A DNA stretch of 64,000 nt from Vicinamibacterales bacterium (lineage in GTDB: Bacteria; Acidobacteriota; Vicinamibacteria; Vicinamibacterales; SCN-69-37), in NCBI GenBank assembly GCA_030827135.1, contig JAURFE010000007.1:1-64000 (forward strand), given 5' to 3'. Position 1 is the stretch's first letter; every line of letters begins with the position of its first letter. Below are positions 1 to 64,000 of this stretch, in pieces. A program made the translations under genes and the position numbers. The notes beneath the pieces were generated by a model. It was not told where the DNA came from and ran no database searches. It saw only the letters and a program-made list of their open reading frames with translations.

Positions 1-68
1 GCGGCATCCAGGATTCGAAGGTGTCGGACGCATTGATTGCCGACATCAGCCGCGCGATCGCGCGCTAG
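1..68 (+). CDS. C-terminal end of an unidentified protein (partial)
   Basis: An open frame enters from the left edge and stops at TAG 66-68. It encodes about 21 residues ending SDALIADISRAIAR, which reads like an amphipathic C-terminal helix. The gene body is outside the window, so no function can be given. The ending resembles that of ABC-transport auxiliary lipoproteins, but this is only an impression. It converges with the PadR gene that ends at 73. Confidence 0.45.
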   Translation, partial: GIQDSKVSDALIADISRAIAR

Positions 69-72
69 TCAC

Positions 73-441
73 TCACGCCCCGGTGGTGTCGCCCAACACG
101 TGTTTGCGGCGGGCATCACCGATCAGGGCCTCCAGACGCCGCGCCTCGGCGCGCAGCACCTCGTCGCCAAGGGCGGTCAGCCGGTAGTACCGCCGGCGGC
201 TGTCCTCTCCCCTCCCGACGGCCGACGGCATCGACGACTCAACCAGAGCTTCGTTCACGAGGCGCTGGATCAGGGTGTAGAGCGTTCCAGTCCGAAGCTT
301 GAGCGCTCCTCCTGACCGTTCCTCAACCTCCTTGATAATCGCGTATCCGTGCTTGTCTTCATCTGCCAGAGCCAGAAGCACCTGAAAGGCGAACGGTGTA
401 AGTGGCAGAAAATAATGGGGATTACTACTTTCTATCGCCAT
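73..441 (-). CDS. PadR family transcriptional regulator
   Basis: This 122-residue protein is a PadR-type winged-helix repressor. Residues 12-90 carry the family core: LTPFAFQVLLALADEDKHGY, then a KLRTGTLYTLIQRL recognition-helix region and a RRYYRLTALG wing. The length fits the minimal subfamily-1 form, with a short C-terminal dimerisation helix. PadR proteins usually repress an adjacent exporter or detoxification gene and their own gene. No obvious target lies beside it here, unless it is the gene cut off at the left edge. An inverted repeat spans its start codon and a TATCTA box lies 10 nt upstream, which suggests autoregulation. Confidence 0.88.
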   Translation of the reverse strand: MAIESSNPHYFLPLTPFAFQVLLALADEDKHGYAIIKEVEERSGGALKLRTGTLYTLIQRLVNEALVESSMPSAVGRGEDSRRRYYRLTALGDEVLRAEARRLEALIGDARRKHVLGDTTGA

Positions 442-461
442 TTGGCCTCACTAGATAGAAA
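429..461. promoter_or_regulatory. Inverted repeat across the padR start codon, candidate operator
   Basis: TTTCTATC (429-436) and GATAGAAA (454-461) form a perfect 8-bp inverted repeat. It encloses the PadR start codon (439-441) and the -10-like TATCTA at 457-452 on the minus strand. Such a site would block both transcription and initiation of padR. The link to PadR is inference. Confidence 0.45.
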
Positions 462-465
462 AACA

Positions 466-486
466 ATGCATTTTCTACAAGTGCAT
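466..486. promoter_or_regulatory. Second inverted repeat upstream of padR
   Basis: ATGCA (466-470) and TGCAT (482-486) face each other across 11 bp in an AT-rich stretch. Spaced half-sites of this kind (ATGx near xCAT) are common for PadR family operators. The arms are short, so this could be chance. Confidence 0.3.
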
Positions 487-563
487 CTTAAACAATAATT
501 ACAGTGTTTGGTAGGGTTGGACCTGGTTGTGTCGGGTCGGGTTGTGTTGGGTGGGGGCTGGTC

Positions 564-592
564 ACGTAGGGCCCGCTGAACTTGAGCGGGCC
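564..592. repeat. Hairpin repeat element A (ACGTAG flank, GGCCCGCT stem)
   Basis: The flank ACGTAG (564-569) precedes the arm GGCCCGCT (570-577), loop GAACTTG (578-584) and arm AGCGGGCC (585-592). It lies downstream of the DUF1697 gene and upstream of padR. It belongs to the same family as the hairpins near 12.9, 18.1, 42.2 and 43.4 kb. As an RNA on either strand it would be a stable hairpin without a U-tract. Confidence 0.75.
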
Positions 593-612
593 TGGCTCTT
601 CGGGGCGCAGCC

Positions 613-644
613 GCCAGTTGCCCAGCTGCCAACTTGCCCAGTTA
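613..644. repeat. Period-8 tandem word repeat overlapping a stop codon
   Basis: Four octamers follow one another: GCCAGTTG, CCCAGCTG, CCAACTTG and CCCAGTTA. The last one contains the stop codon (TTA on plus, TAA on minus) of the DUF1697 gene. The same arrangement recurs at 16232-16255 and 43441-43472. Confidence 0.55.
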
Positions 645-1184
645 TTCCCGGACGCGAGTGGCGGCCTGGACCTTGAGGACGGTGGCCCAGTTGCGGGTGG
701 TGATGGCGTCCTTGGCGATGGAGTCGAACGCCTTCAGGGCTTTGCTCGCCAGCACCCCGGCGGGGCTCCAGACGTACGCGGCACGGTTGGTGACCGCCAG
801 GCTTTCGTCGCCCCAGTTCTCGGTCGAGAGCGCGCGGGCCGCAAACAGCACCTTCTGGTCCATCACAAAGCCCACGAGGAACTTCGTGTGGTCGGTGGCG
901 ACCTTGCTGAGGGGGTTTTCCCGGATGATCGAGTCGAGGTCGGTCGCCGTCAGCACCAGGGTATTTGCCGAAAAGCCGTGCCGGGTCTCGAGGGCTTCCT
1001 GAATCCGGGCCGCGATCGTCCATTCCGCGGCCTTCTTTCCCTTGAAGACCACGTTGCCGGAATTGAGCACCGTGCGCACGTCCTCATAACCGAGACGCTC
1101 GACAAGGGCCTTGAGGTCCTCCATCGAAATCCGCTTGGCCTTGCCGACGTTAATACCGCGAATGAGCGCGACGTAATAGATCAT
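642..1184 (-). CDS. DUF1697 family protein
   Basis: The 180-residue product matches the DUF1697 family, which is widespread, soluble and of unknown function. The N-terminus YVALIRGINVGKAKRISM, then LKALVERLGYEDVRTVLNSG with NVVF, is the diagnostic family block. The middle LVLTATDLDSIIRENPL segment and the W...Y-type C-terminus are also typical. Length is normal. It stands alone between two unrelated genes, with no sign of an operon. The start at 1184 gives the canonical M-x-x-Y-V-A-L-I-R-G-I-N beginning. Confidence 0.9.
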   Translation of the reverse strand: MIYYVALIRGINVGKAKRISMEDLKALVERLGYEDVRTVLNSGNVVFKGKKAAEWTIAARIQEALETRHGFSANTLVLTATDLDSIIRENPLSKVATDHTKFLVGFVMDQKVLFAARALSTENWGDESLAVTNRAAYVWSPAGVLASKALKAFDSIAKDAITTRNWATVLKVQAATRVRE

Positions 1185-1233
1185 CGATTAAAGCAGCTCC
1201 AGTTTACTACGAGGGCCCTTGGTGCTGCCGCGT

Positions 1234-2409
1234 TCATCGGACGGTCACACCAATGGCGTCACTCACCGCCCTGGGCCCCTTGGCGTCCGACGGACTGTTG
1301 ACCACCTTGCCCTGGACGACCATCGTGGAGGATCCGCCGCCGTCCAGATTGAGAGCATCAGTCAGCTGAAGCCGCTCCGCCAGCCGCTGAAGGTCGCTAA
1401 ATGACATGCCGACGCTGGCGGGCTGCCGCCCATCCACCACCACCAGCCAGATGTCGCCGCGCCGGTCCACGCCGATCATCGTCCGAGGGTGTCGGGTGTT
1501 CACGAAGTTGGGACCGCTCAGACGCTCGGCCTCCCACGACGTGATCTGCTTCCCCCGCACCCTCAGCAGACCGGCGCCGTTCACCACGTGGTCGGCGGTG
1601 TTGAGGCGCTCGGTGTCGAGCCCATTCACAGTCGTCCAATGGGTCTCCACCGTCACCGGCGTGTCTGGCTGGAGCAGCTTGAGTTCGGCGGGGAGTTCCA
1701 GCCCCCCGTACGACAACACGAGACCATCCACCGGAATCGGCGTGCTGCCGGCGTTGGTGCGGATGGCGGTGACCTTCAGGGGGAAGCCACGCAGCACCCA
1801 CTCAACGCCATTCCCAGCGGTGTCGGTATGGTCGTGATACTTCGGTGTGTACAACATCAACTTACCACGGGCACGGGTGGTATCCACGCCGTCCACTCCC
1901 ATGGCCTTCGCCTGATTGTCTGCCCCAATCCGAAGGTCGACCCGCGCGCTGATCTGGTCGAAGGCCAGCTCCGTGCGGCCCTCCGCTGGAGACCAGATCC
2001 CCACGGCGCCTTTGGTCACGGGCGTATCGCTGACGAGTACACCGGCGACTTTGAGCAACCCCACGGGTTCCCCGTTGTTCACATTGAAGAATCCGGCGTT
2101 CACCGCCGCGAGAGCCTTGGCGCGCGTCGCCATCTCAAGCACGGGTTCGGCATACATGACCTGGTCGTTCGACAAGAGGCTCGTCAGCCGCGCACGCTGC
2201 GGGTCGAGCTTCAGCAGCGAGACCTGCACAGGGCCGGTGGGGTCCACCAGTGTCGAATCTGTTGACGTGTGGAAGGTCACGCCGGGCGCAATGGTGTTGC
2301 CCTGACTCAACCACCCGGCCGGCGATACCGAGGACTGCAGCCCACAGGCCAGCGACAGGCTGAGAATCGCCGTGGCGACAAGGGGAGTAAACCAGGGGCG
2401 ACGATTCAT
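1234..2409 (-). CDS. Phosphodiester glycosidase (NAGPA-domain) secreted protein
   Basis: A 391-residue exported protein whose C-terminal two thirds form the NAGPA / phosphodiester glycosidase domain. This fold is known from the lysosomal uncovering enzyme and from bacterial exopolysaccharide-associated proteins. The signature blocks are AVNAGFFNVNNGEPVGLLK near residue 120, TRHPRTMIGVDRRGDIWLV, and NLDGGGSSTMVVQGKVVN near the end. The N-terminus is a signal sequence (LVATAILSLSLAC), so it is secreted or possibly a lipoprotein; the Cys context is not an ideal lipobox. The start at 2409 was chosen over an in-frame ATG at 2469 because it begins the signal peptide and avoids overlap with the divergent gene at 2438. 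The substrate is unknown. Confidence 0.82.
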   Translation of the reverse strand: MNRRPWFTPLVATAILSLSLACGLQSSVSPAGWLSQGNTIAPGVTFHTSTDSTLVDPTGPVQVSLLKLDPQRARLTSLLSNDQVMYAEPVLEMATRAKALAAVNAGFFNVNNGEPVGLLKVAGVLVSDTPVTKGAVGIWSPAEGRTELAFDQISARVDLRIGADNQAKAMGVDGVDTTRARGKLMLYTPKYHDHTDTAGNGVEWVLRGFPLKVTAIRTNAGSTPIPVDGLVLSYGGLELPAELKLLQPDTPVTVETHWTTVNGLDTERLNTADHVVNGAGLLRVRGKQITSWEAERLSGPNFVNTRHPRTMIGVDRRGDIWLVVVDGRQPASVGMSFSDLQRLAERLQLTDALNLDGGGSSTMVVQGKVVNSPSDAKGPRAVSDAIGVTVR

Positions 2410-2437
2410 GAGGATAGGGTCTATTCTTTCACGCGTC
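2410..2437. promoter_or_regulatory. 28-bp divergent promoter between glycosidase and LD-carboxypeptidase genes
   Basis: On the plus strand TATTCT (2422-2427) lies 10 nt before the ATG at 2438. On the minus strand the overlapping complement offers TAGACC/AATAGA boxes 8-10 nt before the ATG at 2409. With only 28 bp between start codons there is no room for 5' leaders, so both mRNAs are probably leaderless or nearly so. Confidence 0.45.
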
Positions 2438-3484
2438 ATGCATCGCCGCACCTTTCTGACCGCTGCCACCCTGCCGTTTCTCGTACCGGCGACAAACGGC
2501 CTGTTTTCGGCCTCTTCCCTTCAGACGCCCGGGACCATCAAGCCGGCTCGACTGCAACCTGGAGACACGGTCGGACTGGTGACACCGGCCACCGCCACCT
2601 ACCAGCAGGATGAACTCGACGTCGCACGAGAATCACTGGAAGGCCTCGGCCTCAAGGTGAAGATCGGAGCGCACGTGCGCGACCGGCACGGCTCACTCGG
2701 CGGGCGCGACACCGACCGCGCGGCGGACCTGAACCGCTTCTTCGCCGACCGCACGGTCAAAGCCATCCTTCCGACGCGGGGCGGATGGGGCACGGCACGC
2801 CTGCTGCCGCTCCTGGACTTCGATCTCATCCGACGCAATCCGAAGATCCTGATGGGCTTCAGCGACATCACCGCATTGCTTAACGGCATTCACGCGCGAA
2901 CGGGTGTGATCACGTTTCACGGCCCAAACGCCGGCGGTCGCTGGGACGAGTTCTCCGTGGACTACGTGCGACGCATCCTCTTCGGCGGCGAGTCGGTCAC
3001 ATTTGAGAATCCGAAAACAACAAGTGATCGCAACGTGCTGACGCAGGTCGAGAACCGCATCCGCGTCATCACTCCCGGTCAGGCATCCGGACGGCTCCTC
3101 GGCGGCAACTTGACCGTGCTCACGGCGATCCTCGGCTCACCTTATGTCCCGAACTTCGATGACTCGATCCTCTTCCTGGAAGACGTGGGCGAAGACTGGT
3201 ACCGCGTCGACCGCATGATGACGTCCCTCAAGCTCGCCGGCATCCTCCCGAAAATCCGCGGCTTCATCTTCGGCACGTGTTCAGAGTGCGGCCCGGGCGA
3301 AGGCTTCGCGTCCCTTACACCCGAGGAGATCTTCAAGGATCACATCGCACCTCTCGGTGTACCCGCATGGAGCGGCGCCATGATCGGCCACGGCCACGCG
3401 CAGTGGACACTACCCGTCGGCGCGCGCGTGAACATCGACACGAACACGGGCACCGTGAGGATGCTCGAAGCCGCGGTCAGCTGA
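2438..3484 (+). CDS. LD-carboxypeptidase (peptidase family S66), Tat-type signal
   Basis: A 348-residue S66 serine peptidase, the family of LdcA (cleaves the terminal D-Ala of muramoyl tetrapeptides in peptidoglycan recycling) and MccF. The visible triad is Ser142 in GFSDIT, Glu248 in LEDVGE and His318 in GHGHAQW. The N-terminus MHRRTFLTAATLPFL has a twin-arginine followed by FL and a hydrophobic stretch, so export by Tat is likely; most LdcA proteins are cytoplasmic. I took the ATG at 2438 rather than the ORF start at 2372, because the signal peptide begins there and a TATTCT box sits 10 nt upstream. It is probably monocistronic. Confidence 0.88.
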   Translation: MHRRTFLTAATLPFLVPATNGLFSASSLQTPGTIKPARLQPGDTVGLVTPATATYQQDELDVARESLEGLGLKVKIGAHVRDRHGSLGGRDTDRAADLNRFFADRTVKAILPTRGGWGTARLLPLLDFDLIRRNPKILMGFSDITALLNGIHARTGVITFHGPNAGGRWDEFSVDYVRRILFGGESVTFENPKTTSDRNVLTQVENRIRVITPGQASGRLLGGNLTVLTAILGSPYVPNFDDSILFLEDVGEDWYRVDRMMTSLKLAGILPKIRGFIFGTCSECGPGEGFASLTPEEIFKDHIAPLGVPAWSGAMIGHGHAQWTLPVGARVNIDTNTGTVRMLEAAVS

Positions 3485-3506
3485 CAAAGATCCTCTGGTA
3501 CGTGCC

Positions 3507-5672
3507 CTATCGGATGACAACGCGTGCGACGACAGCGCCTTCCAGGATGGCGTCGAGGTGTTCGATGCCGCTCACAATGCGGGCAAACACGGTGTAGTCG
3601 TGATCAAGCCGGGGAACGTCCACCAGATCAAAGAAGATTTGCGTGTCTCCGGTGTCGTACCCGCGCGTGGAAATGCCGACCGCGCCGCGCGTGTGCGGCT
3701 CCAACCCCACATCGTCGCGCATGAAGCGGTCGTCGCCGACGTATTCGTTGGCGCCGGGACTCAAACCCTGCACCACGAAGTTGGACACGACCCGGTGGAA
3801 GGTCAAGCCATTGTAGGCACCGGACCGGGCGCGGGTGACGAAGCGCGCCACCGTCATCGGAGCATCAGCCGTGAGCAGCGTCACCGTGATTGTGCCGCCG
3901 CCGGCCATGACGATGTCGGCCTGCCGGGCTGTCAGGGTCTCGCGGAGTTCCGCAGCCGAGGGTTGCACGGGGTACCGGTACTGCCGCGGCCGCGTGGGTA
4001 CTTCCACTTTGGCGGCGGTGAAGGCGCGCATAGCGGCGGTACGGACCGCCACATCCCAATCGCTTGTCCATTCCGCGAGTTCATTCACACGGGCTGGCCC
4101 CAGCAACTCGGTCAGACGCTCGACAATTGCGACGCGGGGGTCGCGGGAGGTATCGGACCCACGCGTCGTCAGGCGCCGGAGTGAGGTGAAGAGCGCGGGC
4201 ACGACGTCGGCGTGCTGGGACGCGGCGAGCGCGCGCGCGGCCGCGCGGACGAGTTGATGATCGTCGCTCTGCAATGCCGCGATGGCGGCTGCCGACAGGT
4301 CCGGGCTTTTCAGCCGGGCCAGCGCCTCAATGGCAGCCGTACGCACGTTGGGCACCGGGTCCTTGCTCAGTGTCAACGCCACAGCCGCGTCATTGACTGC
4401 CCCGGCGATCGTCGCTGCCGTCGCCCGGACCTGCCAGGTGGCATGACTGCTGGCGGCCGGGAGCCGCTTCTGCGCCTCCGCCGGTGCCAGGCGCGCAAGC
4501 GTCGTCAGCGCGCGGGCCGGTCGGTGCCAGGTAGCCGCGCGAGCCGGATCGGCCAACTGATCAGCCAGAGGCGTCACGACCGCGATGACCGCCGGAAGGT
4601 CTCCGCACCCTGTCGTCACGCCGTCCATGGCCTGAAGACTGACGAGCGTCGCTGTGTCGTTCATCGCCGCGACAAGCGGGCCGCAGTCGCGCACGGTCTG
4701 CAGACCTCGCGCGAACGTGCGGACGGCTTCGATGCGCACATGCGCCTGGGGGTCAGCCATCAAGGCGATCACGGAAGGCCGCAGGCGATCGATCGCCGGA
4801 TTCATCATCTGGACCGCGATGCGACGCACCTGCCAGTCCGGATCGGTCGCCGCCTCAAGCATGGTGCCCGTCTCAGTGTCACGCGCGACCTGCAGTGTGG
4901 TCATCACAAGCTGTCGCAGGCGGGCAAGAGTCTCGGCCGTCGCGCCGGTGGCTGCCCGGCCCAGCCCCGCGATGTACCGGAGTCGGGCCCGCGCCGGTTC
5001 AGTGAGCGGTCGCCGCGGGTTGCGTCGCGCAAACGCCTCAAGGCCCTTCGCGGCGCCGACCAGTCGCGCCGGCGATCCGGAGGCCTGCGCGACCAGCAGG
5101 TCTTCCACTGCGCCAAGCTCCGACGCGTCGTGCCGCATGCGGCCGATGGTCGCCAGAATAGTCCCCACGACCTCATCGTCGGTTTCTTTGCCGATTCGGT
5201 CGGCCAGTCTCACGCGGCCACCCGTCACTTCGTCTGCTGTGGGTGGGTCGTCCTCTCGCAGATCGGATCGGGTACCTGACAGCGCCTGACCAACCGCATT
5301 CACAGCTTCGCGGCGAACGGCCGCTGACGAGTCCTCGAGCATCCTGTAGATCCGGGGTGCCATTGAAGGGGCGCCGAATCGGCCAAATGCCTGTACGGCG
5401 AGCCGGCGGAATTCGGCATCCCGCGACGCGGCGGCCTGATCGAGTAGCGCAAGATCACGCTGTTCGAGATGGAGCGGGCCGTGCTCACCGGCGCGGCACG
5501 GACTGAACAAGCGGCGGTCGGCGGCCAGGATGATGTGCTCTCGGGTGAGTCGGTGCGGCTCGGCCAGCTCGGCGTCAGCGCCGCAGGTCTGAATTGGTGC
5601 CTGCGGGGTGGTCGGTTGCGGGACAAGAACGACGACGAGGGCTGCGGCAGCGCCAAACCAGAATGCATTCAT
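3507..5672 (-). CDS. HEAT-repeat protein with C-terminal cyclophilin-type peptidyl-prolyl isomerase
   Basis: A 721-residue exported protein. A signal peptide (MNAFWFGAAAALVVVLVP) is followed by about 530 residues of HEAT-like helical repeats (for example FRRLAVQAFGRFGAPSMAP, VRREAVNAVGQAL). The C-terminal cyclophilin domain covers roughly residues 575-721. The isomerase core is intact: FHRV with the catalytic Arg, NFVVQG, and LDHDYTVFARIVSG. It probably assists folding of periplasmic or outer-membrane clients, with the repeats as a client scaffold (inference). The frame continues upstream to 5741 and beyond without a stop, into the remnant of a paralogue. I chose the ATG at 5672 because it starts a signal peptide. 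Confidence 0.85.
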   Translation of the reverse strand: MNAFWFGAAAALVVVLVPQPTTPQAPIQTCGADAELAEPHRLTREHIILAADRRLFSPCRAGEHGPLHLEQRDLALLDQAAASRDAEFRRLAVQAFGRFGAPSMAPRIYRMLEDSSAAVRREAVNAVGQALSGTRSDLREDDPPTADEVTGGRVRLADRIGKETDDEVVGTILATIGRMRHDASELGAVEDLLVAQASGSPARLVGAAKGLEAFARRNPRRPLTEPARARLRYIAGLGRAATGATAETLARLRQLVMTTLQVARDTETGTMLEAATDPDWQVRRIAVQMMNPAIDRLRPSVIALMADPQAHVRIEAVRTFARGLQTVRDCGPLVAAMNDTATLVSLQAMDGVTTGCGDLPAVIAVVTPLADQLADPARAATWHRPARALTTLARLAPAEAQKRLPAASSHATWQVRATAATIAGAVNDAAVALTLSKDPVPNVRTAAIEALARLKSPDLSAAAIAALQSDDHQLVRAAARALAASQHADVVPALFTSLRRLTTRGSDTSRDPRVAIVERLTELLGPARVNELAEWTSDWDVAVRTAAMRAFTAAKVEVPTRPRQYRYPVQPSAAELRETLTARQADIVMAGGGTITVTLLTADAPMTVARFVTRARSGAYNGLTFHRVVSNFVVQGLSPGANEYVGDDRFMRDDVGLEPHTRGAVGISTRGYDTGDTQIFFDLVDVPRLDHDYTVFARIVSGIEHLDAILEGAVVARVVIR

Positions 5673-5719
5673 AGCCGCGCATCTTACCCCCGACAGAGAG
5701 GTCGTTGGCTCAGCGCGTG

Positions 5720-5987
5720 CGTCGGCGGCGGCCACTCTCACAACCGGCGCCCCGTCGTCCAGAAACGACGCGAGGAAGGTGACATTGGCGGGCGTTTCGA
5801 ACCGGCCGAACTCGCGTACCGCGAAGTCGCGCAGGTCGCTTTACGGATGCTTTGACGCCAGCACCAGCAGATCCAGATCGGCCGCAAACAGCAACTCTTC
5901 AACCGAGATGATCGGCGACTGCTGGGCGCGGAGATGGGCAGCGACCGCCACAACCAGGAGGCAGGCCACGGCCGCCCGGCGTATCAC
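5720..5987 (-). pseudogene. Broken 5' remnant of a second HEAT/cyclophilin-type secreted protein
   Basis: A GTG at 5987 overlaps the stop codon of the M28-like gene as GTGA, the usual sign of translational coupling. It opens a 48-residue frame with a signal peptide (IRRAAVACLLVVAVAAHLRAQ) followed by SVEELLFAADLDLLVLASKHP, then TAA at 5841-5843. Past the stop the same frame stays protein-like (SDLRDFAVREFGRFE, VTFLASFLDDGAPVVR) and runs into the next gene. The order of segments mirrors the N-terminus of the downstream HEAT protein (IILAADRRL, EFRRLAVQAFGRFG, IYRMLEDSSAAVRREA). I read it as a partial tandem duplicate inactivated by a nonsense codon. The 3' limit is approximate. Confidence 0.6.
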
Positions 5988-7714
5988 CGCACGGACCCCG
6001 ATTCCAACAGCGGAGCGGCCAACGCCTCCAGTCGTTCGGTCAATCGCGACGACGGCGGCGAGGTGATGAGGCGGGACACACTCCGTACGGCTTCCGCCGA
6101 CCACGTTCGCCACGCGGCCAGAGCGTCCGCATGCTCAGGCAGCGCCTGGCCATCCCGCAGCTCGACGGCAATCCGCGCACGGCCGGCCCGGGCCACAAGC
6201 TCCGCCACTTCCAGCGACATGGCTTCATCAGACGAAGCGAGGAGCCAGGCGGTCGTGGCGACGGCCACACCCACATTCCGCATCTCGGCGGCACTGGTCT
6301 TGTCGGCGGTGTCCATGTTCGAGTGGTAGTAGCGATCCGTGAAGTGCCAGTTGAGCAGCGACGGAATGCCGGCTGTTCCGAATACCGTGTGGTCGCTGCC
6401 GCCCTCGTAGGGATTTGTTTTCACAACCCAGCCGGTCTTCAGGGCGACCCGTTCGCAGACGGCGAGGTGCAGATCGTTGATGAGATCGCCTTTGAGGCTG
6501 TCTTTGCGGACGTTGCCCCGGCCCCACTCGGAGTTCGGATCCCATGACCGCGTCCAAATCGCACCAGGGTCCGGCCAGCGCTCGACCAGGAAACTACCGC
6601 CGGTCTTTGTGATGTCCTCGCCGGTCATGTCCATCGAGAACATGTACTTCACGCCGGGCACCTTCGCGGCGTTCCGCTGAAGCCACGCACGGCTGCCGCT
6701 GATTTCGTTGAGCCAGAGGAAGGTGATCGTTCTCGCGGGTCGCGGAATCGCACCTGACTCCACGCCGACTGTCAGCGACCGTGCCAGCTCCTGAAGCGTA
6801 GCCACACCGGATGCGTTGTCGTTGGCGCCCGGTTCCTGCACATGCGCCGCGATGACGATGCGCTCGTCGGGCAGCGTGCTGCCGCGAATTTCGTGGACTA
6901 ATGTCCGCTCGGGCTTTTCCGCAAACGTGCTCACCACTTCGACGCGCACACGTTGCGGCCCTGCCTTCAGCGCTGCGCGCAGGGTCTCGTTGGCGCGACG
7001 TGAAGCTTTGAATCCGAACGCTTTCCGTTCGGCATCACGGGGAATGCTGCCCCACTGCAGAATGTCCGGCTCGTTGGCGATGTACCCTGCGATGGAAGTC
7101 GAGATCACGCCAATGGCTCCCCGCTGAACCACCGCCTGCCGGAACAGACCGCCCAGATCGGCGTCACCAATGACGACCGCGCCCTTGACGTCCTTGCCCT
7201 CGAAGTCGGCGGCCTGGCCACGACCCACGTCGACGAGCGGCGCCTCAACCGGACCATTGGTCGAGTAGGAGTTGATCGCCAGCGCGAGGCGCTCGCGTTC
7301 CCTGGACAACACGGCGAGCGGCGCCTGCCCCGCGCGCAGCAGGGACAACGTCCCGACCGTGTGATCCCAACCCGGACTGGGCCCGTCGGCTGTTTCAATC
7401 CAGGTGGACGACGACGGCGTGAGTCGCGCGTGGACACGATCAATCGTCGCGTCGTAGCCGCTGTTGCCGGCAAGTCGCCAATATCCCGATGCGAATTCGA
7501 CCGTGCCCATGGCGGCCGCTTCATCGAACCCGGCCCACGCCCGGTCGATCACCGGCTGAATCGTCTTGACCATGGCCGGCGACAACGCCCGAGCCACCGC
7601 AAGCTCGGCACGGACTTTCGGCTCCGGATCCTGACTCTGCGCCAGCATCGCCGACGCACTCAGCACAAGGCACGCGGCACTCAGCACCCGCACCGAGCAC
7701 CCAGGACTCAGCAC
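5984..7714 (-). CDS. M28 family peptidase-like secreted protein
   Basis: A 576-residue exported protein. After a signal peptide (residues 1-25, ending SASAMLAQ) come a PA-like segment and the M28 zinc-peptidase domain. Zinc-ligand positions are visible: His about residue 291 (IAAHVQ), Asp in GANDNASG, Glu in WLNEISGS, Asp in MDMTGED and His in GGSDHTVF. The general-base Glu that normally precedes the metal Glu appears to be Asn (LNE), and the usual HxD is HVQ. Catalysis may therefore be altered or lost. The gene overlaps the upstream M49 gene by 7 nt, so both are probably cotranscribed. The signal peptide region is made of short DNA word repeats. Confidence 0.8.
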   Translation of the reverse strand: MLSPGCSVRVLSAACLVLSASAMLAQSQDPEPKVRAELAVARALSPAMVKTIQPVIDRAWAGFDEAAAMGTVEFASGYWRLAGNSGYDATIDRVHARLTPSSSTWIETADGPSPGWDHTVGTLSLLRAGQAPLAVLSRERERLALAINSYSTNGPVEAPLVDVGRGQAADFEGKDVKGAVVIGDADLGGLFRQAVVQRGAIGVISTSIAGYIANEPDILQWGSIPRDAERKAFGFKASRRANETLRAALKAGPQRVRVEVVSTFAEKPERTLVHEIRGSTLPDERIVIAAHVQEPGANDNASGVATLQELARSLTVGVESGAIPRPARTITFLWLNEISGSRAWLQRNAAKVPGVKYMFSMDMTGEDITKTGGSFLVERWPDPGAIWTRSWDPNSEWGRGNVRKDSLKGDLINDLHLAVCERVALKTGWVVKTNPYEGGSDHTVFGTAGIPSLLNWHFTDRYYHSNMDTADKTSAAEMRNVGVAVATTAWLLASSDEAMSLEVAELVARAGRARIAVELRDGQALPEHADALAAWRTWSAEAVRSVSRLITSPPSSRLTERLEALAAPLLESGSVR

Positions 7715-7730
7715 CCGGCCCCCCAGTTCA
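7675..7730. repeat. Short-period word repeats encoding the M28-like signal peptide
   Basis: The plus strand repeats variants of GCACTCAGCACC (GGCACTCAGCACCCG, GAGCACCCAG, GACTCAGCACCCGG) across the start of the M28-like gene and the end of the M49 gene. The repeats are read through in frame and supply part of the hydrophobic signal sequence. Confidence 0.45.
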
Positions 7731-9618
7731 ACATCTGCTTCTCCAGACTGAGCGGGTAGGAAATCGCGACGTCCACCACCGTGCCGGCGGCGTCGTGCAC
7801 AAGGGCAAGCTCGGGCTGCACAAAGCCGGTGTACGACGGCAGATTCAGCTTCTGCACACGCGCCACGATCTCGTCGCGCAGCGCAGGATCAAAATGAATC
7901 CCGTAGGTTTCAAACAGATGCTTCGCGGCCGCGTAGTCACCCGTGGATTTGATGCGCTGCACTTCGCCGAGCAGGCGCCCCACGCCTTCGTGGAAGGCCG
8001 CGGCATCCACCATCACGTAGTAGGTCTTGCCGTCACGCGTTCTGGATTCGATCGCTTTCGTATTCGCCATCAGCCAGTGCACAATCGCCTGACGATTGCG
8101 CATGTGGTCCTCTTCGATCGTCGTGCCTTCGCGAATCCGGCGGAGCTGCACGAGCGCATTACGCGCGTAGGCTTCGTATTCGGCCTGGACGATCTCCGCC
8201 TGATGTTCCGCCGGCACCATACCGATTTCCGCGATCTTCGGCTCGCCCACAAAGTACAACGCCACAAGATCCGCGCGCGTCTCTTCAAGTCCGGCGTACT
8301 GCTCTTTCAACGCGGCTTCCGGACGGCCGCCAAGATGCGCCTCGACGACGCCGCTGCCGTGCCCCAGCACCTCATGAATCGCCGTCGTCACTTCACTGGC
8401 CAGCGACCCCCACTTCTCGGCCCGGGCGACCTCCTCGGCAGACCAGCAGAACTCCTGGCGATAAGAGGGCGGCAGAGACTTGTCGTACGCCTCATTGACG
8501 TTGGCCAACGACACGGACTTGCTGCCATGTTGCTCGCGAATCAACTGATCGTTCGGCAGGTTGATCCCGATGGGCGTCACCGGACCGGAGTCGCCCGTTT
8601 CCATGACGACATCGATGGCCCGCGCGGTGACGCCGACGACACTCGTGCGGCGCCACTTCGCCTCCCAGGGCATCCGATCTTCGAACCACTGCGCCGACTG
8701 CGCGAGGCGATGAATGCTCTCGGTCTTCCCGGGGTTCACGTAGAAGACAAGCGCCTCCCAGGCGCCCTTCACTCCACGCGCGTCCATGTAGTTCTCAATG
8801 AAGCCGTTGATCGTATCGACCGGTGATTCCTTGTCTTCAACCCAGGCGATGTCGTACGCCACCCGATCGACGTCCTCGCCTGTCTCGTAGAACTTCACCA
8901 GTGCGTCAAGCGCCGTCTGCATCGCGGGCGTGGCAAATGGCCGCGCGGCTGTCAGGTGGGCGACGATCCGGGAGATGTAGTCGCCGTACAGACCGGAGAC
9001 CCGTGCCACTTCCTCGACCAACCCGGTGTCGGTCTTGACCAGGCGCGAGTTGAGGCCGTACTTCTCCTCGAAGCCATCAAGATCGGCCATCAAAACGCCT
9101 GAATACAGATTGTTCGCACTCTCGAGCAGGATGTCCTTGCCGTCGCCCGGGGACTTGTTGGTCACAAGGGGCTCTGAGGTGGCGTCGAAAAACGCGGACT
9201 TAAGCGCGTGTCCCCAGGGCTGAAGCCCTGAGGCCCCATTTATGCGGTCCGCGGTCGCCAGCGCATCAAGAAACGCTTCTTCTGAGCACTTCAACACGTA
9301 CTTGCGCGCCGTGAGGTTGTTGTACGGCCCCGTGTTGATCCAGAAGAGTTTTGTGTAGCGGCGAATCTCGGCCAGCGTGGCCGGATCAAAGGCTGACGAA
9401 TCGATGCGGCCGGCGCGGATGACGGATTCGAGGAGTCCGCGCATCTGGAGGTTGTGCCGGTACCGCTGGTCCCAGTAGATGTCGCGACCGGCAATCGCCG
9501 CCTGCGTCAGATGCCAGATGAGCAACTTGTCGTTCAACGGCAGCGCGGAAAAGCCGTCGGCGTAGAGCTGGACCACGGCGGCTTCGTCGATTTGTTCAAG
9601 CAGGTACTGTCGCTCCAT
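7708..9618 (-). CDS. Dipeptidyl-peptidase III family (M49) metallopeptidase
   Basis: A 636-residue protein of the M49 type. The zinc motif appears as HEVLGH at residues 415-420, followed by GSGVVEAHLGG and the second motif EETRADL near residue 443, which supplies the Glu ligand. M49 enzymes release dipeptides from the N-terminus of peptides. There is no obvious signal peptide, so it is probably cytoplasmic. The start at 9618 (MERQYLLEQIDE) was preferred to the ORF start at 9735, which would run far into the neighbouring gene. It sits 5 nt after the beta-CASP gene on the same strand. A hairpin sequence lies in frame within it at 9215-9230. Confidence 0.85.
   Translation of the reverse strand: MERQYLLEQIDEAAVVQLYADGFSALPLNDKLLIWHLTQAAIAGRDIYWDQRYRHNLQMRGLLESVIRAGRIDSSAFDPATLAEIRRYTKLFWINTGPYNNLTARKYVLKCSEEAFLDALATADRINGASGLQPWGHALKSAFFDATSEPLVTNKSPGDGKDILLESANNLYSGVLMADLDGFEEKYGLNSRLVKTDTGLVEEVARVSGLYGDYISRIVAHLTAARPFATPAMQTALDALVKFYETGEDVDRVAYDIAWVEDKESPVDTINGFIENYMDARGVKGAWEALVFYVNPGKTESIHRLAQSAQWFEDRMPWEAKWRRTSVVGVTARAIDVVMETGDSGPVTPIGINLPNDQLIREQHGSKSVSLANVNEAYDKSLPPSYRQEFCWSAEEVARAEKWGSLASEVTTAIHEVLGHGSGVVEAHLGGRPEAALKEQYAGLEETRADLVALYFVGEPKIAEIGMVPAEHQAEIVQAEYEAYARNALVQLRRIREGTTIEEDHMRNRQAIVHWLMANTKAIESRTRDGKTYYVMVDAAAFHEGVGRLLGEVQRIKSTGDYAAAKHLFETYGIHFDPALRDEIVARVQKLNLPSYTGFVQPELALVHDAAGTVVDVAISYPLSLEKQMLNWGAGC
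9215..9230. repeat. In-frame hairpin (CAGGGC-TGAA-GCCCTG) inside the M49 gene
   Basis: The perfect 6-bp arms CAGGGC and GCCCTG flank TGAA at about codons 130-135. The encoded stretch GASGLQPWGHALKSA looks like a loop between two better-structured segments. It could be a repeat element that landed in frame or an ordinary coding coincidence. Confidence 0.35.
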
Positions 9619-9623
9619 ACGTC

Positions 9624-10979
9624 TCAGATCTCTATTGATTCGCGATGGCCCGGCGTCTTCACGGTCCACTTGAGTTCGGACTCCACGGTCGCCTTGAGCG
9701 CATCCATCGGGTCCGGCTCGCCGTGCACGAGGCACAGGAGCGAGGGCGCCTTCCTGAAGCTTTTCAGCCAGCGAAGAATCTCGTTTCGATCGGCGTGCGC
9801 AGAAATGGAATCAATGGTCTCAATGCGCGCACGCACGGGGATCTCCTGGCCGTGAATGCGCGTGGACGTCGCGCCCTCTTTCAGGAGCCGGCCGCGCGTG
9901 CCGGCGGCCTGATAACCCGCAAACAGCACCGTATTCCGTTCGTCCGGCAGCAGTCGGGCCAGATGATGCAGCACGCGGCCACCCGTGGCCATGCCGCTCG
10001 ACGAAATGATGATGCTCGGCCGATCGTCTTCCTGGACCTTGCGCGACTCCGCAATCGTGGCAATGACACGCAGGCGGGCCGTCATGAAGTTGCGCAAGCC
10101 TTCGTCAAGCTCATGCATCCGATCGCGGTACTCGGCCAGCACTTCCACCGCCATCGGGCTGTCCACGTACACCGGCACCTCGGGGATGGCTTTGCGCTCT
10201 TCCAGCCGTCGCACCCAGTACAACAGCTCCTCCACACGACCAAGGGCAAACGCCGGGATGACGACTTTTCCTTTCTTCGCGATCGTCTCACTGATGATCT
10301 GACCCAGCTTCGCCCCGTCGTCATCGGCGTCGTGCACACGGTCTCCGTAGGTGGACTCCACAAGAACCACGTCGGCGTCAGGCGGCGGCACCGGGTCCGG
10401 AAGCACAGGTCGGCCGTAGCGGCCAAGGTCGCCCCCGAACAGGATGGTCTTGCCTTCGGACGCGACCGTGATTCGCGCATACGCGGATCCGAGCAGATGG
10501 CCGGCGTTCAGGAACTCCAGTTCGACCCCGGGAGCAATGGGCACTGGGCGGTCATAGCCCACAGGCTGGAGTTGAAGGATCGCGCGCCCCGCGTCGGCTT
10601 CGGTAAACAACGCCAGCGCGGGCTTGTGTTTGGTGTACCCCTTGCGGTTGGCGCGCTCCGCGTCTTCTTCCTGCAGTCGCGCGGCATCTTCCATCACGAT
10701 GCGCGCCAGTTCCTGCGTGCCGCCCGTGCAGAAAATGCGACCCGTGAATCCCTGTGCCACCAGGCGCGGCAACATCCCGCAGTGATCAAGGTGCGCGTGC
10801 GTGAGGACGACGACGTCGATCGTTCGTGGAGGGACAGGAAACGGCTCCCAGTTGCGCTCACGGAGCGCCTTGAGGCCCTGGAACATGCCGCAGTCCACCA
10901 GGATACGGACGCCGCCGGCGTCGAGCAGATGTTTTGATCCGGTCACGGTGCGCGCGGCACCAAGGAACGTCAGTTTCAT
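9624..10979 (-). CDS. MBL-fold / beta-CASP RNA-processing-type nuclease
   Basis: A 451-residue metallo-beta-lactamase protein with a beta-CASP cap and C-terminal RMMBL segment, as in bacterial homologues of CPSF73/Ysh1. The order of motifs is: VLTHAHLDHCGMLPRL (metal ligands, about residue 60), ESTYGDRVH, VVIPAFALGRVEELL, SSSGMATGGRVLHHL, the FAGYQAAGTRGRLL block, and ISAHADRNEIL with LVHGEPDPMDAL at the end. These enzymes act as endo- or 5'-exoribonucleases. It overlaps the upstream D-cysteine-desulfhydrase-like gene by ATGA (10976-10979), so the two are translationally coupled. Confidence 0.9.
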   Translation of the reverse strand: MKLTFLGAARTVTGSKHLLDAGGVRILVDCGMFQGLKALRERNWEPFPVPPRTIDVVVLTHAHLDHCGMLPRLVAQGFTGRIFCTGGTQELARIVMEDAARLQEEDAERANRKGYTKHKPALALFTEADAGRAILQLQPVGYDRPVPIAPGVELEFLNAGHLLGSAYARITVASEGKTILFGGDLGRYGRPVLPDPVPPPDADVVLVESTYGDRVHDADDDGAKLGQIISETIAKKGKVVIPAFALGRVEELLYWVRRLEERKAIPEVPVYVDSPMAVEVLAEYRDRMHELDEGLRNFMTARLRVIATIAESRKVQEDDRPSIIISSSGMATGGRVLHHLARLLPDERNTVLFAGYQAAGTRGRLLKEGATSTRIHGQEIPVRARIETIDSISAHADRNEILRWLKSFRKAPSLLCLVHGEPDPMDALKATVESELKWTVKTPGHRESIEI

Positions 10980-11953
10980 GCAAAAAGTCCTGCCTGTCCG
11001 CCGGTGTGCCAGAAGAGCACCCGGTCGTCGGGAGCGAACGAGCCACTGCGCACGCGTGCGATGAGTCCCGCCATGGCCTTGGCGGTGTACACGGGATCCA
11101 GCACGATGCCTTCGGTCCGTGCGACGAGTTCAAGGACCTCGGTCGACGCCGGCGTGGGAATCCCGTACCCGTCGCCGACGAACTGATCGTCCACCTCGAT
11201 GTCCTGTTCCAGGCCAATCCCGGCGGCTGATGCACCAACAAGCGCCGCCAGGTCGGACAACAAACGATGGACGATCGTTGTGAGCGCGTCGGTGGATTCG
11301 TCAGCGCTGATCCCGATGACACGCGTCTTGACGCCGAACAACGCGCACCCGGCGATGAGCCCGGCCTGGGTGCCGCCCGACGAGGTCGCATGCACGATGG
11401 CCGTTGGGGACACACCCGCGGTCAGGATCTCCTCAACGCCACGCGCGAAGCCCGCAGCGCCAAGCGGTGTGGAGGCGCCCAGAGGAATCAGAAACGGCCG
11501 CCGGCGCTGCACCTCCAGTTCCTCCGCCACGCGCAACATGGTCGCGGCACGGGCGTCACGGGAGGCGACGTACCTGATGTCGGCCCCGAACAGTCGATCC
11601 AGGAGTGCATTGCCTGTCGGCCGTGCCTGTTCGGCGCCGTTCACGACAAGCACCACCTTCAGCCCGAGGGCCGCTCCGGCCGCCGCGGTCACGCGGCAGT
11701 GGTTCGACTGGAGACCACCACACGTGACGAGGGTGTCGGCGCCAGCCGCCCTGGCCGCCGCCAGCGTCGTCTGCAGCTTCCGCACCTTGTTGCCTCCCAT
11801 GGCAAAGGACAACAGGTCGTCACGTTTGATGAACAAGGAGGGGCAGCCCGGGCCCAGCGCCGCTTCGAGGCGGCGCAGGCGATCAAGCGGGGTCGGATGC
11901 GGTGCGAGCGGTACCATCGGCAGCGCTCGCAAGGTCGCCATCGCAGTGGCCAT
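10976..11953 (-). CDS. PLP-dependent D-cysteine desulfhydrase / ACC deaminase family protein
   Basis: A 325-residue fold-type II PLP enzyme. The cofactor Lys sits in LSFAMGGNKVRKLQ, preceded by FIKRDDL, and is followed by GGLQSNHCRVTAAAG, which contacts the substrate carboxylate. A Ser/Gly-rich phosphate loop (ATSSGGTQAGL) is also visible. Family members deaminate 1-aminocyclopropane-1-carboxylate or desulfurate D-cysteine to pyruvate, H2S and ammonia; in non-plant bacteria the latter is more usual. The start may be 11953 or the internal ATG at 11941. TATAGA lies exactly 10 nt before 11953. It is the first gene of a minus-strand operon with the beta-CASP and peptidase genes. Confidence 0.85.
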   Translation of the reverse strand: MATAMATLRALPMVPLAPHPTPLDRLRRLEAALGPGCPSLFIKRDDLLSFAMGGNKVRKLQTTLAAARAAGADTLVTCGGLQSNHCRVTAAAGAALGLKVVLVVNGAEQARPTGNALLDRLFGADIRYVASRDARAATMLRVAEELEVQRRRPFLIPLGASTPLGAAGFARGVEEILTAGVSPTAIVHATSSGGTQAGLIAGCALFGVKTRVIGISADESTDALTTIVHRLLSDLAALVGASAAGIGLEQDIEVDDQFVGDGYGIPTPASTEVLELVARTEGIVLDPVYTAKAMAGLIARVRSGSFAPDDRVLFWHTGGQAGLFA

Positions 11954-12020
11954 TCACAGCAAGTCTATACTTGGTGCGCGAGCGCACAGTGCACAAGCAC
12001 ACGAGCGCTCGGGCGAACCG
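11954..12020. promoter_or_regulatory. Divergent promoter with overlapping -10 boxes
   Basis: TATACT (11966-11971, plus) and TATAGA (11969-11964, minus) share four base pairs, so one melted region could serve both directions. The minus transcript would start 2-3 nt before its ATG. The plus transcript would have a leader of about 43 nt containing the hairpin GTGCGC-GA-GCGCAC (11974-11987) and the palindrome CGAGCGCTCG. Confidence 0.4.
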
Positions 12021-12866
12021 ATGACAAACCCCCTGCTGGAAGCCCTGGCCTCGACACCGAACGTCCTCTCGGTGGAGTTGCGTCCCCCTCGTGCCGAACT
12101 GAACGCGGCGGCAGGCATGGATGCCTGGATTGACACCTACCATGCCGTCCGAGGTCTCGTGCGCCAGGGACTGTTCGTGTATCTGACCGACAGCGCAGTT
12201 GGGGCGCGCGAAGAGAACAACCTGCGCCATCTGGTGAACAACCTCGGCGCCGATGTGCCGCGCAGTCACGTCATCCCGTTTCTGACGACCAAACACACAC
12301 GGGAGTACTGCCTGTCGTACGCCGAGCGGGCTCTCCACGAAGGATTTCCTTCGTTGGTCGTGCTCGGCGGCGACAAGTCGGTAGGACCGCCCCGGTGTGT
12401 GGAACACGCCTGGCAACTGCGGCGGGACATTCGCACGCATGTGCCGGAGCTCGCACTCGGAGGCTGGGCCAATCCCCACCAGAACCCGGTGACCCAGGTG
12501 GGTTACCTCAGCGATCCGCACTTCACGGGCGAGTTGTTCCTGACGCAGGTCGTCTCACACCATGACCTGCCGAAGATCGAGGCGTTCCTCTCCGCGCAGC
12601 AGGCGGCCAACGTCACAACACCCGGCATCTTCGGCGTGTTTTATTACCGCAGCGCCAATCCCAAAACACTGTCTGTTCTGCAGCAGTTTCTGACGGTGCC
12701 GGCAGAGGCGCTGACGAAGGAATTTGAAGCCGGTGACTCACCGGAGGAGATCTGCGCGCGCTCCATTCGTGAGCTTCGGAAGGCCGGTGCGCGGCACCTC
12801 TATCTGTCGAATCTGCCCATTCAAGGCACATCGCGCGTGCTGCAGCGCATTCTGGATCTGGTGTAG
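12021..12866 (+). CDS. Methylenetetrahydrofolate reductase-like (MetF-type barrel) protein
   Basis: A 281-residue protein resembling the FAD-binding TIM barrel of methylenetetrahydrofolate reductase. Visible blocks are VLSVELRPPRAEL at the N-terminus, VIPFLTTKHTREYCLSYA, SLVVLGGDKSVG, LALGGWANPHQNP and FLTQVVSHHDLPKIEAFL. These follow the order in MetF proteins (FPPK, GDP-like loop, F-x-x-Q). Whether it reduces methylene-THF is uncertain, because sequence identity to classic MetF looks low. The start at 12021 avoids a long upstream extension that overlaps the divergent gene. Its stop codon TAG lies in the left edge of hairpin element B. Confidence 0.75.
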   Translation: MTNPLLEALASTPNVLSVELRPPRAELNAAAGMDAWIDTYHAVRGLVRQGLFVYLTDSAVGAREENNLRHLVNNLGADVPRSHVIPFLTTKHTREYCLSYAERALHEGFPSLVVLGGDKSVGPPRCVEHAWQLRRDIRTHVPELALGGWANPHQNPVTQVGYLSDPHFTGELFLTQVVSHHDLPKIEAFLSAQQAANVTTPGIFGVFYYRSANPKTLSVLQQFLTVPAEALTKEFEAGDSPEEICARSIRELRKAGARHLYLSNLPIQGTSRVLQRILDLV

Positions 12867-12870
12867 GGCG

Positions 12871-12940
12871 CGTACGAAGGGCCCGCTGAACTGGAGCGGG
12901 TACGTAGGGCGCGCTGGGCTGTTAGCGCGCCGTGTACGTA
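12871..12940. terminator. Hairpin repeat element B (two hairpins), bidirectional terminator between convergent genes
   Basis: The first hairpin has arms CCCGCT (12882-12887) and AGCGGG (12895-12900) around GAACTGG. The second has arms GGCGCGCT (12908-12915) and AGCGCGCC (12924-12931) around GGGCTGTT, flanked by TACGTAG on the left and GTGTACGTA on the right. The last codons and TAA of the nitroreductase gene lie inside the second hairpin. The position suggests it stops transcription from both sides; there is no U-tract. Confidence 0.65.
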
Positions 12941-13536
12941 AGGCCCCACACACCGCCAAACACAAACTCCTCGGCCGCGCGCCGGCTGCGTGGGGTGACT
13001 TCGAGCTGCCGGTGTTTCTCGTTGGGCAACACCTCGGGCGGTCCCGGGTAGCCGAGCGCGATGATCGCGGCGAGATCGACGTCTGCAGGCACCTGACAGA
13101 TCTCGGCCGCGCGCATCCGGTCGAACCCTTCCATCTGGCGGGCGGCCAACCCTTGTGACTGGGCCTGCATCGTCAAATACGCGACGGCCTGACCGGTGTC
13201 GTAAAGGGCGTGCCGATTGGGGTCCGCCCACGGCCCGATCGTCAGCTTCGCTGCCGCCACGATAAACACGGGCGCCAGTGGCGCCCACGCCTGATTGCCG
13301 GCGGTCAACGTGGAGACCACCGCAGCAAACTCGTCAGCGTGTGCGGCCCGGTCGATGACGATGAAGCGCCATGGCTGCTCGTTGCGCGACGATGGGGCCC
13401 AGCGGGCGGCCTCGAACAGGCGCCAGAGATCCGCCGGCGAGACTGGCCGGGAGGTGTCGTAGGCCCTGGGGCTCCATCGTTCGCGGATCAGGTCCAGGAC
13501 CTCATGATCGGCATTTGCATGTTTCGGGTGCGGCAT
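12922..13536 (-). CDS. Nitroreductase family protein
   Basis: A 204-residue flavoprotein of the nitroreductase fold. The FMN-binding N-terminal block LDLIRERWSPRAYD is followed by LWRLFEAARWAPSSRNEQPW with FIVIDR, and a late block GYPGPPEVLPNEKH. Family members use FMN and NAD(P)H to reduce nitro groups, enones or related acceptors; the natural substrate cannot be told. The ATG at 13536 was chosen because further upstream codons would overlap the divergent aminotransferase. The C-terminal residues are encoded by hairpin element B. Confidence 0.85.
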   Translation of the reverse strand: MPHPKHANADHEVLDLIRERWSPRAYDTSRPVSPADLWRLFEAARWAPSSRNEQPWRFIVIDRAAHADEFAAVVSTLTAGNQAWAPLAPVFIVAAAKLTIGPWADPNRHALYDTGQAVAYLTMQAQSQGLAARQMEGFDRMRAAEICQVPADVDLAAIIALGYPGPPEVLPNEKHRQLEVTPRSRRAAEEFVFGGVWGLTYTAR

Positions 13537-13555
13537 CACAGTTATCATCTCCTGA
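13537..13555. promoter_or_regulatory. 19-bp divergent promoter (nitroreductase | aminotransferase)
   Basis: Only 19 bp separate the two start codons. The plus strand has TATCAT (13543-13548) 7 nt before the ATG at 13556. Its complement gives TGATAA/GATAAC boxes close to the ATG at 13536. Both messages would be leaderless. The -35 regions would have to lie inside the opposite genes. Confidence 0.45.
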
Positions 13556-14740
13556 ATGGCCCAGTTTCTCGACTCCGTCCCCTTCTCCGGCATCATCCGC
13601 ATTCGCGACATGATGTATTCGGTGGACAAGCCGTTCCGGCTCGACCAGGGCGATGTCAGCTTTGATGCGCCTGAGACGGTGAAGGAGGCGCTGCGCAAGG
13701 CCATCGCCGAGAACCGCACCCACTACGTGCAGACGACCGGCATCCCGCCGCTGCTGGACCTGCTGGTGGAGAAGATGCGCACAAAGAACGGGATTCCGAT
13801 TGGCAGTGCGGACGAGGTGATGGTGACCAACGGCGGCATTCACGCGCAGTACATCGCGTGCCTGGCGTTGTTGGAGCCTGGAGACGAGGTCCTGATTCCC
13901 GATCCGGCGTGGCCGCCGACTGCGAGCAACATACTTGCCGCGCAGGCAGTCCCTGTGCCGTATCCGCTCCACGAGGATCGCGGGTGGCGCCCGGACGTCG
14001 CGGAGATTGCGAGGCTCATCACCCCGCGGACCAAAGCCATTGTCATCAATACGCCCTGTAACCCGACGGGTGGCGTCCTGACGCGTGACGATGTCGACGC
14101 TCTGGCCGCGCTTGTGGTGGAGCGGAACCTCTGGGTGTTTTCCGACGAGGCGTACGAAGACTTTCTCTTCGATGGGCGTGAGCACGTCAGTATCGCCTCG
14201 TGGCCAGGGCTGTACGACCGGACGATTCCGCTCTACACCCTGAGCAAGACGTATGCCGTGACCGGGCTCCGGCTGGGGTATCTGGCGATCAAGGATCCGG
14301 TCATTCGCGAGCGGGCGAAGAAGGTCGTGTTCTGCACCACGTCGAATGTGTCGTCACTTGGGCAGTACGGCGCCGTCGGCGCATTGCAGGGTCCGCAGGA
14401 TGCGATTGAAGGCTTCCGGTGCGAGATCGCCGCGCGGCGCGACATCTTCTACGAGAAGTTGCCGAAGGCGTCCCATGGCTTATTGAGTGGCGCGCACCCA
14501 TCAGGCGCGTTTTACGCGTTCGTGAAGATCGATCCGTCGTGGAAATCGCCGCTGCCGAACGCGCCGGAATCCCGGTCATGGGCCATGACCGAGTTCCTGA
14601 TCAAGAAGGCGCGCATCGGGTCTGTGCCCGGCGTGGACTTCGGAGCGCGCGGCGAAGGGTTCCTGCGTTTCTGCTTCGCACGCGACCGTGCCGAAATTGA
14701 AGGCGCGCTCGAGTCGATGGAACGCGCGTTCGTCAGCTGA
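13556..14740 (+). CDS. PLP-dependent aminotransferase, class I/II
   Basis: A 394-residue fold-type I aminotransferase of the aspartate-aminotransferase superfamily. The PLP Lys is Lys231 in LSKTYAVTGLRLGYLA. Other marks are VTNGGIHAQYIACLALLEPGD, DPAWPPTASNI, VINTPCNPTGGVLTRDD with the PLP-ring Asn, and the substrate-carboxylate Arg in GFLRFCFARD. The exact substrate pair is not predictable. Length is normal. It converges with the TauE/SafE gene and overlaps its end by 8 nt. Confidence 0.9.
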   Translation: MAQFLDSVPFSGIIRIRDMMYSVDKPFRLDQGDVSFDAPETVKEALRKAIAENRTHYVQTTGIPPLLDLLVEKMRTKNGIPIGSADEVMVTNGGIHAQYIACLALLEPGDEVLIPDPAWPPTASNILAAQAVPVPYPLHEDRGWRPDVAEIARLITPRTKAIVINTPCNPTGGVLTRDDVDALAALVVERNLWVFSDEAYEDFLFDGREHVSIASWPGLYDRTIPLYTLSKTYAVTGLRLGYLAIKDPVIRERAKKVVFCTTSNVSSLGQYGAVGALQGPQDAIEGFRCEIAARRDIFYEKLPKASHGLLSGAHPSGAFYAFVKIDPSWKSPLPNAPESRSWAMTEFLIKKARIGSVPGVDFGARGEGFLRFCFARDRAEIEGALESMERAFVS

Positions 14741-15458
14741 AGATCAGCTTCGCGCCCGCAACCAGCAGCACAACGCCAAGGAGTCGGCGGAACATCGGCG
14801 TGCCGAGCCGGCGGCTTCCCAGGTCGGAGCCGATCAGTCCGCCCACGACGGCGGCGGCGGCCCACAACGGCATCTGCCCGGGCAGATGTGCGAGGCTGCC
14901 GGGGTTGCCGGCGAGTCCAGCCAGCGAGTTGACCAGGATGAACGCCGCGGCGACGCCGCCCGTCTCGCGGGTGGCGGCCCACCCCATGAACAGCAGGATC
15001 GGACTCAGGAAGATCCCGCCGCCGGTACCGGTGAGACCGGCGAGGAAGCCGATTCCGGCGCCTGTCGCGACCGCCACCGCCGCTTTCGGAGCCTTCGGCG
15101 CATCAGCCTTCAGGTCGAGCCACAGCCGAACGGCCGTGGTCCACAACACCAGGCCCACGAGGGTGCGATACCAATGACCCGGCAACGTGATCGCACCGCC
15201 GATAAACGCCAGCGGAATTGACCCCAGCGCAAACGGCCAGAAGAGCGACCAGGAAAACAGGCCGGCGCGTCTGAACCGCCACGTGGCGATCGACGCCACA
15301 AGCAGGTTCAACACAAGCGCCGTCGGACGCATCATCGGCGTGGGCATCGCCAGGAACGACATCGCGGCCAGATAGCCGGATGCGCCCGCGTGTCCCACCG
15401 AGGAATAGAGGATCGCGGCCACGAGAAACGCGACGGCGAGTGTGACTGCGGGATCCAC
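14733..15458 (-). CDS. TauE/SafE family membrane protein (sulfite/organosulfur exporter type)
   Basis: A 241-residue integral membrane protein with about seven or eight hydrophobic helices. The family signature GASGYLAAMSFLA appears near residue 25 and is repeated in the second half as GFLAGLTGTGGGIFLSPILL. TauE/SafE proteins export sulfite, sulfoacetate or related anions. The D-cysteine-desulfhydrase-like gene is a few genes away, but there is no operon link. It ends within the convergent aminotransferase gene and starts 6 nt after the SDR gene on the same strand. Confidence 0.85.
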   Translation of the reverse strand: MDPAVTLAVAFLVAAILYSSVGHAGASGYLAAMSFLAMPTPMMRPTALVLNLLVASIATWRFRRAGLFSWSLFWPFALGSIPLAFIGGAITLPGHWYRTLVGLVLWTTAVRLWLDLKADAPKAPKAAVAVATGAGIGFLAGLTGTGGGIFLSPILLFMGWAATRETGGVAAAFILVNSLAGLAGNPGSLAHLPGQMPLWAAAAVVGGLIGSDLGSRRLGTPMFRRLLGVVLLVAGAKLIFS

Positions 15459-15464
15459 GGTCGA

Positions 15465-16208
15465 TCAGCTCAGGTGACGACCACCATCCACGCGGATGGT
15501 CTCGCCCGTCATGAAATCAGTTTCGGCCAGCGTGACCACCGCCTGCGCGATCGCCTCCGCACCACCCCATCGACCCACTGGTGTCACTGTCTCAACGCGG
15601 GCCCGGGTCTCGGGCGACATCTCGTCAGGCGGCATGATGGGACCCGCCGCAATGCTGTTGATCAGAATGTTTTCGTCCGCCAATTCGAGAGCCAGCGCTT
15701 CGGTCACGGCTTTCACGCCGGCCTTGGCAATGTAATACCCGGCGTACCCTTTGTAGCGCGGCCGGCCGCTCGCCGCCGTCCAGTCCCCGAACGTGATGAT
15801 GCGGCCACCACCCACCACGCGCATATGGGGCACCGCCGCAGACGCACAGACAAACGTGCCGCGCATGTCCACGCCCATCTGGCGCTCCACCGCCGTGGTT
15901 GTTAGTTCGCTCAGCGGCACGGACTCGTATCGCGAGGCCATCATCACCAGCACATCCAGCCGGCCCAGCGTGTCTGCGACCTGCTGCATGACGGCTTCGA
16001 TCACCGGCACCTCATCGGTCACGTCGCAGCGAATCGTCATCGCTCGCCGCCCCGCGGCCCGCACGGCGTCCGCCGCGACTTCCGCTGCCTCTTTGGATTT
16101 GCGGTACGACAACCCGACGTCCGCGCCGCGCGCCGCGAGTGCCATACCGACGGCCTCACCCATGCGCGCGCCCCCAACGATGAGCGCGACCTTGTTAGTT
16201 AGATTCAC
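15465..16208 (-). CDS. SDR family oxidoreductase
   Basis: A 247-residue classical short-chain dehydrogenase/reductase. The dinucleotide loop is VGGARMGEAVG near residue 12, and a Y-R-K stretch after beta-2 (LSYRKSKEAAE) suggests NADP(H). The catalytic Tyr and Lys are in GYAGYYIAKAGVKAV, and the family ending GETIRVDGG is present. It resembles FabG and pteridine-reductase-like enzymes. The NNAG motif is replaced by MMAS. The substrate is unknown. The next gene downstream on the same strand is the TauE/SafE protein. Confidence 0.85.
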   Translation of the reverse strand: MNLTNKVALIVGGARMGEAVGMALAARGADVGLSYRKSKEAAEVAADAVRAAGRRAMTIRCDVTDEVPVIEAVMQQVADTLGRLDVLVMMASRYESVPLSELTTTAVERQMGVDMRGTFVCASAAVPHMRVVGGGRIITFGDWTAASGRPRYKGYAGYYIAKAGVKAVTEALALELADENILINSIAAGPIMPPDEMSPETRARVETVTPVGRWGGAEAIAQAVVTLAETDFMTGETIRVDGGRHLS

Positions 16209-16231
16209 GATTGTTCAGATTCGCGATGCAG

Positions 16232-16255
16232 GGACCCCTGGACTCCTGGACCACT
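16232..16255. repeat. Period-8 tandem word repeat overlapping the doxX stop codon
   Basis: GGACCCCT, GGACTCCT and GGACCACT follow directly. The last unit overlaps the stop codon (16255-16257) of the DoxX gene. A nearly identical array lies at 43441-43472. Confidence 0.6.
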
Positions 16256-16740
16256 TAGATCTTGCCCCTGAGCCGAGCGCGTCCTGCGGCCCGCGCCGCG
16301 GCACTGTTGGCTCGGGTACCGTCAATGGACCAGTCGCCGGCACCGGTCAGCGTGAGGCACACCAGCGCTCCAATCAGCACCACGCTGAATTCAAATCCCT
16401 GGCCGCGATCGGGGACGCCCACCCAATTCAGAAAGAAGCCCCACGGCCACTGTGTCTTCCACACCGCGACGAGGGTCACGATGGCCAGGATCGGAGCGGC
16501 GAGTCGCGTAAACCACCCGATGGCCAGCAAAACGCCGCCGAGCAGGGCCAACCCGCCCGCCAGAACGGCCAGGGGGAAGTTGGGTTCAAGGCCGAAGGTA
16601 GCGAAAATTCGGGCGGTCGCCTCTGGTCCGCCCACACCTATGGCGGGACCTGCAAACAGGCCAAACAGTCGATGTGCGCCGTGGGCGATGAACACGACGG
16701 CAAGGACCAGCCGAAGCGCCATCAGGCCAAGTCCGTTCAC
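16255..16740 (-). CDS. DoxX family membrane protein
   Basis: A 161-residue protein with four hydrophobic helices, typical of DoxX/DoxD-like proteins. The opening LVLAVVFIAHGAHRLFG and the later GGLALLGGVLLAIGWFTRLAA are characteristic. Family members occur in inner-membrane redox-linked complexes; the role here is unknown. The start is a GTG at 16740 with a purine-rich AGGGGG just upstream; an ATG at 16722 is the alternative. It is divergent from the Tat-type aminotransferase gene. Confidence 0.85.
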   Translation of the reverse strand: MNGLGLMALRLVLAVVFIAHGAHRLFGLFAGPAIGVGGPEATARIFATFGLEPNFPLAVLAGGLALLGGVLLAIGWFTRLAAPILAIVTLVAVWKTQWPWGFFLNWVGVPDRGQGFEFSVVLIGALVCLTLTGAGDWSIDGTRANSAAARAAGRARLRGKI

Positions 16741-16820
16741 GCTGCCCCCTTTTGTTGCCTATTGTGCCACCTTCCGGGCTATGATTCGCGTGTTTTTGGG
16801 CGGAAAATCGAGGCCTTCCT

Positions 16821-18119
16821 ATGCTGAGCCGACGTCAGTTTCTGCACCGGTCGACCCAGGCCACCGGCCTGGCGGCCCTCGCCAGCTACAATCTCGCCGC
16901 CCTGCCGCGTGTGCTGGAAGCCAGCGCATCGCAGGCGGGACGATCGCCACTGGACGTCGCCCGCGACGAAGACTTCTGGCGCGAGGTCCAGGCCGGCTTC
17001 ACGCTCGACCGCACGATCATCAATCTGAATAACGGTGGCGTCTGCCCCAGTCCGCGCGTCGTACACGAAGCGCTCAAGCGATACCTCGACATCTCGAATC
17101 AGTCGCCGGTGTACCACATGTGGCAGGTGCTCGAGCCGAACATGGAGAGCGTACGCCGGGAACTCGCGCGCGATATCGGCGCAGACCCCGCCACGATCGC
17201 GATCACGCGCAACGCCAGCGAGTCGCTGCAGACCGCACAGTTGGGCATCGATCTGAAACCCGGCGACGAAGTGCTGACGACCAATCAGGACTACGGCCGG
17301 ATGCTGCAGACGTGGGAACAACGCGTCGCGCGCGAGGGCATCAAGCTCGCCAAAATTCCATTTCCTGTCCCACCATCACAGGCAGATCTGGTGCAACGGT
17401 TCGAACGGGCGATCACACCAGCCACCAAGGTGATTCACTTCTGCCACATCACCAACCTGACCGGACACATCTTCCCGGCGCGTGAGATCTGCGACCTTGC
17501 GCGGAAGCGCGGGATTCTGACCATCGTTGACGGCGCGCACGCGTACGCCCACTTCCCGTTCAGGATCACCGACTTCGACTGTGACTACTACGGGTCAAGC
17601 CTCCACAAATGGCTGCTCGCCCCGATCGGCACCGGACTTCTCTACGTGCGGCCCGATCGCATCGAGAAGACCTGGGCGCTGCAGCCGCCGGCGGGAAGCC
17701 TGAACAACAACATTCGGAAATTTGAGGAAATCGGCACACACCCGGCGGCCAACCACAATGCCATCGCTGAAGCGCTCGTCTTCCACCGGGGAATCGGCAT
17801 CGAGCGGAAGGCGGCACGCCTGCGCTACCTGAAAGCGCGCTGGGCGGAACGCCTCATTACCAACCCGCGTATCCAGCTGCACACCAGCCTCGACCCGGCC
17901 CACTCCTGCGCCATCGGCACGGTCGGCATCGCCGGCATGAAACCCGGCGACATCGCGTCCAAACTCTGGGCCGATCACCGCATCATCGCCACACCCATCA
18001 CGGTGGGCCCCGCCGACAACCCGGAGTACGCCGGCATCCGCGTCACCCCAAACGTCTACACCACGCTCGACGAGGTCGATACCTTCATTGGCGCGATGGA
18101 GAAGCTCGCCAGGACGTAG
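16821..18119 (+). CDS. Class V aminotransferase-fold PLP enzyme with a Tat signal
   Basis: A 432-residue protein of the CefD / isopenicillin-N-epimerase and cysteine-desulfurase-like group. It starts MLSRRQFLHRSTQATGLAAL, a clear twin-arginine signal, so it is probably folded with its cofactor and then exported. The PLP Lys is Lys263 in SSLHKWLLAP, and the motif IVDGAHAYAHF supplies the Asp that pairs with the pyridine nitrogen. INLNNGGVCPSPRVV and ITRNASESLQTAQ are further family marks. The substrate is unknown. The stop codon TAG forms part of the ACGTAGG flank of hairpin element C. Confidence 0.85.
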   Translation: MLSRRQFLHRSTQATGLAALASYNLAALPRVLEASASQAGRSPLDVARDEDFWREVQAGFTLDRTIINLNNGGVCPSPRVVHEALKRYLDISNQSPVYHMWQVLEPNMESVRRELARDIGADPATIAITRNASESLQTAQLGIDLKPGDEVLTTNQDYGRMLQTWEQRVAREGIKLAKIPFPVPPSQADLVQRFERAITPATKVIHFCHITNLTGHIFPAREICDLARKRGILTIVDGAHAYAHFPFRITDFDCDYYGSSLHKWLLAPIGTGLLYVRPDRIEKTWALQPPAGSLNNNIRKFEEIGTHPAANHNAIAEALVFHRGIGIERKAARLRYLKARWAERLITNPRIQLHTSLDPAHSCAIGTVGIAGMKPGDIASKLWADHRIIATPITVGPADNPEYAGIRVTPNVYTTLDEVDTFIGAMEKLART

Positions 18120-18176
18120 GGCGCACTGGGTGGTAGTGCGCCGCGTCGGCGCGCTCAAACCCAGCGCGCCCTACGT
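18114..18176. terminator. Hairpin repeat element C, two hairpins in inverted orientation
   Basis: The element runs from ACGTAG (18114-18119) to CTACGT (18171-18176). Hairpin 1: GGCGCACT (18120-18127), loop GGGTGGT, AGTGCGCC (18135-18142). Hairpin 2: GGCGCGCT (18148-18155), loop CAAACCC, AGCGCGCC (18163-18170). It fits exactly between the stop codons of two convergent genes and includes parts of both. A bidirectional terminator role is inferred from position. Confidence 0.7.
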
Positions 18177-18781
18177 CAGAAATAAAACGCGACGCCGCTG
18201 GTCCACATCGATCCCTGGTGGGAGAAGTTGACGCGGCCGACGTAGGGGATGTTGGTGCCTGTCGCAGGGTCTTCGGTTTTGGTGAACTTCACGAACTGAT
18301 ACCGATAGTCCACAAACACGGCCGCGCGGCTGCTCAGCTTCAGCTCCGCGCCAAACCCCGCGTGCCACCCGATCTTCCGAGACAGCGTGCTGTCGAGCAC
18401 CTCCTGCGGCGCACCGCTGACGAACGGCCCCAGCGTGTCGACCCTCTGTGAGTACAGACCGACGCCACCCAGGGCGTAGGGTGCGAGCGCCGCGCGGATC
18501 GGCATGATCAACAGGGACGCCTGCATCGGCGTCTCACGGATCCGCTCGGTCCGGGCGTCGTTGCGGGTCACCCGGTAGTCCATCGACAGCTCCAGGGACG
18601 TCAGTGAGGACGAGCGCATTCTCACCGTCCCACCCAGCAACCGTGTGGATGGGGTCTCGGTGGCCAGATCACCCCGGACCAGGCTCAGCCGCGGACCAAT
18701 GCCGACGCTCTGCGCAGCCACGCTCGCCGGCACCAGCACGCTGACCGCGAGCATCAGAACGACGTTTTGATAGCGACTCAT
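18176..18781 (-). CDS. Outer-membrane beta-barrel-type protein
   Basis: A 201-residue exported protein. After the signal peptide (VVLMLAVSVLVPASVAAQ) come alternating polar and hydrophobic strands, for example SLTSLELSMDYRV, AAVFVDYRYQFVKF and SMWTSGVAFYF. It ends in Phe, as most outer-membrane barrels do. The architecture fits a small OmpW/OmpA-like eight-stranded barrel of unknown function. The start at 18781 has a good GGAGGGAGAC ribosome-binding site; the long upstream extension of the frame is non-coding. It converges with the Tat aminotransferase gene across element C. Confidence 0.82.
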   Translation of the reverse strand: MSRYQNVVLMLAVSVLVPASVAAQSVGIGPRLSLVRGDLATETPSTRLLGGTVRMRSSSLTSLELSMDYRVTRNDARTERIRETPMQASLLIMPIRAALAPYALGGVGLYSQRVDTLGPFVSGAPQEVLDSTLSRKIGWHAGFGAELKLSSRAAVFVDYRYQFVKFTKTEDPATGTNIPYVGRVNFSHQGSMWTSGVAFYF

Positions 18782-18886
18782 GTCTCCCTCCGAACCCCGG
18801 ACCACTGGACCGTAGATCGGATCTGTCGGCTCGACCGCGACAGGCCGACAGCCCCTCCCGGTCGGTGTTCGGGTAGGATCATCTCC

Positions 18887-20092
18887 ATGCCGATGCAGGC
18901 GCCGGTGCGGGTTGCCGCACGTATTCACGGCTTCACGTACGCCATCCGAAACGTCGTCGCCGAAGCCCGGAAGGTCGAGGCCGCGGGCACCACTGTCCGG
19001 TATCTGAACATTGGCGACCCGATTCCGTTCGGGTTCCATACGCCCCCACACCTGATCGAGGCCGTGGAACGCGCCATGCGCGACGGACACAACGGCTACA
19101 CACCATCGGTCGGCGTCACCCCGGCCCGCGAGGCCGTAGCGGCCGAATACGAACAGCGAGGCATGCCGGTCGGCGTCGATCGGGTCATCCTTACGGCGGG
19201 CACCTCGGAAGGCATTGAACTCGCCCTCGGCGCGCTCGCGGACGCGGGCGACGAAGTGCTGGTCCCAACGCCCACCTACCCGCTCTACACGGCTGTGCTC
19301 GCGAAGCTTGGCGCGAAGGCCGTGTTTTATCGCACCGACCACGAGAACCACTGGCAGCCGGACGTGGACGACATCGCGGCAAAGATCACGCCGAGAACCA
19401 GAGCGATCGTCATCATCGATCCCAACAATCCGACCGGCGCGATTTATCCCGACGTCACGCGGCGCGCGTTGATCAATCTGGCTGAACGCTCGGGAGTGCC
19501 GATTCTGGCGGACGAAGTCTACGGCGACCTCGCGTTTGATGGTCCGTCGCCCCTGCTCGGCAGCCTCGCACCCGATGCACCCATCCTCTCGTTCTCCTCG
19601 CTCTCGAAGGCCTATGTGGCTCCGGGCTGGCGCGCCGGCTGGCTCGCCATCGGCCGGTCGCCGATGCTCGACGACGTGCTGGCTGCGATTAAGAAGCTGG
19701 CTGACGGGCGGCTGTGCAGCACCGGACCGATGCAGTACGCCATTCACGCGGCACTCACGGGTGACCGCTCGCATCAGCAGACGTTCGTGCGCGAACTGCA
19801 GCGGCGTTCACAATTGACCGTGGACCGTCTCAGCCGGATTCCAGGCATTTCATGCGTCGCGCCGCGCGCGGCGTTTTACGCGATGCCCAAGGTGGACCTG
19901 CCGAAGGGCAAGACCGACGAAGACTATGTGCTCGCGTTGCTTCGTGCCACCGGTATTCTCTGCGTCTACGGCTCCGGCTTCGGTCTGCCGGCCGAGCAGG
20001 GGTTCTTCCGCGTCGTCTTCCTGGCCCAACCCGACGTGCTCGGCACCATTTACGAGGACATCGCGGCATTCACCGCCGGGTACCTCGCGTGA
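18887..20092 (+). CDS. PLP-dependent aminotransferase (AlaA/alanine-transaminase type)
   Basis: A 401-residue class I/II aminotransferase most like the AlaA group of alanine-synthesising transaminases. Key positions are LNIGDPIPFGF near residue 40, GYTPSVGVTPAREAVA, LTAGTSEGIELALGAL, IIDPNNPTGAIYP and Lys241 in SLSKAYVAPGWRAGW; the substrate Arg is in GFFRVVFL. The start at 18887 lies 7 nt after a TAGGAT box, so leaderless initiation is likely; the ORF extension upstream is not protein-like. It overlaps the next gene as GTGA and probably forms an operon with the glycosyltransferase. Confidence 0.88.
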   Translation: MPMQAPVRVAARIHGFTYAIRNVVAEARKVEAAGTTVRYLNIGDPIPFGFHTPPHLIEAVERAMRDGHNGYTPSVGVTPAREAVAAEYEQRGMPVGVDRVILTAGTSEGIELALGALADAGDEVLVPTPTYPLYTAVLAKLGAKAVFYRTDHENHWQPDVDDIAAKITPRTRAIVIIDPNNPTGAIYPDVTRRALINLAERSGVPILADEVYGDLAFDGPSPLLGSLAPDAPILSFSSLSKAYVAPGWRAGWLAIGRSPMLDDVLAAIKKLADGRLCSTGPMQYAIHAALTGDRSHQQTFVRELQRRSQLTVDRLSRIPGISCVAPRAAFYAMPKVDLPKGKTDEDYVLALLRATGILCVYGSGFGLPAEQGFFRVVFLAQPDVLGTIYEDIAAFTAGYLA

Positions 20093-20796
20093 AGCTCTCG
20101 ATCATCATGCCCGCCTACAACGAGAGGCGGACCATCGAAGAGATCGTCAAACGTGTACTCGCGGTGGATCTCCCAGGCCTCACCAAAGAACTCGTCATCG
20201 TCGATGATGCGTCGTCGGATGGCACGGCGGACATTCTGAAGACGATGCATGGGCGGGATGGTATCCGAGTGTTCACGCAGTCGCCCAATCAGGGAAAAGG
20301 CGCGGCCGTGGCGCGGGGATTCCGCGAGGCAACAGGCGACATCCTTCTGATTCAGGATGCGGACCTTGAGTACGACCCGGCGGAGTACCCGAACCTGCTC
20401 GGACCGATCCGTCGCGGGGACGCGGATGTCGTCTATGGATCCCGCTTCCAGGGATCACCCCATGGCCAGCGTGTGTTGTACTTCTGGCACTCTGTGGGCA
20501 ACAAGCTGCTGACATTGTTGTCAAACGCCATCACCGACCTGAATCTGACCGACATGGAGACCTGCTACAAGGCGTTTACGCGCCAGGTCGCCGCGCGGCT
20601 CGATCTGCGATCGAAGCGGTTTGGCATCGAGCCGGAAATCACGTGCAAGGTGGCGCGTCTGCGTGTGCGCATCTACGAAGTGCCGATTTCTTATCACGGC
20701 CGGACGTACTCCGAGGGCAAGAAGATCGGGTTCAAGGACGCCATTCAGGCCGCGTGGACCATCCTGCGGTACGCGCGCTGGTCTCCGCGCGACTGA
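20089..20796 (+). CDS. Family 2 glycosyltransferase (polyprenyl-phosphate sugar synthase type)
   Basis: A 235-residue GT-A fold enzyme starting at a GTG that overlaps the previous stop. The N-terminal LSIIMPAYNERRTIEEIVKR, the metal and nucleotide motif DADLEYDPAEYP, and DMETCYKAF are those of dolichyl/undecaprenyl-phosphate mannosyl- or glucosyltransferases. It lacks C-terminal membrane helices. Such enzymes load a sugar onto a lipid carrier for use by membrane glycosyltransferases. The next gene encodes a large membrane protein of possible GT-C type, so the pair may work together. Confidence 0.87.
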   Translation: MKLSIIMPAYNERRTIEEIVKRVLAVDLPGLTKELVIVDDASSDGTADILKTMHGRDGIRVFTQSPNQGKGAAVARGFREATGDILLIQDADLEYDPAEYPNLLGPIRRGDADVVYGSRFQGSPHGQRVLYFWHSVGNKLLTLLSNAITDLNLTDMETCYKAFTRQVAARLDLRSKRFGIEPEITCKVARLRVRIYEVPISYHGRTYSEGKKIGFKDAIQAAWTILRYARWSPRD

Positions 20797-20801
20797 CGCC
20801 G

Positions 20802-22529
20802 ATGACACGACGTGCCAGTTGTTTCGCGACGGCAGCCTACCTGCTGGTCGCGCTTGCCTTCACGTGGCCGCTCGTCACGGTCATCGGCACGGAAATCGCC
20901 TGGGATATGGGCGATCCGCTGTTCAACAGCTGGGTGCTCTTGTGGACCGGCGGTCAGGTGCTGGCGTTTCTCTCCGGTGACTTCTCCGCACTGAATCGCT
21001 TCTGGCACGGCAACATCTTCTATCCGGAGCGGCTGACGGTCGCGTTTTCGGAACACCTTGTGCCGCAGATGCTGCAGGCGCTGCCGGTGCTTGCGGCGAC
21101 CGACAACGTGGTGCTGGCGTACAACCTGCTGTTCCTCTCGACGTTTGTGTTGTCGGGCTTCGGGATGTTTCTGCTGGTCCGCGAATTGACCGGCAACGCG
21201 GCCGCGGGGTTCGTTGCCGGATTGGCGTTTGCGTTTGCGCCGTATCGCGTCGCGCATTTTTCCCACCTGCAGGTGCTATCGGCGCAGTGGATGCCGTTTG
21301 TGATCTACGGCTATCGCCGGTACTTCGAGACGCGGCAGCGGCGGCCGCTCGTTGGCGGCACCGTAGCGCTGGTGGTGCAGAACCTCTCGTGCGGTTACTA
21401 CCTGCTGTTCTTCGCGCCGTTTGTCGGTGTGTATGTCGTCTACGAAATGGTCTCGCGCGGGCTTGCGCGTGATTGGCGGTTGTGGCGCACGTGGGTGGTG
21501 GCTGGCGTGCTTGCGCTCGCGTTTACGTTTCCGTTTCTGCAGCCCTACTTCGATGTGCGCACTCACATCGGCGTGGGTGTCAGGACCGAGGCTGAAATTG
21601 CGCTCTTCTCCGCAGATACGCATGCGTTCGTGACGCCTGCGGAGTCGTTGTGGTTTTGGGGAGAGCGGCTCCCGGGTTTCAGGAAGCCGGAGGGCGAGGG
21701 GTTCCCCGGGGTGACAATCTCCCTGCTGGCGCTCCTCGGCTTGTTCGCCAGCGTCGTCAGCGCGAAGCGATCGCCACATCCCAGGCCGCGATCACTCGTC
21801 GGTTACCTTGCGATCAGCGTCGTGATGGCGGCGGTGCTCGCGCTGGGGCCGCAGATCACATCAGGCGGCACAGTCATCGGCACCGGCCCTTACGCCTGGC
21901 TCGTGGCCTGGATCCCGGGATTTGACGGCATTCGAGTGCCGGCACGATACCTCATGCTTGTCGCGCTCTTTCTGGCCGGGCTCGCGGGTTACGGCGCCGC
22001 CGCCCTGTGGCGATGGCGCCCACGCGTCGCTGCTGGTGCGCTCGTGATTGCCGGACTCCTGATCCTCGGTGAGTCCTGGCCGGGCGCGTTCAAGACCAAC
22101 ACGCGGCTGTGGGCCGAAGGCGTCGAACTGCCCCCGCGGGTGCTCCACATGAGCGACGACATTCCTCCGATCTACAAGCACCTGCGCGACGATCCCGGAC
22201 CGGTCGTCCTGATCGAATTTCCCTTCGGTACGGTGCCCTGGGACCTGCACGCGCAGTTCTACGCCGGCTACCACCGTCGTTCGCTTGTGAACGGTTTCTC
22301 CGGATTTTTTCCTGCTCGTCAGCGAACACAGGCCGAGGTGTTCATGATGGTCAGACACGACCCGGATGCCGCGTGGCGCGGTCTGGTCGCCAGTCGCGCG
22401 ACCCACGCGCTTGTGCGCGAAAACGCGTTTGTCTCCACCCGCCGGGAGCTGTACACCGTGTGGCTCGAACAACGGGGTGCCGTCAGGATCATGTCGGATG
22501 GCGACAGCCATCTGTATCGAATCCGCTGA
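20802..22529 (+). CDS. Polytopic membrane protein, possible GT-C-type glycosyltransferase
   Basis: A 575-residue protein with about 10-12 hydrophobic helices in the first 430 residues and a soluble C-terminal domain. An acidic first-loop motif (IAWDMGDPLFNSW, about residue 30) and large periplasmic loops resemble GT-C enzymes, which transfer sugars from polyprenyl-phosphate donors. This fits the upstream GT2 gene 5 nt away. I do not recognise a specific family, so the function is tentative. The C-terminal part contains IEFPFGTVPWDLHAQFYAGY, a block I recall from uncharacterised membrane proteins of this type. Confidence 0.6.
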   Translation: MTRRASCFATAAYLLVALAFTWPLVTVIGTEIAWDMGDPLFNSWVLLWTGGQVLAFLSGDFSALNRFWHGNIFYPERLTVAFSEHLVPQMLQALPVLAATDNVVLAYNLLFLSTFVLSGFGMFLLVRELTGNAAAGFVAGLAFAFAPYRVAHFSHLQVLSAQWMPFVIYGYRRYFETRQRRPLVGGTVALVVQNLSCGYYLLFFAPFVGVYVVYEMVSRGLARDWRLWRTWVVAGVLALAFTFPFLQPYFDVRTHIGVGVRTEAEIALFSADTHAFVTPAESLWFWGERLPGFRKPEGEGFPGVTISLLALLGLFASVVSAKRSPHPRPRSLVGYLAISVVMAAVLALGPQITSGGTVIGTGPYAWLVAWIPGFDGIRVPARYLMLVALFLAGLAGYGAAALWRWRPRVAAGALVIAGLLILGESWPGAFKTNTRLWAEGVELPPRVLHMSDDIPPIYKHLRDDPGPVVLIEFPFGTVPWDLHAQFYAGYHRRSLVNGFSGFFPARQRTQAEVFMMVRHDPDAAWRGLVASRATHALVRENAFVSTRRELYTVWLEQRGAVRIMSDGDSHLYRIR

Positions 22530-22610
22530 GGTCTTGGCGGTAGACTGGCTCATGCGCCGCAGTGAACGTTTTCGCGACAACGCGCGTTTCATTACTACAG
22601 GTCTGATCTG

Positions 22611-23771
22611 ATGAAATCGCGGGACAGGTCGAAAGGTTTCTTCGACGAGTACACGAGGGGATTCGACCGTACCGAGTTCCAGCGCCTGTTCACGCGAGAC
22701 ACGGCTGACGCCTATCACTATTTTTCCCGAGGCATCGACCTCGCAGCACTGGCGGCAGCGCCGTGGTACAGGCGCTGGCCGACACACGCGAGGCTGTTTC
22801 TGATTGCGTTTGCGATGCGGCTCTCGCCGGGCCGGCGCGTGTTGTATGGATTCGCGGTCGTCTCGGTGCTCTTCGGCCTGCTCGATCTGTTCGACGGCTT
22901 TGGCGGCATTCGGATCCTCTTGTGGCCGTTTACGCTCCAGGTGTGGGTGCCCCAGTGGGTCGAAGGCACCTCATGGATGGTGCTCGCCTTTCTCGCGATT
23001 CATCTGCTGGTGCTCATGGAAGTGGCCGATCGGCTCTCCCTCAAGAGCGACCTCGAAATCGCGCGGGACATCCAGATCGCGATGCTGCCAAGGGGCGAAC
23101 ACTCGTTGGGTGATGCCCGGGTGTTCGGCACCACGCGACCCGCCAACACGGTCGGCGGCGACTTCTACGATGTCCTGCCGCTGGCGGACGGCCGCCTGAT
23201 GATTGCGGTGGGCGACGTGGCGGGCAAGGGCAGCCCGGCCGCGTTGCTCATGGCCCTGTTGCTGGCGATGTTGCGAACGCTGGTGGATGAAGGGCTTGAC
23301 TCCGTCCGCCTGACCACCCGGCTGAACGTGCAGATCTGCCGGCACAGCCCGGGCTCCAGGTTCATCACGTTCTTCTATGGGCTCTACGACCCGGCCACGG
23401 GCGCGCTCGAGTACGTCAACGCAGGCCACCTCCCCCCGCTGGTGCGGCGTGTGAACGGCACGATGGACCGGTTGGATGGCGGCGGCATGGCCCTCGGCAT
23501 GTTCGAGAACGCGACCTTCGAATCGCGTCGCGTCACGATCGCCCCAGGAGACACGGTCGTCATGTATACAGACGGCATCACGGAAGCCGAGAACCGGTCA
23601 GGTCGCGCATTTGAGGACTCCGGACTTGAGGCGATTCTTGCCAGCCGGAAGGATGAGCACGATCCGGAGCAGCTGGCACGCGCGGTGATTGCCGCCGTGG
23701 AGGCACACGCCGGCGACATGCGACTGGCTGACGACCTCACCGTGGCAGTGCTCGCGAGGCTCGGCGGATGA
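22611..23771 (+). CDS. Membrane-anchored SpoIIE/RsbU-type PP2C phosphatase
   Basis: A 386-residue protein. The first 140 residues hold two or three hydrophobic helices (VLYGFAVVSVLFGLLDLF, WMVLAFLAIHLLVLMEV). The rest is a SpoIIE-type serine phosphatase with intact metal motifs: VGGDFYDVLPL, MIAVGDVAGKGSPAALLMA, LEYVNAGHLPPLV, and DGITEAENRSG. RsbU-like enzymes usually dephosphorylate an anti-sigma-antagonist in partner-switching systems. No STAS or anti-sigma kinase gene lies beside it. It overlaps the M1 peptidase gene as ATGA. Confidence 0.88.
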   Translation: MKSRDRSKGFFDEYTRGFDRTEFQRLFTRDTADAYHYFSRGIDLAALAAAPWYRRWPTHARLFLIAFAMRLSPGRRVLYGFAVVSVLFGLLDLFDGFGGIRILLWPFTLQVWVPQWVEGTSWMVLAFLAIHLLVLMEVADRLSLKSDLEIARDIQIAMLPRGEHSLGDARVFGTTRPANTVGGDFYDVLPLADGRLMIAVGDVAGKGSPAALLMALLLAMLRTLVDEGLDSVRLTTRLNVQICRHSPGSRFITFFYGLYDPATGALEYVNAGHLPPLVRRVNGTMDRLDGGGMALGMFENATFESRRVTIAPGDTVVMYTDGITEAENRSGRAFEDSGLEAILASRKDEHDPEQLARAVIAAVEAHAGDMRLADDLTVAVLARLGG

Positions 23772-26464
23772 TTCGGCGGCGATCGCTAGCGCTGCTGTGC
23801 CTGTTGTTGACCGCAGCACCCGCCGCGCAGCAGCAACGTCCGATGCAGGCCGACGGCGTTGTGCGACTGCTTTCTGATCTCGAAAACGCGCTCATCGGCA
23901 ACAACGTCGATGAATTCCGTCGCCTCACGGCGCCCAGCATGGCGGTGGCTGAAAGTTCCACGTTCGCCGCGACATCGTTCGCGGAGGGTCAGGATTTCGC
24001 CGCCGTGCGCGAACGCGATCGTCGGCCCACCGGATCCGGGTATCTCGTCATGGTCGAGATGCTGCTCGGCCGCGGCAAGGTCGGCCGTATTTCGACCTGG
24101 CAGATGCTTGTTCAGCCCAGCGAGGGTGGAGAAACGTACGAGATCGCAAGTGCCACCCCCATCGCGTCCGTTGATGGTCTGGTGCAGCTCGAGATGGACC
24201 TGACGCAGCAATACGAGGTGCGCGACCTGACATTCGTCGCACCCGGACTCACACTCCGGATGGCGTCTGGGGCCGTCTTCCTCGGCCGTGTGGCCGACGG
24301 CGCAACGGCGCTGATCTTCAGAGGCAAAGGTGAGATGCTGTTTGCTCCGGCCGACCCCGCCGAGCAGGTGCAGATTCGCGCGTTCACCGGAAAACCCGCC
24401 GTTGATACCGGGATCGAATCCGCATTCCTGCGCCTGAACCCCTACGAGTTTGACGCACGCATCGCCGTGTCCCAGTTGGTCCCGACCACGCTTCACACCG
24501 GCGACGTCGCGCGAGCCCGACAGATATTCGACGAGTTCGGTCGCCGCAGCTACACCCTGAATCTTGGCGACCTCACCACGGATCGCTGGTCCCTGTTGCC
24601 GCCGGTCGGTGACGTCCTGGCCGAGATTCGCACACGACGCCACGGCATCCTGACCTACGTCCGTTCGACTGACGATGCGGAGGATGTGTCGCTGTTTGAC
24701 CGCCAGCGCGGCCGGAACATTTCAGTCTATGCCTCCCCGGAACGACTCGCCACGCGCGGTCCGTACTACTCGGAGGATGATGCGACCGCGTACGACGTGG
24801 AACACTACGCCGTCGATGTGAAGTTTGATCCGGAGCGCGACTGGATCAGCGGGCGAGGGTCGCTTCGGCTACGGACCAGGATTGAGGGGCTCTCCACGCT
24901 GTCGCTGAAGCTCGCAGAGGCCCTGTCGGTGTCGTCGATCTCCTCGCCCGAACTCGGCCGGGTGCTCGCGTTGCGCGTCGCAGGACAAAGCGGCGTGCTG
25001 GTCAGCCTGCCGCGAGCCCTGCCCAGAGGCAGCGAACTGGTGCTCGACGTGTTTTACGCAGGACGACTCCCGCCCCAGGCCATTGATCGCGAAGCCATCT
25101 CGGTCGACGGGCAGGCGCAGTCCGCGCCCAATCCTGCCGGGATGCAGGACCTGATCATCCCGCCCGAACCACGATTCCTCTACTCGAACCGCACCTACTG
25201 GTATCCGCAGGCCTCGGTCACCGATTTCGCGACGGCGGCCCTGCAGATCACCGTGCCCGCACAGTTTCAGGTCGTCGCCAGCGGCAGCCTGATCAACTCG
25301 ACGGTGACGCCGGTCGCTGAAGGCTCGGACCGCGGCGGGGATTCACGAGCGGAACGCACAGTCCAGTATCTGGCAGACCGTCCCCTGCGGTACCTGGCGG
25401 CCATCATCAGTCGATTCGTACCGGTGGGGAGCGCGCCGGCCGCCACCCCGGCCATTGCGCCGCCCGCGATCGGCGGCACCGACGCCACCGACGCGGCCAG
25501 GAGCGTGGCGGTTGACGTGGTGGCCACCCCCCGTCTGCTGCGTGGGAATCGATCATTGCCAGACCGGGTTGCCGGCATCGTGGCGTTCTACGCGTCGGCG
25601 ATCGGCGAAGCACCGTATCCCCACGTCACCGTGGCCACCCTCGATGCGGAGTTGCCGAGCGGCCACAGTCCGGCCTATTTCGCGATCTGGAATCAGGCCA
25701 CGTTGCCGACCACGCTCTCCTGGCGCGACGACCCCGTGGCCCTCACCGGACACCCGTTTTTTTTCCTGGCTCACGAAATCGCGCACCAATGGTGGGGACA
25801 AGCGATCGGCTGGAAGAACTACCACGAACAATGGCTGAGCGAGGGGCTCGCCCAGTACTTCGCCGCCTTGTATGCCGCGCAGGATCGCGGTCCGGAGACG
25901 GAGCGCTCCCTCTTCAGTCAGATGCGCACCACCGCGATGGAGCTCTCACGACACGGCCCGGTGCACCTGGGCTATCGGCTCGGGCACATTCAGGGAGACG
26001 GGCGGATTTTCCGTGGTCTGGTCTACAACAAGTCCGCCGTGGTCCTGCATATGCTGCGACGGCTCATCGGCCCGGACGCTTTTTCGCGGGGCATTCAGCG
26101 GTTTTATCGCACCCATCGCTTCCAGAAAGCCGGCACCGACGACTTGCGGGCCGCCCTGGAAGCCGAGGCCGGCATCCCCCTCGGCCGCTTTTTCGAACGC
26201 TGGATTCTCGGGTTCCAGTTGCCGCAGGCCCGGCTCTCCTGGCGCATGGACGCCGATGGGGCACACGTCTTTCTCCGGGTCCAACAGACCGGGGACACCT
26301 TCGACTTTCCGCTGACCGTCGCGGTCCAGTATGCCAACGGCCAATCGGAGTCGGTGGAACTGGCGGTCACGTCGGCGACCCATGAGCTCCGAATGCCCGC
26401 CAAAGGGCCCATCCGACAGGTCGACACCCGAGACGACCTGAGCCTGGTGACTGTCCGGCGCTGA
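23768..26464 (+). CDS. M1 family zinc aminopeptidase-like secreted protein
   Basis: An 898-residue exported protein with a Sec signal (SLALLCLLLTAAPAAQ). The peptidase site is intact: HEIAHQWW at residue 669 with the third zinc ligand Glu 18 residues after the second His (WLSEGLAQY). The exopeptidase GxMEN motif is missing; the equivalent segment reads GHSPAYFAIWNQ, so specificity may differ from true aminopeptidases. Residues 20-330 form an extra N-terminal region not seen in short M1 enzymes. A catalytic Tyr may be in HLGYRLGH. It is cotranscribed with the phosphatase upstream. Confidence 0.85.
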   Translation: MIRRRSLALLCLLLTAAPAAQQQRPMQADGVVRLLSDLENALIGNNVDEFRRLTAPSMAVAESSTFAATSFAEGQDFAAVRERDRRPTGSGYLVMVEMLLGRGKVGRISTWQMLVQPSEGGETYEIASATPIASVDGLVQLEMDLTQQYEVRDLTFVAPGLTLRMASGAVFLGRVADGATALIFRGKGEMLFAPADPAEQVQIRAFTGKPAVDTGIESAFLRLNPYEFDARIAVSQLVPTTLHTGDVARARQIFDEFGRRSYTLNLGDLTTDRWSLLPPVGDVLAEIRTRRHGILTYVRSTDDAEDVSLFDRQRGRNISVYASPERLATRGPYYSEDDATAYDVEHYAVDVKFDPERDWISGRGSLRLRTRIEGLSTLSLKLAEALSVSSISSPELGRVLALRVAGQSGVLVSLPRALPRGSELVLDVFYAGRLPPQAIDREAISVDGQAQSAPNPAGMQDLIIPPEPRFLYSNRTYWYPQASVTDFATAALQITVPAQFQVVASGSLINSTVTPVAEGSDRGGDSRAERTVQYLADRPLRYLAAIISRFVPVGSAPAATPAIAPPAIGGTDATDAARSVAVDVVATPRLLRGNRSLPDRVAGIVAFYASAIGEAPYPHVTVATLDAELPSGHSPAYFAIWNQATLPTTLSWRDDPVALTGHPFFFLAHEIAHQWWGQAIGWKNYHEQWLSEGLAQYFAALYAAQDRGPETERSLFSQMRTTAMELSRHGPVHLGYRLGHIQGDGRIFRGLVYNKSAVVLHMLRRLIGPDAFSRGIQRFYRTHRFQKAGTDDLRAALEAEAGIPLGRFFERWILGFQLPQARLSWRMDADGAHVFLRVQQTGDTFDFPLTVAVQYANGQSESVELAVTSATHELRMPAKGPIRQVDTRDDLSLVTVRR

Positions 26465-26481
26465 GATAGAATTCAAGGGCT

Positions 26482-28251
26482 ATGGAAACGGTCACGCTGA
26501 CGATCGACGGCCAGTCGGTCACGGTTCCCAAGGGTAAGTCGGTCCTCGAAGCGATTCATGCCAGTGGCGGCCACGTGCCGTACTACTGCTATCACCCCGG
26601 ACTCCAGGTCGATGGATCCTGCCGTGTGTGCATCGTCAAAATCGAGAAAATGCCGAAACTGCAGACGTCGTGTTCAACGGCCTGCGCCGACGGCATGGTG
26701 GTGACGACGAACTCGCCCGAGGTCGAGGCCGCGCGCGCCAGCGTGTTCGAGTTCCTGCTGGTGAATCACCCGCTCGATTGTCCGGTGTGCGACAAGGGCG
26801 GTGAGTGTCCCCTGCAGGACTACTCCTACTCGTACGGACCCGAGCGCAGCCGGATGGAATTCCCGCGGCGGGTGTTTGACGGTGAGGGCGTAAAGGCCGA
26901 TGTGGACTTCGGCCCGACGCTGATGCTCAACCGCAACCGCTGCATCATGTGCACACGCTGTGAACGGTTCATGAAGGAAGTGGATGGCGACGCGCAGATT
27001 GGCGTCTTCCAGCGCGGCGTCCACAGCGAAATTGCGACGTTCGAAGAAAAAGGCGTCGTCTCGCTGCTCTCCGGCAACCTGATGGATGTGTGCCCGGTGG
27101 GCGCCATCACGACGCGCGACTACCGCTTCAAGTCGCGGCCGTGGGACAACCCGATGGCCGTGGACACGATCTGCACCGGTTGCGAAAAGGGCTGCAACAC
27201 GACCGCGTGGATCAAGGCCAAACCCGAGTGGGCCAAGGGCGCGCGCCTCGTGCGGTTGACGCCTCGGTTCAACGCCGACATCAACCAGTACTGGATGTGT
27301 GACATCGGCCGCTTCGACTACCACTGGGTCGAAAGCGATCGTCGCCTGCTGCAGCCGCACGTCCGCTCGTCGCGCGGATCCGATGCAACGCCGTGGGATG
27401 AGGCGCTTGTGGCTGTGAAAGCCGCCGTCGACGCTGCCGGAGCGAATCACGCGCGCGTGCTGGTCTCCGGCCACGCATCACTCGAAGAACTCTACGTCCT
27501 CAGGCAGTTCGCCGGACTCACCGGCGGGGTCACCTTCAGCTGGCGGCATCGCCCGAAACCGCAGCCGGTGAACACCAAGTTCCCGATTCCAGCGGTCGAC
27601 GCGCCGAACCTGCGCGGCGCACGCGACCTCGGATTCAAACTCGGCGCCACTGATGGCGCGGCCGACGTCAGCGGCCTGCGCGCGGCGGTGGACACCGGCG
27701 CCGTGCAGCTGCTCTATGTGATCGATCCCGGCCCCGATGGGTCGATCGGCGACACCGAATGGATCCTCACGGCGAAGCAGTCTGGCAAAATCGCCACCCT
27801 CATCGTGCAGGGCGTGCTGAAGTCCGCGCTCACCGACGCGGCCGACATCGTCTTGCCGGGCTGTGCATTCGCCGAGAAGGACGCGACGTTCACGAACGCC
27901 ACCGGCCACGTCCAGCCGGCCTCACGCGTCATCACGCCCCCGGGAGACGCAGCCGAAGACTGGCAGATTCTCTCGAAGGTCGCTGTGGCTTTTGGTGCGA
28001 CGGTCGCACAGACGACGGCTGCATCCCTGCGTCAGGCGATTGCCTCTGAATATGGTTCGGTCCCCGGGTACAGCGCACTGGCTGACCTCGCATTTGCGCG
28101 CCCGGTGTCGGCACGTCAATACATGCAGGCGTCGAACCCGATGGAGCGCGGCAAGTGGGACACGATGTTCCAGGATCTGCCGCCCATCAAATTCGGCGAT
28201 GACTTCGGCCCGATGCCTCGCGCAGGCGTCATTCCGCTGAAACCCGTATAG
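26482..28251 (+). CDS. nuoG: NADH-quinone oxidoreductase subunit G (NuoG-type)
   Basis: A 589-residue iron-sulfur protein. The order is a [2Fe-2S] ferredoxin domain (CYHPGLQVDGSCRVCIVK, CSTAC), the HPLDCPVCDKGGECPLQD segment, a 4Fe-4S site (RNRCIMCTRCERFMKEVDGD) and the C-x2-C-x3-C cluster TICTGCEKGCNTTAW, followed by a shortened molybdopterin-like domain. NuoG passes electrons inside complex I. The usual length is 680-910 residues, so this is a short form. No other nuo genes lie nearby, so the complex must be encoded elsewhere or this subunit serves another oxidoreductase. TAGAAT lies 9 nt before the start. Confidence 0.82.
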   Translation: METVTLTIDGQSVTVPKGKSVLEAIHASGGHVPYYCYHPGLQVDGSCRVCIVKIEKMPKLQTSCSTACADGMVVTTNSPEVEAARASVFEFLLVNHPLDCPVCDKGGECPLQDYSYSYGPERSRMEFPRRVFDGEGVKADVDFGPTLMLNRNRCIMCTRCERFMKEVDGDAQIGVFQRGVHSEIATFEEKGVVSLLSGNLMDVCPVGAITTRDYRFKSRPWDNPMAVDTICTGCEKGCNTTAWIKAKPEWAKGARLVRLTPRFNADINQYWMCDIGRFDYHWVESDRRLLQPHVRSSRGSDATPWDEALVAVKAAVDAAGANHARVLVSGHASLEELYVLRQFAGLTGGVTFSWRHRPKPQPVNTKFPIPAVDAPNLRGARDLGFKLGATDGAADVSGLRAAVDTGAVQLLYVIDPGPDGSIGDTEWILTAKQSGKIATLIVQGVLKSALTDAADIVLPGCAFAEKDATFTNATGHVQPASRVITPPGDAAEDWQILSKVAVAFGATVAQTTAASLRQAIASEYGSVPGYSALADLAFARPVSARQYMQASNPMERGKWDTMFQDLPPIKFGDDFGPMPRAGVIPLKPV

Positions 28252-29125
28252 CGAGCGCGAGCGGCACGACCCTGATCGCCAGGGTCCCGCTCGCCTCAAA
28301 GACTTCGCCGTCGACGTGCGCGACCATCCGGTCGCCCGTCACGCGCGCCGTCCTGGTCCGCAGGCGTTCGAGCCCCTCGGCCGGCGCGCGCCGGTTCCAG
28401 AACAACCGACGCGCACGCCAGATCTGCCGGAGCGGCGAGCCCCCATCCGCAATCAACACATCCAGCAGGCCGTCACGTATGTCGGCATCCGGTGCGAGCA
28501 CGGCGGCGTTGCCGTATTCCGGCGCGTTCGCAAATCCGATCAGGAACTTCCGTCCCGCTCGCCGCCCATCGTCGCACGCCAACTCGTAGTGCAGCGACTG
28601 ATACGACCAGACCAGACTGAAGCTCTTTGAGACATACCCAAGGGCACCACGCTTCTTGCGCGTGGCAAAAAGCCTTCCGACCGCGGCATCAAATCCGATC
28701 CCCGCCACGTTCAGGAACAGGCGATCGTTCACATATCCGACGTCCATCCTGGACGTGTGTCCTTCGAGCGCCACCTGCAGGGCGCGACGCCAGGACGTCG
28801 GCAGTTTGAGTCCCAGGGCCAGGCCGTCTCCCGACCCGCACGGCACGATGCCGAGGGGCACATGTGAGCCCAGCAACCCCTGCGCCACCTCGTTCACCGT
28901 GCCGTCGCCCCCCATCGCGACCACGACCTCGCACCCGGTCGCGAGGCACTCCTGCGCCAGTGTGCGCGCGTGCCCCTGCGCGGTGGTCAGCCTGATGTCC
29001 GCCGTGACGCCGGCGTCTGCCGCCTGCTGCGCGATAAACGAGCGACGACGCTCCGCCTCTCCGGCGTGACTGCCTCGTCGCCCTGAAATCGGGTTGATGA
29101 TCACGCCAATGCGGGTCGGCTTCAT
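28229..29125 (-). CDS. Diacylglycerol/sphingosine kinase family lipid kinase
   Basis: A 298-residue DagK/LCB5-type kinase. The phosphate-binding region reads IGVIINPISGRRG at the start, then VVAMGGDGTVNEVAQGLLG and IVPCGSGDGLALGLKL (usual form PxGTxND). The C-terminal half has the family beta-sandwich with LNVAGIGFDAAVG. The enzyme phosphorylates a lipid hydroxyl at the membrane with ATP; the acceptor is unknown. The start at 29125 gives the standard beginning, and the long upstream ORF extension is not coding. Its 3' end overlaps the convergent nuoG end by 23 nt. Confidence 0.88.
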   Translation of the reverse strand: MKPTRIGVIINPISGRRGSHAGEAERRRSFIAQQAADAGVTADIRLTTAQGHARTLAQECLATGCEVVVAMGGDGTVNEVAQGLLGSHVPLGIVPCGSGDGLALGLKLPTSWRRALQVALEGHTSRMDVGYVNDRLFLNVAGIGFDAAVGRLFATRKKRGALGYVSKSFSLVWSYQSLHYELACDDGRRAGRKFLIGFANAPEYGNAAVLAPDADIRDGLLDVLIADGGSPLRQIWRARRLFWNRRAPAEGLERLRTRTARVTGDRMVAHVDGEVFEASGTLAIRVVPLALAIRVSAE

Positions 29126-29151
29126 GGCTGGCGGTGCTATAGTAGCGTTCC
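29126..29151. promoter_or_regulatory. 26-bp divergent promoter (lipid kinase | GAF protein)
   Basis: TATAGT (29138-29143, plus) lies 8 nt before the ATG at 29152. On the minus strand TACTAT (29144-29139) overlaps it and lies 13 nt before the ATG at 29125. A single AT-rich patch therefore serves both directions. Confidence 0.45.
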
Positions 29152-30309
29152 ATGCAGAGTCTGCGTGGTGTCGTTCCCGTTCTCCTGGGATGTCTGCTCG
29201 TTGGCGGCACCACGTATCAGGCCTGGCAATTCGAACGGGCCTCATCCGCGCTCCAGACACACGAAGATCGACTCGCTCGCCAGTTTTCCTCGCTGGAACT
29301 GACGGTCGCGGCCGTGCGCACGGCGCAGGCCGGCTACGTCGCCGCGGGCCAGGGTGCGGATTTCTGGATGACGCGTGTGGACGATCTGATGGCGCAGGTC
29401 GCCGCGGGGTTGTCGGAGCGGCAACTCGACGGACAGGCCGACGCAGTGACAGCGCTGGAATCCGCACAGTCCCGCCTTGATGCCCTCCGGGTGTCGGACC
29501 GGCGCGCGCGCAATTACGTCGGCAACGATCAGCGCCTGCTGGCGTCCGACGTGATTTTTGTGGAGAGCCTCGAGATTCTCGACCGCCTGGCGGCCGATAT
29601 TGCGACCGCACGAGACGCGGAGATTCAGGCCGGTCGTCGGGAAGCCGCGACCATCCGCCAGTACCAGGCGGGCCTGGTGGGCGGCGCCGCCGTGCTGCTG
29701 CTTGTGCTCGTCGCTGTTCCAAAGTCCCGTGGCTCCGAAGTTCCCGTGGTTCCGGAGGTCCGAAGTCCCGACGTTCCCGCGGTTCCGGAGGTCCGAGGTG
29801 CCGAAGTCCAGGGCCTGGCCGACGCGGCGGATGTATGTGTTGATCTGGCGCGGTTGCTGGATGGCCGCGACCTGCCTGCGTTGATTGCGCGGACGGCGAC
29901 GGCCATCGGCGCCAAGGGCGTGGTGTTGTGGGTGATTGACGAGGCCCGTGAAACCTTGCGCCCGTCACTGGCCCATGGTTATTCCGATCGCATGGTGCAG
30001 CGCCTGGGCACACTGCCCGTGGGCGCTGACAACGTCACGTCCGTGGCCTGCCGCACCCTGCAACCGCAGGTCGTGCCGGCCGGGTCCCCCGAGGGTTCGG
30101 GTGCGATTGCCGTGCCGCTGATTGGCGCCGCCGGGTGTGTCGGGGTCCTGGCAGCCGAGGTCTCCGGGCGCGCCGCTGACGGGTCCACGCTGCCGCTGGC
30201 GCGCGTGATCGCCGCTCAACTCGCCGCAGTGATCACCCCCCTGCCGGCGGTGGCGGCCGGTGGCGCCACTGACGCGCTCGACGCCCCTCCGGCAGCAGGC
30301 GCCCTGTAG
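29152..30309 (+). CDS. Membrane-anchored protein with C-terminal GAF-like domain
   Basis: A 385-residue protein. Helix 1 (VVPVLLGCLLVGGTTYQAW) and helix 2 (AGLVGGAAVLLLVLVAVP, about residue 180) flank an all-alpha extracytoplasmic region of about 150 residues, as in sensors with a four-helix bundle. After an 11-residue tandem repeat linker (VPxVPEVR repeated) comes a cytoplasmic GAF-like domain (residues 225-365), with ATAIGAKGVVLWVIDEA and AIAVPLIGAAGCVGVLAAE. No catalytic output domain is present. It may sense a small ligand or pair with a separate signalling partner. Confidence 0.65.
   Translation: MQSLRGVVPVLLGCLLVGGTTYQAWQFERASSALQTHEDRLARQFSSLELTVAAVRTAQAGYVAAGQGADFWMTRVDDLMAQVAAGLSERQLDGQADAVTALESAQSRLDALRVSDRRARNYVGNDQRLLASDVIFVESLEILDRLAADIATARDAEIQAGRREAATIRQYQAGLVGGAAVLLLVLVAVPKSRGSEVPVVPEVRSPDVPAVPEVRGAEVQGLADAADVCVDLARLLDGRDLPALIARTATAIGAKGVVLWVIDEARETLRPSLAHGYSDRMVQRLGTLPVGADNVTSVACRTLQPQVVPAGSPEGSGAIAVPLIGAAGCVGVLAAEVSGRAADGSTLPLARVIAAQLAAVITPLPAVAAGGATDALDAPPAAGAL
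29740..29805. repeat. 33-bp in-frame tandem repeat in the GAF-protein linker
   Basis: Two copies start at 29740 and 29773 (GTTCCCGTGG... and GTTCCCGCGG...). They encode 11-residue units VPVVPEVRSPD and VPAVPEVRGAE between the second membrane helix and the GAF-like domain. The exact 11-codon period shows expansion at the DNA level. Confidence 0.7.
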
Positions 30310-30313
30310 CACC

Positions 30314-30378
30314 CAGCGGTCACCGCTGCGCAGGTCGGTCGAAATGTCGCGGTAAAGGCGTCAGGTGCCGTGCGGCAC
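30314..30378. terminator. Two short hairpins between convergent genes
   Basis: CAGCGGT and ACCGCTG (30314-30328) form a nearly loopless palindrome just after the GAF gene. GTGCCG and CGGCAC (30365-30378) form a second. The 214-bp gap between the two convergent genes holds nothing else I recognise. A terminator role is inferred from position. Confidence 0.35.
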
Positions 30379-30523
30379 ACATCTTGATTACATCACTGTG
30401 AAGTCGCCCGGCATCACATGGGGTGTGTCCTCTCGTAACGACAGGCAGGCGCTGGCATCGCAATCACCCCATGGCACGTGGGCTGATGCCCGGGCGGCTT
30501 CGATACTCGCCGGCGCCGCGAGA

Positions 30524-32308
30524 TTACAGCAGGGCCGGCAAGGCGAATTTCAGCACGACCACGGTGGTGTCATCATTCGGGGCGAATCCCGCCCGATGTG
30601 CGTCGACCGCTTCCACGATCGAGTGCACGATCTCCTTGGCGGTCAGATGCCGCGTATGCGAGACGACGTCACACAGTCGCGTCGTGCCAAATTCCTCGCT
30701 CCGTCTGTTCATCGCTTCTGTTACGCCATCCGAACAGAACACCCACACGTCATCGGACGCGAGCGGGAACGAGACTTCGTCATACGACATGCCGGGAAAG
30801 GAACCCAGCGGCACGCCGCGGGCTTCAACCACGGCACAGGTGTCGCCCGTGGCACGCACCGGATACGGCAGGCCGGAGTTCGACAGTGTGACCGTGCGCC
30901 GCTTGAGGTCGAAGATCGAATAACACAGCGTGCAGTAGTACTCCTCAAGCTGACGCTCGTGGAGGATCGTGTTGATCGACATCAACACCGCCGCCGGCGA
31001 CGACCCTTCGGGAACGTAGCGGCGCCGGAAGGTGCGGCCACGCACCAGTTCACCCGCGAATACGCTGTAGAGCGCCGCCGGCACACCCTTGCCGGAGACA
31101 TCGCCGAGCGCCACGATCAGCGTGTGTGATTCGGGCACGAGGTAGTCGTAGAAGTCGCCCCCAAGTTCCCGGGCCGCTGAGAACGAGGCGGCGGCGTCCA
31201 CACCCTTGAGCCGCTTCGGCAATTTGGTCGGCAGCAGCGCCGCCTGGACGCGGCGCGCAAACTTGAGTTCCTTGTCCAGGCGCGCTTCGGTTGTGGTGAC
31301 TTCCTTGTAGAGCCGCGCGTTTTCAATCGCCACCGCCGCCTGGCTCGCGAGCAGCGTGAGAATCTCGACGTCGCGTTTCGAGAAGGCGTCAAGTTCCGGA
31401 CTCTCGAGATCGAAGACGCCGACGCAGCAATCCTTGAGCAACATCGGCACGGCCAGCTCCGAGCGCACGTCATCGACCACCTTGATGTAGCGGGGGTCTT
31501 TGGAGACGTCGGGGACAAGCAGCGGCTCACGGTGCAGCGCGGCGTATCCCACGATGCCCTGTCCCATCGGAACCTTGGGCAGCTCGACGCGATCACCAAA
31601 CTGCACGGCCACCTTGATCTCAAGCTCCTGTGTGTCGTCGTTGAGCAGCAGAATGCCGAACGTGCGGTAGTCCACCACCCGGCGCGCCAGCTGCGCTATG
31701 CGCGCGAGCAGCTCGTCCAGGGCCATCAACGCCGCCACATCCCGGCCGATCTCGGCGAGAGTCTCAAACGCTTCGGCATCCAGCCGCTGCTGCTCAAACA
31801 GGCGCGCATTAACCAGGGCGAGCGCCACATGGGCGCCGAACTGGCGCAGAATCGCGGCATCCCGCTCGGAGTACTTGTCCCGGGAGCGGCTGAGCACGTT
31901 CAGGGCGCCGATGGGCTTGTTCTTGTGCACCAGCGGCACCGCCAGCGTGGAGCTCATGCCACTGACCACCTCAACATAGTTGGGTTCCAGCGAAATGTCG
32001 CCCACGACCACGGCTTCCTGGGTGGTGATCACGTGCCCGACGATGCCGTCGGTGATTTTGGGACGGTAGTGCGTCGTGTCCGGGTAGCCGACCGCGTAGG
32101 CAATCCTGAGTTCCCCGCGTTTCTCGTCAACAAGGTAGACGGCAAACGCATCAAACGGGATGAGGCGACCGATAAGCTCAGGGATCTTCTGGAGCAGCTC
32201 GTCCAGCTCGATGACGGACGCCACCTGACGGCCCAGGTCGAACAGGGTCATCAGGATGTCGCGTTCGTGAGACCCGACCGAGAGGTGGCTGGAGGATCGT
32301 TCGATCAA
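30524..32308 (-). CDS. Tandem-GAF SpoIIE/RsbU-type PP2C phosphatase
   Basis: A 594-residue soluble phosphatase with two GAF domains (about residues 20-170 and 190-335) and a SpoIIE domain (375-590). Metal-binding motifs are intact: LGGDFYDYLVP, IVALGDVSGKGVPAALYS and FCSDGVTEAMNRR. Like RsbU or RsbP it would act on a phosphorylated anti-sigma antagonist in response to signals bound by the GAF domains. No partner genes are adjacent. I chose the TTG at 32308 because a perfect TATAAT lies exactly 10 nt upstream, as for several other genes here; the frame is open to 32341, and the ATG at 32251 would cut into the first helix. Confidence 0.85.
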   Translation of the reverse strand: MIERSSSHLSVGSHERDILMTLFDLGRQVASVIELDELLQKIPELIGRLIPFDAFAVYLVDEKRGELRIAYAVGYPDTTHYRPKITDGIVGHVITTQEAVVVGDISLEPNYVEVVSGMSSTLAVPLVHKNKPIGALNVLSRSRDKYSERDAAILRQFGAHVALALVNARLFEQQRLDAEAFETLAEIGRDVAALMALDELLARIAQLARRVVDYRTFGILLLNDDTQELEIKVAVQFGDRVELPKVPMGQGIVGYAALHREPLLVPDVSKDPRYIKVVDDVRSELAVPMLLKDCCVGVFDLESPELDAFSKRDVEILTLLASQAAVAIENARLYKEVTTTEARLDKELKFARRVQAALLPTKLPKRLKGVDAAASFSAARELGGDFYDYLVPESHTLIVALGDVSGKGVPAALYSVFAGELVRGRTFRRRYVPEGSSPAAVLMSINTILHERQLEEYYCTLCYSIFDLKRRTVTLSNSGLPYPVRATGDTCAVVEARGVPLGSFPGMSYDEVSFPLASDDVWVFCSDGVTEAMNRRSEEFGTTRLCDVVSHTRHLTAKEIVHSIVEAVDAHRAGFAPNDDTTVVVLKFALPALL

Positions 32309-32340
32309 GTCGGAACCTATTATACTTGGTTCCCTCTGCA
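32309..32340. promoter_or_regulatory. Overlapping divergent -10 boxes (phosphatase | fabZ)
   Basis: TATAAT on the minus strand (32324-32319) overlaps TATACT/TATTAT on the plus strand (32321-32326, 32318-32323). The minus box lies 10 nt before the TTG at 32308, and the plus box 14 nt before the ATG at 32341. No convincing -35 box is seen on either side. Confidence 0.5.
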
Positions 32341-32787
32341 ATGACTGATCTGACGCTGCCCCTTGACTACACCGCCATTGAGCGGATTCTCCCCCATCGG
32401 TACCCGTTTCTGCTGGTGGACCGGATCGTCGAGTTCGAGCCGGACGTCCGGATCGTCGGCATCAAGAACATTTCGCAGAACGAAACCTCGTTGTCGTCCA
32501 CACCGGGTGAGCGGAGAGCGCTGCCGCCCACGCTCCTGACCGAAGCGGTCGCGCAGGTGGGCGCAATCATGATTCTCTCGAAGCCGGAAAACCTGGACAA
32601 ACTGATCTTCTTCATGGGGATCGACCGGGTCCGCTACCGGCGACCGGTGCATCCCGGCGACGTCGTGCGGATCGAGGCCGTTGTCAAGCGGCTCCGCAGC
32701 CGGATGGGCGTGCTGAGCGGCACGGCCACAGTCAATGGCGAACGGGTGCTGAACGGCACGATGACGTTCGCGCTCGGCCCCCGATAA
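32341..32787 (+). CDS. fabZ: 3-hydroxyacyl-ACP dehydratase FabZ
   Basis: A 148-residue hot-dog-fold dehydratase. The catalytic His is in LPHRYPFLLVDRI and the catalytic Glu in LTEAVAQVGAIM. FFMGIDRVRYRRPVHPGDVV is also typical. It converts (3R)-hydroxyacyl-ACP to trans-2-enoyl-ACP in fatty-acid synthesis, including precursors for lipid A. It stands alone here, away from lpxA/lpxD, which often accompany it in Gram-negative genomes. Its stop codon is immediately followed by the stop of the convergent dehydrogenase gene at 32788. Confidence 0.93.
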   Translation: MTDLTLPLDYTAIERILPHRYPFLLVDRIVEFEPDVRIVGIKNISQNETSLSSTPGERRALPPTLLTEAVAQVGAIMILSKPENLDKLIFFMGIDRVRYRRPVHPGDVVRIEAVVKRLRSRMGVLSGTATVNGERVLNGTMTFALGPR

Positions 32788-33966
32788 CTAGCAGATCACC
32801 CGCACCATGGCGACGCCGTCCAGGTGTCGCAACTGATCGGCCACGCCGCCGGGGAGCCTCACGGGTGTATCAAGTACCGCATACGTCAGGTTATTCCTGG
32901 ATGCGATTGTGGACGCCGTGACACTGACCCTGGCCGCGTCGAGCGCCGCGGCCACCGCGGCGGCGGTGTGTGTGCCGGCTCCCGCATAAAGAGTCCGATG
33001 CGTGAACGTCTCCGGAGCCACAACGGTCGGGAAGTTTACCGAGTTGCGCACGTCGCCGCGGTCGAGAAAGTCGCGCACCTGATCGGCCACCATGACGGCG
33101 CAGTTGTCCTCGGCCTCCTCTGTGGACGCGCCAAGGTGCGGCAACGTCACGCATTTCGGATGACGCGCCGTGGCGGCCGTCGGAAAATCACTGACATAGG
33201 CGCGCAGCGCCCCTCCGTCGAGCGCAGCCACCACCGCCGGTTCATCCACGATGCCCTCGCGCGCGAAGTTCACAAGCACCGCCCCACGCTTCATGCTGTG
33301 CAACCGCTCGGCGTTGATGAACCCTTTGGTGGCCGGAGCCAGCGGCATATGGACGGTGACGTAGTCGGCAACTGCAAACAGCGCGTCCGCCGACGTCTGG
33401 CGGCGCTCCACGCGCCCATCCAGAGGCCACGGGGAATCGGCCGGCAACGCAGGATCAAAGCCGACTACGCGCATGCCGAGTGCCACGCCCGCATTGGCCA
33501 CGCGCGCGCCAATCGCGCCCAGGCCGAACACCGCGAGTGTGCGACCGGAGATTTCGATGCCGGCAAACGCCTTTTTGCCGGCCTCCACCGCCTTGTGCAG
33601 CGTCGCATCGTCCCCCTCGAGACCACGGGCGAACAACCAGCCCTGCGCGATCGAACGTGACGCCATGATGAGACCGGCAATCACCAGTTCCTTCACGGCA
33701 TTGGCATTGGCACCGGGCGCGTTGAACACGGGAACGCCGCGTGTGGTCATGGCGACTACGGGAATGTTGTTGGTGCCGCTGCCGGCGCGACCGATCGCCT
33801 TGACGCTGTCGGCGATCGCGACGGCGTTGAGGTCCGCCGACCGCACCAGGATTGCATCAGGATCAGTCACCGTGGCCCCGGTGTCGTAGCGCGCAGCATC
33901 AAACCGCGCGAGGCCGACCGGCGAAATGTTGTTCAGGGTGAGGATGCGAAAACGCTGGGCGCTCAT
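32788..33966 (-). CDS. D-3-phosphoglycerate dehydrogenase-like protein with C-terminal ACT-like region
   Basis: A 392-residue D-2-hydroxyacid dehydrogenase of the SerA type. The Rossmann loop GLGAIGARVANAG, catalytic Arg in LVNFAREGIVDE and catalytic His in LPHLGASTEEAEDN are visible. The position usually held by the catalytic Glu reads VSDFPTAATARHP, without Glu, so activity is uncertain. The last 70 residues look like a degenerate ACT domain. SerA starts serine synthesis by oxidising 3-phosphoglycerate. The start at 33966 has TATTCT 9 nt upstream. Confidence 0.82.
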   Translation of the reverse strand: MSAQRFRILTLNNISPVGLARFDAARYDTGATVTDPDAILVRSADLNAVAIADSVKAIGRAGSGTNNIPVVAMTTRGVPVFNAPGANANAVKELVIAGLIMASRSIAQGWLFARGLEGDDATLHKAVEAGKKAFAGIEISGRTLAVFGLGAIGARVANAGVALGMRVVGFDPALPADSPWPLDGRVERRQTSADALFAVADYVTVHMPLAPATKGFINAERLHSMKRGAVLVNFAREGIVDEPAVVAALDGGALRAYVSDFPTAATARHPKCVTLPHLGASTEEAEDNCAVMVADQVRDFLDRGDVRNSVNFPTVVAPETFTHRTLYAGAGTHTAAAVAAALDAARVSVTASTIASRNNLTYAVLDTPVRLPGGVADQLRHLDGVAMVRVIC

Positions 33967-33985
33967 GCGCCCATAAGAATACTCC

Positions 33986-34870
33986 TCAACGCGAACGGAC
34001 GACCAGGATGCCCGCGACAATGACGCCGGCGGCGACGACCATCGAAAGGCGGAAAGGCTCGCCCAGGAGGAACGTGCCGAGCGCCACCGCGATCACGGGA
34101 TTCACGTAGGTGTAGAGCGAGACGGTGGTGATCGGGAGGTGCCGCAATGCGTAGGAATACGCGGCAAAGGCCACAAGCGACCCGGCCACCACGAGGTACA
34201 ACAGCGCAGACGTCGTGCGCGGATTCAGGCTGATGGTCGTCCACTCGCCGGTCACCGTCCCGACGACCGTCATGAACAAGCCACCAAAAAACATCTGCAC
34301 GGCGGCAATCGCGAGCACGTTGCGCGACATCGCGTGCCGCTTCGTGTATGACGACGCGACCGCCCATCCGGCACACGCAATCTGAAGCGCGAGAATGCCG
34401 AGGAGCACCATCCGGCCATCCGCACCAGCGAGTGTGATGTCCGGCCACACAAGCAGGACGATGCCGGCGAATCCGATCGACAGGCCCAGCATTTTCCTGC
34501 GTGAGAATGGTTCGCCGCCCGGGAGCATCGCGTCCACGGCGACCATCCAGAACGGCGACGTGGCGATCACGACGGCGGTGATGCCGCTGGCGAGGTACTG
34601 CTCCGCCCAGTTCACACCACCGTTGCCGAGGCCGATCATGAGGAACCCGAGCCATGCGAGGCTTCCCCACTCGGCCGGCGGCGGCAATTTTTCGCCGCGA
34701 GCCACCAGAACGCCGCCGAGCACGGTGCCGGCGATGAGATACCGGATGCCGCCCATCAAAAAGGGCGGAATGGTCTCGAGCGCGACCTTGATGGCGAGAT
34801 AGGTGGTGCCCCAGATTACACAGACCGCGATGAAGGCGATCCAGGCGTTGCGACGAACGACAGAACTCAT
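33986..34870 (-). CDS. EamA/DMT family transporter
   Basis: A 294-residue membrane protein with ten predicted helices in two EamA repeats, for example WIAFIAVCVIWGTTYLAIKV and AFAAYSYALRHLPITTVSLY. The duplicated drug/metabolite-transporter fold is clear, and it looks most like the YedA or RhaT-like amino-acid/metabolite efflux group. The substrate is unknown. It overlaps the Lrp-type regulator gene by ATGA (34867-34870), so that regulator probably controls the export of an amino acid by this protein. Confidence 0.88.
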   Translation of the reverse strand: MSSVVRRNAWIAFIAVCVIWGTTYLAIKVALETIPPFLMGGIRYLIAGTVLGGVLVARGEKLPPPAEWGSLAWLGFLMIGLGNGGVNWAEQYLASGITAVVIATSPFWMVAVDAMLPGGEPFSRRKMLGLSIGFAGIVLLVWPDITLAGADGRMVLLGILALQIACAGWAVASSYTKRHAMSRNVLAIAAVQMFFGGLFMTVVGTVTGEWTTISLNPRTTSALLYLVVAGSLVAFAAYSYALRHLPITTVSLYTYVNPVIAVALGTFLLGEPFRLSMVVAAGVIVAGILVVRSR

Positions 34871-35370
34871 GGGGTTGCGGCGATCTCCGCCGGCTTCAGG
34901 GGCAGGCGTGTGGTGTCTTTGTGCGTACCCAGCACGATGGTGGTGCGCGTCGAGCGAACGCCCTTGACGCGACCAATGCCGGTCTTCAACAACTCCCCGA
35001 GATGTTCGGTGTCGCGCGCGCGAATCTTGATGAGAAAGCAGTCTTCGCCCGCCACGTGATGCACTTCGAGGACCCCGGTCACTCGGGCGAGCGCGTCGCC
35101 CACCTGATCCTCTTCCCCGCCCACCTCGTTCGTGCGAACTGAAACAAAGGCCAGCAGCGAGCAGCCCGCACTGTGCGGATTGACCAACGCCGTATAGCCG
35201 CGGATGACCTGCCGGGCTTCGAGCTTCCGGAGACGCTCCAGCACGGCAGACGGCGCCAAGCCCACGGCCTTCGCAATATCTACCTGGGAGACGCGGCCGT
35301 TCTCCTGGAGCATGGTCAAAATCTTGACATCAATGGGGTCTTTGAGCTCTGTCACAGGTGTATTGTTCAA
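34867..35370 (-). CDS. Lrp/AsnC family transcriptional regulator
   Basis: A 167-residue regulator. The helix-turn-helix (DPIDVKILTMLQENGRVSQV, IAKAVGLAPSAVLERLRKLE) is followed by the RAM effector domain (CSLLAFVSVRT, GEDCFLIKIRARDTEHLGELL). Proteins of this family sense amino acids and assemble as octamers on phased DNA sites. The start is TTG at 35370 or GTG at 35355; no ATG is near the expected beginning. A TACTAA box lies 10 nt before the TTG. It is first in an operon with the EamA transporter. Confidence 0.9.
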   Translation of the reverse strand: MNNTPVTELKDPIDVKILTMLQENGRVSQVDIAKAVGLAPSAVLERLRKLEARQVIRGYTALVNPHSAGCSLLAFVSVRTNEVGGEEDQVGDALARVTGVLEVHHVAGEDCFLIKIRARDTEHLGELLKTGIGRVKGVRSTRTTIVLGTHKDTTRLPLKPAEIAATP

Positions 35371-35432
35371 CCAATACGCATTAGTAGGAAAGTTTATTCT
35401 ACGTATTAGTCAAATTGTAGAAATTTATTAGT
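35360..35432. promoter_or_regulatory. AT-rich operator region of the Lrp-type gene with phased ATTAGT sites
   Basis: ATTAGT occurs at 35380-35385, 35405-35410 and 35427-35432, spaced 25 and 22 bp, about two helical turns. GTATTG and CAATAC (35360-35377) form an inverted repeat around the start codon. The stretch is far more AT-rich than its surroundings. Phased sites of this kind fit autoregulation by an Lrp octamer. Confidence 0.5.
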
Positions 35433-35458
35433 GGAGCCATCGGACAGCTCCGGCTGCT

Positions 35459-36406
35459 CTACGGCTTGTACAGCACCCGTTCGAGCCGGCGGTGATAGGT
35501 GGTGAATGGCCCATCGGTGTCGTCGGCGTCGATGTGTTTGCGGACCTGGTGGATCTTGGCGTCCAGGTCGTCGATGGCGGCAAGGATGAATGCTTCCACG
35601 GTCATGGGTTCGACCGGCGACCCGAGCGCGCGTTGGCCATGGTGGGACAACACGAGGTGTTCGATCTGCACGAGCACGTCGGCCGGAAAACCCGGAATCG
35701 CGCGACCCGTCTCGCGCACCAGTTGCGCGCCCAGCGCGATGTGGCCGACGAGGTTCCCTTCGACGGAGTAGTCGGTCGTCACACCGTAGGACAGTTCCTG
35801 CAGTTTGCCGATGTCGTGGAGGATGGCGCCGGCGACGAGCAGGTCACGATTGGCCCCGTACGCACCGGCCAGGAACGTCACGCCCTCGAGAATCTTCAGC
35901 ACGTGTTCCAGCAGGCCGCCGCGATACGCATGATGCACGGACTGTGCGGCCGGCCAGATCCGCAGCCGATCGCCGTGGGCGTCGAGGAGGCGCACGAGCA
36001 GTTCGCGCACAAAGGGGGACTGCACCGTCGCGACATGTGCCTGCAGTTCCTGCCACATCTCGTCGAGGGGACGCGGCGCGCAGGGAATGCAGTCTTCCTC
36101 GCGAAAGCCATCCAGCGCATCCCGCAGTGCGTCCACCCGACGGATCTTGTCGAGCACCAGCTCCAGTCGCTGATTAAACAGGTTGCCGCGCGCCTGAATC
36201 TTGACGAACTCCCCCGCCTCGAATTCCTCGCGCATGACGTCCACGTCCTGAAACACCTTGGCTTTGATCTCGCCCGAGGTGTCCTGCAGCACGATGGCGA
36301 GGTATGCGCCCGTCTTGCCCATGCGCACTTCCTTTCGCGCGCACAGATAGAAGCCCCATCCTGATGAGGATCCGGTCATTTCTGCGATGCGTGGCAACGT
36401 CTGCAT
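35459..36406 (-). CDS. YhaM-type 3'-5' exoribonuclease (OB fold plus HD domain)
   Basis: A 315-residue protein with an N-terminal OB-fold nucleic-acid-binding part (TGAYLAIVLQDTSGEIKAKV) and an HD phosphohydrolase-like domain. The metal residues are His in GGLLEHVLKI, the HD pair in GAILHDIGKL, and His in LVLSHHGQRALG. This is the YhaM/CBF1 architecture, known to degrade RNA and single-stranded DNA 3' to 5'. It overlaps the upstream SDR gene by one base (TAATG), so translation is coupled. Confidence 0.88.
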   Translation of the reverse strand: MQTLPRIAEMTGSSSGWGFYLCARKEVRMGKTGAYLAIVLQDTSGEIKAKVFQDVDVMREEFEAGEFVKIQARGNLFNQRLELVLDKIRRVDALRDALDGFREEDCIPCAPRPLDEMWQELQAHVATVQSPFVRELLVRLLDAHGDRLRIWPAAQSVHHAYRGGLLEHVLKILEGVTFLAGAYGANRDLLVAGAILHDIGKLQELSYGVTTDYSVEGNLVGHIALGAQLVRETGRAIPGFPADVLVQIEHLVLSHHGQRALGSPVEPMTVEAFILAAIDDLDAKIHQVRKHIDADDTDGPFTTYHRRLERVLYKP

Positions 36407-37206
36407 TACGGCTGCTCCGTCGTAAACCCGAACGTGCCCCGGCCCAGCCAGGCGCCGCCGTCGATCGTGAGAATGTCGCCGGTGATGTAGCTTGCGTAGG
36501 GCGACACGAGAAAGGCCACCGCGTTCGCCACTTCGTCAGGCGTGCCCCAGCGCTTCAGCGGCACCATGTCGGTGATCCGTTTGACGGCGTCCGGGGAATC
36601 CCACAACTGCTTCGCGGCACCAGGGGATTCAATCGGCCCTGGCGCCACGGCATTCACGCGAATCCCGTGACCGGCCCACTCGGCGGCGAGCGTCTGGGTC
36701 ATCGACATCACACCCGCTTTGGCCGCCGCAGAATGAATCGTGCCGGCACTCCCCGTCCACACATAATTGGCCAGGATCGACACGATGGATCCGCCGGCTT
36801 TGCGGGCCATCAGGTGTCGTCCCACGGCCCTCGAACAATAGAAGCTGCCGTTCAGCACAATCCCGATCACGGCGTTCCAGCCGTTCGGCGAGAGGTCCTC
36901 GGCGCGGGCGATGAAATTGCCGGCGGCGTTGTTAATCAGGATGTCCACGCCCCCGAACCGGGCTGCAGCCGTCTCCACCATGGCATCCACCTGCTCGGGC
37001 ACCCGCACATCCACCTGCACAGTCGCCACGGCGTATCCGGCTGCCGTCAGCGTCGCGGCACCGCGTGCCAGATTGTCGGGGTTGCGGCTGGCAATCACCA
37101 GGTTCGCGCCCATGTGTCCGAGCGCACCGGCAATCGCCAGGCCAATCCCCGTGCCTCCGCCAGTCACGACGGCGGTCTGTCCTTCAAGTACGCGTGTCGC
37201 AAACAT
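36406..37206 (-). CDS. SDR protein of the 2,4-dienoyl-CoA reductase type
   Basis: A 266-residue SDR enzyme. The cofactor loop is VTGGGTGIGLAIAG, and ASRNPDN after beta-2 suggests NADPH. NNAAGNFIARAEDLSPNGW is typical of DECR proteins. The usual catalytic Tyr of YxxxK is replaced: the segment reads TIHSAAAKAGV, with Ser four residues before the Lys, just as in mitochondrial DECR1. LAAEWAGHGIRVNAVAPGPI and a closing GRGTFGF also fit. The enzyme would help degrade unsaturated fatty acids. It is coupled to the YhaM-type gene. TAAACT lies 9 nt before the start. Confidence 0.82.
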   Translation of the reverse strand: MFATRVLEGQTAVVTGGGTGIGLAIAGALGHMGANLVIASRNPDNLARGAATLTAAGYAVATVQVDVRVPEQVDAMVETAAARFGGVDILINNAAGNFIARAEDLSPNGWNAVIGIVLNGSFYCSRAVGRHLMARKAGGSIVSILANYVWTGSAGTIHSAAAKAGVMSMTQTLAAEWAGHGIRVNAVAPGPIESPGAAKQLWDSPDAVKRITDMVPLKRWGTPDEVANAVAFLVSPYASYITGDILTIDGGAWLGRGTFGFTTEQP

Positions 37207-37252
37207 CGTTCTGAGAGTTTAGTCGAGATGGTAAGGTGTAGCCGGAATCCCC

Positions 37253-38782
37253 GTGCCTGGCACACTCGGCAACGACGCATTTCTGAATCTGTTTCACGGA
37301 CTGCGTGCCGGTCTGTACATCGGCCTTGTCGGTCCGGACGACTCGGCGACCCTCGCCGCCAATCCCTTCCTGCGCCTCATGTTCGGCTGGGACGACACGC
37401 TCGACGCCGCCGACGTCCGGCCGTTTGATGCCCAGCGCTTCGTGGACGCCCAGGCCCGCGAGGGGTTTCTCGCGCTCCTCCGCCGCGACGGCGCCGCGCA
37501 CGATCATCTCCTCCGCCTGCGACGGGCCGACGGCGCGGGCTGCTGGATCGAAGTGACCGCCCGCGCGGAGGCCATCGCGCCCGATCGCGCCGTACTGCGG
37601 ATCGAGGCCGTCATGCGCGACGTCACCGAGCGCAAGAAGCTCGAGGACCAGGCGCGCGATGTGTTCCATCAGCTCTCTCAAGCGGAGAAACTCGCCGCGC
37701 TCGGACAGACGATGTCGGGTGTGGCCCATGAGCTGAATAATCCGCTCGCGACCATTCTGGCGTGTGCCGAACGACTCGCCGGTCGACAGCACGACGACCC
37801 CACCCGTCGTGACATCGACGCGATTCACAACGCCGCCGAACGTGCCGCCCGCATCGTACGCAATCTGCAGACCTTCGCCCGCAAGCGGCACACCACGCGG
37901 ACGATGGTCGATGTGAATCAGGTCGTGCGCGACACACTGGCGCTGAGGGCCTACGAACAACGCGTCTCCAACGTCGTCATCGTTGAAGCCCTGGCGGCGG
38001 GACTGCCGCCGGTGTTTGCGGATCCCCATCAGATTCAGCAGGTATTACTGAACCTGATCATCAACGCGGAACATGCAATGCTCGGCGCACATGGCCGTGG
38101 CCTGATGCTGCTGCGATCGTGGCATGAACCGGAGCGTGACGCCGTGCTGCTCGAAGTCAGCGATGACGGGCCCGGTGTGCCCGATGACGTGCAGCAGAAG
38201 ATCTTCGACCCGTTCTTCACCACGAAGGCCGTCGGCAAGGGGACGGGCCTTGGCCTGACCGTCGCGTACGCCATTGCGCAGGAACACGGCGGACGAATTT
38301 CCGTGTCGTCGCCGGACGGCGGGGGCGCGGCGTTTGTGCTGGAATTGCCCTCGGGGGGAACCGCCGTGCGTCCGGTCGGCTCGCCGCCGACAGCCGCGGC
38401 GCCTGAGACGGTGCCGGTGGGCACACGCGCACTGGTGGTGGAAGACGAACTGGCGCTCGGGGAGGCGGTGGCTGACGCGCTGCGCGATGCCGGATTTGAA
38501 GTGGACCGTGCCAACGATGGCGAAGAGGCGATCGAGCGGACGCAGTCACGCGCCTACGACGTGATCGTGTGTGACCTGAAAATGCCGCGTGTGGATGGAA
38601 TGGCGTTTTTCAGCCATCTTGCGTCCACGGCTCCCGCGCTCACACGCCGGGTGTTGTTCGTGACCGGAGACGTGGCCGGCACCGAGGCGGAGCAGTTTCT
38701 GGAGCGCAGCGGATGTCGCTGGCTCGCAAAGCCGTTCCGGTTGCGCGATCTGGTGCGAACCGCACGGGAACTGATTCGGTAG
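37253..38782 (+). CDS. Hybrid sensor histidine kinase (PAS, HisKA, HATPase, receiver)
   Basis: A 509-residue soluble kinase. A PAS-like input domain covers residues 10-125. HisKA follows with the phospho-accepting His159 in GVAHELNNPLATIL. The ATPase has N box LLNLIINAEHAM, G1 DDGPGVPDDV and G2 GKGTGLGLTVAYAI. A C-terminal receiver (residues 390-509) has acceptor Asp441 in VCDLKMPR. The start is GTG. There are no membrane helices, so the signal is cytoplasmic. A stand-alone DHp-like protein and an NtrC-type regulator lie 1-2 kb downstream, and could receive phosphate from this receiver. Its stop codon directly abuts that of the convergent sigma-factor gene. Confidence 0.88.
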   Translation: MPGTLGNDAFLNLFHGLRAGLYIGLVGPDDSATLAANPFLRLMFGWDDTLDAADVRPFDAQRFVDAQAREGFLALLRRDGAAHDHLLRLRRADGAGCWIEVTARAEAIAPDRAVLRIEAVMRDVTERKKLEDQARDVFHQLSQAEKLAALGQTMSGVAHELNNPLATILACAERLAGRQHDDPTRRDIDAIHNAAERAARIVRNLQTFARKRHTTRTMVDVNQVVRDTLALRAYEQRVSNVVIVEALAAGLPPVFADPHQIQQVLLNLIINAEHAMLGAHGRGLMLLRSWHEPERDAVLLEVSDDGPGVPDDVQQKIFDPFFTTKAVGKGTGLGLTVAYAIAQEHGGRISVSSPDGGGAAFVLELPSGGTAVRPVGSPPTAAAPETVPVGTRALVVEDELALGEAVADALRDAGFEVDRANDGEEAIERTQSRAYDVIVCDLKMPRVDGMAFFSHLASTAPALTRRVLFVTGDVAGTEAEQFLERSGCRWLAKPFRLRDLVRTARELIR

Positions 38783-39535
38783 TCAGGCCACCGCGCGCGA
38801 TTTGAACGCGACGACCTCGCCCGTCGGCTGCGGTGTCATCGCCCTGCGCAACCGCGACATCGCGCGGGCATGCAGTTGGGAGACGCGCGACTCGTTCACA
38901 CCAATCGCCTGTCCAATCTGCTTCATTGTGGCGCCGCGGAAGTAATAGAGGCTGATCAGTTTGCGTTCGCGGGCCGGCAGCGTGGCCATGGCCTGTCGAA
39001 TGCGCAGACGCAGTTCCTGCTGTTCATACTCGCGATCGGGCGCGGGCGGCTCGCTGGGCACGAGCACAGCCGGCAGCGACGCGGTGTCCACCGACTCGAG
39101 GTTCGCCAGCGGCGACGTGGATTCGATCGTGTTGATGCGGAGAATGGTGCGCTCAAGCCGCCCTTCATCCGTGCCGACGCGTTTGGCGAGATCAGCCAGC
39201 GTGGGTTCCGCGCCGAGTTCACGGCGCAGCGATTCGCGCGCCGCTTCGAGCTCGCGACGCACACGGCGGACGCCTCGCGGCCACGCATCACGGCGCAGGG
39301 CATCAATCATCGCGCCGCGGACGCGGCGCTCGGCGAATGTCTCAAACTTGATCCCGCGGCTGTCATCAAACCGGTGGGCGGCGTCCATCAGACCGATGAC
39401 GCCGTCCTGTACCAGGTCGGACACATCAATCGAGTGCGGCATGGTCGACGCCATTCGCCGAGCCAGGGACTCGACAAAAGGCAGGGTTGCGACAACCCGT
39501 TCGTGCTGATGACCATCCAACTGCGCGTGTGCCAT
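38783..39535 (-). CDS. FliA/WhiG-type RNA polymerase sigma factor
   Basis: A 250-residue group 3 sigma factor. Regions are in order: 2.2-2.4 (VSDLVQDGVIGLMDAAHRFD, FETFAERRVRGAMIDALR), region 3 (EPTLADLAKRVG) and region 4 (LPARERKLISLYYFRGATMK, IGVNESRVSQLHARAMSRLR). It belongs with the flagellar/sporulation sigma group that reads promoters different from the housekeeping ones. The ATG at 39535 has a strong GGAGG five nt upstream, unlike many neighbours. No anti-sigma gene is adjacent. A 264-bp gap lies upstream. Confidence 0.92.
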   Translation of the reverse strand: MAHAQLDGHQHERVVATLPFVESLARRMASTMPHSIDVSDLVQDGVIGLMDAAHRFDDSRGIKFETFAERRVRGAMIDALRRDAWPRGVRRVRRELEAARESLRRELGAEPTLADLAKRVGTDEGRLERTILRINTIESTSPLANLESVDTASLPAVLVPSEPPAPDREYEQQELRLRIRQAMATLPARERKLISLYYFRGATMKQIGQAIGVNESRVSQLHARAMSRLRRAMTPQPTGEVVAFKSRAVA

Positions 39536-39731
39536 GAAGCCTCCAAAAAGCCGCCGGTCCGATACCGGCTCACCCACTGTTTGAGCAACATGGGTGCCAG
39601 ACCGCACTGATGGTTGGATGGGCGGCTGAGCGGGTGGGCTTCTGGCTGTTAAGTGTCTTATTTGCAGTTATTTAGTGACTTGTGTCGCGTGTGAAGGCGT
39701 GTGCAACCATGTGCCGAAGCGTGACAAATAG

Positions 39732-39777
39732 GTCAATATTGTGACGTTGTGGACCCGTTTTGAGCCAAAATATTGAC
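39732..39777. promoter_or_regulatory. Long-arm inverted repeat GTCAATATT / AATATTGAC
   Basis: The 9-bp arms (39732-39740 and 39769-39777) are perfect and separated by 28 bp. They lie in the AT-richer gap (39536-39799) between the sigma-factor start and the end of the DHp-like gene. The gap also repeats GTGAC and GTGTG words. It may be an operator for the sigma gene; no clear promoter boxes are visible. Confidence 0.4.
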
Positions 39778-39799
39778 ACCTCGCAATTGAGGCTGGCCT

Positions 39800-40027
39800 T
39801 CAGGTCCGGCGTGTGTCGGCCGCCAGCAGCCGAATCTGGTTGGAGGCCTGAATGGCATCAAGGGCGCTGGCCACCAGTTGGCCGGCGCGGGCCCGGTGCT
39901 GTTCGTCGGCAAGCCGGTGCTCAAGGAGCTCGGCATTGGCCAGGATGATGCCCAGATGGTTGTTCAGCGAATGGAAGAGCCGCGTCAGCTCCTGGTCTGC
40001 CCGCGATGTGATGGGCGGGGTTGTCAT
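39800..40027 (-). CDS. Small stand-alone DHp-like (histidine phosphotransfer) protein
   Basis: A 75-residue protein that looks like the dimerisation/phosphotransfer half of a histidine kinase without its ATPase. The segment FHSLNNHLGIILANAELLEH (His19) matches the H box of HisKA proteins (typical: SHELNNPLTAILGNAELL). A second helix (ARAGQLVASALDAIQASNQI) could complete the hairpin. A stand-alone DHp recalls Spo0B, which passes phosphate between response regulators. A GTG at 40036 is an alternative start. It follows the HTH gene by 9 nt, on the same strand. Confidence 0.6.
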   Translation of the reverse strand: MTTPPITSRADQELTRLFHSLNNHLGIILANAELLEHRLADEQHRARAGQLVASALDAIQASNQIRLLAADTRRT

Positions 40028-40036
40028 GGCGGACAC

Positions 40037-40240
40037 CTACGCGCTCTTGTGCAGGTCAAAGGGGGGATCAAGTGGTGGCGGCACGTCCCTCCACAGCGTG
40101 TCCTCGAAGATTCGGACTGATCCTCCGGCCGTGCGGACGTACTGCACTTTGCCGCTTGAGATCCAGTTATAGATGGTCCGCCGACTGACTCCAACTACGT
40201 CGCACGCACGGGGAATGGACACCGTCTTCCGTTCAGGCAT
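40037..40240 (-). CDS. Excisionase/MerR-type helix-turn-helix protein
   Basis: A 67-residue DNA-binding protein of the HTH_17 type: VSIPRACDVVGVSRRTIYNW followed by ISSGKVQYVRTAGGSVRIF, the winged form seen in excisionases and small regulators. It has no effector domain. It probably regulates locally, perhaps the divergent NtrC-type gene 69 bp away. GATAGT lies 9 nt before the ATG. Confidence 0.85.
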   Translation of the reverse strand: MPERKTVSIPRACDVVGVSRRTIYNWISSGKVQYVRTAGGSVRIFEDTLWRDVPPPLDPPFDLHKSA

Positions 40241-40309
40241 ACGACTGGGACTATCGGCGGGCCTTGAGTGGAACTGTAGTGCGGTGTCAAGATACCGGCA
40301 CAGTCACTG

Positions 40310-41704
40310 ATGTCCACTGAAGATCCGGCCCCCCTGCACCTGCTCCTTGTCGAAGATGAGGCGGCCTATCGGGAGGTTGTGGCCGAGCGCCTCTCCGAAC
40401 AGGGCTACCGCGTCGCGCAGGCCGCCACCGGGGAGGAAGCCCTCGAGCGACTCAGTGGCTTTGCCTTCGACATCCTGTTGACGGACCTCCGGCTTCCCGG
40501 CGTGGATGGGCGTCAGGTGCTTGACGAAGCGTTCGCGCGGTACCCGGACATCATCGCCGTGGTCATTACCGGATTTGGCACGGTCAAAGAAGCCGTCGAA
40601 GTCACTCGACTGGGCGCGGAAGGATTCATCACCAAGCCGTTTCAGTTCGAGGAACTCGTCCATGTGCTCCAGACCGCGGTGGAGAAACGCCGCCTGCGCG
40701 CGGAGAACGCGTATCTCCGGGAACAACTGCGCGGTCGATATCAGCTCGGCGGCATCATCGGCCAGACACCGGTCATCCATAAACTCCTCGAGTTGTTGGA
40801 GACCGTCGCGGCCACCACCAGCACTGTGCTTGTCAGTGGCGAGACCGGCACCGGCAAGGAACTCGCCGCCAGGGCGATTCACGATGCGAGTCCCCGGCGG
40901 ATGCAGCGCTTTGTCGCGATCAACTGCAGCGCGATTCCGGAGACGCTGCTTGAGGCCGAACTGTTCGGCCACGTCCGCGGCGCGTTCACGGGCGCCATCG
41001 CCAACCGGCAAGGCCGCGTTGAACAGGCCCATCGCGGAACGCTGTTTCTGGATGAAGTCGGCACCATGAGCCCCTCGCTCCAGGTGAAGTTGCTGCGCGT
41101 CCTCCAGGAACGGGAGTTCGAACGGGTGGGGGACTCACAGACCATCAAGGTTGATGTGCGTGTGATTGCGGCGACCAACTCCGACCTCCAGCAGATGGTG
41201 CATGACGGAACGTTCCGCGAAGATCTGTTCTACCGCCTGAATGTCATCCCCGTGCATGTGCCCGCCCTGCGCGAGCGCCGCGCGGATATACCGCTGCTGG
41301 CCCAGCATTTTCTCGACCGCCTGAGTCACGCAACGCCGTCCCGCGGACGTGTCACACTGGCACAGGACGCGCAACAGGCGCTCATGGCGTTCGGGTGGCC
41401 CGGCAATGTGCGCCAACTGGAGAACGTCATGGAACGCGCGTTTGCTTTGTCGCCAGGCCGCGCGCAGATCGAAGTGGATGACCTGCCGGACGAAATGCGT
41501 TCCACACCCGTCGTCGTGTCGGCTGACGATGTGCCGATGGGGGAGTCGGGCGTCGAGTTTGACCAGTTGGTGTCGGACTTTGAACGGAATCTCATTCGCC
41601 GGGCGCTTGAAAAGAGCGGCGGCAACAAACGTCTGGCGTCGGACCTGCTGCACATCAAACGCACGACGTTGATTGAAAAGCTGAAGAGACTGGAGCGACA
41701 GTAA
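40310..41704 (+). CDS. NtrC-family sigma-54-dependent response regulator
   Basis: A 464-residue regulator with a receiver domain (acceptor Asp59 in LLTDLRLPG), an AAA+ domain (Walker A GETGTGKE near residue 180, GAFTGA at 224-229 for contact with sigma-54, Walker B GTLFLDEVG) and a C-terminal Fis-type HTH (NLIRRALEKSGGNKRLASDL). It activates sigma-54 promoters when phosphorylated. The cognate kinase may be the hybrid kinase 1.5 kb upstream. I saw no sigma-54 promoter in the immediate surroundings. The 163-residue unknown gene follows 4 nt later. Confidence 0.92.
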   Translation: MSTEDPAPLHLLLVEDEAAYREVVAERLSEQGYRVAQAATGEEALERLSGFAFDILLTDLRLPGVDGRQVLDEAFARYPDIIAVVITGFGTVKEAVEVTRLGAEGFITKPFQFEELVHVLQTAVEKRRLRAENAYLREQLRGRYQLGGIIGQTPVIHKLLELLETVAATTSTVLVSGETGTGKELAARAIHDASPRRMQRFVAINCSAIPETLLEAELFGHVRGAFTGAIANRQGRVEQAHRGTLFLDEVGTMSPSLQVKLLRVLQEREFERVGDSQTIKVDVRVIAATNSDLQQMVHDGTFREDLFYRLNVIPVHVPALRERRADIPLLAQHFLDRLSHATPSRGRVTLAQDAQQALMAFGWPGNVRQLENVMERAFALSPGRAQIEVDDLPDEMRSTPVVVSADDVPMGESGVEFDQLVSDFERNLIRRALEKSGGNKRLASDLLHIKRTTLIEKLKRLERQ

Positions 41705-41708
41705 CACC

Positions 41709-42200
41709 ATGGCCACACCCCACCGCTGCTGGGTCATCCTCGTCGGCGACGTGCCCACATCATTCCGCGCGCGCGAACGCGAGGATCTGGTCCCTGCGTT
41801 CAAGCAACTGCAGCGCACGCAGCCGACGGTCGCGTTGCGCTGGTTTGAGCGCGGCCGGGTGTGGGAATCGCCTGATGCAGCCCAGGCCGCCATCAAACTC
41901 GCGGCCACGGCTGCGCGCGAGAAGCGCCCGCGTCGTGAACCCGGCGCCGAGCCGCGCCGAGGCCGGGACTGGCGCCCGGGAGGCGAGCACAAGGATCCCC
42001 GCGCACGCTTTGAACTGACGCGCGATCAGAAACGTGCGAAGTTCAAACGCAACCTGATCGCCGGTAGCGGGGAAGCGCCTGACGCGCCCAGCGAACCGGG
42101 TGCACCACGGGCGCCGAGAGCCACCAGCACGCCGAGGGTGGATGCTCCTGCGGCGCCGCCGAAGCGGGTACGCCCGAAGGGTGACCCGTTCGCCGATTGA
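41709..42200 (+). CDS. Conserved-looking basic protein of unknown function
   Basis: A 163-residue protein with a compact N-terminal part (CWVILVGDVPTSFRAREREDL, LKQ-type helix, VALRWFERGRVWESPDAA) and a long Arg/Pro-rich disordered tail. The first 70 residues look like a small folded domain; the tail may bind nucleic acid. I do not recognise a family. It starts 4 nt after the NtrC-type gene and is likely cotranscribed with it. Confidence 0.6.
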   Translation: MATPHRCWVILVGDVPTSFRAREREDLVPAFKQLQRTQPTVALRWFERGRVWESPDAAQAAIKLAATAAREKRPRREPGAEPRRGRDWRPGGEHKDPRARFELTRDQKRAKFKRNLIAGSGEAPDAPSEPGAPRAPRATSTPRVDAPAAPPKRVRPKGDPFAD

Positions 42201-42211
42201 GTTCAGATCAT

Positions 42212-42268
42212 ACGCAGGGCCCGCTGGACTGCAGCGGGCCGTGCAGGCGCTCGAGCCCAGCGCGCCCT
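42212..42268. terminator. Hairpin repeat element D (one perfect, one decayed hairpin)
   Basis: Hairpin 1: GGCCCGCT (42218-42225), loop GGACTGC, AGCGGGCC (42233-42240), with left flank ACGCAG. Hairpin 2 is decayed: GGCGCT (42246-42251) against AGCGCGCC (42259-42266), right flank CTGTGC. It lies between the convergent ends of the unknown gene and dusB, mirroring element C. Confidence 0.6.
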
Positions 42269-42275
42269 GTGCCTG

Positions 42276-43322
42276 TCAGACGCGCTGCAGCAGGAAAAAC
42301 GACGCCAGCAGGTCTCGGAGTTCCGGTATGGACTTGGCCGAGTTGATGGCCACGCGCAACTGCGCGCCGCCGTCGAGGCCTTTCGTGTACCAGGCCCCGA
42401 GCGCGCGCAGTTTGTTGATCACCCAGCGCTCGCGACCGCGAGCCTCCGGAGGCGGGCCACTCGACTGTCCGGGCGCGTGATGGCGAAAGCCTTCTGCTTC
42501 ACTCACGCGCTCATCAAGCAACAACTGCATGTAGTCGAAGAGGAAACGGCCGCGCTCTTCGAGTGGAATCTCCGACGGCACTTTGCCGCCAGCGGCCTCG
42601 GCGGCCTGCTTGAAGATCCAGGGATTGCGCAGGGCACCGCGGCCCACAAGCACGGCACCCACGTTTGACGACCGCAGCCGTGACACCACCTGATCAGGCT
42701 CGACGCAGTCACCCGATCCCAGGACGGGGATCGAGAGCCCTTCGGCCACACGCGCGATGAGATCCCAGTCAGACTCGCCGGTGTAGGACTGCGCCGCCGT
42801 GCGCCCATGCACCGCGACGGCCGCCGCGCCGGCGTCCTGCGCCATCCTCGCGAGAGTCGGCGCATTGATTTCGTGTTCGTTCCACCCGGCGCGCATCTTG
42901 ACGGTGACCGGGATCTTCACCGCCTTCGCCATCGCGCTGATGATGCTGGCCGCGTGCTCGGGCTCGCGCATCAGGCTGCAACCGGCGTGATGTTTGGCGA
43001 TCTTCGGCACGGGACATCCCATGTTGATGTCCACGATGTCGGCGCCCATCCCTTCGACGATCTGCGCGGCATCCGCCATCTTCGCCGGATCGCCGCCGAA
43101 AATCTGAATGGAGACCGGCCGCTCTTCTTCCGTGTACTCCGCGTACTCCAGCGTGCGGTCGATGCCGCGCACGAGTCCCTCGGAGCTGACCATCTCGGTC
43201 ACGACAAGGCCACACCCACCCTGCCGCTTCACCAACCGGCGAAACGCCGTGTCCGTCATCCCGGCCATGGGCGCCATGGCCACCGGATGCTCGAGCGTGA
43301 CGTTACCGATCTTGATTGCCAT
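42276..43322 (-). CDS. dusB: tRNA-dihydrouridine synthase B
   Basis: A 348-residue flavoenzyme that reduces uridine to dihydrouridine in tRNA. It begins IKIGNVTLEHPVAMAPMAGMTD and has the catalytic Cys in DINMGCPVPKI, followed by KHHAGCSLM. The FMN-phosphate site is VLVGRGALRNPWIF. VKMRAGW and AVHGRTAAQSYTGESDWDLI are also typical. Length is normal. The promoter must lie in or beyond the tandem hairpins of element E. In some bacteria dusB precedes fis; that is not so here. Confidence 0.93.
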   Translation of the reverse strand: MAIKIGNVTLEHPVAMAPMAGMTDTAFRRLVKRQGGCGLVVTEMVSSEGLVRGIDRTLEYAEYTEEERPVSIQIFGGDPAKMADAAQIVEGMGADIVDINMGCPVPKIAKHHAGCSLMREPEHAASIISAMAKAVKIPVTVKMRAGWNEHEINAPTLARMAQDAGAAAVAVHGRTAAQSYTGESDWDLIARVAEGLSIPVLGSGDCVEPDQVVSRLRSSNVGAVLVGRGALRNPWIFKQAAEAAGGKVPSEIPLEERGRFLFDYMQLLLDERVSEAEGFRHHAPGQSSGPPPEARGRERWVINKLRALGAWYTKGLDGGAQLRVAINSAKSIPELRDLLASFFLLQRV

Positions 43323-43337
43323 ATCTGAACCTGTGTC

Positions 43338-43426
43338 GGCCGCCTCAACCCCAGGCGGCCCTACATGTCATGGCCGCCTCAACCCCAGGCGGCCCTACAT
43401 GTCATGCCGCCTCAAGCCCAGGCGGC
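43338..43426. repeat. Hairpin repeat element E: three hairpins in 34-bp tandem
   Basis: Arms GGCCGCCT and AGGCGGCC enclose CAACCCC at 43338-43360 and again at 43372-43394. A third copy with arms GCCGCCT/AGGCGGC and loop CAAGCCC is at 43406-43426. The period is exactly 34 bp, with CTACATGTCAT between copies. On the minus strand this reads ACATGTAGGG then stem, loop GGGGTTG and stem, the same order as the other elements. It lies between the dusB start and the end of the NusG-like gene. Confidence 0.8.
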
Positions 43427-43440
43427 CTTGCGCACGCCGT

Positions 43441-43472
43441 ACTCCTGGACCCCAGGACCCCTGGACTCCTAG
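43441..43472. repeat. Period-8 tandem word repeat overlapping a stop codon
   Basis: ACTCCTGG, ACCCCAGG, ACCCCTGG and ACTCCTAG follow directly. The last unit contains the stop codon (43469-43471) of the NusG-like gene. It is nearly the same array as at 16232-16255. Confidence 0.6.
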
Positions 43473-43975
43473 TATCGCCTCACGTCGGCCGCGTCGACTT
43501 CGACCGAGACGCCCTGGCCAATGAGGTCCACGGCGAGAATCAACCGCGCATGTGAACCCTTGCGCACGAGACGGCCAACGACGCCCTTGAGCGGGCCGTG
43601 GGTGACCTCCACCTTGTCACCTTCGTGAATAAGCGGGCACGGATCGTACTGGAGATCGGATTCCACAAGCTGGCGAATCCCCGAGAGTTCCTCTTCAGGA
43701 ATCGGCGCGGGCACGTTGTTGAAGCCGACGATGCTCACAGCGCCTGTGCATTTGAGCACAGGCACACGCTGGTCGAGCGCAAACCTGGCGAAGCAGTAGC
43801 CGGGAAACAGCGGCCACTCCACCTGCTTCTTGCGATCCTTCCACCGGCTCCACTTCATCACCGTGGGCAGAAAGACGTCGAAGCCTTTTTGTTCCAGTTG
43901 CTGGCGAACAACTTGTTCATGGCGCGAGCGCGTCCAAATCGCGAACCACGCCGCCGCCGGATCGGGACCGCGCAC
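43469..43975 (-). CDS. NusG-like specialised antiterminator (UpxY/RfaH type)
   Basis: A 168-residue NusG paralogue with an NGN domain (AWFAIWTRSRHEQVVRQQLE, KGFDVFLPTV, WPLFPGYCFARFAL) and a C-terminal KOW segment (EGDKVEVTHGPLKGVVGRLV). The housekeeping NusG normally lies next to secE and ribosomal genes, which are absent here. The sequence matches the UpxY/RfaH group that helps RNA polymerase through long polysaccharide operons. A polysaccharide exporter lies 10 kb away. The next gene upstream on the same strand is the parvulin, 6 nt away. Confidence 0.85.
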   Translation of the reverse strand: MRGPDPAAAWFAIWTRSRHEQVVRQQLEQKGFDVFLPTVMKWSRWKDRKKQVEWPLFPGYCFARFALDQRVPVLKCTGAVSIVGFNNVPAPIPEEELSGIRQLVESDLQYDPCPLIHEGDKVEVTHGPLKGVVGRLVRKGSHARLILAVDLIGQGVSVEVDAADVRRY

Positions 43976-43981
43976 AGAACC

Positions 43982-45070
43982 TCAGGTCGTTTTCTTCAAC
44001 GAGGCCATGTGCTGCTCGTACAGCTTCTTCAGTTCGTCGTCTTTCCACTCAATGAGCGCCTGGCCCCGCATGCCGTCGAGGTACTTGGCGCGAAGCTCGG
44101 ACGCGCGCGACTGCGCCACGCGATTGCCGATGTCGTTGCGGACTTTTTCAAACGGCTCCACGGTGGAGTCGGATCGCGATTCCACCTTGAGCAACTGGTA
44201 CCCCTTCGGCGTCCGAATCGGCTGGTCGATCTCCCCGGTCTTGAGGGGCTGAAGACGATCGCGCAGCCCTTCAGCGAGTTCGTTCAGATCGATCGGCCCG
44301 ATGAGCCCACCGTTGGCCTTTGAGCCTGACTCCGAGAACTCGGCGACGAGGGCCTCGAAGTTTTCGCCCTTGATGGCGCGTTCGCGGGCCGCCGTGATTT
44401 TGGCGAGCGCCGCTTCGTCCTGCGCCGCGTTGAAACTGGCCTGACCGCCCACCATCTCCGTCGGCACCGCGATAAAGATCTCGCGCAGTGTCATCAGGGA
44501 AGGCGTCATGAACTCCTCGGGGTGCGCGCGATAGTACTGTCGCGCCTCCTCTTCAGTGATCGTGAGCCGGTTCATCACCTCGTTGGTCATCACACCCTGC
44601 GCGAGGAACTGTTTTTCAAACTGCCCCCGCAGTATCTCCATCGTCATTCCCTGCTGCTTGAGCGCCGCCTGAAAGGTGGCTTCGTCGAGCTGGTTGTCAG
44701 CTTTAAGGCGGTCGACGGCCGCCTTGAACTGCTCGTCACTCAGGCGGTAACCGAGTTCGCGGCCGCGCTGGATGATGATGAGCTCGTCGACCACCTCGGC
44801 GAGAATGCCTGGGGTGATCTCGACGAGCTTCGCGCGAAGCGTCGCGTCGTTTTCTAGGTCGAGTTGCGAGAGCGTGCGCTGGTTCTGCACCTGCAGCACC
44901 TCGATCTGGCGCTCCTCAAGCTCTGTTTTGGTAAAGACCGCGCCGTTCACCTTGACGAGCACTCGCTGAAGCACCACGGACCGATTCGCCGCGGGTGCCT
45001 GACCTTGCGCGGCCACCGATGCGGCTGCGGACACCGCGGCCACGAGAATTCCTGCTACCAGCTGCTTCAT
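43982..45070 (-). CDS. Periplasmic parvulin-type peptidyl-prolyl isomerase (SurA/PrsA-like)
   Basis: A 362-residue exported protein. The signal peptide (VAGILVAAVSAAASVAAQ) is followed by a SurA-N-like helical chaperone region (about 40-200), a PpiC parvulin domain (about 205-305: LREIFIAVPT, SESGSKANGGLIGPIDLNEL, GYQLLKVESR) and a C-terminal helix. It would help fold outer-membrane proteins. The start at 45070 was preferred to ORF extensions into mfd because it begins the signal peptide. It lies 22 nt after mfd on the same strand. Confidence 0.87.
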   Translation of the reverse strand: MKQLVAGILVAAVSAAASVAAQGQAPAANRSVVLQRVLVKVNGAVFTKTELEERQIEVLQVQNQRTLSQLDLENDATLRAKLVEITPGILAEVVDELIIIQRGRELGYRLSDEQFKAAVDRLKADNQLDEATFQAALKQQGMTMEILRGQFEKQFLAQGVMTNEVMNRLTITEEEARQYYRAHPEEFMTPSLMTLREIFIAVPTEMVGGQASFNAAQDEAALAKITAARERAIKGENFEALVAEFSESGSKANGGLIGPIDLNELAEGLRDRLQPLKTGEIDQPIRTPKGYQLLKVESRSDSTVEPFEKVRNDIGNRVAQSRASELRAKYLDGMRGQALIEWKDDELKKLYEQHMASLKKTT

Positions 45071-45092
45071 AGACCTCTCAATCATAAGCCCC

Positions 45093-48677
<3,585 letters not shown>

Positions 48678-48702
48678 GGGTGGTGCGACCCACCATGGTA
48701 TC

Positions 48703-49167
48703 TCAGGGCTGCAGGCTCTTTATGATCCCTGTCGTGGACCAGCCCTGTTCGATGGGCATGCGCACGACGCGGCCCCCGCGGGCCTCGACGACGTCGCGGC
48801 CGACGATCTTGTCCTCGGCCCAATCCGCACCCTTCACCAGCACGTCGGGTTGAACGGCAGAAATGATGTCAAACGGCGTGTCCTCGTCAAACACGACGAC
48901 GGCGTCCACACACGCCAGGGCGCCCAGCACCTCGGCGCGTTCGTTCTGTGGGGTAATCGGACGCGTGGGTCCTTTGATGGCGCTGACCGAGCGATCCGAG
49001 TTGATGGCGATGATCATCGTGTCCCCTTCAGCCCTCGCGGCCTGCAGGTACCGGACGTGCCCGGGGTGGAGCAGGTCGAACACTCCGTTCGTGAACACCA
49101 CGCGCCGGCCCGCGGCGCGGGCCCGCGCGGCCCAATCGGCGGCGTCAGTGCGAGACGTGAGGAACAT
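48703..49167 (-). CDS. rfaE2: D-glycero-beta-D-manno-heptose 1-phosphate adenylyltransferase (RfaE domain II)
   Basis: A 154-residue nucleotidyltransferase with the cytidylyltransferase-fold motifs [19 protein letters not shown], and the STTGIIKSL ending (ISSSxxI type). It makes ADP-heptose for the LPS inner core. It is a separate protein, not fused with the kinase domain as in HldE. Its start overlaps the stop of the VapC toxin gene (TAATG), and mfd follows 25 nt later, so vapBC, rfaE2 and mfd may share a transcript. Confidence 0.9.
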
Positions 49168-49613
49168 TAGTCGTCGGTTCCTGGTTCGACTCCGTCCAGC
49201 ACGAGCCGGTCGAGGCCGGCGATGGAATTGAAGTCATGATCGAAGGTTAGGAGGCACGCCCCCTGGTCGAGGGCGCAGGCGGCGATCCAGATGTCGTTGG
49301 TAGGGATCGGAGTACCTGCGCGGCGCAGGCCGGCGTAGACGCGACCGTAGTGCCGAGCGACGTCTTCGGAGACGGGAATAGTTCGCACAAACGGCTCGGT
49401 CAGAAATTCACTCAAGGCGACGCGGTTCTCAAGCGCACGCGAACCCATCTCAAAGCCACCATGAAGCTCACCGAGTACTGGAGCGGGAACAAAGACCTGT
49501 TCCGCTTCCGCGATGAGATCTCTGACGCGGGTGTCACCGGCCCGGAACCTCGAGTACGCGGAGGTATCGAGCACCAGCTTCCCAATTCGTTCCAATTCAC
49601 CGCCAGAGGTCAT
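49167..49613 (-). CDS. vapC: VapC-type PIN-domain toxin
   Basis: A 148-residue PIN nuclease. The acidic site is present: Asp in [11 protein letters not shown], Glu in VLGELHGGF, and Asp residues in [13 protein letters not shown] and [10 protein letters not shown]. VapC toxins cut specific tRNAs or rRNA when freed from the antitoxin. It overlaps the antitoxin gene by 17 nt, the normal arrangement of a TA pair, and its stop overlaps the start of rfaE2. Confidence 0.9.
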
Positions 49614-49839
49614 GGTCTATTCCTCGCTGCACGCGCAGGGCCGCGTCAAACTCTGTGCGGTCTCGAGGAGACCATGTCATGTATCGGTCCAGCCGCCGCC
49701 GGCGTTCATCAATACCGACAGCCGCCTCCAGAATTCCAAGTGCCACCGCATTCACGCTCTTGCCCGAAGATTTCGCCTGGTCCGACAGGCGGCGGTTCAG
49801 TTCGTCGGAAACTCCTCGGATTGTGAGCTGCGAAGGCAT
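49597..49839 (-). CDS. Ribbon-helix-helix antitoxin (FitA/VapB-like)
   Basis: An 80-residue antitoxin. The N-terminus SQLTIRGVSDELNRRLSDQA, with AKSSGKSVNAVALGILEAA, matches FitA-type ribbon-helix-helix proteins. The C-terminal half would wrap the toxin. It is expected to repress its own operon as a complex with VapC; direct repeats upstream fit this. Confidence 0.88.
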   Translation of the reverse strand: MPSQLTIRGVSDELNRRLSDQAKSSGKSVNAVALGILEAAVGIDERRRRLDRYMTWSPRDRTEFDAALRVQRGIDHDLWR

Positions 49840-49870
49840 GAATGCATTTTAGTGCAGGCATGAATCTATT
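49834..49870. promoter_or_regulatory. Direct repeats at the vapBC promoter
   Basis: AGGCATGAAT occurs at 49834-49843 and 49856-49865 (22-bp spacing), each followed by a 2-nt variable step and ATT. The first copy covers the antitoxin start codon, and an AT-rich box lies between. This looks like the autoregulatory operator of the TA pair. Confidence 0.45.
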
Positions 49871-49915
49871 GTCCACAGGCCTCTTCCGGGCCGTGCGACA
49901 CTGTCTGCGGCTCCC

Positions 49916-50692
49916 GTGGCTCCCGACCGCGCTCGTCGCATCTCCCGTCTCGCCACCCGCTTCGAGCGGACCCATGCCGTACGGCTGACGATGCTGCTCG
50001 TGGTGGGGATTGGTGCGACGGTCGGCTTCCTCACGTCGGCGTTCCTGCTATGGGCCGGGGTCTGGTACATGCCCGTGCGGTATGCGGTGGCGTGTGTGCT
50101 CGGGTATGCGGCGTTTGTCGCCCTTATGAATCGCTGGCTTGGGGTGCAAGCCGACCGCGAATCGGGCAGCAACGTGGTTGAGCACGCGGTGGACACACTG
50201 GACCTGACGGGGCCGATTCTCCGGATACCCGGCCGGCCCGGGGGTGGGAACACTGTGCCGGGAGGGGTTTTTGAGGGTGGTCGGTCAGGTGGTGCCGGCG
50301 CAGCGGCGGCTTTCGGAAGCCCTGCCGCGCCGCCACCGATCGTTGTGGCGCCGGCCTCACATGGTTCATTGAATTCATCCAACTCGTGGATGCCTGACCT
50401 GGATGATGACGGCTTGAAGTTGCTGCCCCTCTTCGCGGTCATCGCGATCATCGTCGGCCTCTTCGCTGCCGTCAGCGTCGTCTGGTCCGCGCCGCACCTG
50501 CTGGCGGAGATTCTCGTGGATGGCGCCATCGCCGGCGGTGCGTATCAGCGGCTGAAGCAAACCGGCTGGACCGGCGGCATCATCCGCCGCACCTGGAAGC
50601 CCATGCTTGCGATCTTCCTCGCGTTCGTCCTACTCGGATTCGCCGGCCACTACTTCAATCCCGCGGCGGACTCGATCGGGGACTTCTTCTAG
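49916..50692 (+). CDS. Membrane protein of unknown function
   Basis: A 258-residue protein with two hydrophobic helices near the N-terminus (TMLLVVGIGATVGFLTSAFLL, YAVACVLGYAAFVALM), a Gly/Pro/Ser-rich loop (about 95-165) and two further helices (LFAVIAIIVGLFAAVSVVW, MLAIFLAFVLLGFAGHYF). The middle loop is low-complexity and acidic at DLDDDG. I do not recognise a family. The start is a GTG at 49916. It diverges from vapBC and overlaps the convergent small gene by 4 nt. Confidence 0.65.
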   Translation: MAPDRARRISRLATRFERTHAVRLTMLLVVGIGATVGFLTSAFLLWAGVWYMPVRYAVACVLGYAAFVALMNRWLGVQADRESGSNVVEHAVDTLDLTGPILRIPGRPGGGNTVPGGVFEGGRSGGAGAAAAFGSPAAPPPIVVAPASHGSLNSSNSWMPDLDDDGLKLLPLFAVIAIIVGLFAAVSVVWSAPHLLAEILVDGAIAGGAYQRLKQTGWTGGIIRRTWKPMLAIFLAFVLLGFAGHYFNPAADSIGDFF

Positions 50693-50907
50693 AAGCCTAC
50701 GCCGAAGTTGACGAAGTCAAAGCGGCCACCGTCGAACCACTGAAGGCCGTACTTTTCAGCCCACCACTGGACGAATGCCAGTGGCTCCTCTCCTGCTTCG
50801 AAGGCCGACTCAAGAGGCGCAATCTCGCCACACAGGTCGTCCCACGTGCACGCCAAATGACTCACACACAGCGCCTCGACCTGTTGTCGCCATTCGTGGA
50901 AGTGCAT
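50689..50907 (-). CDS. Small acidic protein of unknown function
   Basis: A 72-residue, Trp- and acid-rich soluble protein (FHEWRQQVEALCVSHLACTW, ESAFEAGEEPLAFVQWWAEK). A strong AGGAGG lies 7-11 nt upstream of the GTG/ATG at 50910/50907, which supports translation. I do not recognise the family. It follows the broken nuclease-helicase gene by 35 nt on the same strand and may have been its partner. Confidence 0.6.
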   Translation of the reverse strand: MHFHEWRQQVEALCVSHLACTWDDLCGEIAPLESAFEAGEEPLAFVQWWAEKYGLQWFDGGRFDFVNFGVGF

Positions 50908-50942
50908 CACAACATGCCTCCTATGCGACGACGATAGCATCG

Positions 50943-52906
50943 TCAGATGACTGGAATCCCGAGACCTGCCAAGTAGTTGAAGGTTGGGTCGTAGAATTCA
51001 GGACGTCTGATGTGATCCGTAGGGTGCCCAGGAGGGACACAGATGGCCATACCTTGCCGTGCTCGCGTCAGCAGAACACGATAGGCATTTCTCAGGTAGT
51101 GTTGATTCTCTTCTTTTGAGACCCTCTGCCATTTGCTGCCGCGAAAGGAGTGGTGACTCCAAGACGACGCGCCAGACCGGAGATCTGCGTCCCATGTCAC
51201 GCAGGCCCAATCGAGTTCAAGCCCCTGAACTTGAAACTCGGTCGCAGCGTCCTCGAGGTAATAGCTGGAGCGCGTGTCATCCCGGTCGTTGAGAAACCAG
51301 TGAACAGGATTCACTTCGACTCTGATATCGACTGCGTGGGGCTTGAGGCGCTGCGCACCTGATGAAGCGACCAAGCCGAATCGTTCAGACCCTCTTGCTT
51401 TTTGCCTCACCCAGTCCTTCGCTGCGTCCAGGTTCCGAGTCAGAACTATTGGGTATCTTTGCAGGGTGTCTGCCAGTAACGCCTTCGCATCGCTGCCTTG
51501 ACGAAACGTGACACGTTCTCGGCCCGAAACGACCGCATCGACACGGCGAGGTGGAGACTGGGATCCTCAACGAGCTTTGCTCTGCCTGCAAGGTGCGTGA
51601 CTGCGTGGCCAGCGTCGTACTCGCTGTCTACCAGCTGTGGGGAGATGTACGCCGTCCAACTGTTGAACGATGTCGCGACCGCATCGAGCCACGCTGAAAT
51701 CCCCGCTTCACCCCTGTTGATTTCCTGGCCTCCACCAACCAGACAAATCACGACTGCCCAATCAGGGTGACGATCGAGATATGAGAGAAGGACCTCGGGC
51801 TCGGATTGGGAAAAGCCTGGGCGCCCCTTTTTTCGACGCATGAAATCGCTGGTCATCGCGCGATCCCATGCTCGCTGCGCCTCATCAAAGATGACCACGC
51901 GGTCGCTCGGAGCGCCGATGTGCTTCAGTCCCTCATCCCTGAAGTGATGGACGTTCTGAATGAATGGCTTAATCTTTTGGACGACGTGGCCCTTCCTGGC
52001 AGTACCATTTGCGCGTTTGATTCGCGCCATTTCGTCTCGCGCAAGCGCCTCGGTCAATACCTTGACCAAGGGACCGTTGCCAGACAGGAATACCGCATGG
52101 GCAGGATCCTGTTCTCCGCTACGACGAGTTGCGATATTCAGACCGACCAAAGTCTTACCGGCGCCTGGGACTCCCGTGACAAAAACTATGGCCTTCTTGC
52201 CTGAGGTTCTGGCCTCATCAATGATGTCCTCCACCCTGACCGAGGTGATCGTCAGGTTCTCGCCCGCCTCAGATGCCGCAATGGCTTCAACCGAGTGACG
52301 GGCATACAAGGCTTGGGCTGCTTCGATAATCGTCGGTGTTGGCTGGTAGGGTGAGGCCACCCAATCGCTCGGATCGATCGGAGTGCCAGCTAGTGAAGAT
52401 GATGCGGACTCGATCACACTTCGAAGACCGGCTGCGTTGCACGTGGTGGGACGGTGCACACCGTCGTCAGCTGGGGGCGCAATCGATAGCGGAACAGCGT
52501 CGATTTCAGTGGCTACCAGAACGGGCAGTATTCGAGCGTGATGACTTGCGCGGTGAAAGTTCTTCAGATCAAGCGCGTAGTCCCATGCCTGGTTGTAGTC
52601 CGCAAGGTTGATTTTGCGTTCGCCGACTTTGAACTCAACAACTGCGATGAGAGGGCCAGTAATGATCACCGCGTCAATCCGGCTTCCGATTCGTGGCACC
52701 TCGAACTCTAGAAAGATTGCGCCTGGGATCCCAGTCAGACTCTGCCGAAGGATTTCGATTTCACCCAGCCAAGCATCTCGTTGGGGTGGGTCAACGGAGT
52801 AGTTGCTCCTGGTCGTGAGCGCACCGATGACAGAGTCGGCACTTGCGCCAAGGAACTCGTCTATCGTGGCGGCGTAATACGCCCGCAGGGTAGTCAGCAA
52901 AGGCAT
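50943..52906 (-). pseudogene. Frameshifted nuclease-helicase (DUF2075 / Schlafen-group-3 type)
   Basis: Two adjacent reading frames make one protein. The first (52906-51446, 486 residues) has an N-terminal PD-(D/E)xK-like nuclease (IGSRIDAVIITGPLIAVVEF then KVG) and the helicase Walker A in FVTGVPGAGKTLVGLN, with Walker B-like VVIFDEAQRAWDR. The frame then shifts: the second part (from about 51481 to 50943) continues the same family with ALLADTLQRYPIVLTRNLD, WFLNDRDDTRSSYYLEDAA, TEFQVQGLELDWACV and NAYRVLLTRARQGM. One missing base near the AAGG at about 51481-51485 explains the break. Related genes occur in defence and accessory islands. G+C is lower than around it. Confidence 0.85.
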
Positions 52907-53033
52907 TCCTGAGGTGGCGCCAGGTTATCACCAGTCACGCAGACACCCGGCAGAGGGTTGGCGTGGAGGCGGTTGGCCGACTGCGAGCGACGCGAAAGCG
53001 AAGTCCGAAGAACGTCACGGAAGGGGGGGACAG

Positions 53034-53059
53034 CGCGTGGGGATGGGGGCCCCCACGCG
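53034..53059 (-). terminator. Strong hairpin downstream of the Wzt gene
   Basis: CGCGTGGGG (53034-53042) and CCCCACGCG (53051-53059) pair over nine bases around ATGGGGGC. It lies about 90 bp after the end of the exporter ATPase gene on the minus strand and upstream of the nuclease-helicase gene. The rest of the 239-bp gap (52907-53145) shows nothing else I recognise. Confidence 0.5.
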
Positions 53060-53145
53060 ATCTCGAGAGACAGTTCCCTGGAGTGATGTTCTTCCGCGGA
53101 GTCGAGCCGGAGGCCAGCCGATTCCACGACGACCCTCTGCCGGCT

Positions 53146-54471
53146 CTACTCGGGGCTCTTGAACTTCACGCCGTCCGAGAAAGTCCAGCTGTGTTTCGGG
53201 CGATAGACGCCGGCATCCTTGACGCGGGACTTCACGCGGAAGGTGTGGAGCAGGCGGTGGTAGTCGTAGGGGCCACCGTCGCGTTTGTGGACGGCGACGT
53301 CAAGTTTGTAGGTGCCTTCGACGAGGTCAAGCGACTCGAGGAGCAGGTTGACCGTGGCCTCGCCCTCGAGGTGGTCTGACACGTACTGTTCGATGTCGGT
53401 GTTGGTGCCGTAGACCCAGACGCCATCGGCCGTGAAGATGCCGAAGCCAAACACGAAGTCCTGCACAGGCGCTGAGGCCTTGACGCCGAGGGCCACTCGG
53501 AGCGACTCGCCACTCTGAATCACCTGCGTCGGCTGGCCGGCGGCGTCGAGGAACTCGACGGAGGTGATCTGGACGCCGCCCGATCCCCAGCGGCCTTCGC
53601 CGGCGGCATTCATGTTGTCAGGGAGGGCCTCCGGCGCCGCAAGTGTTTCGGGTTCCGGTTGCCCTGCGCCGCCGGCTTCGTCCTGCGCCTTCGCATCAGT
53701 CGCCGCCAGGAACGTCTCTTCCTGCTTCGAGACATCCGTCACATACACGCCAACAACCCGCTTGGGATCGCCTTCGGCCTTTTTCTCGCCGCCATCAAGC
53801 CACACGGCCTCATCGCAGAACCGCTCCACGAGGCCCAGCGAGTGGGTGACGAGCAGGATCGTCTTCCCGCGGCGGCGGAACTCACCGAACTTGTCGAGGC
53901 ACTTGTGCGTGAAGCCTTCGTCCCCGACGGCCAGCACTTCGTCCACAAGCAATACGTCAGGGTCCACGTGGATCGCCACGGCGAAGCCAAGCCGCATATA
54001 CATGCCGGACGAGTACGTCTTCACCGGCGCGTCGATGAACTCGGTCAACTCGGCAAACTCGACGATCTGGTCGAAGCGCTGTTCAATCTCCCGCTTCGAG
54101 AGACCGAGCATGATGCCGTTGATGAAGACGTTTTCACGCCCTGAGATTTCAGGATGAAATCCGGCGCCCAGTTCAATCAACGCCGAGATCCGGCCTTGAA
54201 CAGTGACCGTCCCCAACGTGGGCTTGGTGATGCCCGCGACCAGCTTCAACGCCGTGCTCTTGCCGGATCCGTTTCGGCCGACCACGCCGTACGTACAGCC
54301 CTTCGGCACACTGAACGACACGTGCTTCAGCGCCTGAAACGTCTCTTCAGGTTTCAGCTTCCTGACAAGATCGCCCGAGAGCAAGGCGCTCTTCAACGTG
54401 GAGAACTGCCGGCCACCATACCGTCGGTAGATCTTCGAGACGTCGTCGAGAACGATGGCTGGCGCCTTCAC
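53146..54471 (-). CDS. wzt: Polysaccharide ABC exporter ATP-binding protein (Wzt type)
   Basis: A 441-residue ATPase. The nucleotide-binding domain (1-250) has Walker A VVGRNGSGKSTALKL, signature region KTYSSGMYMRLGFA, Walker B VLLVDEVLAVGD and switch His in LLVTHSLG. The C-terminal 150 residues (from about 290) form a Wzt carbohydrate-binding beta-sandwich that recognises the finished O-antigen end (GVQITSVEFLDAAGQ, FVFGFGIFTADGVWVYGTNT). It starts at GTG 54471, overlapping the permease stop (GTGA). A Glu/Ala/Pro-rich linker joins the domains. Confidence 0.92.
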   Translation of the reverse strand: MKAPAIVLDDVSKIYRRYGGRQFSTLKSALLSGDLVRKLKPEETFQALKHVSFSVPKGCTYGVVGRNGSGKSTALKLVAGITKPTLGTVTVQGRISALIELGAGFHPEISGRENVFINGIMLGLSKREIEQRFDQIVEFAELTEFIDAPVKTYSSGMYMRLGFAVAIHVDPDVLLVDEVLAVGDEGFTHKCLDKFGEFRRRGKTILLVTHSLGLVERFCDEAVWLDGGEKKAEGDPKRVVGVYVTDVSKQEETFLAATDAKAQDEAGGAGQPEPETLAAPEALPDNMNAAGEGRWGSGGVQITSVEFLDAAGQPTQVIQSGESLRVALGVKASAPVQDFVFGFGIFTADGVWVYGTNTDIEQYVSDHLEGEATVNLLLESLDLVEGTYKLDVAVHKRDGGPYDYHRLLHTFRVKSRVKDAGVYRPKHSWTFSDGVKFKSPE

Positions 54472-55304
54472 ACCGCCTCCGCAAAGGAATCGCGCAGGCG
54501 GTCGAAGAACCAATATGCGGCGAGGAACAACACGACCGAGCCTCCGCCCAGCGCCAGCAGCCACGACTTGTGACCAAATGGCCCGACATGGAAGAGCACT
54601 TCCTGGTAGGACACGGCCAAATGGAAAAACGGATTCCAGTTGAACCAGTGCAGGTACTGACTGAAGGCAGCGGAGGCGTCGACGTTACCGGCAGCGCCTG
54701 AGACCGGCTTGAAGAGCTTGTAGTAGTAGATGATCGGTGTCGCAAAGAACCAGAAGGTCAGCAGGTTCGACAGCAGGTCGCGCACATCGCGGAAGTGCAC
54801 CGTCAGCGCGGAGAGAAAAAGCGCGAGTGCCATCGTGAATAGGAACTGGATGGCGACGATGACCGGAAACCACCAGAGTTCGTTCCAATCCGGAAGGTGG
54901 CCGGTCCACAGCATGAAGCCGGCGAGAATGGGAAGGCCAAGCACGAAGTGCATCATGCTGGCGACCACGCTGACGATCGGCAGAACCTCCGCCGGGAACA
55001 GCACCTTCTTGATGAGGTTGCCGCCGGAGATCAGCGATCCCGCGGACTCATTCAGCGCAGACGAGAACCACGTCCACGGCAGCAACCCGCAGAACATGAA
55101 GAGCGCGTAGGGCTGAATTTCTTCGATGGCGCCGGTGAGGAGATTCGTGAATACCCAGTTGTAGATCAGCAACAACATGAGGGGATTCACGAAGGACCAG
55201 AAGAACCCGAGGAAGCTGCCCCGGTACCGCGCCTTCAGATCCCGCACCACCAGGCTCTGAATCAGCCCACGGTAGCGCACCAGATTTCTCAGGTTATCGA
55301 ACAT
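54468..55304 (-). CDS. wzm: Polysaccharide ABC exporter permease (Wzm type)
   Basis: A 278-residue ABC-2 permease with six helices. The N-terminal LVVRDLKARYRGSFLGFFWS and NPLMLLLIYNWVF are characteristic of Wzm/KpsM-like exporters of O-antigen or capsule. It works with the ATPase encoded next. The ATG at 55304 overlaps the PP2C gene end by 11 nt, so translation is coupled to a signalling gene. No glycosyltransferases for the repeat unit lie adjacent. Confidence 0.92.
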   Translation of the reverse strand: MFDNLRNLVRYRGLIQSLVVRDLKARYRGSFLGFFWSFVNPLMLLLIYNWVFTNLLTGAIEEIQPYALFMFCGLLPWTWFSSALNESAGSLISGGNLIKKVLFPAEVLPIVSVVASMMHFVLGLPILAGFMLWTGHLPDWNELWWFPVIVAIQFLFTMALALFLSALTVHFRDVRDLLSNLLTFWFFATPIIYYYKLFKPVSGAAGNVDASAAFSQYLHWFNWNPFFHLAVSYQEVLFHVGPFGHKSWLLALGGGSVVLFLAAYWFFDRLRDSFAEAV

Positions 55305-56100
55305 CCACCCGCACCAGCACGACGGTGATGTTATCCGGTCCGCCGCTGGCATTGGCCGCATCGATCAGCGCAGAGGCTGTCGCTTCAAGGGCCAGTGGTG
55401 CAGGGTCCGAGGGTCCAGGGTCCAGGGTTCGGCTATTGAGGATGGCTTCGATCGCTTCCAGGGGCACCACCGACGACAGGCCATCCGAGCAGATCATGAT
55501 GAGGTCGCCGGTCTCAATGGCCACATCAGCCACCTCGACCTCAGGATCGTCGCCACCGGAGATCGCGCGCGTCACAACGTTGCGCCAGGGATGGCGCTGC
55601 GCATCAGAGTCGGTCAACACACCGGCGCGCACCTGCTCACTCACCCACGAGTGATCGTTGGTGATCTGCGTGAGACGGGAGTGGCGCAGGAGATACACGC
55701 GCGAGTCGCCCACGTGCGCGACGTGCAGATGTCCTTCGGGACCCAGCAGAATCGCCGCCGCCGTCGTCGCCATCCCCTTGAGCGCGGGATCGGCGCTGAT
55801 GGCGGATGCGACACGCCGGTTCGCGAGCCGGAAGGCCGCAATCAAACGATTGGCTTCGAGGGATCGGGCGACTTCGTAGGGGAAGGGCCAGGTCTGGTTC
55901 AGATCGGCATCGCGGGTGTCGCTGATGAACGACTCCACCATGGTGACCGTGAGCCCGGACGCCACTTCGCCGGCTTCATGGCCGCCCATGCCGTCGGCCA
56001 CGATAAACAGCCCGAGATCCGGACGCGCGCGGAAGGCGTCTTCGTTACCCTCTCGTCGTAAGCCCGGATGGGTGACGGCGGCCGAAGACACCTGCACCAT
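55294..56100 (-). CDS. PP2C family serine/threonine phosphatase
   Basis: A 268-residue metal-dependent phosphatase of the Stp/PrpC type. Motifs are in order: GNEDAF, VADGMGGHEAGEVAS, MATTAAAILL, VAHVGDSRVYLL, CSDGLSSVVPLEA and GGPDNITVVLV, with all metal Asp residues in place. It would oppose a Ser/Thr kinase; none is seen here. Residues 223-233 (TLDPGPSDPA) come from a period-7 DNA repeat at 55402-55430. It is between atpC and the exporter genes on one strand. Confidence 0.92.
   Translation of the reverse strand: MVQVSSAAVTHPGLRREGNEDAFRARPDLGLFIVADGMGGHEAGEVASGLTVTMVESFISDTRDADLNQTWPFPYEVARSLEANRLIAAFRLANRRVASAISADPALKGMATTAAAILLGPEGHLHVAHVGDSRVYLLRHSRLTQITNDHSWVSEQVRAGVLTDSDAQRHPWRNVVTRAISGGDDPEVEVADVAIETGDLIMICSDGLSSVVPLEAIEAILNSRTLDPGPSDPAPLALEATASALIDAANASGGPDNITVVLVRVDVR
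55402..55430. repeat. Period-7 word repeat inside the PP2C gene
   Basis: AGGGTCCG, AGGGTCC, AGGGTCC and AGGGTTC follow directly. They are read as a Pro/Asp-rich loop insertion near the C-terminus of the phosphatase. The unit resembles the GGACCC words at other sites in the window (read on the other strand). Confidence 0.6.
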
Positions 56101-56106
56101 GAAATC

Positions 56107-56535
56107 TCAGCGACGCCTGGCGTGTTGCGACACCTGCAACCGGGTGATCGCGCGGAGCAGCGCAAGACGCGCGCGTTCGTAGTCCGCTTCGTTTCCGGAG
56201 CGCTTCACTTCGGCGAGCTGTTCTTCAGCGCGCCGTTTCGCGGCTTCGGCGCGCTGCAGGTCGATGTCGTCGGCCTTCTCCGCAATCCGCGCAAGAATGG
56301 TGACCCGATCGGGGAGCACTTCGGCAAACCCAAACCCGACGTAGCCGAAGAACTTCTCCGACCCCTTGCGGTACCACATCTCGCCGACCTTCAGGGCCAC
56401 GAGCATGGGCGTGTGACCGGGAAGGATGCCAAGCGATCCTTCCTCGCCAGGCAGCTGCAGCTCGTCCACATCCTCGTGGGCGATCGCCCGCTCGGGGGTG
56501 ACGAATTCAAGACGCAGGTGGGTCGGAATGGCCAT
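56107..56535 (-). CDS. atpC: ATP synthase F1 subunit epsilon
   Basis: A 142-residue protein with the epsilon beta-sandwich (LRLEFVTPERAIAHEDVDEL, LPGEEGSLGILPGHTPMLV) and a C-terminal two-helix region (AEAAKRRAEEQLAEVK). Epsilon links the rotor to the F0 ring and can brake hydrolysis. It is the last gene of the F1 cluster, 9 nt after atpD. Confidence 0.93.
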   Translation of the reverse strand: MAIPTHLRLEFVTPERAIAHEDVDELQLPGEEGSLGILPGHTPMLVALKVGEMWYRKGSEKFFGYVGFGFAEVLPDRVTILARIAEKADDIDLQRAEAAKRRAEEQLAEVKRSGNEADYERARLALLRAITRLQVSQHARRR

Positions 56536-56544
56536 GGTGCTCGC

Positions 56545-58026
<1,482 letters not shown>

Positions 58027-58893
58027 TTACTGCGCCTGTGCTCCAGACACGACTTCGATAATTTCCCGTGTGATCGCCGCCTGTCGCACCTTGTTCATGG
58101 TGAGCGTCAGGCCTTCGATCATTTCAGCCGAGTTGCGCGTCGCGGCATCCATCGCCGTCATACGCGCGGCATGTTCAGCCGCCGACGACTCCAGCAGTGC
58201 GCGCAGCACCTGGGCTTCGACCAGCCGCGGCAGCAGTTCGTCGAAGATCCGTTGCGGCGACGGCTCGTACAGATATTCAATGCCGCCCGCAGTGTCCTTC
58301 GTGACCTCAATCGGCGCCATGGGCAGCAACTGCTCGACAACGAGCTTCTGCGCGATGACCGACTTGAATTCGTTGTAGACCAGATGGACGCTGTCGACCT
58401 TGCCGGCGATGAAGTCCTCGATCGCCGGCGCGGCGACCGCTTCGGCTTCCGCAAACCCAATCACCTTCGGCAATGCCGTGTATTCAAACCGGATCGGGAA
58501 TCCGCGGCGGCCCAGGGCCTCGCGGCCCTTCTTGCCGACGAGTCCGAGCGACACTTCGCGGCCGGGATTCTCGCGGAGGAACTGGCCGACGGCCTTGACG
58601 ATGTTTGTGTTGAAGCTGCCGCACAGTCCGCGATCGCTCGTCAACACAATCAGCATCGTCTTCCCGGTTTTCACCCCTTCGCGCTGCACCAGCAGCGGGT
58701 GCTTGGTCTGGTCCACGCGCGCCGAGATGCTGGCCAGCACGTGTTTGGCCTGCTTGGCGAACGGACGCGTGGCCACCACGCGCTCCTGCGCGCGACGCAA
58801 CTTTGACGCGGCGACCATTTTCATGGCCTTCGTGATCTGCTGCGTGTTCTTGACGGCGCGGATGCGCCGACGCATGTCAATCAGTGAGGGCAT
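58027..58893 (-). CDS. atpG: ATP synthase F1 subunit gamma
   Basis: A 288-residue rotor shaft subunit. The N-terminal MRRRIRAVKNTQQITKAMKM with VAASKL and the C-terminal MDAATRNSAEMIEGLTLTMN, then VRQAAITREIIEVVSGA, are the coiled-coil halves; a Rossmann-like domain with SDRGLCGSFNTNI lies between. Length is normal. It follows atpA by 6 nt. Confidence 0.95.
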   Translation of the reverse strand: MPSLIDMRRRIRAVKNTQQITKAMKMVAASKLRRAQERVVATRPFAKQAKHVLASISARVDQTKHPLLVQREGVKTGKTMLIVLTSDRGLCGSFNTNIVKAVGQFLRENPGREVSLGLVGKKGREALGRRGFPIRFEYTALPKVIGFAEAEAVAAPAIEDFIAGKVDSVHLVYNEFKSVIAQKLVVEQLLPMAPIEVTKDTAGGIEYLYEPSPQRIFDELLPRLVEAQVLRALLESSAAEHAARMTAMDAATRNSAEMIEGLTLTMNKVRQAAITREIIEVVSGAQAQ

Positions 58894-58899
58894 GGTCTC

Positions 58900-60414
58900 T
58901 TAGGCCATCGCAGCGAACTGCTTGCCAAACTCCTCAAGAGCCGCCTGCAACGCCGGCTTGATCGTGTCGTCGAGCACCTTCTTTTCGGCGATCGAGGTCA
59001 ACACGTCGGGCCGCTGCGTTTCCAGGAACCGGTAGAGCTCGGTTTCGTAGGCGTGCACCTTGTCCACCGCGACGCTGTCGAGGTAGCCGTTGGTGGCCGC
59101 AAAGATGATCGCAACCTGCTTCGCCACGGGAAGCGGCCGGTACTGCGGCTGCTTCAGGATTTCCGTGAGACGCCGACCGCGGTTGAGCTGCTTCTGCGTC
59201 GCGGGATCGAGGTCGCTGCCAAACTGCGCGAAGGCTGCGAGTTCACGGTACTGCGCGAGGTCAAGACGCAGCGTGCCGGCGACCGAGCGCATCGCCTTGA
59301 TCTGCGCGGAACCACCGACGCGCGACACCGAGTTGCCGACGTTGATGGCGGGCCGGAAGCCCTGGTTGAACAAGTCCGCTTCGAGGAAGATCTGCCCGTC
59401 CGTGATCGAGATGACGTTGGTCGGGATGTACGCCGACAAGTCACCGGCCTGCGTTTCAATGATCGGCAGCGCCGTCAGCGACCCGCCGCCCAGATCCTTG
59501 TTCAGCTTCGCGGCGCGCTCCAGCAGACGGGAGTGCAGATAGAAGACGTCGCCGGGATACGCTTCGCGGCCTGGCGGACGCCGGAGGAGCAGCGAAATCT
59601 CGCGGTACGCCTGCGCGTGCTTTGACAGGTCGTCATACACCACGAGGGCGTGACGGCCGCTGTCGCGGAAGAACTCGCCAATCGTGCACGCCGAGTACGG
59701 GCTGATGTAGAGCATCGGCGCCGGATCCGACGCGCCGGCCGAAACGACGATGGTGTATTCCATCGCGCCGGCTTCTTCGAGGGTACGCACCACCTGGGCG
59801 ACGGTCGACTGCTTCTGACCAATCGCGTTGTAGATGCAGATGACGTCGAGGCCCTTCTGATTGATGATGGCGTCGACGGCAACGGCGGTCTTGCCCGTCT
59901 GGCGGTCGCCGATGATGAGTTCGCGCTGTCCACGGCCAATCGGCACCATGCCGTCGATGGCCTTGAGCCCCGTCTGCAGCGGTTCCTTGACCGGCTGGCG
60001 GTCAACGACGCCGGGCGCCAGACGCTCGATCGGCAGGAACTGGTTCGTCGCAATCGGGCCCTTGCCGTCGATGGGCTGGCCGAGGGAGTTGACGACGCGG
60101 CCGAGCATGGCGTCACCAACCGGCACCGAGATAATGCGGCCCGTGCGCTTGACGGTGTCGCCTTCCTTGACGCCCGTCGAGCGGCCGAGGAGCACGGCAC
60201 CGACGCTTTCTTCTTCAAGGTTCAACGCGATGCCGAAGAGCCCGTTCGGGAACTCGAGCATTTCGCCGGCCATGGCACGTTCCACGCCGTGCAGGCGCGC
60301 GATACCGTCGCCCACCGAGATGACCGTGCCGACTTCGGCCACGTCCACGTCGACGCTGAAGTTGCCAATCTGGTCACGGATGATTTTGGAGATTTCTTCG
60401 GCCTTGATCTGCAT
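58900..60414 (-). CDS. atpA: ATP synthase F1 subunit alpha
   Basis: A 504-residue non-catalytic nucleotide-binding subunit. It has Walker [19 protein letters not shown], the arginine-finger region [15 protein letters not shown] with [10 protein letters not shown], and the N-terminal crown ([20 protein letters not shown]). It forms the alpha3-beta3 ring with atpD. A long open frame on the opposite strand through the cluster is only a codon-bias shadow. Confidence 0.96.
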
Positions 60415-60435
60415 CTATCGTTCCTGAAGGTGTAC

Positions 60436-60984
60436 TTACGCCTGGGCCAGCAGGCGCTGGCGCATCTTCTCGAGTTGACGGGTGAGGCTCGCGTCGAACA
60501 CGACGCTGCCGACACGGGCGATGATGCCGCCGACGATGTCGGGGTTGACGGATTCCTGAATGCGCACGTCGGCATCGGACGCCGCGCTCAAGGCTTTGGC
60601 GAGCGATGTGCGCTGACTGTCGGCCATCGGCGTGGCGGTCACGATCTGCGCGTCCATGATCTTCTGATGTTCCATGACGCGCGCGGTGAACGCGTGCGCG
60701 ACGTCAGTGAGGCTGCTGAGCCGGTTGCGGTCGGCGAGCATGAGCACCAGACGACGCACTTCGACGGTGAAGTCGCCGGCGGCATCAAACACCTGGGTCA
60801 GCACGGCGTTCTTCTGCGCAGCCGACACGGCGGGTGAGGCGAGGACGCCGCGCAACTGCGCGTGGCCGTCGACCAAATCAGCGAAGGCCTTGAGATCGCG
60901 CTCGGCGCGCGACACATCGCCGGTCGTGTTGACGACTTCGAAAAGGACCGCGGCGTATCGCCGGGCGGCCGAACGTGCACTCAT
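60436..60984 (-). CDS. atpH: ATP synthase F1 subunit delta
   Basis: A 182-residue stator subunit (OSCP). The N-terminal helical domain (SAARRYAAVLFEVVNTTGDV, LASPAVSAAQKNAVLTQVF) and the C-terminal part (VNPDIVGGIIARVGSVVFDA) are typical. The ATG at 60984 was chosen over 61032 for the family start. It is the first F1 gene; no atpF or other F0 gene precedes it. Confidence 0.93.
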   Translation of the reverse strand: MSARSAARRYAAVLFEVVNTTGDVSRAERDLKAFADLVDGHAQLRGVLASPAVSAAQKNAVLTQVFDAAGDFTVEVRRLVLMLADRNRLSSLTDVAHAFTARVMEHQKIMDAQIVTATPMADSQRTSLAKALSAASDADVRIQESVNPDIVGGIIARVGSVVFDASLTRQLEKMRQRLLAQA

Positions 60985-61056
60985 GAGCGTTGGGGGCCTC
61001 CGCCGGGACGATCGGGCCCCGGCAAAACACACATTTATACCATGTACCTTGTGTGT

Positions 61057-62106
61057 CTAGCGAAGCCGCACCAGGCCGTCGTCATTTGACCGGTGGACAA
61101 CTTCGCCCACGCGGGTCGCCGGCACACCGGCGGCTCGTTGCGCGGCGATGAATCCATCGGCCGCATCTGGCGCGATCGTGAAGAGAAGGCCGCCGGAGGT
61201 CTGGGGATCGCAGCACAGCAGGAAACTCTCGTGGCGGACCCCGGGTTCAACCTTCAGCCGGTCGTAATGGCGCTGATTCGACCTGCCTCCACATGGGAGG
61301 TTCTGGACGGCGAGTTCAAGCGCCCCTGGAAGAACCGGCAATGAGTCGACTGTAAACTCAAGCGTATAGCCACTTGCGAGCGCAATTTCGGTTGCATGCC
61401 CTGCTAATCCAAACCCTGTGATGTCTGTGCAGGCTCCAATATGGCCACTCGGAGCTTTCCTGGCAACCTCGGCCGCCTTTAGGTTCAGTCGCAGCATCGA
61501 TTCAATGGCTGATGAAAGCTGGGTGTCTGTTGAACGACCAAATTTGTTGGCCCTGACAATGATTCCTGTGCCCAATGGCTTTGTCAGAACCAGGACATCG
61601 CCAATCCTGGCCCCTGAGTTCTTCCAAACTTTGTCGGGGTGGACCTCGCCGGTGACCGAGTAGCCGAACTTGACTTCCGGGTCGGTGACTGTGTGCCCAC
61701 CGAGCAGGGCTACCCTGGCTTCTCGCAGTTTGTCGGACCCGCCGCGGAAGATTTCTCGAACCACCTCGGTCGACGGGCCATCCTTGGGGAGAGCCGCAAT
61801 GGCCAGCGCGGTCCTGGGGACGCCGCCCATCGCGTACACATCGCTCAACGCATTGGCGGCGGCAATCTGGCCAAACACGTAGGGGTCGTCCACCATCGGC
61901 GTAAAGAAGTCCACGGTTTGCACAAGCGCGGATTCTTCCGACCACCGGTACACCCCGGCATCATCTGACGTCCTGAAATCGACAAGCACCCGATCGTCAT
62001 GATGCGCAGAGGGCAAGCCGGCCATCACGGCATCGAGTTCGGCGGGGCCCAGTTTGCTCGCACAACCGGCACAGTCGGCGTATTCGGTGAGTCGCTTCGC
62101 TTCCAT
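61057..62106 (-). CDS. selD: Selenide, water dikinase
   Basis: A 349-residue enzyme that makes selenophosphate from selenide and ATP for selenocysteine or selenouridine. The N-terminus LTEYADCAGCASKLGPAELD aligns with the catalytic loop of SelD; the reactive position is Cys, not selenocysteine. Further marks are VQTVDFFTPMVDDPYVFGQI, ANALSDVYAMGG, LLGGHTVTDPEVKFGYSVTG and TDITGFGLAGHATE. No selA, selB or selU gene is in the window. The DNA at about 61280-61640 is clearly lower in G+C than the rest. It lies in the same orientation between parB and atpH. Confidence 0.93.
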   Translation of the reverse strand: MEAKRLTEYADCAGCASKLGPAELDAVMAGLPSAHHDDRVLVDFRTSDDAGVYRWSEESALVQTVDFFTPMVDDPYVFGQIAAANALSDVYAMGGVPRTALAIAALPKDGPSTEVVREIFRGGSDKLREARVALLGGHTVTDPEVKFGYSVTGEVHPDKVWKNSGARIGDVLVLTKPLGTGIIVRANKFGRSTDTQLSSAIESMLRLNLKAAEVARKAPSGHIGACTDITGFGLAGHATEIALASGYTLEFTVDSLPVLPGALELAVQNLPCGGRSNQRHYDRLKVEPGVRHESFLLCCDPQTSGGLLFTIAPDAADGFIAAQRAAGVPATRVGEVVHRSNDDGLVRLR

Positions 62107-62122
62107 CGTCAGGGTCCAGGGC

Positions 62123-63004
62123 TCAATCTTCGGTCAGCAGTTCGAAGACCCGCTGAAGTTCGTCTTCGTTTGCGAAGTCGATTTCGATACGGCCGCCCTT
62201 GCCTTTGCGGATGATGCGGGCGCGGGTGCCCAGTGCGAGTTTCAACTGATCTTCGGCGGCCCGCGTGTTGGGATCCACGCGCGGCGGTTCGGGCTTCGTC
62301 GTCGCGCCGGGGCCGGCGTCGACTTCGCGCCGCACGAGCGCTTCTGTGTCGCGGACGGATAGTCCACGCGCGATCACGTCGCGTCCGACACGGCGTTGCG
62401 CTGCGTCATCGGTCAGCGAGAGGAGCGCGCGCGCGTGGCCCATGGAGAGCGCGCCTTCGTTCAGGGCGGTACGCACTTCGGCGGGAAGGCGCAGCAGGCG
62501 CATGTAGTTGGCCACAGTGGCGCGATCCTTGCCGACCTGCGCGGCGATTGCCTCCTGTGACATCGCGAGTTCGTCGGTGAGTCGACGATAGGCCTGGGCT
62601 TCTTCGATGGGGGAGAGGTTTTCGCGCTGGATGTTTTCGATTAGTGCGACTTCCAGCAGTTTGTCGTCCGGCACCTCGCGCACGGCGACCGGCACCTTCA
62701 ACAACCCGGCGCGTTGTGATGCGCGCCATCGTCGTTCTCCGGCGACGATCTCGTACTGGTCGCCCGCCTTGCGGACAACGATGGGTTGGATCACGCCGTT
62801 GGCACGAATGGACTGTGCGAGCTCCTCAAGCTTCGCGTCATCCATCTGCAGTCGAGGCTGGCGCGGGTTGGGCACCAGCAGATCAATGTCGAGCTCCTGC
62901 GCGCGCGGGCGATCGGCGACGGCAGGTTCGCGTGATGGGGGCGGCGCGGTATTGGGAATCAGTGCGCTGAGACCGCGACCCAGGGCCGGGCGTTTGGTGG
63001 CCAT
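62123..63004 (-). CDS. parB: Chromosome-partitioning protein ParB
   Basis: A 293-residue CTP-dependent clamp. The N-terminal ALGRGLSALIPN motif (ParA contact) is followed by the ParB/Srx domain (DIDLLVPNPRQPRLQ, VAGERRWRASQRAGL) and the HTH (EAIAAQVGKDRATVANYMRL), then a C-terminal dimer segment. It loads at parS and spreads along DNA. It starts directly after the parA stop. The parS site is in the window at 63867. Confidence 0.95.
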   Translation of the reverse strand: MATKRPALGRGLSALIPNTAPPPSREPAVADRPRAQELDIDLLVPNPRQPRLQMDDAKLEELAQSIRANGVIQPIVVRKAGDQYEIVAGERRWRASQRAGLLKVPVAVREVPDDKLLEVALIENIQRENLSPIEEAQAYRRLTDELAMSQEAIAAQVGKDRATVANYMRLLRLPAEVRTALNEGALSMGHARALLSLTDDAAQRRVGRDVIARGLSVRDTEALVRREVDAGPGATTKPEPPRVDPNTRAAEDQLKLALGTRARIIRKGKGGRIEIDFANEDELQRVFELLTED

Positions 63005-63790
63005 TTAGGCGCTCCTTTCGCGGGACAAAAACTCTCGGGCCAGCGCGACATACGCCTCGGCGCCGCGCGATTTGGCGTCGTACAGAATCACCGGCACGCC
63101 GTGGCTTGGGGCCTCCCCGAGGCGCACGTTGCGCGGAATCACGGTCGTGAAGACCTTGTCTCCGAAGTACTCGCGAATGTTGCCGCCGACCTGTTGCCCG
63201 AGATTTGTCCGGTCGTCATACATCGTCAGCAGCACGCCTTCGATGCTGAGGGCCGGATTCAGCGATTCGCGCACGCGGTCGAGCGTCGACATGAGGTCGG
63301 CAATTCCCTCGAGCGCGAAGTATTCGCAGTTGAGGGGAATCAGGACGCTGTCGGCGGCGACGAGCGCATTCAGCGTGAGCAACCCAAGCGACGGCGGCGA
63401 GTCGATGAAGATGAAGTCGAATTCTCCGCGCAACGCGTTGACGAATGTTCGCAGGCGTTGATCGCGGTCGGACATCGAGACCAGTTCGATTTCGGCGCCG
63501 GTGAGATGACGGTCGGCCGGCACCAGGAAGAGGTTGTCGAGGGCGGTGGGCAGTACGAAGTCACGGGCGACGACGGCGTCGGATGTAAGTGCGTCGTAGA
63601 TTGTGCCGGCGTCCGTGGACTGGTCTTTTTGCCCCACGCCGGAGGTCAGATTGGCCTGCGGGTCCATATCGATGACCAGGACGCGCTGGTCGGCGAGGGC
63701 CAGGGAGGCCGCAAGATTGATGGCGGTGGTTGTTTTGGCCACGCCACCTTTCTGGTTTGAGACCGCGATGACTCTTGTTTGTTTGGTCAT
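63005..63790 (-). CDS. parA: Chromosome-partitioning ATPase ParA (Soj)
   Basis: A 261-residue Walker-type ATPase with the deviant Walker A motif SNQKGGVAKTTTAINLAASL near the N-terminus, VIDMDPQANLTSGVG and FIFIDSPPSLGLL. It moves ParB-parS complexes over the nucleoid. Length is that of chromosomal Soj proteins. It is upstream of parB and downstream of a parS palindrome, as at many replication origins. Confidence 0.95.
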   Translation of the reverse strand: MTKQTRVIAVSNQKGGVAKTTTAINLAASLALADQRVLVIDMDPQANLTSGVGQKDQSTDAGTIYDALTSDAVVARDFVLPTALDNLFLVPADRHLTGAEIELVSMSDRDQRLRTFVNALRGEFDFIFIDSPPSLGLLTLNALVAADSVLIPLNCEYFALEGIADLMSTLDRVRESLNPALSIEGVLLTMYDDRTNLGQQVGGNIREYFGDKVFTTVIPRNVRLGEAPSHGVPVILYDAKSRGAEAYVALAREFLSRERSA

Positions 63791-63866
63791 ATGAAATAAA
63801 GTTAATAACTAAGTCATCGTCGACACAGGATTCTAGCGTACCTTCGTAGTCGCTGGTCCTGCAGAC

Positions 63867-63882
63867 TGTTCCACGTGGAACA
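63867..63882. promoter_or_regulatory. parS centromere site
   Basis: TGTTCCACGTGGAACA is a perfect 16-bp palindrome that matches the conserved bacterial parS sequence. It lies between parA and the end of the upstream gene. ParB encoded next to it is the expected binding protein. This supports a position near the chromosomal replication origin. Confidence 0.92.
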
Positions 63883-63906
63883 CACGCAAAACCAACGGAC
63901 CCAGGG

Positions 63907-64000
63907 CTAAAAAAGTCTGGTGTTTTTGTTGAGGACCACGAGTTGGCTGCCAATTGACGGCAACAGGACTTCGATGTGGCCAGATTCAAATGGCGGGGAG
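63907..64000 (-). CDS. C-terminal end of a gene entering from the right, probably rsmG (partial)
   Basis: A minus-strand frame runs from the window edge to TAG at 63909-63907 and encodes about 30 residues (PPFESGHIEVLLPSIGSQLV, VLNKNTRLF). The position upstream of parA and parS is the usual place of rsmG (gidB), a 16S rRNA methyltransferase. The fragment is too short to prove it; the identity rests on gene order. Confidence 0.5.
   Translation of the reverse strand, partial: SPPFESGHIEVLLPSIGSQLVVLNKNTRLF

Follow-up and report, generated by a model that had tools for sequence, protein, structure and literature searches.

A probably inactivated nuclease-helicase gene of the PDC-S41 candidate defence type and its small neighbouring gene at a variable chromosomal site of a Vicinamibacterales bacterium

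The reading that we favor, with a probability of about 0.6, is that the nuclease-helicase gene described here is a horizontally exchanged single-gene PDC-S41 enzyme at a variable chromosomal site that was recently inactivated by a 19-nt deletion, that its intact form would cut invader DNA and that an adjacent gene for a 72-residue protein would be an optional companion. The gene lies in the window, which is the whole stretch of 64,000 nucleotides analyzed from a Vicinamibacterales bacterium (contig JAURFE010000007.1). The features of the locus are:

48703-49167: sugar-nucleotide-type transferase gene, one flank of the site, named from sequence
49167-49839: VapBC-type pair, i.e., a PIN toxin (PF01850) and a FitA-like ribbon-helix-helix (RHH) antitoxin (PF22513)
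49916-50692, plus strand: 258-residue open reading frame (ORF), common only to the window and congener G004 at this site, 90% identity
50689-50907, minus strand: gene for a 72-residue acidic protein (pI 4.3), orphan family, putative companion gene (basis: dN/dS, seven copies and an AF2 model)
50930-50944, minus strand: short inverted repeat GACGATGCTATCGTC immediately upstream of the small gene, retained in G004
52906 to 50943, minus strand: whole nuclease-helicase gene (PADLOC PDC-S41, Pfam Schlafen group 3 helicase)
51482-52906, minus strand: its 5' part, N-terminal PD-(D/E)xK-type nuclease domain and first RecA lobe (PDC-S41, SLFN-g3_helicase, fold order)
50943-51490, minus strand: its 3' part, second RecA lobe in a different frame (PDC-S41, SLFN-g3_helicase, identity to G004)
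51478-51492, minus strand: frame break with a net loss of 19 nt, as intact relatives have a near-invariant spacing of 126 nt
53146-54564: ABC-transporter ATPase gene, the other flank of the site, named from sequence

An earlier note, made from the sequence alone, had described a DUF2075/Schlafen group 3-type nuclease-helicase in a defence-type locus, interrupted by a frame break. The interruption is real, as the two minus-strand frames (51446-52906 and 50943 to about 51490) match consecutive parts of one PADLOC profile, PDC-S41. Of its 657 positions, 3-468 were matched by the 5' frame with 598 bits and 499-652 by the 3' frame with 243 bits. Past the break, the 5' frame runs out of register up to a stop at 51446. 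Similarly, Pfam family PF09848 (SLFN-g3_helicase) was matched with 129.3 bits by the 5' part and 100 bits by the 3' part, so that both lobes were above the gathering cut-off of 24. These matches and the model fold described below bore out the family and the domain order, and the match to PDC-S41 supported the idea of a defence-type locus. The uninterrupted frame of PDC-S41 is missing from the window and present in congeners G003 and G006 as well as in most other relatives. The family of the broken gene is ordinary and already catalogued, and PDC-S41 is a candidate defence gene; the PDC label stands for a candidate gene (PMC11514479).

The intact G003 homologue, modelled with AlphaFold on an alignment of 36 sequences (pLDDT 84), was predicted to have a PD-(D/E)xK-type core at the N-terminus, followed by a two-lobe SF1B motor. 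In the numbering of the intact homologue, the predicted core has the order alpha-beta-beta-beta-alpha-beta (helix 55-72, strands 78-85, 90-98 and 101-108, helix 116-132 and strand 141-147), and the D...(D/E)xK signature lies within it. Residues D93, K108 and Q121 are invariant and E106 is near-invariant among the 36 homologues, and the nuclease signature ID...EFK is retained in the window. The first RecA lobe contains the Walker A motif GVPGAGKT and the Walker B motif DEAQ. Moreover, of the 158 columns that are invariant in the 36 homologues, the window deviates at only two, including one at the break. Its catalytic residues are intact.

The closest solved folds to the G003 model were those of SLFN11, SLFN14, RecD, Upf1 and Dna2; no match was found between the helicase alignment and the sequences of solved structures. 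The motor resembles those of human SLFN11/14 in fold only, and in the window a PD-(D/E)xK-type N-terminal domain precedes it. Similar to the window family, Dna2 joins a PD-(D/E)xK nuclease to an SF1B motor. The motor fold is also like that of the SF1B helicases Dna2 and RecD, but identities are about 12-15% and the distribution of the window family is defence-type. Nhi is a single-gene nuclease-helicase of Staphylococcus (PMC12904381), to which the window protein may be compared as a functional analogue with nuclease and helicase in one polypeptide. Membership in Nhi was rejected, as the match covered only 32 residues around the P-loop with 16 bits. With PDC-S41, the window shares the full-length profile, in two pieces, and the domain order. 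PDC-S41 is a single gene in most genomes, whereas the window copy has a broken frame and, unlike most members, a small gene after it.

The helicase gene is at a variable site with a conserved gene on either side. The same site is empty in G001 (202 bp), lacks a nuclease in G005 (589 bp), holds the helicase without the small gene in G003 and holds both in G006. Of two G004 contigs, one terminates with an HNH nuclease and the small gene, the other with the 3' end of the helicase and the small gene. The vapBC pair that had been noted beside the helicase was found as an adjacent PIN toxin (PF01850, 56 bits) and RHH antitoxin (PF22513, 36.5 bits), although the PIN toxin did not reach the VapC equivalog cut-offs of NCBIfam. 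Among the congeners compared, the pair is inserted only in the window. VapBC was rejected as part of the unit because three helicase-carrying congeners have the same site without it.

The lower G+C content reported for the region was also found, being 0.57 in 51001-53000 vs. 0.62-0.64 in the bins on either side (49-51 and 53-54 kb). At fourfold sites, the helicase differed from G004 at 45 of 71, compared with 520 of 1302 in five pooled neighbours, which were mfd, the transferase, the 258-residue ORF at 49916-50692, the ABC ATPase and PP2C (Fisher p = 1.6e-4). Two further neighbours outside the pool differed at 57/110 and 57/268 of such sites. The higher divergence at fourfold sites, together with the lower G+C, points to an exchange of helicase alleles. 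No convincing flanking repeats, integrase or transposon ends were found at the locus. A 30-base palindromic repeat, GTCGGCGCGCTCAAACCCAGCGCGCCCTAC, at 18144-18175 of the window is an exact match to positions 8089-8120 of locus L103, in the G004 intergenic stretch before the small gene, and looks like a REP-type element.

The small gene at the end of the region was confirmed as a 72-codon ORF, and the good ribosome-binding site described for it is of the GGAGG type ahead of the ATG. Its dN/dS relative to G004 was about 0.09, and it is a real gene under purifying selection. The inverted repeat GACGATGCTATCGTC is kept before both G004 copies despite their different upstream nuclease genes. No match to the small gene was found in Pfam, NCBIfam, PHROGs or PADLOC. 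Among 193 genomes of the taxonomic class, seven copies were identified in six genomes; two weaker matches (E about 0.005) look like chance. All seven are beside a defence-type nuclease, which is PDC-S41 for five, an HNH nuclease for one and a Type IV restriction enzyme for one. In the window, G004 and G006, the small gene is about 35-45 nt downstream of PDC-S41. In G134 and G135, which belong to another family of the same order, it is directly upstream. The second G004 copy is downstream of the HNH nuclease (PADLOC HNH, 2.5e-20), and that of G133 is convergent with the Type IV restriction enzyme (901 bits) and hence not in one operon with it. The copies are found at two unrelated chromosomal sites, in two genera and two bacterial families.

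The earlier note had also suggested a search of relatives for the intact gene and its neighbour, with a two-gene system in mind. The intact gene was recovered, as stated above. The small gene adjoins the helicase in 5 of the 14 class genomes with PDC-S41, and it was absent from all 80 helicase loci taken from the general collection of genomes and from the sampled genomes in the rest of the phylum. A two-gene system as a general rule was therefore rejected, given that most helicase homologues are without the small gene. What survives is a lineage-specific association that is broader than proposed, as HNH and Type IV neighbours are included. Five of the six genomes with the small gene also have the helicase (hypergeometric 5e-6 in 193 genomes, uncorrected for relatedness). 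Because it is absent from the rest-of-phylum sample and the 80 general-collection loci, the small gene would be a companion that defence nucleases can do without, and it may act as a regulator or inhibitor. This putative companion gene is the novel part of the locus and was previously unnamed.

It is possible, although somewhat unlikely, that the small gene only travels as a passenger or resides in integration hot spots, its proximity to nucleases reflecting shared hot spots and not function. All copies of genus g1 are indeed at one site and all those of genus g38 at another, and the helicase is kept without the small gene in G003 and most homologues. However, the nuclease-free sites of G001, G005 and G055 (the last at the g38 site, which is likewise variable) are also without the small gene, its position relative to the helicase is downstream in one genus but directly upstream in the other, and purifying selection acts on it. 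That the small gene is a fixed resident of the site was rejected, as empty sites lack it.

The AF2 model of the 72-residue protein is helical (pLDDT 85.5), and no solved structure matched it; the alignment of the small protein gave only chance-level matches to sequences of solved structures. Small phage proteins of 55-62 residues (such as A0A7S5V2I8 and A0A6M3T2R1) have a similar predicted fold (Foldseek probability 1.00, TM 0.67-0.86), but the E-values are 0.08-0.11 and they have no sequence family in common with it. A weak match was found in Mycobacterium phage Kumao (E 0.04), and plasmids and viral contigs gave no credible match, only one 10-residue chance match. A wider proposal, which we regard as speculative and unlikely, is that the 72-residue protein is the first member of a new family of dedicated companions, acting as inhibitor, sensor or immunity factor for PDC-S41, the HNH nuclease and the Type IV restriction enzyme alike. 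It may derive from a tiny phage protein, in which case a phage-like protein would restrain or trigger the nuclease.

The break is at about 51480-51490, where the earlier note had placed a single missing base (51481-51485). The stretch from SMRSF to TR spans 42 codons (126 nt) in nearly all listed relatives and 41 in three, but it is 107 nt in the window. A one-base error was therefore rejected, since the window is 19 nt short of a near-invariant spacing. The loss removes conserved residues that follow FVKA. The 3' part is 91% identical to G004 in amino acids and 77% in nucleotides, with a third-position identity of 0.47. The 91% protein identity despite 47% third-position agreement suggests that selection acted on the 3' part until recently. 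Moreover, a lesion of 19 nt and not 1 makes a homopolymer or base-call error unlikely. Given that the other conserved sites are intact and that selection at the protein level was recent, the break most likely reflects a true and recent inactivation.

An assembly or binning artefact, through a misjoin or a mixture of strains, with an intact gene in the living organism, is rather unlikely. The window comes from a draft of 80 contigs, all conserved residues but one are otherwise intact, and a contig of G004 stops at the equivalent of 51458, no more than about 30 nt from the break, such that both assemblies may stumble at the same place. Nevertheless, a clean 19-nt loss is unlike homopolymer or base-call errors, and other copies carry different lesions. 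The PDC-S41 copy of G011, from the same taxonomic family, has a frame-breaking deletion of about 105 codons (L004, 2840-2970). That of the cultured Limnohabitans parvus II-B4 has a nonsense codon at about 8406 of L070, after 136 residues of the aligned stretch, and a nonsense codon is also found in the copy of L088. Inactivation of PDC-S41 thus recurs with differing lesions, as would be expected for a costly defence gene.

Around the relatives, a scan without control of 129 nearest-neighbour proteins revealed HNH, Fic, HipA, restriction enzymes and other PDC genes as well as gyrase, ThiC and a tRNA synthetase. No general conserved partner of the helicase was found in the wider family. Other small orphan genes were seen beside it. 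In L051 (7679-7936), L072 (7581-7934) and L080 (7677-7931), a gene for 85-117 residues is 43-61 nt upstream of PDC-S41, and this lineage may have its own small companion. In L053, L057, L063, L067 and L070, a gene for 136-151 residues (PVYG...KPGMYLGLFHGRD) is downstream of the helicase on the opposite strand. The two copies scanned of each gene had no Pfam match. In the open-access literature, we found no antiphage test of PDC-S41, no paper on PDC-S41 and no link of DUF2075 to phage defence; the papers that turned up on DUF2075 in general were unrelated. The protein is quite unlikely to be a general repair or RNA-processing helicase with no defence role. A repair or RNA-processing role would accord with an SF1B fold common to Upf1, RecD and Dna2 and with the housekeeping genes among the neighbours, but the presence is patchy (14 of the 193 class genomes, with empty sites in sister species), the G+C content is lower, alleles appear to be exchanged and the helicase is also present on a few plasmids and in a single record labelled as phage.

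As a PDC-S41 defence enzyme, the intact protein would load on single-stranded or end-containing invader DNA and travel along it by its Schlafen/RecD-like SF1B motor, while the N-terminal PD-(D/E)xK nuclease would cut the DNA, by analogy with Nhi or Dna2. The acidic helical 72-residue protein may modulate the nuclease, as a regulator or inhibitor that limits self-damage. The first frame of the window would yield only the nuclease and the first motor lobe, and the enzyme should be dead because the second lobe is lost. That the pieces still work, made separately or joined by ribosomal frameshifting, is highly improbable: both keep all key residues, but the arrangement is seen in no relative, conserved residues are encoded by the missing bases and the second piece has no obvious start with a ribosome-binding site.

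Intact copies of PDC-S41 exist in cultured bacteria, among them Solimonas fluminis (L048), Rhodoferax bucti (L078) and Limnohabitans sp. (L053). The occurrence of the small gene with three nuclease types, in two families and at two sites, is what one would expect of a transferable regulator of defence enzymes. If its companion role is true, the small gene would offer a way into the question of how solo defence nucleases avoid harming their own cell.
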